Part shown: positions 1-44,452 of the stretch, in pieces
Numbering within the stretch: position 1 is the first letter of the stretch
Layout: every line of letters starts with the position of its first letter
Assembly (NCBI GenBank): GCA_948470065.1
Contig: CAOKNO010000015.1
Span: 1-44,452 of the forward strand
DNA: 44,452 nt
From: an uncultured Eubacterium sp.
Lineage (GTDB): Bacteria > Bacillota > Clostridia > Lachnospirales > Lachnospiraceae
Direction: 5' to 3'
The notes under the pieces: model-generated
The model's input: only the letters and a program-made list of their open reading frames with translations
The model's database searches: none
What the model was told of the DNA's origin: nothing
Translations under genes and position numbers: made by a program

Positions 1-64
1 TCCCCCAAATCGGCACTCAAAATACGGTAATTTACGATAAGTTATGAACCTCTCCTAAGAACGC

Positions 65-108
65 AAAAAACCCCTGAAAATGCCCATTCTATGGGATTTT
101 CAGGGGTT
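65..108 (-). terminator. Rho-independent terminator after tsf
   Basis: On the minus strand a long stem (AACCCCTGAAAAT pairing with ATTTTCAGGGGTT, then CCCAT/ATGGG with one bulged base, loop of 3) is followed directly by a run of T (plus-strand A at 65-70). It starts 24 bases after the tsf stop and ends the rpsB-tsf unit. The first 64 bases of the window hold no gene that I can see. Confidence 0.93.
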
Positions 109-132
109 CGTAAATCAATTCTTCTCAGAAGT

Positions 133-1068
133 TTACTGATTCATCTGAGCAGCAACCTCAGCCGCAAAGTCTTCCTGCTTCTTCTCTAACCCTTCGCCTG
201 TTTCAAAGCGTACGAACTTCTTGACAGATACTGCTGTTCCTACTTCCTTGGATACTGCTTCTAGGTATTTGCCTACGGTCTGTTTGCCGTCTTCTGCTTT
301 TACGTATACTTGGTCTACCAAGCAGATTTCTTTGAGTTCTTTGTTTACGCGGCCTTCGATCATGCCATTGATCACTTTTTCTGGCTTCTGGGATTCCTTC
401 GGGTCGTTCATAATCTGTGCACGGAGGATTTCCTTTTCATGGGCAATGTACTCTGCGCTGATTTCATCCCTAGAAACGTATTTCGGGGAAAGCGCTGCAA
501 TCTGCATTGCAATATTGGTCAGAGCTTCTTTCACGGTATCGTTTACCGTCGCTGTCTCTGCTTCTACAATTACGCCAATCCTTCCACCGCCATGGATGTA
601 AGAAACTACACAGCCGTTTTCTGCCGTTACTTTCTCAAACCTGCGGATATTCAAGTTCTCGCCGATGACTGCCACTTTCTCTACCAGTGCGTCCTTGACC
701 GTCTTGCTGGAATCCTCGTTCCATGCTTCAGAAAGGAACGCTTCCATATCTGCTGCATCAGATTCTACTGCCTGGGCTGCTACCGCCTCTACAAAGGATT
801 TAAAGGTATCGTTCTTAGCAACGAAGTCTGTTTCAGAGTTTACTTCTACGACTGCCGCGGTCTTCTCGTCTTTCACTACAACGGTGCAAAGCCCTTCGGC
901 AGCAATCCTGCCAGCCTTTTTCTCAGCCTTAGCCTGTCCATTTTTCCTCAGAAACTCAATTGCAGCGTCCATATCGCCGTTTGTTTCATTCAATGCCTTT
1001 TTGCAGTCCATCATGCCTGCGCCAGTCATTTCACGTAATTCTTTTACCATTGCTGCTGTAATAGCCAT
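133..1068 (-). CDS. tsf: Translation elongation factor Ts (EF-Ts)
   Basis: EF-Ts is the cytoplasmic guanine nucleotide exchange factor that recharges EF-Tu with GTP. The 311-residue product opens with MAITAAMVKELREMTGAGMM, the UBA-like N-terminal domain that binds EF-Tu, and carries the family motif TDFVAKND near residue 80, followed by the two dimerisation subdomains. The start is the ATG at 1068, with GGAGG about 8 bases upstream; an in-frame start 15 bases earlier would put that Shine-Dalgarno sequence inside the gene. It lies 75 bases behind rpsB with a stem-loop between them, the usual rpsB-tsf pair, and is followed by a strong terminator. Length and motifs are normal. Confidence 0.98.
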   Translation of the reverse strand: MAITAAMVKELREMTGAGMMDCKKALNETNGDMDAAIEFLRKNGQAKAEKKAGRIAAEGLCTVVVKDEKTAAVVEVNSETDFVAKNDTFKSFVEAVAAQAVESDAADMEAFLSEAWNEDSSKTVKDALVEKVAVIGENLNIRRFEKVTAENGCVVSYIHGGGRIGVIVEAETATVNDTVKEALTNIAMQIAALSPKYVSRDEISAEYIAHEKEILRAQIMNDPKESQKPEKVINGMIEGRVNKELKEICLVDQVYVKAEDGKQTVGKYLEAVSKEVGTAVSVKKFVRFETGEGLEKKQEDFAAEVAAQMNQ

Positions 1069-1099
1069 TGTTATCTCCTCCATCTATTTTCGTGAGACA

Positions 1100-1127
1100 G
1101 AGGACAGGCAACACACTGTCTGTCCTC
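1100..1127 (-). other. Stem-loop between rpsB and tsf
   Basis: GAGGACAG (1100-1107) and CTGTCCTC (1120-1127) form an 8-bp stem with a 12-base loop. No T-run follows on either strand, so it is not a standard terminator. It could set the rpsB/tsf ratio or be a processing site; that is inference. Confidence 0.45.
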
Positions 1128-1143
1128 CTGCTACTATCTCTAT

Positions 1144-1872
1144 TTATTCTTCTACTGCTTCTTCTGCTGGTTCTTCCGTTTCTTCCATCATACCCTGGTT
1201 CGCCTCTACAACAGCGTCTGCCATTTTAGAAACAATCAGCTTAACGGCGCGGATCGCATCATCGTTGCCCGGGATAACGTAATCCAGTTCTTCTGGATCG
1301 CAGTTTGTATCGCAGATACCGATCAATGGGATCCCTAATGTATGCGCTTCCTGTACGCAGATCCTTTCTTTCTTAGGGTCAACCACGAAAATCACGTCTG
1401 GCAGGCGCTTCATCTCTTTGATGCCGCCCAGGTTCTTCTCTAACTTCTCCCATTCTTTCTTAAGGGCGATGACTTCCTTCTTCGGAAGCACGTCAAACGT
1501 CCCGTCTTCCGCCATTGCCTCAATGGACTTCAGCCTTGCAATACGGCTCTGGATGGTCTTGAAGTTTGTAAGCATACCGCCCAGCCATCTTTCGTTGACG
1601 TAGAACATCCCGCAACGTTCTGCCTCTGCCTTAATGGCATCCTGCGCCTGTTTCTTCGTCCCTACGAATAAGATGCTGCCGCCTTCTGCCGTGATGTCAG
1701 AAACTGCACGGTAAGCTTCGTCTACCTTCCCAACTGATTTCTGCAAATCAATGATGTAGATCCCGTTCCTCTCGGTATAGATATACGGAGCCATTTTAGG
1801 GTTCCATCTTCTTGTTTGGTGTCCGAAATGCACACCTGCTTCTAATAACTGTTTCATTGAAATAACGCCCAT
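1144..1872 (-). CDS. rpsB: 30S ribosomal protein S2
   Basis: S2 is a late-assembling protein of the small ribosomal subunit. The 242-residue product begins [20 protein letters not shown], a near match to the Firmicute S2 N-terminus, and contains the conserved stretches [34 protein letters not shown] and [21 protein letters not shown]. The C-terminus is a short acidic tail, common in Firmicutes. The start is the ATG at 1872, preceded by GGAGGTAAGG; an earlier in-frame start 15 bases upstream would remove this site. It has its own sigma-A-type promoter about 150 bases upstream, at the end of the flagellar operon, and a structured leader that may carry S2 autoregulation. Confidence 0.98.
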
Positions 1873-1983
1873 CTTCCTTACCTCCATTGGTTAAATTCTT
1901 CCATGCGCTTCCTTCCGCAAAGCTACCAATTGGGCACCAGCTTCATGGTCCACGCATGTGATTGCTAAAAATACTGTAGTATC

Positions 1984-2010
1984 ATCCATAACTGCCAAGC
2001 GGTTATGGAT
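1984..2010 (-). promoter_or_regulatory. Hairpin in the rpsB 5' leader
   Basis: ATCCATAAC and GTTATGGAT form a perfect 9-bp stem with a 9-base loop, beginning a few bases after the predicted transcription start (about 2016). Many Firmicute rpsB genes are autoregulated by S2 binding a structured leader. This hairpin plus the roughly 110 bases after it is the candidate site here. The stem is visible; the regulatory role is inferred. Confidence 0.5.
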
Positions 2011-2022
2011 ATTGACCTGCCA

Positions 2023-2051
2023 ATTATATCACAGGAAAATATTGCTTGCAA
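2023..2051 (-). promoter_or_regulatory. Sigma-A-type promoter of rpsB-tsf
   Basis: On the minus strand, TTGCAA (2046-2051), a 17-base spacer and TATAAT (2023-2028), with TG one base before the -10 (extended -10). It lies just past the stop codon of the preceding operon gene (2062). No terminator is visible between the two, so flagellar-operon transcripts may also read into rpsB. Confidence 0.85.
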
Positions 2052-2061
2052 GTCCTAATGG

Positions 2062-2715
2062 CTATTTCTGCAAAATTTCCATAATTTCATCTTCTGTGGC
2101 TCCTTTGGGGATCTGGTGCACGCCGACGCGCAGGCGGACGTCCACGCCTTTTTCTGTCATATAGGCATTGAACTTCACAGCATCCGAAATGAGGCCTGCC
2201 TGGTACAGGCGTTCACAGATGTCCTCTGAATGGTCGCCTGCTGCAATTTCAAACGCCACTTCCATCCCGTCATCCGTCCCATCCTCTGGCGCCCCGTCAG
2301 GCGCTTCCTCTCCAGATCCTTCTGTATCGCCATCTGGCGCCGTTTCCTCCCCATCGCCTTGTTCTCCTTGTGCCTCTTCTTGTTCTCCGTCGCTGGAATC
2401 TGGGCTTTTGCTGGCTCCATCCCCATCTGGATCGTCTTTCCTATCTTGTTCGCTGTCATTGGCTCCTGGGGCTTCTCCTTGCGCCTGTTCCTTAGGATCG
2501 GGTTGTCCTTCCTGCCCATCTCCTTGCGGTTCTTGTCCTGCTTCTGGCTTGGTTGCCTGCTCGTCTTCCATAACCATTCCCAACAGCCGGGCGCGTTCTA
2601 TGATTTCCGTATCTGTCAACTTTTCTTTCTTATTCCCAGAGAGGGCAATCCCCATTAGGATGGCGGTGCAGATTATGCCAACCCCAAGGCCTCTCAAATA
2701 ATATTTTAACTTCAT
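2062..2715 (-). CDS. Membrane-anchored protein with acidic linker and MltG/YceG-like C-terminal tail
   Basis: The 217-residue product has one N-terminal membrane segment (about residues 6-26), then a low-complexity stretch rich in Glu, Asp, Gly, Pro and Gln (about 50-150), then a C-terminal unit of about 60 residues: AAGDHSEDICERLYQAGLIS followed by RVGVHQIPKGATEDEIMEIL. That tail resembles the LysM-like N-terminal part of endolytic transglycosylase MltG/YceG, but the catalytic domain is absent. It probably sits outside the membrane, reaching toward peptidoglycan. It is the last gene of the flagellar operon and its start lies 3 bases from the SwrB-like stop. The function is unknown; assignment to the MltG family rests on a short motif only. 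Confidence 0.75.
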   Translation of the reverse strand: MKLKYYLRGLGVGIICTAILMGIALSGNKKEKLTDTEIIERARLLGMVMEDEQATKPEAGQEPQGDGQEGQPDPKEQAQGEAPGANDSEQDRKDDPDGDGASKSPDSSDGEQEEAQGEQGDGEETAPDGDTEGSGEEAPDGAPEDGTDDGMEVAFEIAAGDHSEDICERLYQAGLISDAVKFNAYMTEKGVDVRLRVGVHQIPKGATEDEIMEILQK

Positions 2716-2718
2716 ATA

Positions 2719-3420
2719 CTATTTATCTTCCTCCCTGAACAGCCCGATGACAAGCCGTACTTCCCCAATGCCAAGACCAAGTTCTTTTGCAATCTCGACT
2801 GCATCCTTCCCTTTTTGGTACATTGCAAGGATATCCTCATTGTGGTTCTCCTTACCCCCAGGGGCTTCCGGTTCTGATACCGCCGCTTCCGGCTCCTCTT
2901 TGAGGGCTTCTTCTTTGCCGGATCCATCCTCTGGGGCAGGCGCCTGGAAGTCTTTGGGAAGCGCGCCAGAAGCATCCACCGTCTTTTGTACGCCTTCCTG
3001 TAGTTCTTCCAGATGGATCGCAAGCTGCGCCAAGTTCCCCGCATAAGAGGTAAGTTCTGAATGCTTGTCGTTCAGCATACTATAGAGGAACATGACCTCA
3101 TTATGGGTTTTATGGATGGACTCTAAGACAGTATCGGAATATTCGGTAATCGCACGCATTTTTTCATTCGTCTCTTTATCCAGGGCACGCTCCACAACCT
3201 CCATTGACTTGTCAATGGACTGTTCCACAAGCTGATCTACCATTTGGGTAATCTTAGTCTGTGCCTCTTGCAGGTTGCGCGCTAAAATACGCTGCATTTC
3301 TTCCGTGCTCAGTTCAGAAATCTTATCCAGTTCCTTGTTTGTCAGCTTTTCGGTTATGAAAAAGCTTGCAACCATCATCACGGTCCCAATTACTACTAAC
3401 ACAATTTCTATTGTCGCCAT
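2719..3420 (-). CDS. SwrB-like / DUF6115-type membrane coiled-coil protein
   Basis: The 233-residue product has a membrane helix at about residues 3-21, a long helical coiled-coil region (about 25-150, rich in Glu, Gln and Ile), a Pro/Glu/Ala-rich linker (about 155-190), and a C-terminal helix-turn-helix-like segment, YQKGKDAVEIAKELGLGIGE followed by VRLVIGLF. This layout and the place between sigD and rpsB match Bacillus subtilis SwrB, which promotes export-gate (FliP) assembly and SigD-dependent motility gene expression. I infer it is a longer SwrB counterpart. The ATG start has a modest AGGTAAG site. It sits 12 bases after the 106-residue protein and just before the MltG-like-tail gene. 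Confidence 0.75.
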   Translation of the reverse strand: MATIEIVLVVIGTVMMVASFFITEKLTNKELDKISELSTEEMQRILARNLQEAQTKITQMVDQLVEQSIDKSMEVVERALDKETNEKMRAITEYSDTVLESIHKTHNEVMFLYSMLNDKHSELTSYAGNLAQLAIHLEELQEGVQKTVDASGALPKDFQAPAPEDGSGKEEALKEEPEAAVSEPEAPGGKENHNEDILAMYQKGKDAVEIAKELGLGIGEVRLVIGLFREEDK

Positions 3421-3432
3421 CTTCTTACCTGC

Positions 3433-3753
3433 CTATATTTTCATATCAAAACCACCAAACGTAGCCCTTGGCGTTACCGTTTCGCTGCTCTCTTTGCCAG
3501 CCGCCTTCTTCTTTTTCTTCCGGCGGCTTTCATACTCGTTGCTTCCCTTTTCCTTGGCATCAAACTTTTTCTTTGGATTATCAGAATCATGGGCATGGTT
3601 CACCTGCTGCATATGATGCTGTGTTTCTTTGGAAAAATGTGTCTGGACATTATGCTGCTGGAGCATTGGCTTATTGTCCTCGTTCTGCTTCACAGCGCTC
3701 ATATCCTGGCTTCTTTGGACTACGCCGCTAAATTCTACTGGCCGTATTGACAT
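3433..3753 (-). CDS. Conserved-looking small basic protein of the flagellar operon
   Basis: I do not recognise a family with a known role. The 106-residue product starts MSIRPVEFSGVVQRSQDMSA, is rich in Gln and His in the middle (QQHNVQTHF, QHHMQQVNHAH), then has strongly basic runs (KKKFDAK, RRKKKKKAAGK) and ends FGGFDMKI. There is no membrane segment or signal peptide, so it is probably cytoplasmic. The start is the ATG at 3753, with GGGAG 8 bases upstream; a GTG 9 bases earlier overlaps that site and is unlikely. It lies between fapA and the SwrB-like gene, downstream of a stem-loop, so a link to flagellar assembly is inferred from position only. Confidence 0.75.
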   Translation of the reverse strand: MSIRPVEFSGVVQRSQDMSAVKQNEDNKPMLQQHNVQTHFSKETQHHMQQVNHAHDSDNPKKKFDAKEKGSNEYESRRKKKKKAAGKESSETVTPRATFGGFDMKI

Positions 3754-3774
3754 CTTAAACACTCCCTTTTTATA

Positions 3775-3827
3775 ACAGCCCAGATAGCTTGCGGCTACAC
3801 ATTCTGGATAGCGGCTATCCGGGCTGT
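3775..3827 (-). other. Long stem-loop between fapA and the 106-residue protein gene
   Basis: On the minus strand ACAGCCCGGATAGC and GCTATCTGGGCTGT pair over 14 positions (one G-U) across a 25-base loop. An alternative inner hairpin uses GGATAGC/GCTATCC. No T-run follows, so it is probably not an intrinsic terminator. It fills most of the 82-base gap and may be a processing or stabilising element. Confidence 0.6.
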
Positions 3828-3835
3828 CATCCTTT

Positions 3836-5440
3836 TTACAACGAACGGACTACGATTTCCCCTTTTTCCTTGATAAATTTGGAAAAAGATCTTTCACTTT
3901 TAATATTCATCCCTACATCCGAAATAGTGAGCGACACGCCTGGGTATATGCTGCCTTTTACCTTGATTTTCGCGCTGCCCGACATTTGGATCTGTTCTTT
4001 CAGCCCCATATATTCCTGCCGTTCTTCGGCAAGCTGCTGCTGCTTTTCCTTAAAGGATTTGGCAATCCCCTGTACCTGCTGCATCCGCGCTGGGCTAATC
4101 TGTTCCTTCCGCTGCAGCCTTTCCTGGAAATTCACAAGCGCAGGGCGAAGCTGGCTGATTTCCTTCTGAAGCGCCGCGATACTTTCTTCTAGCGTATTAT
4201 AACGCTCCTTGACCTCAGGATCCACGCCGACTTCAATCTTTGTAAGCGCCCCGCCCATCGCAGATCCAATGGTCTGGGCTTCCACTAAGCTGCCTGCACG
4301 GATTACGCCGCCATTCACGAAGCCACGCTTCCCGCTGACGCGGATGTCCGTAGCAGCAGATACCCTGCTGTGCAGGATAGAGCCTGTTTCTAAAAACCCG
4401 CCCGCTATTACCGTAGAGTTCTCGATAAATTTCGTGATGACATTCCCTTTTGCCTCGATCTTCCCTTTTCCCATACCATTGATCCCGCGCTTTACGATCA
4501 CTTGCCCACCTGCATAGAGAAAAGCCGCTTCCACCACGCCGTCAATCACAATATCCCCTTTTGCCCGGACAGAAAAACCGCTTTTCACATTCCCCTTTAC
4601 CGTGACGTTCCCATCGTATACCACATCCCCGGTGGCATTGTCCACATCGGCAGGGACTTCAAATACGTCTGCCACAAAGACCTTACGGTTCACCAGGCTG
4701 GCATGGCCTGTAACGTCGGAGTAAATTTCTGTCTGATCCTCAGAAATGCTGATATTGTTCCCATATTCCAGCTTCGCTGGCTTAGCCGGCCTGCCCTGGA
4801 TTGGCGCGCCAAACACATCTTTGCCAGGCTTACCCGGCACTTCCCTATGGAGCTTTGCGAGGAGCTGCCCTGCTTCCACATGGCTAATGGTATTCAATTC
4901 ATGGTAATTGACCGTCCCATCCTCGTTCCTCTTTGGCCTTAGGTTCAGATTGGTATTAAAGAAATACTCCACCTTCGCATCCTTGCCATTCACTGGCGGG
5001 ACGCCCCTTGCCACAATATAATTGGTGCAATATTGGCGATCATTGACAAACCTCTGGATCTCATCGTAATCCACTCCAATAAACACGCGTTTGGATTCCA
5101 GTTCCCCTACGATATCGTCCGCCGTCATCAGCTTCCCTCTCCCAGAAGGCGGGTAAAAACGGCAGAACACCAGCATCTTATCCCCAGAAACTGTCATCTT
5201 CATCATTTCGTTTTCTTCATACCCATTCCATTCCCCGACAAAAAGCTGCTGGAGCCCCTGCCCCGGGGACATCATACGTTTTAACTCGCCAAAATCAAAC
5301 TCACTATATCCCTTTTTCTCCAGATATTCCTTGGCTTCCTTGACATCTGCAGGCTTCCCATCCCCCTCTGGCGGATAGATTTGGATTACAACCCCCATAT
5401 CGCCTACATCCAATTTAAAATACCCATTCCTATTCTCCAT
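3836..5440 (-). CDS. fapA: FapA-family (DUF342) polymer-forming protein
   Basis: The 534-residue product matches the DUF342/FapA layout. An N-terminal region ends with the conserved GVPPVNGKDAKVEYFF segment (about 145-160). A stretch with PGKDVFGAPIQGRPAKPAKL follows, then a Gly- and Val-rich repeated beta-strand region (about 260-400: GDVVYDGNVTVKGNVKSGFS and similar) expected to form a beta-helix. A coiled-coil of about 70 residues comes next and a short beta C-terminus ends the protein. In Vibrio, FapA affects flagellar assembly and placement; the DUF342 core is otherwise poorly understood. The ATG has GGAGGGA about 5 bases upstream and lies 14 bases after sigD, so the two are co-transcribed. 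Family assignment is firm; the role here is inferred. Confidence 0.9.
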   Translation of the reverse strand: MENRNGYFKLDVGDMGVVIQIYPPEGDGKPADVKEAKEYLEKKGYSEFDFGELKRMMSPGQGLQQLFVGEWNGYEENEMMKMTVSGDKMLVFCRFYPPSGRGKLMTADDIVGELESKRVFIGVDYDEIQRFVNDRQYCTNYIVARGVPPVNGKDAKVEYFFNTNLNLRPKRNEDGTVNYHELNTISHVEAGQLLAKLHREVPGKPGKDVFGAPIQGRPAKPAKLEYGNNISISEDQTEIYSDVTGHASLVNRKVFVADVFEVPADVDNATGDVVYDGNVTVKGNVKSGFSVRAKGDIVIDGVVEAAFLYAGGQVIVKRGINGMGKGKIEAKGNVITKFIENSTVIAGGFLETGSILHSRVSAATDIRVSGKRGFVNGGVIRAGSLVEAQTIGSAMGGALTKIEVGVDPEVKERYNTLEESIAALQKEISQLRPALVNFQERLQRKEQISPARMQQVQGIAKSFKEKQQQLAEERQEYMGLKEQIQMSGSAKIKVKGSIYPGVSLTISDVGMNIKSERSFSKFIKEKGEIVVRSL

Positions 5441-5454
5441 AGCATCCCTCCAAG

Positions 5455-6219
5455 CTAGTCAGATAATATGTTCATGTATGGTCCCATGGTCTTTTTCATT
5501 TTCGCCAACGCCCTGGTATGGAGCTGTGATACCCTGGACTCTGACACTTCCAGGATATTGCTGATTTCCTTTAAGGTTAAATCTTCATAATAATATAAGG
5601 TAATTACCTTCCTCTCCTTCTCCGTAAGGACTTCCAGGGACTGCCCCAGGACTTTTTTGAGTTCTTCCTGCGCGATAGCGTCCTCTGGCTGGATAAAATG
5701 GGAATTTCCCCTTGCATCCATGACAGGTTCCATGCCTTGTTCCACATATTCGTTCAAGGAAACAATATTGGAAACCTTCAACTGGGACTGCCAGGCCAGA
5801 AGCTCCTCGCTGCTTAACTCCAGTTCCTCTGCAATCTCGTCGTCGGTAGGCATTCGCCCTATCCTCGCTTCAATCCTGCGTATGGCGTCATCCAGCTTCT
5901 TCTGTTTCTGCCTGACTGTCCTTGGAATCCAGTCCATCTTCCGGATCTGATCCAAAATAGACCCGCGGATCCGCAGGCTGGCATACGTTTCAAACTTTAC
6001 ATCTTTTTTGATATCAAACTTGTCAATGGCATCAATCAAACCGAAAATCCCATAGCCTACCAAATCATCGTATTCCACATTGTATCCAAGATACATGCTT
6101 AAGCGCCCTGCCACAATCTTTACCAGGGACGCATACTCCAGGATGATTTTCTCCCTTAATTCTGCCGTCGGCTTTTTTAAAAATTCTGCCCATAGTTGTT
6201 CTTTTTCTGCTGCGTTCAT
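5455..6219 (-). CDS. sigD: Flagellar RNA polymerase sigma factor (SigD/FliA, sigma-28 family)
   Basis: This sigma factor directs late flagellar, chemotaxis and autolysin genes. The 254-residue product has region 2 (EYDDLVGYGIFGLIDAIDKF and VKFETYASLRIRGSILDQIR, about 50-95), the sigma-28 hallmark DWIPRTVRQKQ, region 3 (about 110-150) and region 4 with a helix-turn-helix (LTLKEISNILEVSESRVSQL, about 214-233). The length is normal. GGAGG precedes the ATG at a good distance. It is far down the operon, as in B. subtilis, where distance from the promoter limits SigD level. No FlgM anti-sigma gene is in the window. Confidence 0.97.
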   Translation of the reverse strand: MNAAEKEQLWAEFLKKPTAELREKIILEYASLVKIVAGRLSMYLGYNVEYDDLVGYGIFGLIDAIDKFDIKKDVKFETYASLRIRGSILDQIRKMDWIPRTVRQKQKKLDDAIRRIEARIGRMPTDDEIAEELELSSEELLAWQSQLKVSNIVSLNEYVEQGMEPVMDARGNSHFIQPEDAIAQEELKKVLGQSLEVLTEKERKVITLYYYEDLTLKEISNILEVSESRVSQLHTRALAKMKKTMGPYMNILSD

Positions 6220-6278
6220 GCAAAGCCTCCAATTGTTCCTGCCTGCTTCCTAACCATATTATTATGCAGGGCGCAACC

Positions 6279-6578
6279 TTATTCTTCCATAGCCGCAGGG
6301 CTTTCTTCTTCTGCTTCCTGCCCGGCTCCTTCTTCCTCACCAGCTTCCGCTTCTCCCTCTTCGGCTGCCTCCCCTTCGCTTCCTTCTGTTTCTTCCTCTA
6401 CCTTGAAATTCTTATCCAACACCAGCTTTGCAATACATCCTAGGATATAAAAGGATAGTAAGACAATACCCCATGTCTTCACAAACCGGCCCGTTTCCAT
6501 ATGCATGGCAATCCCAATGATACAAGTAATGAAACCTGCAAGCAACGTAATGATTATAGGCACTTGTTTTGTTTTCAT
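6279..6578 (-). CDS. Small membrane protein with acidic C-terminal tail
   Basis: No family recognised. The 99-residue product has two predicted membrane helices (about residues 7-27 and 35-53), then a cytoplasmic tail of about 40 residues that is nearly all Glu, Gly and Ala (for example EGSEGEAAEEGEAEAGEEEG). The start is an ATG preceded by GGTGGG. It sits between cheD (13 bases upstream) and sigD (59 bases downstream), so it is part of the operon. Real coding is likely because the gap would otherwise be unusually long and the frame has a ribosome binding site, but the tail is low-complexity and no function can be given. Confidence 0.7.
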   Translation of the reverse strand: MKTKQVPIIITLLAGFITCIIGIAMHMETGRFVKTWGIVLLSFYILGCIAKLVLDKNFKVEEETEGSEGEAAEEGEAEAGEEEGAGQEAEEESPAAMEE

Positions 6579-6591
6579 ATCCCACCACCCT

Positions 6592-7074
6592 TTAAATTAT
6601 CTTTAATTTTTTCCCAACTGCTTTGATATAAAATTCCCCCGTCGCAGGGTAGAGTTCTACGGTACGCCCGTAATTCAGCCCTGTGTCCTCTGCAAGCAGC
6701 GGGATCCCAAGCTCTTTTAATTTCGCCTTTGAAGCCATAGCGTTGCGCTGGCCCACATTCCCGACCGCAGACACGCCGCTTACTTCAAACATCTTTGCCC
6801 CGCCGGCAATCTTTGCGACCAGGCGCCTTTTGTTTGCGCCGGCCCGCAAAACCTGCCGCATCAATTCCTCAATCCCGGTATCTGCAAATTTTGCAATATT
6901 CGAATGGTTGCGCATCTGCTTGCTGTCAGGCAGCATAATATGCGCCAGTCCCCCAATTTTCAAAACCGGGTCATACATTGCAATCCCAATGCAAGATCCA
7001 AGCCCCAAGGTAGTTACCATATCTGGCGCCTTGCAGACTTTCAGATCTGCCATTCCAACTTTAATTGTAGCCAT
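6592..7074 (-). CDS. cheD: Chemoreceptor glutamine deamidase CheD
   Basis: CheD deamidates specific glutamines of chemoreceptors and binds CheC, raising CheC phosphatase activity on phospho-CheY. The 160-residue product has the catalytic set: Cys28 in LGSCIG, His45 in AHIMLP and Thr21 or Thr22 just before the Cys. It also has the GGAKMF and GQRNA motifs of the fold. It follows cheC by 15 bases with GAGGAG before the ATG, the standard cheC-cheD pair. Its substrates, methyl-accepting receptors, are not in the window. Confidence 0.96.
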   Translation of the reverse strand: MATIKVGMADLKVCKAPDMVTTLGLGSCIGIAMYDPVLKIGGLAHIMLPDSKQMRNHSNIAKFADTGIEELMRQVLRAGANKRRLVAKIAGGAKMFEVSGVSAVGNVGQRNAMASKAKLKELGIPLLAEDTGLNYGRTVELYPATGEFYIKAVGKKLKII

Positions 7075-7089
7075 ACTGCCATGCTCCTC

Positions 7090-7710
7090 TTACAGTGTTA
7101 ACCCCAATGATGTTAAAATTTTATCATAAGAGTCGATATCCGGCATTAGGATAAAATATCCTTCTATCGTTATATCGTCCCCAAATTCCGTAGCAATCAG
7201 AAGCGCATTATCCCCATACTGCCCAAATTGGATTGCCGGCACGCTTAATATGGCGGCCGCCATATCAATTGCAAGGTATGGTACGGAAGAAGTGATCACT
7301 AGCTTGGTCATCGCCGACAATGCCGATAGATAAGATCCAGAAATAATATTCCCAATCTCTTTCAAAGCCGACAAATCCATGGTATCAAATTCTTCCATAT
7401 AATCATCTGGCCGCCCCATCAGGCGGTTTACCAGATAATGCGCAGATCCCATTTTAAGCAGGAACATCATGCTCCCGCTGATATCGCTTTCTACCTCTAA
7501 GTATATCCCCGCAACCGTTTCCTCCTCAGCAGAAATCGCAGTAGGGAGTTCCTGGAGCGTTAAAAACTCTACCCTCGGTACTTCCATATCTATTTTGAGG
7601 TTTAACATATTTGAAATTGCAGTAGTGGCGTTCCCTGCTCCAATGTTGCCGATTTCTTTCAGCACATCGAAATACATATTATTTACCTGATCCAAACTAA
7701 ACTTTGCCAT
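7090..7710 (-). CDS. cheC: Phospho-CheY phosphatase CheC
   Basis: CheC removes phosphate from CheY-P, part of adaptation in Firmicutes. The 206-residue product has two copies of the active-site helix motif EIGN: Glu19/Asn22 (KEIGNIGAGNATTA) and Glu118/Asn121 (KEIGNIISGSYLSAL). Both sites keep the Glu and Asn needed for activity. I place the start at the ATG at 7710 (MAKFSLDQVNN), with GGAGTG about 11 bases upstream; the frame extends 39 bases further up to another ATG that lacks a ribosome binding site. It is directly preceded by a PilZ gene where cheB-cheA-cheW would be expected. Confidence 0.95.
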   Translation of the reverse strand: MAKFSLDQVNNMYFDVLKEIGNIGAGNATTAISNMLNLKIDMEVPRVEFLTLQELPTAISAEEETVAGIYLEVESDISGSMMFLLKMGSAHYLVNRLMGRPDDYMEEFDTMDLSALKEIGNIISGSYLSALSAMTKLVITSSVPYLAIDMAAAILSVPAIQFGQYGDNALLIATEFGDDITIEGYFILMPDIDSYDKILTSLGLTL

Positions 7711-7758
7711 AACTGTCTTTTCACTCCATTCCTTTTTGGGCAATCCCATAGACAGCGC

Positions 7759-8496
7759 CTAGACCATTCTCTGCCTGTTAATGCGTTCCTGCTCAAAAAT
7801 GTACTTCACAATGATCTCCTGTTCTGCCCGCCCCTTTATTACAAAATCAATACGGTATTCATATTTCCTCTTCCCCAAGACTTCATCCAGTTGCCGGCAG
7901 TCTACGACATTCCCTACCAGATCCAAAAGATAATTATCATCTCCAATCTTCAGGTTCAGCATAATAACCAGGCAATCCCCGGCAGCCCCAAGATGATCCG
8001 ATATAAAACGTACGCCGCCCCCGCTGATATCCACGGCATACCCATACCTCAGGCTGTCGCCTGGGTTTTTCTGCATATGGCGTTCCACCATTTCCTGGAC
8101 GGAGCCCTTGCCTGCTTCTTCCTTAGAAATAGGCAGGTATTTTAAATCCATCAGACACTCCAAACGGTAAAACTGCCTCCGCTGGTATTTCTCCAATGGG
8201 GACTTAGGCTCTATCAAAAACGAATACAGCCCTTCTTTCTTATTCCGGTCCTTGATATGCGCCAGGCAACGGTACACCCCATGGGATGTGTAAAACCAGA
8301 ACTCTATCCTTACATTCATTGGGAGTGTCAGCGCCTCCCCATCCACCATAGGCACGGAAATCTCTATGGAACCATTTTCCCTTGTATTCAATACCTTACT
8401 TGGGTAGATATCTGGCTTTGCCAAGGAATCCTTCCCTGCCTGCCGACGCACCCGGATATCTACCTTATCTCCTATTCTCAAAACACTGGAAGCCAT
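7759..8496 (-). CDS. YcgR-like PilZ-domain c-di-GMP receptor
   Basis: The 245-residue product has an N-terminal YcgR-N-type beta domain (about 5-100) and a C-terminal PilZ domain with both c-di-GMP-binding motifs: RxxxR at Arg107-Arg111 (RRQFYR) and DxSxxG at Asp156-Gly161 (DISGGG). This layout matches YcgR of enteric bacteria and YpfA/DgrA (MotI) of B. subtilis, which slow or disengage the motor when c-di-GMP is high. The ATG has GAGGTG upstream and is 12 bases after flhG. A place inside the flagellar operon supports a motility-braking role. The family is clear; the exact partner (MotA or FliG) is inferred. Confidence 0.92.
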   Translation of the reverse strand: MASSVLRIGDKVDIRVRRQAGKDSLAKPDIYPSKVLNTRENGSIEISVPMVDGEALTLPMNVRIEFWFYTSHGVYRCLAHIKDRNKKEGLYSFLIEPKSPLEKYQRRQFYRLECLMDLKYLPISKEEAGKGSVQEMVERHMQKNPGDSLRYGYAVDISGGGVRFISDHLGAAGDCLVIMLNLKIGDDNYLLDLVGNVVDCRQLDEVLGKRKYEYRIDFVIKGRAEQEIIVKYIFEQERINRQRMV

Positions 8497-8508
8497 GATA
8501 CACCTCTA

Positions 8509-9384
8509 TTAATCTCTCTGATATATAAACCTTGACAACATTTGCAAAATCCCTTTTCGCCCCGGAACGGACGACGGCTCCCCTCCCATCAGGCGTCTGG
8601 CGATTGCCCCAAATGCCTTAGCCGATTTCGCCTCCGGATATAATATGCTGACTGGCTTCTGCTGGCGTACTGCCTTCTCTAAGGAAATATCCTGCGGCAC
8701 AACCCCGACATACTCCAGTTCCCCATCCAGGAATTTCTTCACTACTGTATTTAATTTCTCAAATATACCTCGCCCCTCTGTTCCGGACATCGCCCGGTTG
8801 ACAATCACTTTTACCTTGCTGTGTGTTTCCCGGAATTCCAGGTTCCGGTCAAGGGTCTTTAACAGGGAATAGGCGTCTGTCAAAGAACTCGGATCCGGCG
8901 TCACGACCAGGAGTACCTCGGGGCTTGCCAGGACAAATTCCAATACGCTGTCTGAAATGCCAGCCCCAGTATCTATAATAATCACATCTGCAAGCGCATC
9001 CAGCTCAGATAAGTTCTGTACCAGGAACTTAAGCTGTTCCCTGGAAAGGTTATTTACGCCTGCAATCCCAGACCCTCCAGATATAAAACCTACGCCAAAG
9101 GGCCCTGGCGTTATAATCTCCTGTATTGGCTTCCCGCGGTAAATCAAATCACTTAAATTATACTTCGGGATAGCCCCAAACATGATCTCTACATTTGCCA
9201 AGCCGAAGTCAGCATCAAAAATAAGCACTTTCTTCCCCAGCCTTTGCATCTGCACCGCCAAATTCACCACTGTATTTGACTTCCCGACGCCGCCCTTCCC
9301 GCTGGTGACAGTAAACACCTGTGCCTGCGGCGCGGTCTGCTGCCTTTGTTTTATCATATTCCTCAACTGTTCGGCCTGATCCAT
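8509..9384 (-). CDS. flhG: Flagellar placement ATPase FlhG (MinD-like, YlxH)
   Basis: FlhG is a MinD/ParA-type ATPase that works with FlhF to set flagellar number and position and interacts with FliM/FliY during C-ring assembly. The 291-residue product has the deviant Walker A motif SGKGGVGKS (28-36), the switch-like FDADFGLANVEIM, Walker B-like ADVIIIDTGAGIS and a C-terminal segment ending GILQMLSRFIYQ suited as a membrane-targeting amphipathic helix. The N-terminal DQAEQLRNMI resembles the DQAxxLR motif that stimulates the FlhF GTPase. The start lies 3 bases after the flhF stop, with GGAGG inside the flhF end. Confidence 0.96.
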   Translation of the reverse strand: MDQAEQLRNMIKQRQQTAPQAQVFTVTSGKGGVGKSNTVVNLAVQMQRLGKKVLIFDADFGLANVEIMFGAIPKYNLSDLIYRGKPIQEIITPGPFGVGFISGGSGIAGVNNLSREQLKFLVQNLSELDALADVIIIDTGAGISDSVLEFVLASPEVLLVVTPDPSSLTDAYSLLKTLDRNLEFRETHSKVKVIVNRAMSGTEGRGIFEKLNTVVKKFLDGELEYVGVVPQDISLEKAVRQQKPVSILYPEAKSAKAFGAIARRLMGGEPSSVPGRKGILQMLSRFIYQRD

Positions 9385-9387
9385 AAC

Positions 9388-10656
9388 CTACTTGCCTCCA
9401 AGCAGAAGTTTCACAATTTTCTGCGTATTAAAAACCTCGATATCTTCCGGTACATTCTGTCCATATGTGGAATAGGACAATTCTGCTCCTGTATATAGCT
9501 TCATATTTAAAATAGAACCATAACAGCCTGTTTCATCCATTTTTGTAAATATCATCTTGAACTTAAAGTTCTCCTTATAAACATCTGCAATATCAACCAA
9601 ATCTTTATATTTTGTCGTTGCGCTCAGCACAAGGTAAACTTCCTTATCATACTTGCCAGGCACCTGGCCTACCAATTCTTTTGTTTCTTCTAACTGCTCC
9701 TTGTTCTTATGGGAAAACCCTGCGGTATCGACAAGGATCAAGTCGCTGTCCTTCGCTTCTTCCAGTTTCTCATTCAATTCCTGTGGGGAATAGATAATCG
9801 TTATGCCTGTATCCAGGATGTTCGCATAAGTGCGGAGCTGCTCTACGGCCGCAATCCGGTACGTATCAGCAGTAAAAAGCGTGACCTTCCGTCCTTTTTC
9901 TAGCTTGAAACGCGACGCGATTTTTGCAATCGTCGTCGTCTTCCCCACCCCGGTGGGTCCGATAAAAAACACGACCTTTGGTTTCTTCCCCGTCAGATCG
10001 ATGGTCTTTGGCTGGCCAAATTTCAAAACCATCTTCTGGTAGATATTAGACAGCATAAGATCCATGCTTGCCCCGCCTTTTATGACATTATCCACCTCGT
10101 CTATGATCTGGTTCGCATACCTCTCTTCCACTTCATTTTCCAGCAGGATCTGATATACCATCTTTTTGAACTTCAAGTTCTCATCCGCCGGCTCTTCCTC
10201 TGTGAGCGGCTCTTTGGGTGGCTGCTGGGGCGCAAGCTTTTCTTCAAGCAAGGTCTGGAGGCTTTCTATCTTCTCCTCTAAATGCTGGTCTGTTGTACGT
10301 TCTGTCTTCTTCGCCCTCTCAATGGCTGGTTGGGCGTCTTTCGAAGACGACCATGCATTTTCAACCGTGGCGAATACCTCTTTCAAAGGCTGCGTCCGTT
10401 CTATGGAAATCTTTTCATCCGCTGCAACGTCAATTTTCCCTGGCGTCTTTGGGACGGCCGTTCTGGGAAGCGCTGGCTCAGGCTCTGCTTCCTCCACCGC
10501 AGCCGTCACTTCATATGTGCTCTCTTTAAAATACCGGAACAACCCCTTCGGGCGGATCTCCTTCACATTCATAATCACGGTCTGGGCGCCAAACTCCGCA
10601 TATGCCCTTTCCGTCGCTTCAGCTTCTGTTTTTCCCTGGAATTTCTTTATTGTCAT
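9388..10656 (-). CDS. flhF: Flagellar SRP-type GTPase FlhF
   Basis: FlhF is the third SRP GTPase; it recruits the first flagellar parts to the assembly site. The 422-residue product has an N-terminal B domain (1-50), a variable acidic/proline linker (about 55-160), an N domain and a G domain with P-loop GPTGVGKT (233-240), DTYRIAAVEQLRTYA, DTAGFSHKN and FTKMDETGCYGS. The length is usual. Its start overlaps the flhA stop by 4 bases (ATGA), so translation is probably coupled; flhG follows at once. Confidence 0.97.
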   Translation of the reverse strand: MTIKKFQGKTEAEATERAYAEFGAQTVIMNVKEIRPKGLFRYFKESTYEVTAAVEEAEPEPALPRTAVPKTPGKIDVAADEKISIERTQPLKEVFATVENAWSSSKDAQPAIERAKKTERTTDQHLEEKIESLQTLLEEKLAPQQPPKEPLTEEEPADENLKFKKMVYQILLENEVEERYANQIIDEVDNVIKGGASMDLMLSNIYQKMVLKFGQPKTIDLTGKKPKVVFFIGPTGVGKTTTIAKIASRFKLEKGRKVTLFTADTYRIAAVEQLRTYANILDTGITIIYSPQELNEKLEEAKDSDLILVDTAGFSHKNKEQLEETKELVGQVPGKYDKEVYLVLSATTKYKDLVDIADVYKENFKFKMIFTKMDETGCYGSILNMKLYTGAELSYSTYGQNVPEDIEVFNTQKIVKLLLGGK

Positions 10657-12689
10657 GAAAGGCTCACCATCCCTACTGATTGTAATTCAATGTTGGATTC
10701 CACTTCATTATAGGAAACCACAATCAAATCCTTAAAATAGTCTTCCGTCAGCTTTTTAAAATACATACGCACAATCGGCGACGTAATGATAATTGGGTTC
10801 TTCCCCAGATTCTCCAGCTTCTCCGTTTCTGTTTCTATGGAAGCCATAATCGCTTTTGTCTTCTCCGGATCCAACGTCAAGTATGCGCCTTGCTCCGTCT
10901 GCTTCACCGAGCCCATGATATCCTGTTCAATCTTCGGATCCAACGTAACGACGCTAGTAACTTCATTTGCCGGGAAGTACTTGCTAGAAATTGCCCGTTT
11001 CAGGCTCTGCCTTGCATACTCCGTCAAAACGTCTGTGTCGCGGGTTGTCGCCGCATGATCTGCAAGCGTTTCAAAAATTGTAAGCAAATCCCGGATGGAA
11101 ATACCTTCCCTCAGCAGGTTCTGCAATACCTTCTGGATTTCCCCAACGCCCAAAAGCTTTGGAATCAAATCGTCCACAAGGGTCGGGTTGCTCTCCTTGA
11201 TGTTGTTGATCAGGCTCTGGACATCCTGCCTGGAGAGAAGCTCGTCAATATGGGTCCGGATCACTTCCGTCAGATGCGTAGCGATAATAGACGGCGGATC
11301 AACAACGGTATAGCCCAGGCTTTCCGCCCGTTCCCTCTGGTTCTCAGTAATCCAGAGCGCAGGGAGATGGAACGACGGCTCAAACGTTGGGATACCAGAG
11401 ATCTCTTCCTCTACATACCCTGGGTTCATCGCCATATAATGGTCGAATAAAATCTCCCCTTCTGTCACCTGTATGCCTTTGATCTTTATGATATACTGGT
11501 TCGGATTTAACTGGATATTATCCCTCAGACGGATAATCGGCACTACCGTACCCAACTCCAAGGCAATCTGCCTTCGGATCATAACCACACGATCCAGCAA
11601 ATCCCCGCCCTGGTTCACATCAGCAAGCGGGATAATGCCATAACCAAATTCCAATTCGATGGGATCCACCTGAAGCAGGGAAACCACATTCTCCGGCCGC
11701 CGGATTTCCTCGGCCTGTTCTTCCGCCATATCGACTTCCTCTTCGATTGCTTCTATGCCTATGCTCCCCTCGACGCTTCTTCCTGTTACAAAAAACACAA
11801 TCCCCATTGGCAGGTAAAGACGCCAATCCAACGGTGTAGCAAGCCCTAAGAATACCAGCACAGCCCCTACGATATACAATACCTTAGGGATCCCAAATAG
11901 CTGGCGCACCAAGGTATCCCCAAAATCTGCTTCCTTTGACGCTTTCGTCACCAGGATACCAGTTGCCAGGGAAATCAAAAGCGACGGGATCTGGCTGACC
12001 AATCCGTCCCCGATGGTAAGGATCCCATATTGGTCCAGCGCATCGCCAATCGGAAGCCCCTGGCGCGTCATCGCCATGGTAATGCCGCCTACCAGGTTGA
12101 TGAGGGTAATGATAATACCGACGGTAGCATCCCCTTTTACATATTTGGTAGCGCCATCCATCGCTCCGAAGAAGCTTGATTCCTGCTGGATCTTATCACG
12201 ACGCTCCCTCGCCTGCTTCTCATTAATCGTGCCTGTATTCAGATCGGCGTCAATCGCCATCTGCTTCCCTGGCATCGCGTCTAACGTAAACCTTGCAGTT
12301 ACTTCCGATACACGTTCGGAACCTTTGTTGATTACAATCAACTGGATCAAAATCATAACCACGAAAATAATTGCTCCGATAATCAAATCATTCCCACCAA
12401 CGAACTGGCCGAAGGTACGCACCACATTCCCTGGATCGCCAGAGTCCAGGATCAGACGCGTGGAGGAAACATTCAACGAAATACGGAAAATCGTGGTAAA
12501 CAAAAGCAATGTTGGAAAAAAGGACATATCCAGCACTTCTTGTACAAACAAGGCATTCATCAATACGATTAATGCAATCGATATATTAATGGTCAGCATG
12601 ATATCCAATAAAAATGCGGGAATTGGAACAATAAAGAATATGATTGCCGCCAATAAATATAGTGCAATCCCCATATCTGCCTTCTTCAT
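10653..12689 (-). CDS. flhA: Flagellar export gate protein FlhA
   Basis: FlhA is the largest membrane component of the flagellar type III export gate; its cytoplasmic domain forms a nine-subunit ring that docks substrates and chaperones. The 678-residue product has eight predicted membrane helices in the first 320 residues, the FHIPEP-family stretch including ARFTLDAMPGKQMAIDADLN (cytoplasmic loop) and a C-terminal docking domain (about 350-670, including PTLVDDLIPKLLGVGEIQKV). The ATG has AAAGGAG upstream. A 95-base gap separates it from flhB; I see no convincing promoter there. Confidence 0.98.
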   Translation of the reverse strand: MKKADMGIALYLLAAIIFFIVPIPAFLLDIMLTINISIALIVLMNALFVQEVLDMSFFPTLLLFTTIFRISLNVSSTRLILDSGDPGNVVRTFGQFVGGNDLIIGAIIFVVMILIQLIVINKGSERVSEVTARFTLDAMPGKQMAIDADLNTGTINEKQARERRDKIQQESSFFGAMDGATKYVKGDATVGIIITLINLVGGITMAMTRQGLPIGDALDQYGILTIGDGLVSQIPSLLISLATGILVTKASKEADFGDTLVRQLFGIPKVLYIVGAVLVFLGLATPLDWRLYLPMGIVFFVTGRSVEGSIGIEAIEEEVDMAEEQAEEIRRPENVVSLLQVDPIELEFGYGIIPLADVNQGGDLLDRVVMIRRQIALELGTVVPIIRLRDNIQLNPNQYIIKIKGIQVTEGEILFDHYMAMNPGYVEEEISGIPTFEPSFHLPALWITENQRERAESLGYTVVDPPSIIATHLTEVIRTHIDELLSRQDVQSLINNIKESNPTLVDDLIPKLLGVGEIQKVLQNLLREGISIRDLLTIFETLADHAATTRDTDVLTEYARQSLKRAISSKYFPANEVTSVVTLDPKIEQDIMGSVKQTEQGAYLTLDPEKTKAIMASIETETEKLENLGKNPIIITSPIVRMYFKKLTEDYFKDLIVVSYNEVESNIELQSVGMVSLS

Positions 12690-12784
12690 GCTGCGATTCT
12701 CCTTTCATATAACTATATAGTACCATATTTTCTGATTTTTACATAGGTTTTTTTTCGATATTCCAAAGATCCCCTGCCTGCCTT

Positions 12785-13915
12785 TTACCGGCCCTCACGC
12801 AGGTTATACACAAAAGCAAGTACCTCCGCCACTGCCTGGTAAAGCTCTGGTGGGACTTCTTCCCCTACATCCACATTGGCATATAGCATCCTGGCCAAAG
12901 GCTTGTTTTCCACAATCTCTACCTTGTGCTCCTTTGCCGCCTCTTTGATTTTCATCGCAAGGAAATTCTCCCCTTTTGCCACTACAATCGGCGCAGAATA
13001 CTGGTTTGCATCGTATTTAATCGCCACGGCATAATGGGTCGGGTTTGTAATGACTACATCAGCAGTCGGAAGGTTCTGCATCATACGCCGCTGGGAAGCC
13101 TCCCGCATCTTCGAGCGCTGCCGCCCTTTGATTTCCGGATTCCCTTCGGTATTCTTAAACTCATCCTTCACTTCCTGCTTTGTCATCTTCATTTCTTCTT
13201 TAAACTTATGCTTCTGATAGAACCAATCTGCAATCCCGATTAAGAGATAGACCAGGCTGATCCGCAGCCCGGCGCCGATCACAATACTCCCTACTAAGAG
13301 GACGACCTGCATCAATGGGATATCATAGACTAAGAACAATTCGTCCTGATGGCCCCGGATAGAAGAATATGCCACATATAAAATCAGCCCTATCTTAGCA
13401 ATGGATTTCACAAGTTCAAACATGGAATCCTTCGAAAAGATACGCTTAAACCCATTGAGCGGGTTTAACTTGCTGAATTTGGGCTTCATCGGCTTCGTCG
13501 TCACCTTCCAGCCAACCTGCACGATATTGATTAAGATGGATACAGAAAACCCAACCAAAAAAACTGGCGCCAATACCTGAAGCAGCAGCAGCAAGGTACT
13601 ATTGATCAGCCTGCTGGCAGAAAAAATAGAAAGGCCGCCGACACTTTCATTTATAATATCCGGCACCTTATTATAATACAAAGCAAACGAGCCAAAAAGG
13701 GTTTCCCCGATATAAGAAATAAATACCTTCAGGATCAGGAATAATGCAATCAAGCCTATCGCATGGTTCAATTCCTGGCTTTTGGCAACCTGGCCTTCTT
13801 TCCTGGCCTCCTGCAGCTTCCTGGCCGTAGCAGGCTCTGTCTTTTCCCCGCCATTCCCGTCTTTTGCAAACCATTGGAGATTATATTCCATAAAAACCTG
13901 CAGTTCTTCTTTCAC
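12785..13915 (-). CDS. flhB: Flagellar export switch protein FlhB
   Basis: FlhB is the export-gate protein that changes substrate class from rod/hook to filament. The 376-residue product has four membrane helices (about 50-230) and a cytoplasmic domain with the self-cleavage motif NPTH (291-294). The N-terminus has the family stretch GGEKTEPATARKLQEARKEG. The start is probably the GTG at 13915, with GGAAGGA about 10 bases upstream inside the end of fliR. An ATG 24 bases later (giving MEYNLQWFA) is possible but lacks a well-placed ribosome binding site. Confidence 0.96.
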   Translation of the reverse strand: MKEELQVFMEYNLQWFAKDGNGGEKTEPATARKLQEARKEGQVAKSQELNHAIGLIALFLILKVFISYIGETLFGSFALYYNKVPDIINESVGGLSIFSASRLINSTLLLLLQVLAPVFLVGFSVSILINIVQVGWKVTTKPMKPKFSKLNPLNGFKRIFSKDSMFELVKSIAKIGLILYVAYSSIRGHQDELFLVYDIPLMQVVLLVGSIVIGAGLRISLVYLLIGIADWFYQKHKFKEEMKMTKQEVKDEFKNTEGNPEIKGRQRSKMREASQRRMMQNLPTADVVITNPTHYAVAIKYDANQYSAPIVVAKGENFLAMKIKEAAKEHKVEIVENKPLARMLYANVDVGEEVPPELYQAVAEVLAFVYNLREGR

Positions 13916-13916
13916 C

Positions 13917-14699
13917 TCAGTACATTCCTTCCACTACGGACACAATCATACGTTTCATCTCCGTAAAGATAAAGTCAGAAACAATGGGGAGCAGCGTGAC
14001 CGTCAGGAACAGAACAGAAAACCCAAGAAGGATCTTAAGCTGCATACCCACGGCAAACATATTCATCTGGGGCGCAACCTTTGCCATAATCCCCAGGATA
14101 CAGTTTAAAATCATGCTGCATGCAAAGATAGGCAGTATAATCTGGAACCCGATTACCATCAAATCCGACACAAACATTACCATGGAGCCCATCAGGTGAT
14201 CCCATTCAAATATAGCCCCATTGACAGGGAGCAGCGTATACGTATCCACAAGCGCCCGCAGGATATAATGGTGCATATCAGTCGCAATCAAGAGCATCAT
14301 AATGAAATAATTATACATCGTACCAGTAATACCAGACTGGGAACGTGTCGTAGGATCATACATATTCGCCATTGCAAGGCCAATTTCCATGTCAATGAGT
14401 TTTCCAGAAAACACAATAATGGAATTACAAATATTTGCTGCAAAACCAATGAGCAATCCTGTAATTCCTTCTTTCAGAATGATGATAGCAAACCCAATTA
14501 CCCCGGTATACTCCAATTGGCCTTCAGGCAATACTGACTGGAATAGAATTATGGCGACAAACAAGGAAAAACCAACCTTTACCCGGTTCGGCGTATTGTT
14601 CATCCCAAAAAAGGGGGCAACTGATACAAACGCAGCAACTCTTACCAATATCATCAGAAAATATTCAAATGTGTATAACGAAAAGTTATAGTCTACCAT
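13917..14699 (-). CDS. fliR: Flagellar export gate protein FliR
   Basis: FliR forms the core of the export channel with FliP and FliQ. The 260-residue product has about six hydrophobic segments and the family landmarks LMILVRVAAFVSVAPFFG near the start and ANICNSIIVFSGKLIDMEIG in the middle. It lies 9 bases after fliQ, and the flhB GTG follows directly after its stop, so these genes are tightly coupled. Length and topology are normal. Confidence 0.96.
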   Translation of the reverse strand: MVDYNFSLYTFEYFLMILVRVAAFVSVAPFFGMNNTPNRVKVGFSLFVAIILFQSVLPEGQLEYTGVIGFAIIILKEGITGLLIGFAANICNSIIVFSGKLIDMEIGLAMANMYDPTTRSQSGITGTMYNYFIMMLLIATDMHHYILRALVDTYTLLPVNGAIFEWDHLMGSMVMFVSDLMVIGFQIILPIFACSMILNCILGIMAKVAPQMNMFAVGMQLKILLGFSVLFLTVTLLPIVSDFIFTEMKRMIVSVVEGMY

Positions 14700-14708
14700 A
14701 CCATCAAC

Positions 14709-14981
14709 CTAACGCAAATATAAGCCGAAATTGCCCCATAATTCCGTCATAAAGCTTGTCAGATTTTCAAGCATCCAGCCTCCCACCAGCATCATGCCCA
14801 AAAATACTGCAATAATCTTAGGCACGAACGTCAACGTCTGCTCCTGGATAGAGGTGACCGTCTGGAATATGCTGATAATTAAACCGATCACCAGCGAAAT
14901 CAACAAAAGCGGCGCCGATACCTTGATAATTAAAAACAAGGCCTCCCTTGCAATATCCATAACCTGCCCTTCTGTAATCAT
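14709..14981 (-). CDS. fliQ: Flagellar export gate protein FliQ
   Basis: FliQ is a small gate subunit (four copies per FliP5-FliQ4-FliR1 complex). The 90-residue product has two membrane helices (about 14-38 and 52-75) and the family stretch GLIISIFQTVTSIQEQTLTF with VPKIIAVF. AGAGGTG precedes the ATG. It sits between fliP and fliR in the invariant order. Confidence 0.96.
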   Translation of the reverse strand: MITEGQVMDIAREALFLIIKVSAPLLLISLVIGLIISIFQTVTSIQEQTLTFVPKIIAVFLGMMLVGGWMLENLTSFMTELWGNFGLYLR

Positions 14982-15005
14982 ACCATTTCACCTCTTGCCT
15001 ACGCG

Positions 15006-15881
15006 TCAATAAAAAGTCTTTACTAAGTTACCTATAACCAAATCCCATCCATCTGCCAGGACAAACAGCAGCACCTTGAACGGCATGGAGATTGTAGTCG
15101 GCGGCAGCATCATCATACCCATAGACATCAGCACGGAAGCTACAACCATATCAATGACAATAAATGGGATATAGATAAGAAACCCAATGATAAACGCAGT
15201 CCTAAGTTCGCTGATAATAAAGCTGGGGATCACTACATGCATAGGAACCGTAGCCAAAGTTTCCGGCTTGCTCAAATCCATACCCGTCATATCAATCTCT
15301 GCGATATCACAGAACAGCTTCAAGTCTTTGCGTTGCATTTCATTGTACATAAATGTCCGGATAGGCTCTTCCGCCCGTTCAAACGCCTCTTCCTGGCTAA
15401 TCTCATTGGCATCTAACGGCTGTAACACATTTTCATTCAATTCCGCAAACACTGGGTTCATAATAAACAGTGTCAGGAACAACGCCAGCCCTATCAGTAC
15501 CTGGTTCGGTGGGACGGTCTGCGTCCCGATTGCAGTCCGGACAAAATGTAGTACAATAATGATCCTCGTGAAGGATGTGAGCATAATCAGAAGGGAAGGC
15601 GCCAAAGAAAGCATAGTAAAGACCAGCAGCAGACGGATATTCCCCGACAGGCCCCCTTCGTCATTGTTGATGTCAATATGGATGCCATTGGTATCTCCAG
15701 CTTCTGCCGGTTCTGTGTTCGGAGGAGTCGTCTGCCTCAGATCCTGCACCGATTCCTCCGTCGGATTCGCCGGGTTTGTCGCGTACGCATCCTGCCTGAA
15801 AGACAAGAACAGCACAAGGGCAAGCATAACCATGCCAAAAGCAAAAGAAACCCTGCAATATATTTTTTTCAGCTTCTTCAT
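15006..15881 (-). CDS. fliP: Flagellar export gate protein FliP
   Basis: FliP forms the five-subunit core of the export gate. The 291-residue product has an N-terminal signal peptide (hydrophobic about 10-28, AYA cleavage-like site near 34), a polar extracytoplasmic stretch and four membrane helices. Landmarks are LLVFTMLSLAPSLLIMLTSF, TRIIIVLHFVRTAIGTQTVP, PPNQVLIGLALFLTLFIMNP and VASVLMSMGMMMLPPTTISM. The ATG lies 10 bases after the fliO stop. If the SwrB-like protein near the operon end acts as in B. subtilis, FliP is its target. Confidence 0.97.
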   Translation of the reverse strand: MKKLKKIYCRVSFAFGMVMLALVLFLSFRQDAYATNPANPTEESVQDLRQTTPPNTEPAEAGDTNGIHIDINNDEGGLSGNIRLLLVFTMLSLAPSLLIMLTSFTRIIIVLHFVRTAIGTQTVPPNQVLIGLALFLTLFIMNPVFAELNENVLQPLDANEISQEEAFERAEEPIRTFMYNEMQRKDLKLFCDIAEIDMTGMDLSKPETLATVPMHVVIPSFIISELRTAFIIGFLIYIPFIVIDMVVASVLMSMGMMMLPPTTISMPFKVLLFVLADGWDLVIGNLVKTFY

Positions 15882-15891
15882 AATGCCATGC

Positions 15892-16278
15892 CTACTTCCT
15901 AGGAAGTTTTTTCTTCAGGTTATCTAATATTTCCTGAAAATTCCCATTGATGTTTGTCTTGGCCTTCTCCCCATTGCCTTCGGGAGGCGGAAAGGCCAAT
16001 TCTCCTTCTGTCAGTTCTGTCAGGATATTTATCGTATCCTTACAGACAGAAATTACCAGATATTTCTCTCCTACCTGGATAATCTGGATAAACTTCTGGT
16101 TCGTTACCCGGAATGTTTCTATTACACGGATATTCCTGTTTGCCGTAACCCCTTGCTGGTAATCCGCCATCCATTTCGTGGCGGCATAAGTAAGGGCAAG
16201 CACAAACAGGAACACCAGCAACACGCCAATCAGGCGGAAAAAACTTGTTATCCCTGAAGAAATATCTAAGAAAACCAT
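15892..16278 (-). CDS. fliO: Flagellar biosynthesis protein FliO (FliZ)
   Basis: FliO is a small single-span membrane protein that helps FliP assemble. The 128-residue product has one membrane helix (about 14-36) followed by a cytoplasmic beta-rich domain (NIRVIETFRVTNQKFIQIIQ, then VGEKYLVISV) typical of FliO/FliZ, and a basic C-terminus. The start is taken as the ATG at 16278, one base after the cheY stop; a TTG 9 bases upstream would overlap cheY by 8 bases. Neither has a strong ribosome binding site, which suggests translational coupling to cheY. Confidence 0.9.
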   Translation of the reverse strand: MVFLDISSGITSFFRLIGVLLVFLFVLALTYAATKWMADYQQGVTANRNIRVIETFRVTNQKFIQIIQVGEKYLVISVCKDTINILTELTEGELAFPPPEGNGEKAKTNINGNFQEILDNLKKKLPRK

Positions 16279-16279
16279 A

Positions 16280-16642
16280 TTAACCAACTACTTTTTTGAC
16301 TGCCTCAAGCACACGTTCTGCTTGGAACGGCTTTACGATAAAGTCCTTCGCCCCAGACTGGATTGCTTCAATAACCATTGCCTGCTGCCCCATGGCGGAG
16401 CACATAATCACGCTGGCGGAAGGGTCGTTCCCCTTAATTGCCTTTAAAGCCTGTATGCCGTCCATCTCCGGCATGGTAATATCCATCAATACCAGATCCG
16501 GCTTTGTTTCATTGTATTTCTCTACTGCCTTCTGACCGTTCTCCGCTTCCCCGGCAACCTCATAGCCGTTCTTTGTAAGGATGTCTTTAATCATCATTCT
16601 CATAAACGCTGCATCATCGCAAATTAAAATCTTCTTCGCCAT
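16280..16642 (-). CDS. cheY: Chemotaxis response regulator CheY
   Basis: CheY is a single receiver domain that, when phosphorylated by CheA, binds FliM/FliY and alters motor rotation. The 120-residue product has the acidic pocket Asp9/Asp10 (ICDDAAFMRMM), phospho-acceptor Asp54 (LVLMDITMPEMDG), a switch Ser near 82 (VIMCSAMG) and Lys104 (FIVKPFQ). GAGGAG precedes the ATG. It lies between fliY and fliO as in B. subtilis. Its kinase, CheA, is not encoded in this window. Confidence 0.97.
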   Translation of the reverse strand: MAKKILICDDAAFMRMMIKDILTKNGYEVAGEAENGQKAVEKYNETKPDLVLMDITMPEMDGIQALKAIKGNDPSASVIMCSAMGQQAMVIEAIQSGAKDFIVKPFQAERVLEAVKKVVG

Positions 16643-16676
16643 ATCTTATTCTCCTCGATATCACTCTTAATCATTA

Positions 16677-17876
16677 TTAGTTATTCACAATCTCGGTAAT
16701 GCGCACGCCAAAGCATTCTTCAATTACCACAACCTCGCCCTTGGCCACATATTTTCCATTTACCAACACGTCAATCGGCTCCCCTGCAATCTTATTCAGT
16801 TCTATAATCGTCCCTGGGGCAAATTCCAAAATATCATGGATCACTTTGCTAGTCCTTCCCAATTCTACGGTAACTTCCAGCGGCACATCCATAATCAGCC
16901 CAATATTCTCTTGCTGGGCGATCGGATCATAATCCCCCGTAAAGGACTGGAACTGCGCCGGCTGCACGTTGACTGGCTGCTGCGTATACATCGGCATCTG
17001 CTGCGGCATACCCTGCATCGGCATCATCCCAGGCTGCATTGGCATACCCTGCATCGGCGCTTGCTGCGGCATACCTAGCATCGGCGTAATCGGCTGCGAC
17101 GGCATTGCCCCTTGCTGTGCAGGCATTGGCTGTGGCGTCGGGGCGCTTGGCGCCGGCTCTTGCGGCGTTTCTGCCGGGGCAGGAGATTCCGTAGACATCC
17201 CCTGGGACAACGCTGCACACATTTCTTTTGCAAAGGAAAATGGATATAGCTGCATAATCTCACTGTTTACCAGATTCTCAATTTCCATCCGGAACGAGAT
17301 CTTAACAAATGGTCCCGTCAAAAAGGCGTCAATATCTGCTGGATCCAAATCATCCTTCAAATCCACCAGATCCGCAGAAGGCGGGCTGATGTCAATCATC
17401 TTGTTCAGCATAGACGACAAAGAGGTCGCTGCGCTTCCCATCATCTGGTTCATAGCTTCGCTGATCGCGCTTAAATGAAGTTCACTGATCTCAGCGTCTT
17501 CCACATTGTCCCCATTGCCGCCCATCATTAGGTCAGTAATTACTTTTACATCGTGTTCCCGCAGTACAAGCAGGTTGCTTCCATCTAAGCCTACCGTATA
17601 GGCAATCTGGATAAAGACACAAGGCCGCTCATAAGCGTCGACAATATCTTCCCATGTGCCAACCGTAACGACAGGAGTGGAAATATCCACCTTGTGGTTA
17701 ACCAAGGAAAATAATGTAGTAGCCGCCGTTCCCATGCTGATATTGGAAATTTCACCGATAATATCAATCTCTTCCGACGTCAGCCCGTCTTCCTGCTTCC
17801 CATCACTGGTAAAATCACCATCGGGCTCACTATTCAGCAGGGCGCTGATTTCTTCCTGTGATAAAACTCCGTCCAT
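16677..17876 (-). CDS. fliY: Motor switch phosphatase FliY (CheC-like/FliN fusion)
   Basis: FliY is a C-ring protein that also dephosphorylates CheY-P. The 399-residue product has an N-terminal CheY-binding peptide (VLSQEEISALL, 4-14), a CheC-like domain with two active-site pairs (Glu42/Asn45 in GEISNISMGTAATT, and a second in SEAMNQMMGSAATS), a long Pro/Met/Gln/Gly linker with GMPQQ-like repeats (about 225-310), and a C-terminal FliN/SpoA domain (about 320-399) including VPLEVTVELGRTSKVIHDIL. The ATG is 4 bases after the fliM stop. The linker is longer and more methionine-rich than in B. subtilis; it probably varies freely in length. Confidence 0.96.
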   Translation of the reverse strand: MDGVLSQEEISALLNSEPDGDFTSDGKQEDGLTSEEIDIIGEISNISMGTAATTLFSLVNHKVDISTPVVTVGTWEDIVDAYERPCVFIQIAYTVGLDGSNLLVLREHDVKVITDLMMGGNGDNVEDAEISELHLSAISEAMNQMMGSAATSLSSMLNKMIDISPPSADLVDLKDDLDPADIDAFLTGPFVKISFRMEIENLVNSEIMQLYPFSFAKEMCAALSQGMSTESPAPAETPQEPAPSAPTPQPMPAQQGAMPSQPITPMLGMPQQAPMQGMPMQPGMMPMQGMPQQMPMYTQQPVNVQPAQFQSFTGDYDPIAQQENIGLIMDVPLEVTVELGRTSKVIHDILEFAPGTIIELNKIAGEPIDVLVNGKYVAKGEVVVIEECFGVRITEIVNN

Positions 17877-17880
17877 AATT

Positions 17881-18861
17881 TCATTGCTCCTCTCTGATCA
17901 CTGATGTAACTCTTACTGCGTAATGATCGCCGGAAGCACCGGGCAAGGCAGTAAATTTCTTGATATTACCAACATATACATTCAGCTCATCTTCTAATTT
18001 TGTATCCAAACGGATAATATCTCCTACCTGAAGATTTATAAAATCATTCACTGTAATGGCGCTCTGCCCCAGGACTGCCTTCACAGGCATTGGCGCTCTG
18101 GAAATCAGGTTCTCCATAAGCTCCGCATATTCCTCAGCATCCTGTTCCTGCATCGTAGAAAACCAATACTTCGTATTCAGCTTATCCATTACATCTTCCA
18201 GTGTTATATAGGGCAGGCACATATTCATCCTGCCTTCCACATCCCCAATCTTAATCTTGATTGTGATAACCGCAACCATCTCGCTTGGGGCAATAAACTG
18301 CGCAAACTGGGAATTTGTCTCAATCCGCTCCAGCCTAGGATGGATTTCCATTACATTCTTCCAAGGCTCCCGCAAAAGGTTGATACAGACGTTCATAATA
18401 CGTTCGATGATCAGCAGTTCAATCTCCGAAAACTCCCTTTCGCGTTCCAACGGCTCCCCTACCCCGCCGAGCATACGGTCTACAATGGTATATCCAAGAT
18501 TTGACGCCAGTTCTATCACAATATTGCCTGGCATCGGTGAAAAATTGACAATCCCAAGAAGCACCGGATTTGACATCGCATTGGAAAACTCGGAATAAAT
18601 CACCGCTTCTGAACTCATAACCTCTACCTGGACATTCTTCCGAAGGTATCCGGGAAGGTTCGTAGAGAGCAGCCGTCCGTAATTTTCAAATATAATCTCC
18701 ATGGTCCTAAGATGTTCCCTAGAAAACTTCGATGGCCGCGCAAAATCGTAATTTTTCAGCGGCTTATCTTTGTTCTCTTTCATCTCATCTGCATCCAGCT
18801 CCCCGCTGCTCAAGGCGTTCAGCAGGCTGTCTATCTCACTCTGCGACAAGACATCGCTCAT
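17881..18861 (-). CDS. fliM: Flagellar motor switch protein FliM
   Basis: FliM is the middle C-ring protein that binds CheY-P and transmits it to FliG. The 326-residue product has the N-terminal CheY-P-binding motif VLSQSEIDSLLNAL (4-17), a middle domain starting FARPSKFSREHLRTMEIIFE (with GGxG-like MLGGVGEPLE) and a C-terminal SpoA domain (about 245-326). It follows fliL after 81 bases and precedes fliY with no gap. Length and motifs are normal. Confidence 0.97.
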   Translation of the reverse strand: MSDVLSQSEIDSLLNALSSGELDADEMKENKDKPLKNYDFARPSKFSREHLRTMEIIFENYGRLLSTNLPGYLRKNVQVEVMSSEAVIYSEFSNAMSNPVLLGIVNFSPMPGNIVIELASNLGYTIVDRMLGGVGEPLEREREFSEIELLIIERIMNVCINLLREPWKNVMEIHPRLERIETNSQFAQFIAPSEMVAVITIKIKIGDVEGRMNMCLPYITLEDVMDKLNTKYWFSTMQEQDAEEYAELMENLISRAPMPVKAVLGQSAITVNDFINLQVGDIIRLDTKLEDELNVYVGNIKKFTALPGASGDHYAVRVTSVIREEQ

Positions 18862-18942
18862 TTTCCCTCACCACCTGACATTTATACTTTAGTTCTATTT
18901 TCATGAAAGCAACGGCCAAAGAGCCGGATGCCTTACTGCTTG

Positions 18943-19485
18943 CTACTGGCCGCCGCCGGACTGTTGTTCATAATTATAAATCGGGAAGGTCACGCTTACG
19001 ATAAAATCAGAATCATACATCTTACGGAGGCTCTTTACTACCTCGTCTTTCAGTTCTTCCTTGTTATCCCTTAAATCATCCAGCGTATGAGAGGAGATGA
19101 TACGGTTCAGTTCATCTTTGATCAGGGATTCCTTTGCGGTGATCCCTTCCGCGCCATACGTCTTATACCCTTCATTCTTCGTATCCATAGCGATAGACAA
19201 CGAAATTACGGCAAACCCTTTCCTTCCGTCCTCGGTATCCTTCAGGTTAACGGTGATGCTCTGCCCGCTTGCAATTTCAATCATCTCAAGCTGCTCCATC
19301 GGCACATTGATGGTGGCGTTGTCTTTTCCGCCTTCTAATTCCAGGTCAATGGCGGAGCATACCTTTGTGATCAGATCATTTGCCTTCTGGGACTGTGGCA
19401 CAATAGAAATCATCAGGATAGCCGTAAGCGCCACGTTGGTAATTACCAATGCCAGAATTAAAACACTCATTAAATTCTTCTTCAT
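18943..19485 (-). CDS. fliL: Flagellar basal-body-associated protein FliL
   Basis: FliL is a single-span membrane protein that surrounds and supports the stator units. The 180-residue product has one N-terminal membrane helix (about 7-28), and an extracytoplasmic domain with KDTEDGRKGFAVISLSIAMD and the FliL-type sequence ELNRIISSHTLDDLRDNKEE. It ends in a Gln/Gly-rich tail. AAAGGAATG precedes the ATG. It follows motB by 13 bases, fitting its link to the stator. Confidence 0.9.
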   Translation of the reverse strand: MKKNLMSVLILALVITNVALTAILMISIVPQSQKANDLITKVCSAIDLELEGGKDNATINVPMEQLEMIEIASGQSITVNLKDTEDGRKGFAVISLSIAMDTKNEGYKTYGAEGITAKESLIKDELNRIISSHTLDDLRDNKEELKDEVVKSLRKMYDSDFIVSVTFPIYNYEQQSGGGQ

Positions 19486-19498
19486 TGCACATTCCTTT

Positions 19499-20353
19499 CT
19501 AATTCGAGTTGTACGAATTGTAAATTTTTACTTCCACCCTCCGGTTCCTAGCCCGGCCTTCCGGGGTGGAATTATCGGCTACGGGCTTATATTCCCCGCA
19601 TCCGGTCGCACGTATCTTATCTGCACCCAGGGATGAATTTCCCAATATGTAATCTTTTACTGCAAACGCACGGTATGCAGACAGCACGTCATTGTTCTCA
19701 TATTTCGCATTGCTGATGGGGACGTTATCGGTATGCCCCTCTATATCAATCAGATTGCTGTCGTATTTCTCTAAGAGAAGCGACAGCTTATTCACCAGGT
19801 TAAGCGCATCCTCACGGATCTGCGACTGCCCGGAATCAAACAGCAGCGCGCCGTTCAAGGTCAACAGGACATACTGTGCATTGACGTCCACCTCCACCTT
19901 ATCGGCAATCATCTGCTCGGCCAGCTTCCGTTCCAGTTCCTCCGCCATCTCTTCTGACTCTGCTAAAGCAGCGTCCTTATATTCTTCTTTCAGCGCTTCC
20001 TCTGATTCTTTTTCCTCTGAATCTTTTTCCTCTCCATCTGTTTCCAGGTTCTCCTTACCCGCATTTTCTATGCTGCTGGAGTTCGCTTCCGGCTTATAGT
20101 ATTCGTCCAAAAGCAAAAACTGGCTAATCCCCGAAGAAACCATCTGTCCATCCCCCACAGAAGATCCGCCTGCCGGCAGGACGCTGAAGCTGTGCTCTAA
20201 AGACTGGACTAAGGCTTCAAATTTGTCGACATCCACAGAAGACATAGAGAACAGCAATACGAAGAAACAAAGCAGAAGGTTCATCAAATCCGCAAAGGTG
20301 TCAATCCAAGAGCCACCGGACGGACCATCATCTTGTTTTCTCCTCTTCGCCAC
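19499..20353 (-). CDS. motB: Flagellar stator protein MotB
   Basis: MotB anchors the proton-driven stator to peptidoglycan and carries the ion-binding Asp. The 284-residue product has a single membrane helix (about 23-42) with Asp22 at its start (TFADLMNLLLCFF), an acidic linker of about 50 residues (about 85-140) and an OmpA-like peptidoglycan-binding domain (about 155-280: IEGHTDNVPISNAKY, RARNRRVEVKI). The start is a GTG with GGAGGTGAGG upstream, overlapping the motA stop by one base. The Asp with neighbouring hydrophobic residues is seen in both proton and sodium motors, so the ion is not decided. Confidence 0.97.
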   Translation of the reverse strand: MAKRRKQDDGPSGGSWIDTFADLMNLLLCFFVLLFSMSSVDVDKFEALVQSLEHSFSVLPAGGSSVGDGQMVSSGISQFLLLDEYYKPEANSSSIENAGKENLETDGEEKDSEEKESEEALKEEYKDAALAESEEMAEELERKLAEQMIADKVEVDVNAQYVLLTLNGALLFDSGQSQIREDALNLVNKLSLLLEKYDSNLIDIEGHTDNVPISNAKYENNDVLSAYRAFAVKDYILGNSSLGADKIRATGCGEYKPVADNSTPEGRARNRRVEVKIYNSYNSN

Positions 20354-21150
20354 TATTCCTCACCTCCGGCCGAATCCAAAACGTTCTCACGCATCTTCGG
20401 AGACAGGAAGGATTTTAATTTTTCTTCAATGACACGCGGGTTCTCCCCTGCCTGGATAGACAGAAGCCCTTCCACGGTAATCTCCTTTATCCGAAGTTCT
20501 TCATCATTATTCACTTGCAATTTTGCTGCGGTAGGCGTACAAAGCCAGTTAGAAATCAAAGAACCATACAATGTTGTAACCAACGCAACCGCCATCGCAG
20601 GCCCGATGGTAGTCGGGTCGTCTAACTTCGCCAACATGTTAATCAGACCGATCAACGTACCGATCATACCCCAGGCAGGCCCTAAGGAACCCCACCTCTG
20701 CCAAAAGCCGATATTTACCTTATGGCGTTCTTCCACGCTGATCAAATCTGCTTCCATAATCCCTCTTACCAATTCAGGGTCGGTACCATCAACGACCAAC
20801 ATAACACCTTTTTTCAGGAATTCATCTTCAATTCCATTGGCAGCTTCTTCTAATGCAAGAAGCCCTTCCTTCCTTGCTATATTCGACAAATCAATAATAT
20901 GCCTGATGACTTCCCCTACGTCCGCCTTCGGCGACTGGAACGTCAGAAGAATGGATTTTAACCCATTGATAAAATCCGCAAGCTTATGGGCTGCAAGCGT
21001 ACTCGCCAATGAACCCCCAATTGTAATTACGATGGACGGCCCGTCAATAAAGTCCCTGACCAGGTTCCCGTTCCCACTAATTACACCAAATACAAACATT
21101 ACAACTCCAAGTATAATTCCCGTTATAGATGCTATATCCAATTTTGCCAC
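20353..21150 (-). CDS. motA: Flagellar stator protein MotA
   Basis: MotA is the ring-forming stator subunit that pushes on FliG. The 265-residue product has four membrane helices (about 9-24, 38-55, 155-177, 188-208), the cytoplasmic loop between helices 2 and 3, and the family stretch GMIGTLIGLINMLAKLDDP with IGPAMAVALVTTLYG. The start may be the GTG at 21150 or a TTG 9 bases later (giving MDIASITG, closer to typical MotA starts, with AGGTGG 5 bases upstream). motA and motB lie inside this operon, unlike in B. subtilis, where they form a separate unit. Confidence 0.96.
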   Translation of the reverse strand: MAKLDIASITGIILGVVMFVFGVISGNGNLVRDFIDGPSIVITIGGSLASTLAAHKLADFINGLKSILLTFQSPKADVGEVIRHIIDLSNIARKEGLLALEEAANGIEDEFLKKGVMLVVDGTDPELVRGIMEADLISVEERHKVNIGFWQRWGSLGPAWGMIGTLIGLINMLAKLDDPTTIGPAMAVALVTTLYGSLISNWLCTPTAAKLQVNNDEELRIKEITVEGLLSIQAGENPRVIEEKLKSFLSPKMRENVLDSAGGEE

Positions 21151-21201
21151 CTACCCTTTTCATCCATGAACTTAATTTCTATCCGTAGATTTATTGATAA
21201 A

Positions 21202-21414
21202 TTATTGATGCTCCTGCAGCCAGGGAAGCCCTGACGCTGCGATTTCTTTCTTGTATAATATTACTAAATTTTTTACTTCTTGTCTACGCTCTTTTACAAT
21301 TATTTTTTTCCCCGTCACCAAGGATAACACTGTATCTGGCGTTTCCTCCACGCTTTCAATCAATTCTGCATTTACCAGGATATTCGTGCCGTTCAGTTTC
21401 GTCACTTCAATCAT
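21202..21414 (-). CDS. flbD: FlbD/SwrD-family small flagellar protein
   Basis: The 70-residue product starts MIEVTKLNGTNILVNAELIE and continues with SVEETPDTVLSLVTGKKIIV, the full FlbD/SwrD family pattern. In B. subtilis SwrD raises flagellar power (torque) through the stator. Here the gene sits directly in front of motA and motB (51 bases), which fits that role. AGAGGTG precedes the ATG. It is separated from flgE by a strong stem-loop with a -10-like element. Confidence 0.93.
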   Translation of the reverse strand: MIEVTKLNGTNILVNAELIESVEETPDTVLSLVTGKKIIVKERRQEVKNLVILYKKEIAASGLPWLQEHQ

Positions 21415-21449
21415 GGGGCTTCACCTCTCACTATGCCGCGTCCTATGAC

Positions 21450-21458
21450 ATTATAGCA
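21450..21458 (-). promoter_or_regulatory. Possible extended -10 promoter before flbD-motAB
   Basis: TGC followed by TATAAT on the minus strand (TATAAT at 21450-21455) makes an extended -10 element, 36 bases before the flbD ATG. No good -35 is visible at 16-18 bases. It lies right after the stem-loop between flgE and flbD, so it could give the stator genes a start of their own. Confidence 0.35.
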
Positions 21459-21506
21459 TATCTTGGGGAACTAGTACAGTATTCATTTCTTAATTCCCCA
21501 AGATAT
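21458..21506 (-). other. Strong stem-loop between flgE and flbD
   Basis: ATATCTTGGGGAA (21494-21506 read on minus) pairs perfectly over 13 bp with TTCCCCAAGATAT (21458-21470), loop 23 bases. It starts 23 bases after the flgE stop. No T-run follows, so it is more likely an RNA processing or 3'-end stabilising element than a full terminator. Confidence 0.65.
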
Positions 21507-21528
21507 ATGCCATACTAGATTCTCTTAA

Positions 21529-23151
21529 TTATCGTTTCAGGTTAATCAATTCTTCCAGAAGGGTATCGGAAGTCGTGATAATCCTGGAGTTCGCCTGGAA
21601 GCCCCTCTGGGTAGTAATCATTTCCGTAAACTCGTTCGATAAGTCTACATTGGACATTTCCAACACGCCGCTGGAGATCTTCCCGCCGTCGGAATTTACT
21701 TCTTTCCCGATTCCATCAAACTCCCCAGAGTTCAATGTCGTCCGGTAGCAGTTGTCGCCAATCTTCTCCAGACCTGCTGGGTTCGGGAATGTGGCTACTG
21801 CAATCTGGCCTAAAAGTTCGCTGTTCCCGTTGTCATACGTACCGAAAATCTTCCCTGTTTCATCTACCTGAAGGCCAATCAGCTTCCCAAGGCGCCGCCC
21901 TGTCCCTTGTGTGGCATCGTTTGCCGCACCCTTTAAGATATCCAGGGTATTGCTGCCGCCGTTATCATAATTCTTTGTCTGGGTAAAATCCACATTGATG
22001 TTCCGGAACTGTGTCCCGAGCGCCGACATCTTAAGCACTACAGATTCTACGCCTTCCTGCCCTACGTAGTTGAACATACCTGCATTCGGCTCCCCTTCAT
22101 TAAAATCCAGGGTATAGCCATACAAGGTTTCCGTATAGCCAAATGTTGCGGAATCACCGTTTGCCGCTGTGACAGAGCTTGCCGGATCGTAATATTGCTG
22201 CACCTGCGCCTCGGAAACCCCGAACATGGAACTAACCGTATATTCCTTGCCCGTATTCTCTGCTACGTATTTGTAATTTGCCGCATCGTATGTCATACGG
22301 TTGCCGTCTGCATCATAAAACTCATTGTTCCGGTATGTAAAGCCTTCCGCCAGGGCATAACTCCTGTCAACGTTCGTAGGTTCACCGAAAATATTCGTCA
22401 TCGTATTGTTCGGGTCTGCATCCAGGTAGTCCTGGAGGATGGAGTGGTCAGAAGAATCCACGATATCCTTAAGCTCTACCGTATATGTCTTTGTATCTTG
22501 GTTTACCGTCTTAATTGCAAACTTTGCAGAGTAAGAATAACCCAAAGCGTCATAGAACGTCAGGCTCATCGTATAGCCTTCATCCGAATTTACCTGGACG
22601 TTTTTCGCATCCAGGACGCCGCCGCAAGTTGCTTCTGTCGTTGGCTCTGGCGGGGAAGTCTGGTTCTTTTCTGTCATAATCGCCAGCTTGGAAACTGCGT
22701 CCCTGCGGATTTCCCCGGTCGCCGGATCCACCTGCCATCCCATTACGTTATAGCCCGTTGTCTTTGTCACAAGGTTGCCGGCTCCATCAACGCCGAACGC
22801 CCCTGCCTTTGTAAACAGGTTCTCAGACCCATTGTTTACAATAAAGAACGAATCCCCTGTAATCCTTAAGTCCCATCCGTCCCCGGTCGTCTGTGTAGAA
22901 CCTGGGGTAGTAATGTTTACCGAGGTAGAACCCGTTGTTACGCCAAGACCGATCTGCTTGGCGTTCACGCCGCCCTTCGTTGCAGTCGCCCCGGATGGGT
23001 TTGATATATTCTGGTACATAATTTCACTGAATGCCGTACTGGATGACTTAAACGCAACGGTATTTACGTTTGCAATATTATTACCAATTACATCCATCTT
23101 TGTCTGGTGCGTCTTCAATCCTGACACGCCAGAATACAATGCTCTCATCAT
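21529..23151 (-). CDS. flgE: Flagellar hook protein FlgE
   Basis: FlgE is the hook subunit, exported through the flagellar channel. The 540-residue product has the N-terminal axial motif MMRALYSGVSGLKTHQTKMD with NNIANVNTVAFK, a large variable middle (about 90-430), and the C-terminal axial motif FTEMITTQRGFQANSRIITT ending in LLEELINLKR. The start is the first of two ATGs (23151), with GGAGGT 9 bases upstream; the open frame extends 48 bases further up without a good site. It is longer than the E. coli hook protein (about 400) but within the range for Clostridia. Confidence 0.96.
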   Translation of the reverse strand: MMRALYSGVSGLKTHQTKMDVIGNNIANVNTVAFKSSSTAFSEIMYQNISNPSGATATKGGVNAKQIGLGVTTGSTSVNITTPGSTQTTGDGWDLRITGDSFFIVNNGSENLFTKAGAFGVDGAGNLVTKTTGYNVMGWQVDPATGEIRRDAVSKLAIMTEKNQTSPPEPTTEATCGGVLDAKNVQVNSDEGYTMSLTFYDALGYSYSAKFAIKTVNQDTKTYTVELKDIVDSSDHSILQDYLDADPNNTMTNIFGEPTNVDRSYALAEGFTYRNNEFYDADGNRMTYDAANYKYVAENTGKEYTVSSMFGVSEAQVQQYYDPASSVTAANGDSATFGYTETLYGYTLDFNEGEPNAGMFNYVGQEGVESVVLKMSALGTQFRNINVDFTQTKNYDNGGSNTLDILKGAANDATQGTGRRLGKLIGLQVDETGKIFGTYDNGNSELLGQIAVATFPNPAGLEKIGDNCYRTTLNSGEFDGIGKEVNSDGGKISSGVLEMSNVDLSNEFTEMITTQRGFQANSRIITTSDTLLEELINLKR

Positions 23152-23182
23152 AACGAAATGACCTCCTATTCCTATTTGCCGT

Positions 23183-23210
23183 ATGGCCCCTTCTGTCATT
23201 CCAGGGCCAT
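23183..23210 (-). other. Stem-loop upstream of flgE
   Basis: ATGGCCC (23183-23189) and GGGCCAT (23204-23210) form a 7-bp stem in the 80-base gap between the TIGR02530-type gene and flgE. No T-run. It might affect hook mRNA stability. Confidence 0.35.
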
Positions 23211-23231
23211 GCTGCCTCCTGTTGGGTCCGG

Positions 23232-23627
23232 CTACATAATTACGGCTCCATCAATATTTGTATAAATATGCGCCTCCGCCTCCGTCCGGTCCATTGCCGT
23301 CACTACGGTCTTATTCGGCACATTTACAATAAATGAAAAAGTATCTACAATGACAAGCGGCTCTTTCAGCCCCTTTTCTTCTGCCTTTTCCGCCCCTGTT
23401 TCCAAGCGTTCCTTCTGTTCGGTAGATAGTTCAATGTTCCGATCCTGCAGGCGCATAGACGCATGCTTAGAAAATTTCAGGACAGGGCTGCCCTCGGCCG
23501 ACTGCTTCTGGTTCAGGATATCTACAAAAGATAATTCCGCCCCTGCCGCCGCTTTCTGGCTGTTCTGCTTCAGATATTGGCCTGTAACTTGTTCAATAGA
23601 AGAGAATTGATTTGAAATCTTATTCAT
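23232..23627 (-). CDS. Flagellar operon protein of the TIGR02530 type
   Basis: The 131-residue product contains LKFSKHASMRLQDRNIELST followed by a long helix and PLVIVDTFSFIVNVPNKTVV with TAMDR, the pattern of the small flagellar-operon family known as TIGR02530, found between flgD and flgE in many Firmicutes. The middle resembles a short helical substrate-like protein; no catalytic residues, no membrane segment. The ATG has GGGAGAGATAATT upstream. Its biochemical role is not known to me; the position suggests hook assembly. Confidence 0.85.
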   Translation of the reverse strand: MNKISNQFSSIEQVTGQYLKQNSQKAAAGAELSFVDILNQKQSAEGSPVLKFSKHASMRLQDRNIELSTEQKERLETGAEKAEEKGLKEPLVIVDTFSFIVNVPNKTVVTAMDRTEAEAHIYTNIDGAVIM

Positions 23628-23671
23628 AATTATCTCTCCCTTCCCAGCTTCCGTGCTGCTCCTTCCTCTGC

Positions 23672-24427
23672 TTACTTCTTCGAGGCGTCGTCCTTGTTCT
23701 CTTCGTTATCGGCTCCTTCTGTCTTATCGTCTTCCTCAGGCTTATCTGGATCTATCTTATCATCCGAATCCCCGCCAGCGCTCTCCACCAGCTCGTTCAT
23801 TTTCTTTATCAAGGCTTCCATCTTCTCTAACGATTCGCTGTAGTATTTCTTAATGTAGGATTTCTGGTAAGACGTCAGGCTGTTATAAGCCTTCACAATA
23901 ATGCTCAGATCCTCTTTGTCCTGCAAGGTCAGCCTGTTCACGGAAGGCATATCGTCGATTGCCTCTTTAAATCCTTCTGCAAGCTCAATCGCATCCATAT
24001 AATCGCTGTCGATTACCTGGTAGAGATCGTCCACATTATACAGGTTTCCGTCGATTGAAACATAGGTCTTGCCATTTTCCCGTTCGATATAATCTACTCT
24101 CCCGGCCACAAACGATGTGTCCCCTGTTTTGCCCGTCACCCTCATAATCACATCTTTCCCTACCAGGTTGCTGGCATGGGTCGACGTCATGGTGGCGTTC
24201 AGGTTCTGCATTTCCTCCAATGAGGAGAAGGTCGCCAACTGTGAGATATACTCTGTATTCGACGTCGGCTCCAATGGATCCTGGTACTTCATCTGCGCTA
24301 CCAAAAGCTGCAGGAAGGCTTCTTTGTCCAAGGAACTGTTGCTCGTCTTTTTATCCGCAGACAAGGAATTTGAGGACGCAGAAGTATCGACGATTTCCCC
24401 ATCCTTTACGGGTATCATTACTGCCAT
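23672..24427 (-). CDS. flgD: Hook-capping protein FlgD with extra C-terminal helical domain
   Basis: FlgD caps the growing hook so FlgE subunits can add. The 251-residue product has the FlgD N-terminal pattern (DKEAFLQLLVAQMKYQDPLE, then PTSNTEYISQLATFSSLEEM, 34-73) and a small beta domain (about 88-140). Residues about 146-216 form an added helical unit, with MPSVNRLTLQDKEDLSIIVK and AYNSLTSYQKSYIKKYY, which resembles three-helix repeats of Firmicute surface proteins. Residues 218-251 are a Lys/Asp/Glu tail. This extension is unusual for FlgD. AAAGGAG precedes the ATG. Confidence 0.94.
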   Translation of the reverse strand: MAVMIPVKDGEIVDTSASSNSLSADKKTSNSSLDKEAFLQLLVAQMKYQDPLEPTSNTEYISQLATFSSLEEMQNLNATMTSTHASNLVGKDVIMRVTGKTGDTSFVAGRVDYIERENGKTYVSIDGNLYNVDDLYQVIDSDYMDAIELAEGFKEAIDDMPSVNRLTLQDKEDLSIIVKAYNSLTSYQKSYIKKYYSESLEKMEALIKKMNELVESAGGDSDDKIDPDKPEEDDKTEGADNEENKDDASKK

Positions 24428-24525
24428 ATGGTTTCTCCTTTCTATTCTTAATATAGTTTATAGTATCTGCCCTTATTTGTGCCTTTCTTTTGATTCTTCC
24501 TCTGGCTCTTATGCCAGGAGTATGC

Positions 24526-26064
24526 TTATGCCGTCAGATCCATACTGTTTCCCTGTTCCGACATCATCTTTGCCCTAAGGCTCTCTTCTTCTGACATCTG
24601 GCCATCCAATTCCTCTAAACTGTTTAAGTTGAGGCTGCGCCTAGACGTTTTGCCCATCCCTGCTTGCTGCTGTTCCTGGGCAGGGCTCTGCTGGTTGCCT
24701 TCTAAGTTCCATTCAAACCCATGGCTTGCAACTGTAACCTCCACGGCTTCTACCTTTAGCCCCTGCTGGTTCATATTTTCCTTCAAAACAGCAATCTGGC
24801 TCTCCAACGCCTCTTTTACCGCCTCGTTCTGGGCTGCAAGCTGCGCGGTAATCTCGCCATGCCTGGAAACCACCTGCAAATATACCTTCCCTAAGTTTGC
24901 AGGGTTTAGCTGCATCTCAATGGAAGACTCTGCCTGTGTGACAACAACCCTAGTCATCTGGCTGATTTGGCGCATAATGGAATCTACATCCACTTTCGTC
25001 TGCACTACCGTCTGCGACACTTCCATTGCCTGTCCTTGATCGACTGCCTGAACGGTAGTATGGTATGTCACATGGCTTTGCTGCGTATCTGCCTTCTGCA
25101 AACTATCTGCACCCTCTTTGCCAGCCCCGGCGCTGCTCTCTTTCCCCTGGGAGGTATCATTTCCTGTTTCCTGCCCATCCACTGGCTCTTCCGGCGCAGC
25201 GACAGGCTGCTCTCCTTGTTCCTGTTCTCCTTGCGCTGCCTGCTGGACGGATTCTTGTTTTGCTTCCGGCGCCTTCGCCGCCTGCTGCGCAGCAGCCGCA
25301 TTCTGCTGCATTCCCTTTCCTTCTTCTGGGATTAGGGCTTTTCCCTCACCGTCTTCTTGCAGGGCTTCCATTTCCACATCTGTTTCTGTTTCAGGCTGTA
25401 ACATCTCCTCTGCCTGCGCTTCGCCGTTAGGGACAACCCCTTCTGCCTGCTGCCCTTGGGATTCCATCTGTTTCCATTGTCCTGCAAGGGCTTCTAGCCC
25501 TTCTGGCGTAAGGTTCAGTTCCGCCATCAGTTCCTTTGACAATTCCCCAACCTCTGACAGAAGCTCCTGAAATTCCCCGCTGATAAGCAGTTCGCCAGCT
25601 TCTTCCTTCCCTGTCAGGCCCATCACAAGCCCGGCAAGCTTCGAAGGATCAAATAAATCCAGCACGGTCAAGCCCATAGCCTCCATCTGCTCAACCACTT
25701 CTTCCTCTGGGATCCCAAGCTTTTCCGCCACTTCCTGGACAGCCTTTTTCTCAAAAGCTTCCAGCTTTTCCGCCGTTTCCTTTTGCAGTTCCCCTTTGCT
25801 ATCTGGGGCTTCCTTACGGACAATTGAACTTTCCCGGATTCCAGACTGGCTCATATTCTTCTCATAAGCCATATGGCTGGCTGACTCTTGTTTCGTCGGC
25901 GTTTTCAGGCTCCCCATGGAAAACAGATCCTGGCTGGCGCCCTTTGACGTCTGGCCAAATAACGAACCAAATGCAAGGCCGCTTTCTAGCGCCTTGTTCT
26001 GGGTATCCATCCGCTCTGAAACATTCAAAAGGGCTGCGATCTGGGATATCTTACTAGCTGTCAT
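24526..26064 (-). CDS. fliK: Flagellar hook-length control protein FliK
   Basis: FliK is the exported ruler that measures the hook and triggers the FlhB switch. The 512-residue product has a long low-complexity Gln/Glu/Ala-rich middle (about 190-340) and a conserved C-terminal domain (about 385-460) with SSIEMQLNPANLGKVYLQVV and LKENMNQQGLKVEAVEVTV. The start is the ATG at 26064 (MTASKISQIAAL), with GGAGG 7 bases upstream; two earlier in-frame starts overlap that site. The order MotE-like - fliK - flgD is standard. The low-complexity middle probably varies in length. Confidence 0.94.
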   Translation of the reverse strand: MTASKISQIAALLNVSERMDTQNKALESGLAFGSLFGQTSKGASQDLFSMGSLKTPTKQESASHMAYEKNMSQSGIRESSIVRKEAPDSKGELQKETAEKLEAFEKKAVQEVAEKLGIPEEEVVEQMEAMGLTVLDLFDPSKLAGLVMGLTGKEEAGELLISGEFQELLSEVGELSKELMAELNLTPEGLEALAGQWKQMESQGQQAEGVVPNGEAQAEEMLQPETETDVEMEALQEDGEGKALIPEEGKGMQQNAAAAQQAAKAPEAKQESVQQAAQGEQEQGEQPVAAPEEPVDGQETGNDTSQGKESSAGAGKEGADSLQKADTQQSHVTYHTTVQAVDQGQAMEVSQTVVQTKVDVDSIMRQISQMTRVVVTQAESSIEMQLNPANLGKVYLQVVSRHGEITAQLAAQNEAVKEALESQIAVLKENMNQQGLKVEAVEVTVASHGFEWNLEGNQQSPAQEQQQAGMGKTSRRSLNLNSLEELDGQMSEEESLRAKMMSEQGNSMDLTA

Positions 26065-26130
26065 TTCCATTCCTCCTTTCTTCATTAATATCTATGTATA
26101 TGATCCCAAAAAGGACCCTATACCCTGATT

Positions 26131-26994
26131 TTATTGCTGCTTCGCCGGCTTTGGCTCCATCATCTTCGTGATGCGCGCCGCTGTTTCCGCGCTCATGGCT
26201 GCAAGGATATTCCCTCTTGACGACGTATCCATATTCTGAAGGATCTTCGTCACTAGCTGCAGATCGTCCGTCATTGCTTCCATAATCGCCGCTGCCTGCT
26301 TCGGCTTCATTTCAGAATACGTTGTAGCGTACTCTTCAATCTTGGAATCCGCCTCCTGCTGCTGTACTACCTGCTTATATAGGATCTCAGCGTTTGCAGG
26401 ATCAATGCTCTCATAATAAGCCTTATATTCCGATATATCGGGTGCATTCTCATTGAACACAACCTCTTGGTAAAACTTCGTTTTCTCATCTTCAAAAGCA
26501 GACTGCTCATTTTCAAACTCCTGCAGGCGCTTCACCTCTTCTTGCAGCTGGGCTACCTGTTCCGAGCTTCCATCTGTCTTAGACTGGGCGTCCGACAGTT
26601 CCACTTCCAATTCCTTGATCCGTGCAATGGCGTCGTCTAAAGTACTGTACGGATACTGGGCGTCTACAACCGGCTTCTCTTCTTCCTCTGTTTCCGGTAA
26701 TATCTTATTAATATAAGGGACGTCCTTCAAGACCGGGTACAATACGGTAGAACCGAACCCGCCAATATCCATTTTAATAATCAATGCCAGGATCCCAAGC
26801 CAAATCGCAATAAAAACAAAGGTTGCCGCAATAATCGCCAGCTTGCTCCCGCCGCTTTCTTCTTCCTGCGGCATATCAGCCTGCAGTTCCTTCTGCTGTT
26901 TCTTCTCTGCCTTCTTCTTAGCCCGTTCCGCCTTCTTCTGGGCCTTCTTATCTAAGGCTTCCGCCCCGTCCTGCTCCAGGATTTCTTCTTCCAT
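26131..26994 (-). CDS. MotE/YlxF-family flagellar protein
   Basis: The 287-residue product has a Lys/Glu/Ala-rich cytoplasmic N-terminus (1-50), one membrane helix (about 52-73), a coiled-coil (about 115-165) and a C-terminal domain of about 65 residues (YSEMKPKQAAAIMEAMTDDL to ETAARITKMMEP) that resembles the MgtE N-terminal domain. This matches MotE/YlxF proteins, which occupy the slot between fliJ and fliK in Firmicutes and act as a stator-linked or export-linked chaperone in other bacteria. It is expected outside the membrane after the single span. The function is inferred. Confidence 0.85.
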   Translation of the reverse strand: MEEEILEQDGAEALDKKAQKKAERAKKKAEKKQQKELQADMPQEEESGGSKLAIIAATFVFIAIWLGILALIIKMDIGGFGSTVLYPVLKDVPYINKILPETEEEEKPVVDAQYPYSTLDDAIARIKELEVELSDAQSKTDGSSEQVAQLQEEVKRLQEFENEQSAFEDEKTKFYQEVVFNENAPDISEYKAYYESIDPANAEILYKQVVQQQEADSKIEEYATTYSEMKPKQAAAIMEAMTDDLQLVTKILQNMDTSSRGNILAAMSAETAARITKMMEPKPAKQQ

Positions 26995-27008
26995 TCAAAT
27001 CCACCACC

Positions 27009-27458
27009 TTACTCTTCTTCTAATTGGCTATGGGTAAAACTTACCAACTCATCCACTTCTTTGCTCTCTTCCTTTATCAGTTCCTTTTTGAAGCCTTCAA
27101 AAGCCTTTTCCTTTAAGATCTCATGCGTCTTACGTTCCACCATCACTTCCTGTAAGCGTTTCCTTGCTGTCTCGACATTCCGTTCCGCTACATGGACTGC
27201 AACCGCCTGGTTCCGGATTGCCCCTTTCATGGTATCAATTGCCGTCCGGTTCACCTTGATTTCCCGGACATCCAGCCTGTCCATGACAAGTTCCTTTGCC
27301 CTATGCTCGTAACTGGCTTTCCTCTGGCGCAGGGCTTTTAATTTTTCCTCCTCCGTATTCAGCTTTGCCGCCGCCGCTGAGAACGAACTCCTCGCCTGCC
27401 CTTCTAGTTTGGATTTGATATCCAGGATATTCTGCATCTTATATGCAAACTTCACCAT
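27009..27458 (-). CDS. fliJ: Flagellar export protein FliJ
   Basis: FliJ is the central coiled-coil stalk of the export ATPase. The 149-residue product is almost wholly helical: MVKFAYKMQNILDIKSKLEG at the start, then heptad-like Glu/Lys/Arg-rich helices and an acidic end (HSQLEEE). AAGGAGC precedes the ATG. It follows fliI with a 58-base gap. Sequence conservation of FliJ is low; size, coiled-coil and location decide the call. Confidence 0.92.
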   Translation of the reverse strand: MVKFAYKMQNILDIKSKLEGQARSSFSAAAAKLNTEEEKLKALRQRKASYEHRAKELVMDRLDVREIKVNRTAIDTMKGAIRNQAVAVHVAERNVETARKRLQEVMVERKTHEILKEKAFEGFKKELIKEESKEVDELVSFTHSQLEEE

Positions 27459-27516
27459 AATTCCATGCTCCTTCTTGCAATCAGGACGCTACAGCCTGCT
27501 TCCTTCCGCCGCCGTG

Positions 27517-28821
27517 TCAGAACAACCCTTCTAGCATAGTTATGATTTCTTCTAAGGAAAATTTATCGTGGGTTTCTTGCAGCAAAAATTCATTTACTGA
27601 TTCTATCTTTTCGATTGCATAGTCAATATTTTTGTTGGATCCTTGCTTATAAGCTCCGATATTAATCAGATCCTCTGCTTCCTGGTAAGTCGCCAGCACA
27701 TTCTTAAGCTTTCCTGCCGCCCCTTTATGCTCTTCATCTGCAATGGAACTCATTACACGGGAAATACTCTGCAATACGTCAATTGCAGGGTAATGGTTCT
27801 TATGGGCAAGCTTCCGGTCCAGCATGATATGCCCATCTAAAATGCTTCGGGCAGTATCTGTAATCGGCTCATTGAAGTCATCTCCATCTACGAGGACGGT
27901 ATACAGCCCGGTAATGGAACCTTTGTCTGAATTGCCTGCACGCTCTAACAGCTTTGGCATCTCCGAATAAACGCTGGGCGGATATCCTCTGGTCACAGGC
28001 GGCTCCCCCGATGCCAAGCCAATCTCACGCTGCGCCATGGAAAAACGTGTCAGGGAGTCCATCATCAGAAGCACATCCTTCCCCTGATCCCGGAAATACT
28101 CTGCAATCGCGGTCGCCGTCTTCGCCGCATTGCGCCGGAGCAGCGCAGGACGGTCGGAAGTAGCCACAATCACAACCGACCGCCGCATACCTTCTTCCCC
28201 CATATCCCGCTCAATAAACTCCCTTACTTCCCTTCCACGTTCCCCAATCAAGGCAATCACGTTGATATCCGCCTTTGTGTTCCGGGCAAACATGCCAAGA
28301 AGCGTGCTCTTGCCCACGCCGGATCCGGCAAAAATGCCAATCCTCTGCCCTTTCCCCACGGTAATCAGGCCATCCACCGCCTTTACGCCCAAAGGAAGCA
28401 CCTCATTGATAATAATGCGTTCCATCGGATCCGGCGGCGGGGCGTCTACCGGGTACTCTTCCCGTAGCGTCAACGCGTCAATGTCCGTAGGCCTTCCCAT
28501 GCCGTCTAACGTATGCCCCAGCATTTCCTCTCCTACTAAAACAGACAAAGGATGTCCCGTATTCTCTACGATACATCCTACGCCCAATCCTTCCACGCTC
28601 TCATAAGGCATAAGGAGTAGTCTTTTATCCCGGAACCCTACTACTTCTGCCATAATAGAGATATCTTTTCTTTGGTCAATAATAATACGGCACAAGTCAT
28701 TCAATTTGGCGTTCGGCCCAACGGACTCAATCGTAAGGCCTACGATTTTTACCACTTTCCCCAGATGTCTATAATGATTCTGCTCTGTCAGTTGATAATA
28801 CTTTTCCAAATGATATGTCAC
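27517..28821 (-). CDS. fliI: Flagellar export ATPase FliI
   Basis: FliI hydrolyses ATP to unfold and deliver export substrates. The 434-residue product has Walker A GSGVGKST (166-173), ALIGERGREVREF just after it, Walker B VLLMMDSLTRFSMAQREIGL and a beta-barrel N-terminal domain. The start is a GTG (28821) with GAGGAAG upstream; no ATG fits the family N-terminus better. It is 12 bases behind fliH, its partner. Length is normal. Confidence 0.97.
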   Translation of the reverse strand: MTYHLEKYYQLTEQNHYRHLGKVVKIVGLTIESVGPNAKLNDLCRIIIDQRKDISIMAEVVGFRDKRLLLMPYESVEGLGVGCIVENTGHPLSVLVGEEMLGHTLDGMGRPTDIDALTLREEYPVDAPPPDPMERIIINEVLPLGVKAVDGLITVGKGQRIGIFAGSGVGKSTLLGMFARNTKADINVIALIGERGREVREFIERDMGEEGMRRSVVIVATSDRPALLRRNAAKTATAIAEYFRDQGKDVLLMMDSLTRFSMAQREIGLASGEPPVTRGYPPSVYSEMPKLLERAGNSDKGSITGLYTVLVDGDDFNEPITDTARSILDGHIMLDRKLAHKNHYPAIDVLQSISRVMSSIADEEHKGAAGKLKNVLATYQEAEDLINIGAYKQGSNKNIDYAIEKIESVNEFLLQETHDKFSLEEIITMLEGLF

Positions 28822-28833
28822 GTTATCTCTTCC

Positions 28834-29646
28834 TCACAAACTTAATGCACGCAGCGCTTTTACCAAATGCCCAAGCTGGACATCCAGCCCGCAGTCAAAT
28901 ACACCGGAATCCGTTTCTATCATGCACTGCCGTTCCTTTAAGGCTGCATCCGCCATGATCTCCACATTCACGGCGTCCCCAACCCGTTTTACAATCTCAT
29001 CTTTCTGAGCATCCACAAATTCGTAGTCCTTCAAGCTCACCCTTACCTGGAAGTCCTTCGTCCCTTCTGCATTCAACACCACGCGTTCAATCAGATACAG
29101 CAGGATTTCCTTCTGGTCGTCAAACTGCACATGGAATACCTTTTCAAACACATCTGCGACGATATCCACCAGATAAGGCTCCAATTCCTCAACCTTCTGC
29201 CTATAATCCTCTTCAAACTGGCTGCGCTCTGCTTCTAACTCCTGCATCCGCTGTTCCAAAGCTGTTTGGGCTTTGGCTTCCCCTTCTGCCAGCCCGGCGT
29301 TATATCCTTCCTGCTTTGCCTGCGCCAAGAGGCCTTTTGCCTGCTCCTTGGCCTCTTCTAGGATCCCTTCTGCCTGCTGTGAAGCAGCGGCCAGCGTTGC
29401 TTCTGCTTCCTCCTGGGCTTTCTGCAAGGCTTCCTCTGGGCGGATAACGGTTTCTTCCTTTGGAACCGCTTCCACCTCTTCCACCTGCAGCCCAGCTATG
29501 AAGCCATCCACGCCCGCCTGAGCCCCAACAGGCATAAACTGCTGTTCCAGTTCCTGCATCCTGGCTTCTATTTTGCTGTTCGAATTAATAATCCTCGTGC
29601 TGTCATTGCGGGCAACGGTAAACCTTTGCTTATATAAATTAGACAA
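28834..29646 (-). CDS. fliH: Flagellar assembly protein FliH
   Basis: FliH binds and regulates FliI. The product (270 residues) has a short N-terminus (SNLYKQRFTV), a long Ala/Glu/Gln-rich coiled-coil (about 75-165, including ATLAAASQQAEGILEEAKEQ) and a C-terminal FliH/VATPase-E-like domain (about 175-270). I choose the TTG at 29646 because a perfect GGAGGTGA lies 8 bases upstream; the frame could also start at a GTG 12 bases earlier, which would use part of the same purine stretch. Either way it overlaps the end of fliG (8 or 20 bases), so coupling is likely. Confidence 0.9.
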   Translation of the reverse strand: MSNLYKQRFTVARNDSTRIINSNSKIEARMQELEQQFMPVGAQAGVDGFIAGLQVEEVEAVPKEETVIRPEEALQKAQEEAEATLAAASQQAEGILEEAKEQAKGLLAQAKQEGYNAGLAEGEAKAQTALEQRMQELEAERSQFEEDYRQKVEELEPYLVDIVADVFEKVFHVQFDDQKEILLYLIERVVLNAEGTKDFQVRVSLKDYEFVDAQKDEIVKRVGDAVNVEIMADAALKERQCMIETDSGVFDCGLDVQLGHLVKALRALSL

Positions 29647-30643
29647 CGATCTCGTCACCTCCGCCTCTGGAGATTACAATTTCTGCAGAATCTTCCAGCT
29701 TACGTATAATACCTACAATCTTCTGCTGAGCCTCTTCTACGTCCTTCATACGGACAGGCCCCATAAATTCCATATCTTCTTTAATCATTGCGGCCAGACG
29801 TTTGGACAAGTTCTTAAAGATTGCGTTCTGGACATCCTCATTCGCCGCCTTCAATGCAACGCCCAAGTCATTGTTATCCACATCACGCAGCACGCGCTGG
29901 ATCGCCCTGTCATCCAGAAGCAGGATATCTTCAAATACGAACATCTTCTTGCGGATTTCATCTGCCAGTTCTGGCTCTTCGATTTCAAGCGTTTCCATAA
30001 TATGTTTCTCTGTAGCACGGTCTACGGTATTCAAAATAGAAACAATCGCATCTACACCGCCCACAATCGTATAATCCTGGTTCACCAACGTAGAAAGCTT
30101 CCGTTCCAACACTCGCTCCACTTCCTTTATCACATCCGGGGACGTCCGGTCCATCATCGCAATACGTTTTGCTACATCCGCCTGCTTCTCCGGCACCAGG
30201 GAACTGATAATCATAGACGCCTGCCCTGCGGATAAATAAGATAAAATCATTGCAATCGTCTGCGGGTGCTCATCCTGTATAAAGTTCAAAAGCTGCGCCG
30301 GATCCGTCTTGCGCACAAACTCGAACGGACGTACCTGCAAGGACGCCGTAAGCTTGGAGATAACGCCCTGCGCCTTCTCTTCGCCCAGCGCTTTCTCCAG
30401 CAATTCCTTCGCATAGCCAATCCCGCCCTCTGCAATATACTGCTGCGCCAGGCAGACCTGATAGAACTCATTGAGCACATCTTCCTTGCTCTGTGGGGAA
30501 ATGCTTCTGGTATTCGCAATCTCCAACGTCAATTCTTCAATTTCTTCTTCTTTCAGGTGCTTAAAAATAGAAGCAGACTTCTCCGGGCCCAAAGCAATCA
30601 ATAAGATTGCCGCCTTCTGAACGCCATTATATTCTTCCGCCAT
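29639..30643 (-). CDS. fliG: Flagellar motor switch protein FliG
   Basis: FliG connects the MS ring (FliF) with the C ring and receives torque from MotA. The 334-residue product has N-terminal (QKAAILLIALGPEKSASIFK), middle (LNFIQDEHPQTIAMILSYL, the EHPQ motif) and C-terminal domains with the charged torque helix (LLDDRAIQRVLRDVDNNDLG). The ATG follows fliF by 2 bases with GGAG inside the fliF end. Length is normal. Confidence 0.98.
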   Translation of the reverse strand: MAEEYNGVQKAAILLIALGPEKSASIFKHLKEEEIEELTLEIANTRSISPQSKEDVLNEFYQVCLAQQYIAEGGIGYAKELLEKALGEEKAQGVISKLTASLQVRPFEFVRKTDPAQLLNFIQDEHPQTIAMILSYLSAGQASMIISSLVPEKQADVAKRIAMMDRTSPDVIKEVERVLERKLSTLVNQDYTIVGGVDAIVSILNTVDRATEKHIMETLEIEEPELADEIRKKMFVFEDILLLDDRAIQRVLRDVDNNDLGVALKAANEDVQNAIFKNLSKRLAAMIKEDMEFMGPVRMKDVEEAQQKIVGIIRKLEDSAEIVISRGGGDEIVV

Positions 30644-30645
30644 AG

Positions 30646-32256
30646 CTAACTCCAGTCTTCATTCAACCAATTCCGAAGCAATGATGCCACCGCTTCCGGA
30701 TTCTCATCTACAAACTTCTCTATCAAAATACGGGTTTCTGATTTCTCAGAAAATCCAATGTCTTCCAAAGATTCTTCCTCTGCCTCTTTTGTCGTAGCAA
30801 GCAAGGTCTCTACAGAAAGCTCAGGCTCAGGCTCCACAACTTCCTGTTCCTTCCTGGTGCTGCGGAATACCACATAGCCGAGCATCAGCATAATCAGTAC
30901 GGCAATGATAACCGGAAGGTAATCGAAAACATCACGGCCGCTGCCGTCTGAATATTCAAAAAACGGGATCTCATAAACAACAGCAGATACTCGTTCCTGC
31001 GCGAACCCAGTCGCACTGGCAATCATCGGTATGAAATCCGGATCCAGATCCAGCTTCCGTTTCTCCCGGTTTGCAGCTACAAATTCATCGAATGTCATAT
31101 TGTCCAGTTCACCGCTTGCCCGCAGCGCATCTTCACTGTAATAGACATGCTGGTTCGCAACGACCGCAATGGAAGAGTTCTCATAATCAACCCCTCCAAC
31201 CCCGCCGTTCCGTTCAATAATACGTTCGCTGGTGTTATAGTTCTCATTCAATTCTGACGTTGACTGGCTTGATTCCGCGCCGTCCGGCATGGTATATGTA
31301 GTATCTTCCTGGTTCGCGTCTGTCCCAGGCGTACCTCCGTCCCCCCCTGCGCTTTCTGACTCAAACGTCCTTCTGCTGGCAACCGGGCCATGGTCTTCTT
31401 CGCCGTCAATATAATACTGGTGATCTGTTTCCTTCGTCTCACTGAAGCTGATGTTTAAGTTCAGCCCAACAGATACGCTGTCGTATATATTCGTGCCCAA
31501 TACCACATCCTTTACCTGGCTCTTTACCATGCTCTCCGCCTTCGACTTATAGGAAAGCTGGGTACTTGCGCTGCCCATCGCAGTCGCTGAATCCCCTCCG
31601 GAGAACAGCATATTCCCCTTTGTATCCATAATGGAAATATCATCGGTATTATCATTGCCAATCGCAGTCGCTATCCACTTGGCCAGCCCGGCTGCAACAT
31701 CCTCATCCATCTCGCCAGAAAGCGAGAGCGATACAGCCGCATAGGAATCCTCGTTTAACGCCAGGACGGTCCCGTCGTCTACTGGCAGATTCAGGTTCAC
31801 GGTAGCGTTATCTACGGCATCAAGCTGTTCCAAATCCTCTTCTAACTGCTCTTCTAGATATTTCTGGTAACGCTTCGACTTATCCGATTCCGTCGTACCC
31901 AAACCGCCTTCAAATACATTTTCCAAGCCATAAGAAGATGCAGGGATCCCATTTTGCCCTAACAAAATAGAAGCGTTCGCCCGATCCTCTGACCGCACCC
32001 GGAAATCCAGGCCGTCGCTTGACATCTCATATTTAATGTCCTCGCCTTCAAACAGTTCCTTTACCTGCGCCGCTTCCTTTGCGTCCTCACAGCTTCGGAT
32101 CGGCACCATGGTCGGCGTAGTCAATACTTTGGCGACAAATGCCATCGCCAATGCAAATACAACGGCAATACTTGCAATCAATGTTTTCTGTTTTACCGAA
32201 AATTTATTCCACCATTCCAACAGCCGTTTTGGAATGTCCCTAATCTTTTCCTGCAT
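30646..32256 (-). CDS. fliF: Flagellar MS-ring protein FliF
   Basis: FliF forms the membrane ring on which the basal body is built. The 536-residue product has an N-terminal membrane helix (about 24-45), ring-building motifs 1 and 2 (about 50-230, with ANASILLGQNGIPASSYGLE), a Ser/Thr/Gly/Asp-rich variable stretch (about 290-345), a second membrane helix (about 445-466) and a short C-terminal FliG-binding tail rich in Glu. GTAGGAG precedes the ATG. Confidence 0.97.
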   Translation of the reverse strand: MQEKIRDIPKRLLEWWNKFSVKQKTLIASIAVVFALAMAFVAKVLTTPTMVPIRSCEDAKEAAQVKELFEGEDIKYEMSSDGLDFRVRSEDRANASILLGQNGIPASSYGLENVFEGGLGTTESDKSKRYQKYLEEQLEEDLEQLDAVDNATVNLNLPVDDGTVLALNEDSYAAVSLSLSGEMDEDVAAGLAKWIATAIGNDNTDDISIMDTKGNMLFSGGDSATAMGSASTQLSYKSKAESMVKSQVKDVVLGTNIYDSVSVGLNLNISFSETKETDHQYYIDGEEDHGPVASRRTFESESAGGDGGTPGTDANQEDTTYTMPDGAESSQSTSELNENYNTSERIIERNGGVGGVDYENSSIAVVANQHVYYSEDALRASGELDNMTFDEFVAANREKRKLDLDPDFIPMIASATGFAQERVSAVVYEIPFFEYSDGSGRDVFDYLPVIIAVLIMLMLGYVVFRSTRKEQEVVEPEPELSVETLLATTKEAEEESLEDIGFSEKSETRILIEKFVDENPEAVASLLRNWLNEDWS

Positions 32257-32301
32257 GTGATTCTCCTACCCATCAATTTAATGTAACAGTTCCCAACAAC
32301 G

Positions 32302-32616
32302 TTAAATCTGCATATTCATAATCTCTTTATATGCCTCAATAACCTTGTCCCGGACTGTGATAGCATAATTCAAAGCAATATCTGCTTTTTCCTGGATGTC
32401 CATTAAATCATGGGTATTCGTCATATATCCAAGCATAAACCCCATCTCCGCCTCTTCCGCCTTATTCTGGGCGTCATTGGCTGCCTTCACCATATCGACC
32501 GCCGACTGCAGGATATCCTCAAACCCTTCTTCCTCCTGTATCCCGGCCTGCTTGCTGGCCTCCATGGCATTCTTAATATACTCTGACGTGACACTATGTA
32601 ACGATGAAATATCCAT
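32302..32616 (-). CDS. fliE: Flagellar hook-basal body protein FliE
   Basis: FliE is the first exported rod-base protein that joins the MS ring to the rod. The 104-residue product has the FliE pattern: acidic helix GFEDILQSAVDMVKAANDAQ, then MGFMLGYMTNTHDLMDIQEK and ADIALNYAITVRDKVIEAYK with EIMNMQI at the end. The start is the ATG at 32616, with GGAGG 8 bases upstream; a TTG 6 bases before it is too close to that site. It follows flgC as usual. Confidence 0.96.
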   Translation of the reverse strand: MDISSLHSVTSEYIKNAMEASKQAGIQEEEGFEDILQSAVDMVKAANDAQNKAEEAEMGFMLGYMTNTHDLMDIQEKADIALNYAITVRDKVIEAYKEIMNMQI

Positions 32617-32670
32617 CCTCAAAGCCTCCTCTGACTATCTTATGATGTAACCATTGAACTATGATACAGG

Positions 32671-33111
32671 CTATTTACCAAGCTCTAAGCCCTTCAACGC
32701 CATTGCCTTACTCGTCTCAAACGCTGTCACATTCGCCTCAAAAGACCGGCTGGCGTCAATCATATTCGTCATTTCTGTAATGATATTCACATTCGGATAC
32801 GACACGTATCCATTTTCATCCGCATCTGGATGGGATGGATCGTATTTCATAATAAAGTCGGAATTTGTATCCTCCTTCACCTCAGATACCTTAACCCCAT
32901 TCCCTACGTAGGCCTCCCTGGTATTCTGCAAGACCCTGCTGAACGGCGTCACGTTCTTCTCCTGGAACGTCACAATCTTACGCCGGTAAGGCGTCCCATC
33001 CTCCGTCCTCGTCGTCGTCACATTCGCAACGTTTTCTGAAATCACATCCATACGGAACCGCTGTGCCGTCATACCGGATGTATTGATATTAAATGACTGA
33101 AATAATGACAT
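32671..33111 (-). CDS. flgC: Flagellar proximal rod protein FlgC
   Basis: FlgC is a proximal rod subunit. The 146-residue product begins MSLFQSFNINTSGMTAQRFR with the rod/hook axial helix (DVISENVANVTTTRTEDGTP) and ends SFEANVTAFETSKAMALKGL, the typical C-terminal axial motif. The start is the ATG at 33111 with GGGAGG 8 bases upstream; the 13 extra residues possible upstream do not fit the family. It lies 49 bases after flgB. Confidence 0.97.
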   Translation of the reverse strand: MSLFQSFNINTSGMTAQRFRMDVISENVANVTTTRTEDGTPYRRKIVTFQEKNVTPFSRVLQNTREAYVGNGVKVSEVKEDTNSDFIMKYDPSHPDADENGYVSYPNVNIITEMTNMIDASRSFEANVTAFETSKAMALKGLELGK

Positions 33112-33160
33112 CTCTCTGCCTCCCTGCTCCCTGAAATCCCAAAAGGCCAAGCCGCGTTCC

Positions 33161-33550
33161 CTACTTAATCACGCTCTTAATCCTCTGGTACTCTTTCGTC
33201 ATGCTATCGACTATCGCATTATAATTGATCCGGTTCGAAATCAACGCTGCCTGTTCCTGTTCCGGATCCACATTATTCTTATCCATGCGGTACGAATATC
33301 CTTCAGCGTCTGTATAAATCCCTACGTCCAGATGATCCATATGCAGGTCGCTGACCTTCTCATCTAACGAAACATACTTAAACTTTGAAAGTTCCCTCTT
33401 AAGCGTCCCCTCAAAATCTACATCCTGCCGTTTGTATCCTGGCGTATCATCATTCGCAATGTTATTGCTGATCGCTGTTTCCCGCAGCCAGGATGCATCC
33501 GCGCCCTTATTGAGCACATCAATATAATCATATATGCCACTGGTTAACAT
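33161..33550 (-). CDS. flgB: Flagellar proximal rod protein FlgB
   Basis: FlgB is the first proximal rod subunit and the first gene of the operon. The 129-residue product has SWLRETAISNNIANDDTPGY with KRQDVDFEGTLKREL, the FlgB axial motif, and a C-terminal helix (ALISNRINYNAIVDSMTKEY). The start is the ATG at 33550, with AAGGAG about 11 bases upstream; an earlier GTG would include that site. Its promoter is at 33633-33662. Confidence 0.97.
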   Translation of the reverse strand: MLTSGIYDYIDVLNKGADASWLRETAISNNIANDDTPGYKRQDVDFEGTLKRELSKFKYVSLDEKVSDLHMDHLDVGIYTDAEGYSYRMDKNNVDPEQEQAALISNRINYNAIVDSMTKEYQRIKSVIK

Positions 33551-33632
33551 GCTGAATCCTACTCCTTCCACTGAATTTAAACCTTCTCTTATCTTTCAAA
33601 TAATCGCTAATAACGAATCCACATTTCTTCTT

Positions 33633-33662
33633 ATTATAAATTATGTTGCTATGTATTTGCAA
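33633..33662 (-). promoter_or_regulatory. Sigma-A-type promoter of the fla/che operon
   Basis: On the minus strand TTGCAA (33657-33662), an 18-base spacer and TATAAT (33633-33638). The predicted start, near 33626, gives a leader of about 75 bases before flgB. The A/T-rich stretch upstream fits an UP element. It is the only strong promoter I see in front of the operon. Confidence 0.8.
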
Positions 33663-33734
33663 GCCCTTTTTTTCGATTTCTGAGACTTTTCACAACAAGA
33701 AAGCCATGTAAAAAATGGAAAAACACGCTATACG

Positions 33735-33756
33735 GGCTCGCCCGGCGCAACGAGCC
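33735..33756 (-). other. GC-rich hairpin in the codY-flgB gap
   Basis: GGCTCG (33735-33740) and CGAGCC (33751-33756) form a 6-bp stem with a 10-base GC-rich loop. Direct copies of ATGCACC lie nearby at 33770-33776 and 33793-33799. This part of the gap is much richer in G and C than its surroundings and may be a dispersed non-coding element. Confidence 0.4.
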
Positions 33757-33825
33757 ATGCCGCAAGCATATGCACCGCCCCATAGTATCACGATGCACCC
33801 CCCTGTCCCTAGCCCCTTTTACGTA

Positions 33826-33863
33826 CAAAAAGGAATCCATAGCCGTCCTATAAATTCCCTTTT
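33826..33863 (-). terminator. Rho-independent terminator of codY
   Basis: On the minus strand AAAAGGGAAT pairs with ATTCCTTTTT (10 bp, one G-U), with an inner ATAG/CTAT pairing in the loop; the stem ends in a T-run. It lies 34 bases after the codY stop and separates codY from the flagellar operon. Confidence 0.75.
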
Positions 33864-33897
33864 ATACGATCCATAACCAATTCCGTTTGGTTATATG

Positions 33898-34677
33898 CTA
33901 CATATTCTCTTTTTTCACCTTTTCCAATTCTTCAAACACCACATCGTTCAGCACCTTGATATAAGTCCCCTTCATCCCTGAAGATCTGGACTCAATCACC
34001 CCTGCGCTCTCAAACTTCCGCAGTGCGTTTACAATTACGCTCCGCGTGATCCCTACGCGGTCTGCAATTTTGCTTGCTACTAAAACCCCTTCCTTCCCCT
34101 CCATTTCAGCAAAAATATGGGTGATTGCCTCTAACTCCGAAAAAGAAAGCGTGCCAATCGCAGATTTCACAATCTGAAGCTTCCGGCTCTCCTCCGCGTT
34201 CTCTTCGTTCACTGAACGCATCATCTCAAGCCCGACTACTGTGGTGCCATATTCACATAATATAATATCGTCAATACTATATGGATCCTTTAACCGGTAT
34301 ACAAACAGGGTGCCCAACCGTTCACCTGCAATATTGATCGGCGTAATGATTGCTCTGTATTGTATCACCTCTTCCGAAACAAACCCCAATGTCTCCAGGT
34401 TGACATTTTCTTTTGTAGATAAAATGCCAAGAAGCCTTTCATTCAATAAGCTGTCAATAAAACCGCCCACCTCATCGGCAATCAGTTCCCGGATTTCTTC
34501 TATCCCGGTGGCCTTGCTGGCGCCCAATACCTTGCCTTTTTTACTGATAACTAAGATATTAGACTCCAAAATTTCTGTCAAAACCTTACAAATATCATTA
34601 AAGACTACCTTTGAGGAGTTGCTGTTATGCAGTAGTTTATTAATCTTCCTTGTCTTATCCAACAGCTGCACACTCAT
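33898..34677 (-). CDS. codY: Global GTP/branched-chain amino acid-sensing repressor CodY
   Basis: CodY senses isoleucine/leucine/valine and GTP and represses nutrient-limitation genes, in many Firmicutes also motility. The 259-residue product has an N-terminal GAF-like sensor (1-155, starting MSVQLLDKTRKINKLLHNSN) and a C-terminal winged helix (about 200-259) with the DNA-recognition stretch ASKIADRVGITRSVIVNALR. The start is the ATG at 34677 with GAGGAGG upstream; the frame runs 36 bases further up without a site. It lies just upstream of the fla/che operon, as in B. subtilis, but here without clpQY and xerC. A CodY box lies in its own promoter. Confidence 0.98.
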   Translation of the reverse strand: MSVQLLDKTRKINKLLHNSNSSKVVFNDICKVLTEILESNILVISKKGKVLGASKATGIEEIRELIADEVGGFIDSLLNERLLGILSTKENVNLETLGFVSEEVIQYRAIITPINIAGERLGTLFVYRLKDPYSIDDIILCEYGTTVVGLEMMRSVNEENAEESRKLQIVKSAIGTLSFSELEAITHIFAEMEGKEGVLVASKIADRVGITRSVIVNALRKFESAGVIESRSSGMKGTYIKVLNDVVFEELEKVKKENM

Positions 34678-34722
34678 AACTATACCTCCTCTTTTGACCC
34701 CATAAACCATCAACTGTCTTGC

Positions 34723-34751
34723 ATTTTACCACAATTTTCACAAAAATTCAA
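34723..34751 (-). promoter_or_regulatory. Promoter of codY
   Basis: On the minus strand TTGAAT (34746-34751), a 17-base spacer and TAAAAT (34723-34728). The start is predicted near 34716, about 40 bases before the codY ATG. A CodY-box-like sequence fills most of the spacer. Confidence 0.75.
34733..34747 (-). promoter_or_regulatory. Probable CodY-binding box in the codY promoter
   Basis: The plus-strand 15-mer AATTTTCACAAAAAT differs at two positions from the known CodY consensus AATTTTCWGAAAATT. It sits between the -35 and -10 of the codY promoter, touching the -35. Autorepression of codY through such a site is known in other Firmicutes. The motif match is seen; binding is inferred. Confidence 0.65.
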
Positions 34752-34822
34752 TAACTTTCTACTATTTTCGCATTTCCTGCCCAACAGCCGGCGTATGGAC
34801 GCCCAAGGAAGCCCCTATGCTT

Positions 34823-36904
34823 TTATGCTCCTTTTCCTTCTTCTTTCCCTTTCACAAACCCGCATTGCTGGTCAATGCACACAAGCTTATTCCCCTTCTC
34901 CACCAAGCATCCGCCGCATTCCGGGCATTTCTCTTTGGACGGCTTCTGCCAAGACATGAAATCACACTCTGGATTGTCCTCACAGCCGTAATACTTCCGC
35001 CCCTTTTTCGTCTTCTTCAAAACAACTTCCTTGCCGCATTCCGGGCACGGTACGCCAATTTTCTCCAAATATGGCTTCGTATTCCGGCAATCCGGGAATC
35101 CAGGGCATGCCAAGAACTTGCCGTGCGGCCCGTACTTCACCACCATATTCCTGCCGCACAAATCGCAGATAACGTCCGTTACCTCATCCTCAATATCTAT
35201 TTTTTCCAATTCCTGCTCCGCTGTCTGGACGGCCCGTTCCAAATCGGGATAAAAGTTGCTGATAACTGCTTTCCAGCCGACGTTCCCTTCCGCCACCTTG
35301 TCCAGCAAGGACTCCAGGTTCGCTGTAAACCGTTCGTCCACAATTGTGGGGAACGCATCTTTCATAATGGAATTGACCACTTCGCCCAATTCTGTGATGT
35401 AGAGGTTTTTATTCTCCTTTACCACATACCGCCTGCCCAGCAGCGTGGTTATCGTAGGCGCATAAGTGCTTGGGCGCCCAATCCCGAGTTCCTCTAAGGC
35501 CTTTACCAAGGACGCCTCTGTAAAATGCGCCGGCGGCTGGGTAAAATGCTGTTTCTCTTCGAGTTCCTTCTTCTCAAGCTTTGTATCTTTGTCCACAGAT
35601 TTGAGCAATACGTTATCGCCTGGTTTCTCGTCTTCTTCCCCGGAATACACCGATAAGAACCCCTCAAAAGCAACCTTGGAAGCGGAAACATGGAACCGGT
35701 AATCCCCCGCCCCAATCTGGATGGACGTCGTTTCATAGATTGCCTGGCTCATACGGCTGGCCGCAAAACGGTTCCAAATCAGCCGGTACAAGCGGAACTG
35801 GTCGCGGCTCAAAGAATCCTTTATCTGCACAGGCGTCCTAGTGATGTCGGAAGGGCGGATTGCTTCATGGGCGTCTTGGATCTTCGTCCCGCTTTTCTTG
35901 ACTTGCCCTTCCTTCGCAATGTATTTCTCACCATAAGCCTCTTTGATATATTCCCTGGCAGCCTTCTCGGCCTCTTCAGACACCCGGACAGAATCCGTCC
36001 TCAGATAAGTAATCACACCGACCGTACCCTGCCCCTTGATATCAATCCCCTCATAAAGCTGCTGTGCCAGCCGCATGGTCTTTTGGGTAGAAAAGTTCAG
36101 AGACTTGGCAGCTTCCTGCTGTAATGTGCTTGTGGTGAATGGAAGCGGAGCCTTTTTCGCCCGTTCCCCCTTTTTTACCTCCAGCACACGAAATGTTTGT
36201 TGTTCCAGTTCTTTGCAAATCTGGCCGATTTGGGATTTCGATTTTATCTCCAGCTTCCCATCCTTATCCCCGTAAAATTTCGCAGCCAAAAGCTTTTTCT
36301 CCCCTGGTATGGCAAGCTTCGCCTCCAAAGTCCAATATTCCTCTGGGATAAAAGCGTTAATTTCCTCTTCCCGATCGCTGATGATCCGCAGCGCAACAGA
36401 CTGGACGCGTCCTGCGCTCAGCCCCCTCTTCACCTTTGCCCATAAGAGCGGGCTGATCCGGTATCCCACCATCCGATCCAACATACGGCGCGCCTGCTGT
36501 GCGTCCACAAGGTTCATATCAATCCCACGCGCCTGCTTCAGGGAAGCTTTTACTGCATTTTTCGTGATTTCATTAAAACTGATCCGGTAAATGCGTTTCC
36601 CTTCCAGCTTCAACGCCTTTGACAAATGCCAGGAAATCGCTTCCCCCTCCCGGTCGGGGTCAGTGGCAAGATACACCTTTTCCGCCTTCTTGACCTCCTT
36701 GCGCAGGTTCGCAAGTATCTCCCCTTTCCCGCGGATGGTAATGTATTTTGGCTCATAGCCATGCTCTACGTCTATACCTAACTGGCTTTTGGGCAAGTCC
36801 CGTACATGCCCGTTAGAAGCCGCCACTTCATAATTCTTCCCCAGAAATTTTTTAATTGTCTTCACCTTTGCTGGTGATTCCACAATAACAAGATACTTAG
36901 CCAT
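34823..36904 (-). CDS. topA: DNA topoisomerase I (type IA)
   Basis: TopA relaxes negative supercoils through a single-strand break. The 693-residue product has an N-terminal Toprim domain (YLVIVESPAKVKTIKKFLGK; acidic motif TDPDREGEA at 81-89), the active-site Tyr300 in VITYLRTDSVRVS, and three C-terminal C4 zinc ribbons (CDLCGRNMV, CPECGKEVV and CPECGGCLV units, about 575-690). AAAAGGAG precedes the ATG. The order dprA - topA - codY is conserved in Firmicutes. Length and motifs are normal. Confidence 0.98.
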   Translation of the reverse strand: MAKYLVIVESPAKVKTIKKFLGKNYEVAASNGHVRDLPKSQLGIDVEHGYEPKYITIRGKGEILANLRKEVKKAEKVYLATDPDREGEAISWHLSKALKLEGKRIYRISFNEITKNAVKASLKQARGIDMNLVDAQQARRMLDRMVGYRISPLLWAKVKRGLSAGRVQSVALRIISDREEEINAFIPEEYWTLEAKLAIPGEKKLLAAKFYGDKDGKLEIKSKSQIGQICKELEQQTFRVLEVKKGERAKKAPLPFTTSTLQQEAAKSLNFSTQKTMRLAQQLYEGIDIKGQGTVGVITYLRTDSVRVSEEAEKAAREYIKEAYGEKYIAKEGQVKKSGTKIQDAHEAIRPSDITRTPVQIKDSLSRDQFRLYRLIWNRFAASRMSQAIYETTSIQIGAGDYRFHVSASKVAFEGFLSVYSGEEDEKPGDNVLLKSVDKDTKLEKKELEEKQHFTQPPAHFTEASLVKALEELGIGRPSTYAPTITTLLGRRYVVKENKNLYITELGEVVNSIMKDAFPTIVDERFTANLESLLDKVAEGNVGWKAVISNFYPDLERAVQTAEQELEKIDIEDEVTDVICDLCGRNMVVKYGPHGKFLACPGFPDCRNTKPYLEKIGVPCPECGKEVVLKKTKKGRKYYGCEDNPECDFMSWQKPSKEKCPECGGCLVEKGNKLVCIDQQCGFVKGKEEGKGA

Positions 36905-36990
36905 ATCTCTGCTCCTTTTTCATCCCCACGTCAGTATGCCCGGCAGCGCGCCCACCGGATCTGGGCCAGGAGATTCCTCTCCTGCCCCTG

Positions 36991-38094
36991 CTATCCGCCA
37001 GACCCCTCCGCCTGGACAAAATAATTCTTATAAACCTCCGAAACGCGGCCTTGTCCTTGCAAAATATCCAGGCAATCCAAAAGCCCTGCCAAGGAAATAC
37101 CTGTTTCTTCCATTAATTCATCTAAACTTTTGGGAGTAAAACCCAGACAACTATACACCAAACAATCCGATATTTCAAGATTTATTTTCTTCTGGCTGCC
37201 GAAAGGGCTTCTGCCTGCCCTCAGAAGATCCAGTTCTTCTAGCAAATCCTCGGGCGAAAGAACGATCCCGGCTCCCTGGCGGATTAAGCGGTTTGCCCCT
37301 TTGCTCATAACGTCTCCGATCCGTCCTGGGACAGCATACACCTCTTTGCCTTGTTCCAAAGCAAAATCCGCCGTAATCAACGCCCCGCTGCGCTCCTTCG
37401 CCTCAACCACAACGACCACGTCTGCCAGCCCGCTGATTAGGCGGTTCCTTTGTGGGAACAGCATCGCATAAGGGCGTGTCTTCGGCGGATATTCCGAAAC
37501 CAGGCCTCCTTGCCTTGGCACCGCGCCATACAGTTCCCGGTTTTCAGCCGGGTAGCACACGTCTATGCCGCACCCCAGCACGCCAAACGTCCTGCCGCCC
37601 GCCCGAAGCGCGCCACGATGCCCTGCCCCATCAATCCCAGCCGCAAGCCCGCTCAGCACTTCTGCGCCTGCCTGCGCAAGGCTGGCCCCAATACGCTCCG
37701 CCACCGTCTTCCCATAGAGGGAGCAGCCTCTCGCCCCTACTACCGCTACTGCCGGCCTTGCGTCATCCGGCAGGCTGCCCTTGACGAACAGGCCATATGG
37801 CGGATTGTAGATATCTTTAAGCCTGCCAGGATACCCTGGCCTTTGCCAAAGCGCCAGCCATATCCCTTGTTCGCTGCAAATCCCTGTTTCTTCTTGCAGT
37901 TTTTGTTTCGTCTTTTTCTGCCCTTCCCTCAGCTTCTGTTTCTCAAGCCCTGTCAGGCATGGAAGCGCTGCAATGGCAGGCTCCTTTAAGCCATACAGTT
38001 CCTCCAGTTCTGGGAACAGGCGTTTTAACTGTATTTTCTTCCTGCCTGCAATGGGGATCAGCCCTGCCAGCCAATATTCATACAGATCCATCAT
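36991..38094 (-). CDS. dprA: DNA-processing protein DprA (Smf)
   Basis: DprA loads RecA on incoming single-stranded DNA during transformation. The 367-residue product has an N-terminal helical domain (1-75), a Rossmann-fold core (about 110-300: VAVVGARGCSLYGKTVAERI, GLAAGIDGAGHRGAL, RSGALITADFALEQGKEVYA) and a C-terminal winged-helix-like segment (about 315-360). Its start overlaps the comM stop by 4 bases (ATGA). Natural competence in this organism is not proven by this gene alone, as many non-transformable Clostridia keep it. Confidence 0.97.
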   Translation of the reverse strand: MMDLYEYWLAGLIPIAGRKKIQLKRLFPELEELYGLKEPAIAALPCLTGLEKQKLREGQKKTKQKLQEETGICSEQGIWLALWQRPGYPGRLKDIYNPPYGLFVKGSLPDDARPAVAVVGARGCSLYGKTVAERIGASLAQAGAEVLSGLAAGIDGAGHRGALRAGGRTFGVLGCGIDVCYPAENRELYGAVPRQGGLVSEYPPKTRPYAMLFPQRNRLISGLADVVVVVEAKERSGALITADFALEQGKEVYAVPGRIGDVMSKGANRLIRQGAGIVLSPEDLLEELDLLRAGRSPFGSQKKINLEISDCLVYSCLGFTPKSLDELMEETGISLAGLLDCLDILQGQGRVSEVYKNYFVQAEGSGG

Positions 38095-39638
38095 ATGGCT
38101 ACCCCCCAGACATTCCGGTCGATGCTCCGGTATTGGATGCTCTCAAGGATATGGCGGCGCGCAATCCGCCCTGCCCCTTCCAAATCCGCAATGGTTCGCG
38201 CTACCTTCAGGATCCTGTAATATCCCCTTACCGTCAGTTCAAGCCGGTCGAACGATGCCTGGAGCAACGCTTTTGCATCCGGCTCCATCGGACAGTAATC
38301 TTTTGCGCCAGACGCCGGGATCTGGCTGTTATACGAGATCCTGGCTCCTGCAAACCGCGCCTGTTGGATCCTTTGTGCTGCCTGGATACGTTCCCGGATC
38401 TCAGATGAACTTTCCCCTTCCGGCTTACGCGCCAGATCCAAAGCCTTTATCCTTTTTACCTCCACGCAGAGATCCATCCGATCCAGCAAAGGCCGGCTAA
38501 TCTTATGCAGGTGACGCCTTATCATCGCAGATGTACAAGTACATTTGTTCCGATCCGGGAAATACCCACAGTTGCAAGGGTTCATCGCAGCCACAAGCAT
38601 AATGTCAGCCGGGAAGACATACGTCCCGCTGCTGCGCACCAGCCGGATGGCGCCTTCTTCTAAGGGCTGCCGTAAGGTTTCCAGCGCCCCTTTCTGAAAT
38701 TCCGTCAATTCATCCAAAAACAGCACGCCCTTATGGGCAAGGCTGATTTCACCAGGCTTCGGGACTACGCCTCCTCCCACAAGCCCAGAAACCGTAATGG
38801 TATGGTGCGGGCTTTGGAACGGCCTGGACAAAAAGCATGGTTCGCGCTGGGCAAACCTTCCGCTTACACTGTAGATCTTGGCAATTTCCAAAGCCTCCTC
38901 TTCTGAGAGCGGCGGCAGGATAGACGTAAGCGCCTGGGCCGCCATGGTCTTGCCGGAGCCTGGCATACCAAGCATCAGCAGGTTGTGCCTGCCACAGGCA
39001 GCAACCTCACACGCACGTTTCAGCATTTTCTGCCCATGGATATCTGCAAAATCGCAAGCTGCTTGCTGCTCCTTCCTAGAATATCCTTTTGCCTGTCCCT
39101 CCCATCCATACGCCGTTTTATCTTTATGGAATTGCCCCAGCAAGGCAACGACCTGGTCTAGGCTGTCTGCGGGCAGGATCTTCATCCCTTTCGCAATTTG
39201 CGCTTCCCTGGCGTTTTCCCGCGGGACACAGACCACATCCTTTTCGGCCTCCCTGGCAGCCAGCGCCATAGGCAGGATCCCCGCAGTCGGCAGGATTTCC
39301 CCGTTGAGGCTGAGTTCCCCCGCAAATAAGATCCCATCCAAATACGCCTGCGGGATCTCTCCATAAGCGGCAAGCACAGAGAGTGCGATGGGCAAGTCAA
39401 ACCCTGTCCCAGCCTTCCGGATATCAGCCGGGTGCAGGCTTACTGTGACCCGTTTCGGCGCAAGGCGGATACCGCTGTTGCGGATGGCCGCTTTCACCCG
39501 CTCCTTCGCTTCCCTCACTTCCGAAGAAAGCGCGCCCACCATCTCAAATGACGGCATACCTTCGCATACGTCCGCCTCCACTTGGATCAGCAGGCTCTGG
39601 ATGCCGCAGACAATCGCTGTCGATACTATACTATACAA
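38091..39638 (-). CDS. comM: ComM/YifB-family AAA+ Mg-chelatase-like ATPase
   Basis: ComM homologues are hexameric helicases that drive branch migration in natural transformation. The 515-residue product has an N-terminal Lon protease-like domain (about 15-170; VTVSLHPADIRKAGTGFDLP), the AAA+ core with Walker A MPGSGKT (225-231), Walker B VLFLDELTEFQ, the arginine-rich lid, and the Cys cluster CNCGYFPDRNKCTC of the Mg-chelatase family. The start is a TTG at 39638 with GGGAGG about 5 bases upstream. A promoter lies 60 bases upstream. It is coupled to dprA. Confidence 0.95.
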   Translation of the reverse strand: MYSIVSTAIVCGIQSLLIQVEADVCEGMPSFEMVGALSSEVREAKERVKAAIRNSGIRLAPKRVTVSLHPADIRKAGTGFDLPIALSVLAAYGEIPQAYLDGILFAGELSLNGEILPTAGILPMALAAREAEKDVVCVPRENAREAQIAKGMKILPADSLDQVVALLGQFHKDKTAYGWEGQAKGYSRKEQQAACDFADIHGQKMLKRACEVAACGRHNLLMLGMPGSGKTMAAQALTSILPPLSEEEALEIAKIYSVSGRFAQREPCFLSRPFQSPHHTITVSGLVGGGVVPKPGEISLAHKGVLFLDELTEFQKGALETLRQPLEEGAIRLVRSSGTYVFPADIMLVAAMNPCNCGYFPDRNKCTCTSAMIRRHLHKISRPLLDRMDLCVEVKRIKALDLARKPEGESSSEIRERIQAAQRIQQARFAGARISYNSQIPASGAKDYCPMEPDAKALLQASFDRLELTVRGYYRILKVARTIADLEGAGRIARRHILESIQYRSIDRNVWGVAI

Positions 39639-39700
39639 AAATACCTCCCTTTATGCTAGTTCGGGAATATGGGCAGACACGCCCGGAAAAAGATAAAGAT

Positions 39701-39729
39701 ATCATAACATACCTGCACCGTCCGTGCAA
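39701..39729 (-). promoter_or_regulatory. Possible extended -10 promoter of comM-dprA-topA
   Basis: On the minus strand TTGCAC (39724-39729), a 17-base spacer and TATGAT (39701-39706), with TG one base before the -10. The -35 is weak but the extended -10 compensates. The leader would be about 55 bases. Confidence 0.55.
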
Positions 39730-39762
39730 GGGGATGCCGTGTGCAAAAACGGCTGCCAGCAC

Positions 39763-39787
39763 GAGATTATGCAAAATGCATAATCTC
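39763..39787. repeat. Perfect 11-bp inverted repeat after sigK
   Basis: GAGATTATGCA (39763-39773) and TGCATAATCTC (39777-39787) are perfectly inverted around three bases. It begins 16 bases past the sigK stop. There is no T-run on either side, so it is either a weak terminator or an operator for a dimeric protein acting on the comM promoter, whose -35 is 34 bases away. Confidence 0.6.
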
Positions 39788-39802
39788 TGTACATCGCATA
39801 GC

Positions 39803-40432
39803 TTACATGGGATTCTCCATCTCCCTGCGAAGCTTTTCCAACGCACGTTTTTCTATCCTGCTGACATAAGAACGGGAAATCCCCAACCGATCGGCGATTT
39901 CACGCTGGGTTACTGGCTTTTGGTTATAAAGCCCATACCTCCATTTGATGATTTCCTGTTCCCTTTTGTTCAGTACCTTAGGTATCATTTCATAGACCCT
40001 TCTGGTGTTCCCCTTTAATTCTATTACTTCAAAGATGTCGCGATCCGTACTTTCAACTACATCCATCAGGTTTATCTGGTTCCCCTCTTTATCCGTCCCA
40101 ATCGGTTCATACAAAGACACTTCCCTAGAAGTCTTCTTCTTCCCACGGAAATACATCAGAAGCTCATTGTCAATGCAACGGGCCGCATACGTAGCCAGGC
40201 GGTTCCCACGTTCATAATTAAAAGTAGCTATGGCCTTGATTAAGCCGATTGTCCCAATCGAAATCAAATCTTCCATATCCTCTTCCCCATTCTGGTATTT
40301 CTTGGAAACATGGGCTACCAGCCTTAAGTTCCGTTCTACTAAAATCTGTCTAGCCTCAAGGTCGCCCTCTTTCATTTTTTCCAGATAATACTTTTCTTCC
40401 TCTGCGTCCAACGGCATTAAAAACGTTTCCAA
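39803..40432 (-). CDS. sigK: Sporulation sigma factor SigK (without visible pro-sequence)
   Basis: SigK is the late mother-cell sigma factor of sporulation. The product has region 2 (LVERNLRLVAHVSKKYQNGE, EDLISIGTIGLIKAIATFNY, LATYAARCIDNELLMYFR) and region 4 with helix-turn-helix VTQREIADRLGISRSYVSRI; the gene is intact, without a skin-type insertion. The N-terminus (TFLMPLDAEEEKYYLEKM) aligns with the mature form of B. subtilis SigK: no hydrophobic pro-sequence precedes it. I choose the TTG at 40432, with GAGGTG 6 bases upstream; a GTG at 40441 or ATG at 40417 are alternatives. The related SigE family is possible but the match in region 2 favours SigK. Confidence 0.88.
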   Translation of the reverse strand: METFLMPLDAEEEKYYLEKMKEGDLEARQILVERNLRLVAHVSKKYQNGEEDMEDLISIGTIGLIKAIATFNYERGNRLATYAARCIDNELLMYFRGKKKTSREVSLYEPIGTDKEGNQINLMDVVESTDRDIFEVIELKGNTRRVYEMIPKVLNKREQEIIKWRYGLYNQKPVTQREIADRLGISRSYVSRIEKRALEKLRREMENPM

Positions 40433-40518
40433 AATGCGCACCTCTAAGCTGATTTATTATATTCTATGAAAAATCAAGCTTCCAAGTGCATTTCCACCTC
40501 AGAAATAATTTTACCATC

Positions 40519-40546
40519 TTGAAAATACCGGAAAACGTAGTATACT
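40519..40546 (+). promoter_or_regulatory. Promoter of the DUF4250 gene
   Basis: TTGAAA (40519-40524), a 16-base spacer and TATACT (40541-40546) on the plus strand. Transcription would start near 40553, just before the Shine-Dalgarno AGGAGGTGAT, giving a leader of only about 14 bases. Confidence 0.65.
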
Positions 40547-40566
40547 GACCATCAGGAGGTGATAGG

Positions 40567-40743
40567 ATGGAATTGCCTAAAGATCCAGTGATGCTTTTGA
40601 GCGTCGTCAACATGTACCTGCGCGACCGCTACCCATCGCTGGAAGAATTTTGCCAAAGCAACGGCGTCAGCCAAAAAGATCTGATCCTCTCTTTGGCATC
40701 GATTGATTACCATTATGATCCAGAAAAAAACCGCTTTCTATAA
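40567..40743 (+). CDS. DUF4250 family small protein
   Basis: This 58-residue frame starts MELPKDPVMLLSVVNMYLRD, continues with RYPSLEEFCQSNGVSQKDLI and ends ASIDYHYDPEKNRFL. That is the whole pattern of the DUF4250 family, small Clostridia proteins of unknown function. It is predicted to be a compact helical cytoplasmic protein. A near-perfect Shine-Dalgarno (AGGAGGTGAT, 40554-40563) and a promoter precede it. It is the only plus-strand gene in the window and diverges from sigK. Its stop codon lies inside the loop and stem of the terminator at 40724-40750. Confidence 0.9.
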   Translation: MELPKDPVMLLSVVNMYLRDRYPSLEEFCQSNGVSQKDLILSLASIDYHYDPEKNRFL

Positions 40744-40750
40744 GCGGTTT
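40724..40750 (-). terminator. Terminator for the glgX-like/traX/DUF5662 unit, overlapping the DUF4250 end
   Basis: AAACCGCTT (40728-40736) and AAGCGGTTT (40742-40750) form a perfect 9-bp stem with a 5-base loop; on the minus strand seven T follow. It stops transcription coming from DUF5662. For the plus-strand gene the T-run is short (3), so it may act in both directions with different strength. Confidence 0.88.
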
Positions 40751-40779
40751 TCCCTGGCTCTCTATACGTCTCTTTGCAT

Positions 40780-41319
40780 TTAATACACATCCTGCTTCAA
40801 GACAACCTCTTTCACGTAACGGAACGCCGCTTCCTCGCCCTGTTGCGCCAGCATATGGAGCAAGGTTTCAAGCAGCGCCCGGGTGTCCTTGTGCAGGATA
40901 TAGTGTTCCTTGCCATTCTCGTAATATTCCAACGGGCTTCTGTCCGTATACTTCTCTTTCTGGTAATTTTTCGAGGCGGAGATACGGTCGATAAACATCT
41001 CGACCACATATTTTACTGGCATTTTCATGCCCGTTATGCCTTTTTCTTCCCCCGCCCCATAGTCAATCCAATATTCCAGATGATGCTTATTCCTGCCTTT
41101 GTGGTGCAGCCAGGCCGAAGAATACCCCTTTTCTTTGCGTTCCGCGTTATTGGGGCTTACGTTCCCCTGGAAATACCTGCACCCAACCAAGAACTCTGTA
41201 GGGCTGTATTTGGACAAATCATGCAAAAGCCCCTGACGGTACAGCCCCACGCGGAAGCATCCCTTTAGGACCAGCATTTTGTGATGGTTGATTGTCTTTA
41301 AATGTCGCCATGCTTTCAT
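40780..41319 (-). CDS. DUF5662 family protein (possible metal-binding, HD-like)
   Basis: The 179-residue product matches the DUF5662 pattern: NHHKMLVLKGCFRVGLYRQG, LLHDLSKYSPTEF (His33-Asp34), WLHHKGRNKHHLEYW (His72, 73, 79, 80) and a helical C-terminus with LLHMLAQQGE. The arrangement of His12/13, His33-Asp34 and the second His cluster recalls HD-type metal phosphohydrolases, but no activity is known to me. GGAG lies about 11 bases before the ATG, which follows the traX stop by 3 bases, so the two are co-transcribed. Annotation of this family as catalase, seen in some databases, is not supported by the sequence. Confidence 0.85.
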   Translation of the reverse strand: MKAWRHLKTINHHKMLVLKGCFRVGLYRQGLLHDLSKYSPTEFLVGCRYFQGNVSPNNAERKEKGYSSAWLHHKGRNKHHLEYWIDYGAGEEKGITGMKMPVKYVVEMFIDRISASKNYQKEKYTDRSPLEYYENGKEHYILHKDTRALLETLLHMLAQQGEEAAFRYVKEVVLKQDVY

Positions 41320-41322
41320 TAC

Positions 41323-42030
41323 TTACAATGCTCCTGTCAAAATAAAATGTTTCACAAAGAAAAGTATAAGTAGGTGCAGAGGATAAAATACATAAAAGAA
41401 GTACTTCATCGAAGGCCCTCGCCTGCCATTGTAAAGCAGAAGAGGGAATACCGAAAACCCTGCATATTTCTGGACATTCCCAGAAGCGGCGAACCAATTC
41501 AGCGCCGCAAAGGCTGCCTGTTTCGCAAATACAGAATCATAAAACCAGTAAAAACACAAGATAAACAGCACTCCGGCGGAAACATAGTCCGTATGGAATA
41601 CCTCTGCTGCAAAAACCGCTAAAACATACAAACACACCCGCCCTACACGGGACTTACAACGCCCACTGGCATCTATCGCCAAAAGGCCGATCAGCAGCGT
41701 AAAGAACACGTTCTGGCGCCCTAACGTAAGTTCGTCAAAAAAAGCCAGATCGAACGGAATCTCAGACACAAGGGCAAATGCGAAAAGCCGCGCTTCGTAT
41801 CTTCTGATATTGCTCGTATGCACCGCTCCTTCCACCAACAGAAAACAGTAGATCGGGAACGAAATCCTCCCTACCATCCGCAGTTCCATGCAGCCGGGAA
41901 ACAGCACGGCCCCCAGATGATCCAAAAACATAGTGATCATGGCAATACACTTGAGCGTAAAGCCGCTGATGCCAATCTCATGCCCTCCAATTACCAAACC
42001 CTTCGCTTGGCCGATGTATTCTTGTCCCAT
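41323..42030 (-). CDS. TraX family membrane protein
   Basis: TraX of the F plasmid acetylates pilin; chromosomal homologues in Firmicutes are of unknown target. The 235-residue product has about seven to eight membrane helices and the TraX core: SGFTLKCIAMITMFLDHLGA, LRMVGRISFPIYCFLLVEGA with HTSNIRRYEARLFAFALVSE and IPFDLAF. The start is the ATG at 42030, with AAAGGAG upstream; the frame extends to a TTG 21 bases earlier, inside that site. It lies 24 bases after the glgX-like stop and directly before DUF5662. An acyl group transfer across the membrane is a plausible, unproven role. Confidence 0.88.
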   Translation of the reverse strand: MGQEYIGQAKGLVIGGHEIGISGFTLKCIAMITMFLDHLGAVLFPGCMELRMVGRISFPIYCFLLVEGAVHTSNIRRYEARLFAFALVSEIPFDLAFFDELTLGRQNVFFTLLIGLLAIDASGRCKSRVGRVCLYVLAVFAAEVFHTDYVSAGVLFILCFYWFYDSVFAKQAAFAALNWFAASGNVQKYAGFSVFPLLLYNGRRGPSMKYFFYVFYPLHLLILFFVKHFILTGAL

Positions 42031-42054
42031 ATCCCCAAACTCCTTTAACAATCC

Positions 42055-44034
42055 TTATCTGCGGCTTACGCCCTTCCCTCGCCTTTTTGGCTTCTTCTCT
42101 TTAATAGGTTTCCCACGCAGCAGGCAGACGGACTGCTCTGCCGCCTCAAATTCCCGGATATCCTTCAGGCATTTTGGCGTTTCTAAGATGGAAGGCTCTT
42201 TGGCTGTATCCAGCAAAAGTTCCCATTCCATCCCTTTGGGAAGCGCAAATTTCTGCGGGATGTTCTGGAAATTATAAGCTACATACAGGTTTGTTTCTTC
42301 CCCTGCATAAGCCCCGCAGTAAAACATCCCGACAAAACTCCGGTTCATGGCAAAATCCACCCACCACCCGCTGTCGCTGTGGTAAGACAAATCCGGGCAT
42401 CCATGCCCTTCGTAATCCTGCATCTGGTAAGGCTGTGGGCTGCGCAGCGCCGGATGCTCCTTCCGGATCCTGGCAAGCCCCTGTAAGAACGACTGGATCT
42501 GCTTTGCAGCAACTGTCGTATTCCAATCCTTCCACCCAATGCTGTTATCCTGGCAATACGCATTATTGTTCCCTCGCTGGCTGTTGGCGCATTCGTCCCC
42601 CATCCATACCATTGGGATCCCCTGTCCAAAAAACAGGGCTGTAAAGGCGTTCTTGATCTGCCGTTTCCTTCCCTCTTTGACCTGGCGGCTTTTGCTGATC
42701 CCTTCCTGCCCGCAGTTTATGCTGAAATTCCAATTGTTCCCATCCTGGTTGCCCTCTAGGTTCTGTTCGTTGTGCTTATGCTCATAAGAAAAGAGATCCC
42801 AAAGGGTAAACCCATTGTTCTCCGTCACATAATTCACAAATCCCTGGCATTCCTGCTGCCTGCGCATCTGGCAGGCAAATTCATAAATACTCCCTCCCCT
42901 ATGGTTCAATACCTTACGAATCTCGTAAAGGAAGGTATCGTTATAAGTAAACAGCTCTGGCCCAATCCGCTTTGGATCCTTTGCCAAATCCTCCGGGAAA
43001 CCTTCATAAAACAGCTTGCACCCGCTCAACGCCGGATCTACTGCTGCCAGGCATGCGATTTCGTACCCACCGATCAGCCGGAAACCGTCTACATGGTATT
43101 CCCTGTGCCAATAATGCAAAATCTCTAAAATTAAATGTGGATTTATCTTTTCAGGGAAATAAAATTCCAAGATACATTCCATCTGCTTTTGGTGCATCTT
43201 CTGGATCAGCCGCTTCAAATGATCGGGGTGGTTCCCTTCTCCTAGGAAAGAAGCCTTGGGTGCAAAATAATTCCCTGCGGCATACCCCCAGCAATTGATT
43301 AAATCTTTTGGGTTCTCCTGCTGTTTGCCCGCGTCCTGGCACAGTATTTCCTCAAACTCATAGAGTGGCATAAACAATAGCGTCGTAACCCCAAACCCCT
43401 TTAAGTAGTTAAGCCTGCGTTCTATTGCTTCTACCGTCCCGCGGCCGCCTCCTTCCCCTTTCATCCCCATCGAAAATCCACGCACATGCAATTTGTAGAG
43501 CACCATGTCTTCTTTTTTAATCCTTTGGAATCCCTCATCTTTCCATTTAAAATCCGAGAAATAAAATGAACTTTTAATTTTTGTACCATCCATTTTTTCT
43601 TTATCCTGGCCAAAGCCCTGCCGGATCCTTTTTTGTCCAGCTCTTCCTTTGCCCCGCGGCTCTTTCCCGGATTCCGCCTGTTCCTTCTGAGGGATAAACC
43701 CTTTCGGCGGCAAAGCTGCCATCCGGCGTGTTTCCTCCGCCCAAACCTCACGCCCAGAAATCCTGCGGGCGTATACGTCTGTCGTTTCTTCTCCATTTAC
43801 TTCAAAATTATAGTCGTAATTTTCCCAATCCAAACCGCAGATTCCAACCGTATAAATAGTACCACAGCTTCCCTGTGCTTTCATAGGAATTTTCACAACC
43901 GGACTGCCATCTTTCGGATACAATAACAAATAGCAACTTGATTCCCTTGCTGCCCGCCTGGAAAATGAAACGATGCCATTCTGCCTTGTTACGCCTACGT
44001 TCTCCTTACTTCCGGTACAAATTTGAAAATCCAT
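42055..44034 (-). CDS. GlgX-like GH13 protein lacking catalytic residues
   Basis: The 659-residue product follows glycogen debranching enzymes (GlgX/isoamylase type): an N-terminal CBM48-like domain (about 10-100), a Lys/Gly/Glu-rich linker (about 115-155) and a GH13 barrel with VTTLLFMPLYEFEE, CWGYAAGNYFAPKASF and GNNNAYCQDNS. The catalytic sites are changed. Region I, normally DVVYNH, reads EFYFPE (290-295). The nucleophile position in VDGFRxD is Ile321 (VDGFRLIG). Region IV, normally AHDGFTL, reads ENNGFTL (405-411), with Asn407 in place of Asp. Only the general acid Glu344 (FYEGF) remains. It is probably not a hydrolase. The frame is intact, so not a pseudogene. GGGAGGG precedes the ATG. 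Confidence 0.88.
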   Translation of the reverse strand: MDFQICTGSKENVGVTRQNGIVSFSRRAARESSCYLLLYPKDGSPVVKIPMKAQGSCGTIYTVGICGLDWENYDYNFEVNGEETTDVYARRISGREVWAEETRRMAALPPKGFIPQKEQAESGKEPRGKGRAGQKRIRQGFGQDKEKMDGTKIKSSFYFSDFKWKDEGFQRIKKEDMVLYKLHVRGFSMGMKGEGGGRGTVEAIERRLNYLKGFGVTTLLFMPLYEFEEILCQDAGKQQENPKDLINCWGYAAGNYFAPKASFLGEGNHPDHLKRLIQKMHQKQMECILEFYFPEKINPHLILEILHYWHREYHVDGFRLIGGYEIACLAAVDPALSGCKLFYEGFPEDLAKDPKRIGPELFTYNDTFLYEIRKVLNHRGGSIYEFACQMRRQQECQGFVNYVTENNGFTLWDLFSYEHKHNEQNLEGNQDGNNWNFSINCGQEGISKSRQVKEGRKRQIKNAFTALFFGQGIPMVWMGDECANSQRGNNNAYCQDNSIGWKDWNTTVAAKQIQSFLQGLARIRKEHPALRSPQPYQMQDYEGHGCPDLSYHSDSGWWVDFAMNRSFVGMFYCGAYAGEETNLYVAYNFQNIPQKFALPKGMEWELLLDTAKEPSILETPKCLKDIREFEAAEQSVCLLRGKPIKEKKPKRRGKGVSRR

Positions 44035-44240
44035 ATGTTGTCCCTCCCTGTTGCCTGTTCCTCTGTGTGTTATGTTGTCTCATCCACAGCCGCAGGCCGC
44101 CGCTATGGATCGCCACGCCATAGATTGTACTATCTGTAGTTTCCTATGACACCTCCGCCGTACGCAAAACCGGATAACCCGTATCTTTCCATCTGGCAGA
44201 CCTTGCTAATTTAGGCGAAACTGTCAAACTTTTACACTTT
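44035..44240 (-). promoter_or_regulatory. Long 5' leader of the glgX-like gene
   Basis: If the promoter at 44241-44269 is used, the leader is about 200 bases. It holds a hairpin CTATGG/CCATAG (44101-44121), a GC-rich stretch that can fold with it, and a 20-codon frame (44130-44192). I cannot assign it to a riboswitch class that I know; the c-di-GMP-I core was looked for and is not there. Confidence 0.4.
44130..44192 (-). other. Possible 20-codon leader peptide
   Basis: A frame of 20 codons starts MERYGLSGFAYGGG and ends with TAG. AAGG lies about 8 bases before the ATG. It is Gly/Tyr-rich. It may be a leader peptide or chance; only the frame and a weak ribosome binding site support it. Confidence 0.25.
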
Positions 44241-44269
44241 ATTATAGCAACTCCGGAAAGCTTTGGGAA
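44241..44269 (-). promoter_or_regulatory. Probable promoter of the glgX-like/traX/DUF5662 unit
   Basis: On the minus strand TTCCCA (44264-44269), a 17-base spacer and TATAAT (44241-44246). The -35 matches 4 of 6 consensus bases; an A-rich tract (seven A) lies just upstream and may act as an UP element. The region between this and the intron end (44270-44399) holds an AT-rich stretch and a 7-bp inverted repeat (44336-44352) and no gene that I can see. Confidence 0.55.
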
Positions 44270-44399
44270 GCGTTTTTTTATTATTCTCAGAAATTTGTAT
44301 TATTTTTTTTCAGACATAATTGGAATAACCTTCAAATCGGCAAGCTGCCGATACCATATATCGTAGAAAACAGTTATCTCATATGAAAAGAGGATGCTG

Positions 44400-44452
44400 A
44401 TCGGGTAGGAGGCTACCCATTAGTTGAGTAGCCGACCTCCCACACCACTGTA
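44400..44452 (-). mobile_element. 3' end of a group II intron (domain VI)
   Basis: Read on the minus strand the last 53 bases contain a D6 hairpin: GGG-AGG-(UC)-GGCUAC, an 11-base loop, GUAGCC-(U)-CCU-A-CCC, then GAU at the 3' end. The A (plus T at 44406) is bulged between CCU and CCC, seven bases from the end (44400), where a group II branch point belongs. GGUGUGGGAGG before D6 matches the domain V-VI joint that I know from bacterial group II introns. Domain V, the rest of the ribozyme and any reverse transcriptase gene are beyond the right edge. The 3' exon continues leftward toward the glgX-like promoter. Confidence 0.75.

Follow-up and report, generated by a model that had tools for sequence, protein, structure and literature searches.

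A GlgX-type protein without its catalytic residues is widespread in Lachnospiraceae

The window, the whole 44,452-nucleotide stretch of uncultured Eubacterium sp. DNA that we analysed, encodes a protein of the glycogen-debranching GlgX type (GH13_11) that belongs to a form in which catalysis is almost certainly lost. Judged from the sequences compared, this dead form has lost the catalytic machinery and the β3–α3 loop family-wide, purifying selection maintains both the barrel and the gene, and most of the positions at which an active GlgX contacts the outer glucose units are retained together with the loops that carry them. We regard an α-glucan-binding pseudoenzyme that scaffolds or tunes glycogen metabolism, fixed in the ancestor of most Lachnospiraceae, as the best explanation, with a probability of roughly 0.55.

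The window gene and its close relatives

The open frame of 659 codons described in the initial annotation begins with an ATG behind a ribosome-binding site and contains no stops (Table 1), and relatives of the window pseudo-GlgX have similar sequence 5' of the start codon. Region I reads ILEFYFPE, where most of the true GlgX sampled read DVVFNH; the Asn and the His of this region are both lost, in addition to the change from Asp to Glu290. Region IV reads ENNGFTL, and here too the loss goes beyond the Asp (N407), as the region IV His is also gone (N406). The changes first noticed (EFYFPE in region I, Ile321 for the nucleophile Asp and Asn407 for the region IV Asp) are thus all present in the sequence, as are the two family landmarks NYFAPKASF and GNNNAYCQDN. 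The positions of the GH13 catalytic triad Asp/Glu/Asp are occupied by I321, E344 and N407, and the protein scores 268.1 bits with the GlgX equivalog model TIGR02100, below the curated cut-off of 640.9. By sequence, its best solved relatives are GlgX/TreX and the isoamylases.

Table 1. Features of the pseudo-GlgX gene and its surroundings in the window
Feature	Position	Strand	Remarks
Pseudo-GlgX gene	42055..44034	-	659 codons, 659 aa; ORF intact, no stops
Pseudo-GlgX start	ATG at 44034; ribosome-binding site GGGAGG at 44043..44048	-	From sequence
Pseudo-GlgX domains			CBM48-like N-terminus, linker, (β/α)8 barrel without β3–α3 loop, C-terminal β domain
Glu290 codon	43165..43167	-	Region I Asp position
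Residues 294–298	43141..43155	-	Short β3–α3 turn; true GlgX about 44 residues longer here
Ile321, codon ATC	43072..43074	-	Position of nucleophile Asp
Glu344	43003..43005	-	Aligned with region III acid/base Glu; Glu in 28/171 members (window included)
Asn406–Asn407	42814..42819	-	Replace region IV His–Asp
Glu427	42754..42756	-	Counterpart by alignment of Glu470, an outer-sugar contact in S. venezuelae GlgX; 168/171 have Glu
GNNNAY (488–493)	42556..42573	-	Asn491 and Tyr493 align with Asn534 and Tyr536, which contact the outer sugars in S. venezuelae GlgX; kept in 170 and 160 of 171
σA-like promoter match TTCCCA-17-TATAAT, TG extension	44241..44269	-	Consensus match only
TraX-family protein	41323..42051	-	PF05857, 162.7 bits; neighbour, downstream of pseudo-GlgX
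TraX start			Longest reading TTG, 3 nt downstream; ATG 42030 behind AAAGGAG, 24 nt downstream, more likely
DUF5662 protein	40780..41319	-	PF18907; after traX

Nine σA-like consensus sites were found in 40400–44452, against 5.5 expected. The window contains no Rfam family at the gathering score, and there are no inverted repeats within 44000–44452.

In a single scan of GTDB species genomes we recovered 16 close homologues, 59–67% identical to the window protein, with record titles that are all Lachnospiraceae or Eubacterium; the frame is open across the match in each of them. The window protein and these 16 share ILEFYF in region I, Ile, Leu or Met at the nucleophile position and ENNGF in region IV, with a variable region III. 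E290, N406 and N407 are invariant in 17/17 and their codons vary synonymously, so these residues reflect neither chance nor a sequencing artefact. The dN/dS values of the ten closest pairs (Nei–Gojobori; close relatives) range from 0.097 to 0.137, which indicates purifying selection, dS being below 1 in just the three closest pairs and the remaining values rough. Catalytic loss conserved across the clade is combined with purifying selection, as expected of an ISA2-like protein, the dN/dS values here coming from close relatives only.

Catalytic residues, glucan contacts and predicted structure

For a wider survey, 120 further loci were fetched. The alignment combines 171 distinct dead-form members, the window protein among them, with 22 true GlgX (loci L122–L133 and L144–L153), of which 16 come from Lachnospiraceae and the remaining 6 from further families of the class. 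L032 (= L013), L033, L137 and L138 (duplicates of the window or of L074) were left out, as were L154–L163, which are second segments of other loci. Every catalytic residue is present in 22/22 true GlgX. Of the 171 dead-form members, one has the nucleophile Asp; 16 have the region I Asp and 2 the His, with an acid or amide (E, Q or D) kept in this region in 166; the region III Glu is found in 28 (absent in 143), the region IV His in 54 and the region IV Asp in 38. The sole dead-form sequence with Asp at the nucleophile position, L173, also has the region IV Asp; the Asp and His of region I, the Glu of region III and the His of region IV are all missing from it. An alignment had been proposed as a check on the initial annotation; it contains no conserved Asp nucleophile in the dead form, 170/171 members being without it and 22/22 true GlgX having it.

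The span from region I to the nucleophile is 75 residues in 22/22 true GlgX versus 30–31 in 171/171 dead-form members, all of which have a β3–α3 loop that is shorter by about 44 residues. In an unrooted FastTree tree of 162 dead-form and 22 true sequences (9/193 sequences fell short of 560 aa and were excluded), the two groups split with a local support of 1.0. Residues that are at least 85% conserved in the dead form and below 20% in true GlgX are K260, F368, E427, Q471, D540 and D548; this set yields no candidate for a relocated catalytic Asp or Glu.

The loops after β3, β4 and β5 have a conservation of 0.26–0.30 in the dead form versus 0.95–0.99 in true GlgX and are the least conserved segments tabulated, with the proviso that linker sites are a gap artefact and the short loops beside the deletion align poorly. 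The loops after β7 and β8 have values of 0.70–0.72, versus 0.82–0.85 in true GlgX; in the dead form this is level with the core strands β4 and β5 (0.70) and among the best conserved.

The glucan contacts of GlgX are named for the S. venezuelae GlgX–acarbose complex in the accessible text of PMC9530166. We mapped them by aligning the window protein to the solved GlgX, with the numbering offset derived from the nucleophile. Contacts of the -1 subsite are mostly lost, His271, Asp342, Glu378, Trp380 and His449 being present in 2, 1, 28, 47 and 54 of 171 members, respectively. Trp222 and Tyr224, which correspond to Trp249 and Tyr251 of the window protein, are kept in 170 and 154. Three of the four outer-sugar contacts are kept in 160–170 of the 171, with Glu470, Asn534 and Tyr536 (Glu427, Asn491 and Tyr493) found in 168, 170 and 160, respectively; the fourth, Arg212, is found in 4/171 and in 8/22 true GlgX. 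Since Glu470 is replaced in 20/22 true GlgX (Glu in 2/22, Trp in 18/22), the near-complete fixation of this Glu among dead-form members stands out. The combined pattern of conservation and contacts fits a protein that would hold α-glucan without cutting it. Two points speak against glucan binding through the kept contacts: Trp249 and Tyr251 are -1 site residues, and the β7 and β8 loops may have been retained for structural reasons or as an interface.

The predicted model of the window protein (pLDDT 66.5, pTM 0.70; moderate confidence) contains all eight barrel strands, with β3 passing via a short turn into α3, and has the make-up of the GH13_11 fold group: a CBM48-like N-domain, a (β/α)8 barrel and an isoamylase-type C-terminal β domain. 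pLDDT falls below 50 at 416–440 and 488–497, which are the retained loops. A first model, based on 17 close sequences (A1), had a pLDDT of 47.8 and was set aside. In a Foldseek search with the predicted model, the top matches were rice ISA1 and Streptomyces GlgX, with ISA2 structures also similar, in line with the barrel of glycogen-debranching type originally recognised. A CBM_48 match was found in 6/38 members and not in the window protein. The view that selection keeps the fold without catalysis likewise holds up, given the dN/dS of about 0.10–0.14 in the ten closest pairs, the open frames in 16/16 homologues, the nucleophile lost from nearly every member and the complete set of predicted barrel strands.

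Distribution, neighbouring genes and glycogen genes

A profile of 17 sequences (A1) matches 164/200 sampled Lachnospiraceae genomes at E ≤ 1e-20. By score, 158/200 carry the dead form; 151 of these were residue-checked and seven were assigned by score alone (G005, G057, G113, G130, G148, G165 and G191). Six weak A1 matches were counted as without the dead form, namely G004, G048 and G053, all three of which have true GlgX, and G074, G147 and G189, which are of uncertain type, and unlisted genomes without an A1 match were filled in by elimination. In an order-wide sample, 20/22 genomes of the same family matched over the full length without a break, with 663 bits or more, and the dead form was found in 0/174 genomes outside Lachnospiraceae, where the best match had 378 bits and GlgX-like matches break near the site of the extra loop of true GlgX. 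A class-wide sample, which has at least three genomes in common with the order-wide one, likewise gave the dead form in 0/281 genomes outside the family. Six of these 281 match at E ≤ 1e-40, all six split near the extra-loop position; four contain all true-GlgX motifs searched for, and the other two (L148 and L149) fail some strict motif patterns and have all catalytic residues in the alignment.

The TraX neighbour noted at the outset is real (Table 1) and is probably in the same transcript as pseudo-GlgX. The suggestion that the dead form is a local clade beside traX did not survive the wider sampling: the form is spread over Lachnospiraceae, and of the 161 loci with 1 kb or more of downstream sequence (out of 165, L032 (= L013) among them), 54 have a same-strand TraX gene downstream. 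DUF5662 occupies such a position in 94 of the 161, either gene in 117 and neither in 44. Eight loci with DG[IFV]HLVG at region II (L069, L071, L073, L079, L081, L087, L108 and L109) have neither TraX nor DUF5662 downstream; DUF5662 is present at L068, L086 and L091, which read DGFHLVG. DUF5662 is found in 167/200 Lachnospiraceae genomes, including 30/42 without the dead form, and in 0/14 control genomes. We found no paper on it among the open-access papers searched; its His/Asp motifs may be HD-hydrolase-like.

Other frequent neighbours are LuxS, a W/Y-type tRNA synthetase, UvrD helicase, an ABC-type ATPase, DUF1292 and a periplasmic sugar-binding-type protein, and they differ from clade to clade (LuxS, W/Y-type tRNA synthetase, UvrD). 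LuxS is among the neighbours in 25 loci overall. At L007, fatty-acid synthesis genes lie upstream, common to up to 13/14 close relatives. sigK is nearby in the window clade; at L002:4580-5197 and L004:9638-10252 the sigK match is on the strand opposite to its neighbours, and where sigK is complete in the remaining close relatives, it has the same orientation as its neighbours. We had looked for guilt by association with glycogen genes, of which there are none among the 16 neighbour clusters listed (ten tested, one representative each), so gene context lends no support to a glycogen role.

The glycogen synthase GlgA is found in 194/200 sampled Lachnospiraceae genomes and in 38/42 without the dead form, which is thus not needed for keeping GlgA. 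True GlgX (near full strength, partial or split) is found in at least 57/200, at least 34 of them over the cut-off; since 23 of the 57 fall below 640.9 bits among the matches listed, score alone would not decide GlgX membership. The 158 dead-form genomes include at least 54 with true GlgX, 40 with type I pullulanase and 32 with GDE_C. Among the matches listed, the dead form is the sole GlgX-type protein found in 104/158. An obligate complex with true GlgX was therefore rejected as a general rule; it is possible in the other 54. None of the three debranching families was found in 74/158 (matches listed, thresholds used), an absence that depends on thresholds and genome incompleteness; 73 of these 74 have GlgA, so that debranching activity looks missing. 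None of the three turned up either in the window genome (85.5% complete) or in G176, a congener that is 99% complete. GlgA is present in the window genome, with two matches, and GlgB is over the cut-off.

True GlgX is commoner in genomes with the dead form (54/158 vs 3/42 among the matches listed; Fisher p 0.0004, kinship ignored), as is SpoIVA (115/158 vs 19/42; p 0.0014, kinship ignored). Pullulanase and GDE_C are not (p 1.0 and 0.51, respectively, kinship again ignored). The SpoIVA association could point away from glycogen, or to genome reduction.

Proposed role and its alternatives

With the cutting site gone and part of the sugar-holding surface seemingly kept, the protein probably binds or organises stored glycogen. 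Cytosolic branched α-glucan (glycogen) would be bound via the β7 and β8 loops, and the bound pseudo-GlgX would serve to scaffold or regulate either the structure of glycogen or the enzymes acting on it, on the model of ISA2 acting with ISA1 in plants. In most genomes the partner would be other than true GlgX; candidates are GlgP, or GlgA and GlgB, which are both encoded in the window genome. The initial annotation had raised the possibility of a role in glycogen binding, regulation or scaffolding, which is better grounded now that most outer-sugar-contact positions are seen to be kept; the role in glycogen metabolism is still one that we infer. A more far-reaching version, in which a family-wide non-catalytic organiser arose from a debranching enzyme in parallel with ISA2, is possible, though less likely than not, and we put it forward tentatively. 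Cells such as those of the 73 dead-form genomes that have GlgA and none of the three debranching families among the matches listed may, on this view, store or mobilise a differently built α-glucan, with its branching or granule state set by binding.

The precedents come from plants and from another step of the bacterial pathway. In every ISA2 examined in PMC12510319, as far as its accessible portion goes, at least 4/5 catalytic residues are changed; a secondary glucan site is kept, a predicted loop blocks the central channel, and polyglucan structure is affected. ISA2 thus resembles the dead form as a GH13_11 protein that has lost its nucleophile and other catalytic residues lineage-wide and has yet been retained (same source, same portion). 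Unlike ISA2, the dead form is bacterial, and a GlgX-type partner was not found in 104/158 genomes (among the matches listed). With the pseudo profile, ISA2 chains score 231 and 215 bits, and ISA1 and GlgX chains score 317–422. GlgD, described in the accessible part of PMC9093745 as an inactive ADP-glucose pyrophosphorylase subunit of Firmicutes that works with active GlgC, is likewise a catalytically dead homologue kept as a modulator in a bacterial glycogen pathway; unlike the dead form, it belongs to a different enzyme and reaction and acts alongside its active counterpart. True GlgX itself (GH13_11, TIGR02100) shares with the dead form the fold and the C-terminal motifs WGY, HNE.N.E.N.DG, NCG.EG, GDE and GNNNAYCQDN and forms a separate sister group in the tree, whereas the dead form scores far below the TIGR02100 cut-off and is without catalytic residues and β3–α3 loop. 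The c-di-GMP-regulated Streptomyces GlgX, which has the same fold (7u39 and related entries) and is the source of the contact map (PMC9530166, text as available), is, in contrast, an active enzyme.

GlgD with GlgC and ISA2 with ISA1 (PMC9093745 and PMC12510319, as far as accessible) are also precedents for dead homologues as subunits in such pathways, and conservation in the dead form centres on two loops together with the core strands. The protein might on this basis be a non-catalytic obligate subunit of GlgB, GlgP, GlgA or a different GH13, with the β7/β8 face as a protein–protein interface. We find this rather unlikely, since true GlgX, the most obvious partner, is missing from the listed matches of so many genomes, no catalytic partner gene adjoins in the neighbour clusters listed, and the kept residues coincide with mapped glucan contacts. 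Somewhat less probable still is a scaffold repurposed outside glycogen metabolism, for example in sporulation or for an envelope glycan together with TraX and the DUF5662 protein. The same-strand TraX or DUF5662 gene downstream in 117/161 loci, the SpoIVA association (kinship ignored) and the nearby sigK of the window clade argue for it; however, 43/158 dead-form genomes have no SpoIVA match, DUF5662 is frequent in genomes without the dead form too, and neighbours differ among clades.

An enzyme with relocated or unusual catalytic residues that still acts on α-glucan would account for the 74/158 genomes without the three debranching families (matches listed), 73 of them with GlgA, and the acid or amide (E, Q, D) in region I of 166/171 could be read in its favour. 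It is very improbable, as there is no new conserved acid pair among the six residues specific to the dead form, E427 is Glu in 2/22 true GlgX and in S. venezuelae GlgX, and no tabulated segments are less conserved than the catalytic loops. The loss of catalytic residues by itself would also suit a recently inactivated, decaying gene, an idea to which we give practically no credence: dN/dS of about 0.1, open frames in the window and 16 relatives and the presence by score in 158/200 genomes already contradict it.

Dead GH13_11 proteins are known from plants, and the bacterial family-wide case is, as far as we searched, undescribed: among titles and abstract openings of the open-access literature, we found plant isoamylase and general work and no description of a family-wide dead GlgX in bacteria. 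The dead form can lead to a genome being credited with a GlgX that it lacks. For Blautia obeum, the review PMC10395257, in its accessible part, counts two glgX homologues, one of which may be the dead form. A glucan-binding pseudo-GlgX would also offer a bacterial setting for the question of why a dead isoamylase such as plant ISA2 persists, and its spread raises the question of how many glycogen-making Lachnospiraceae debranch their glycogen.
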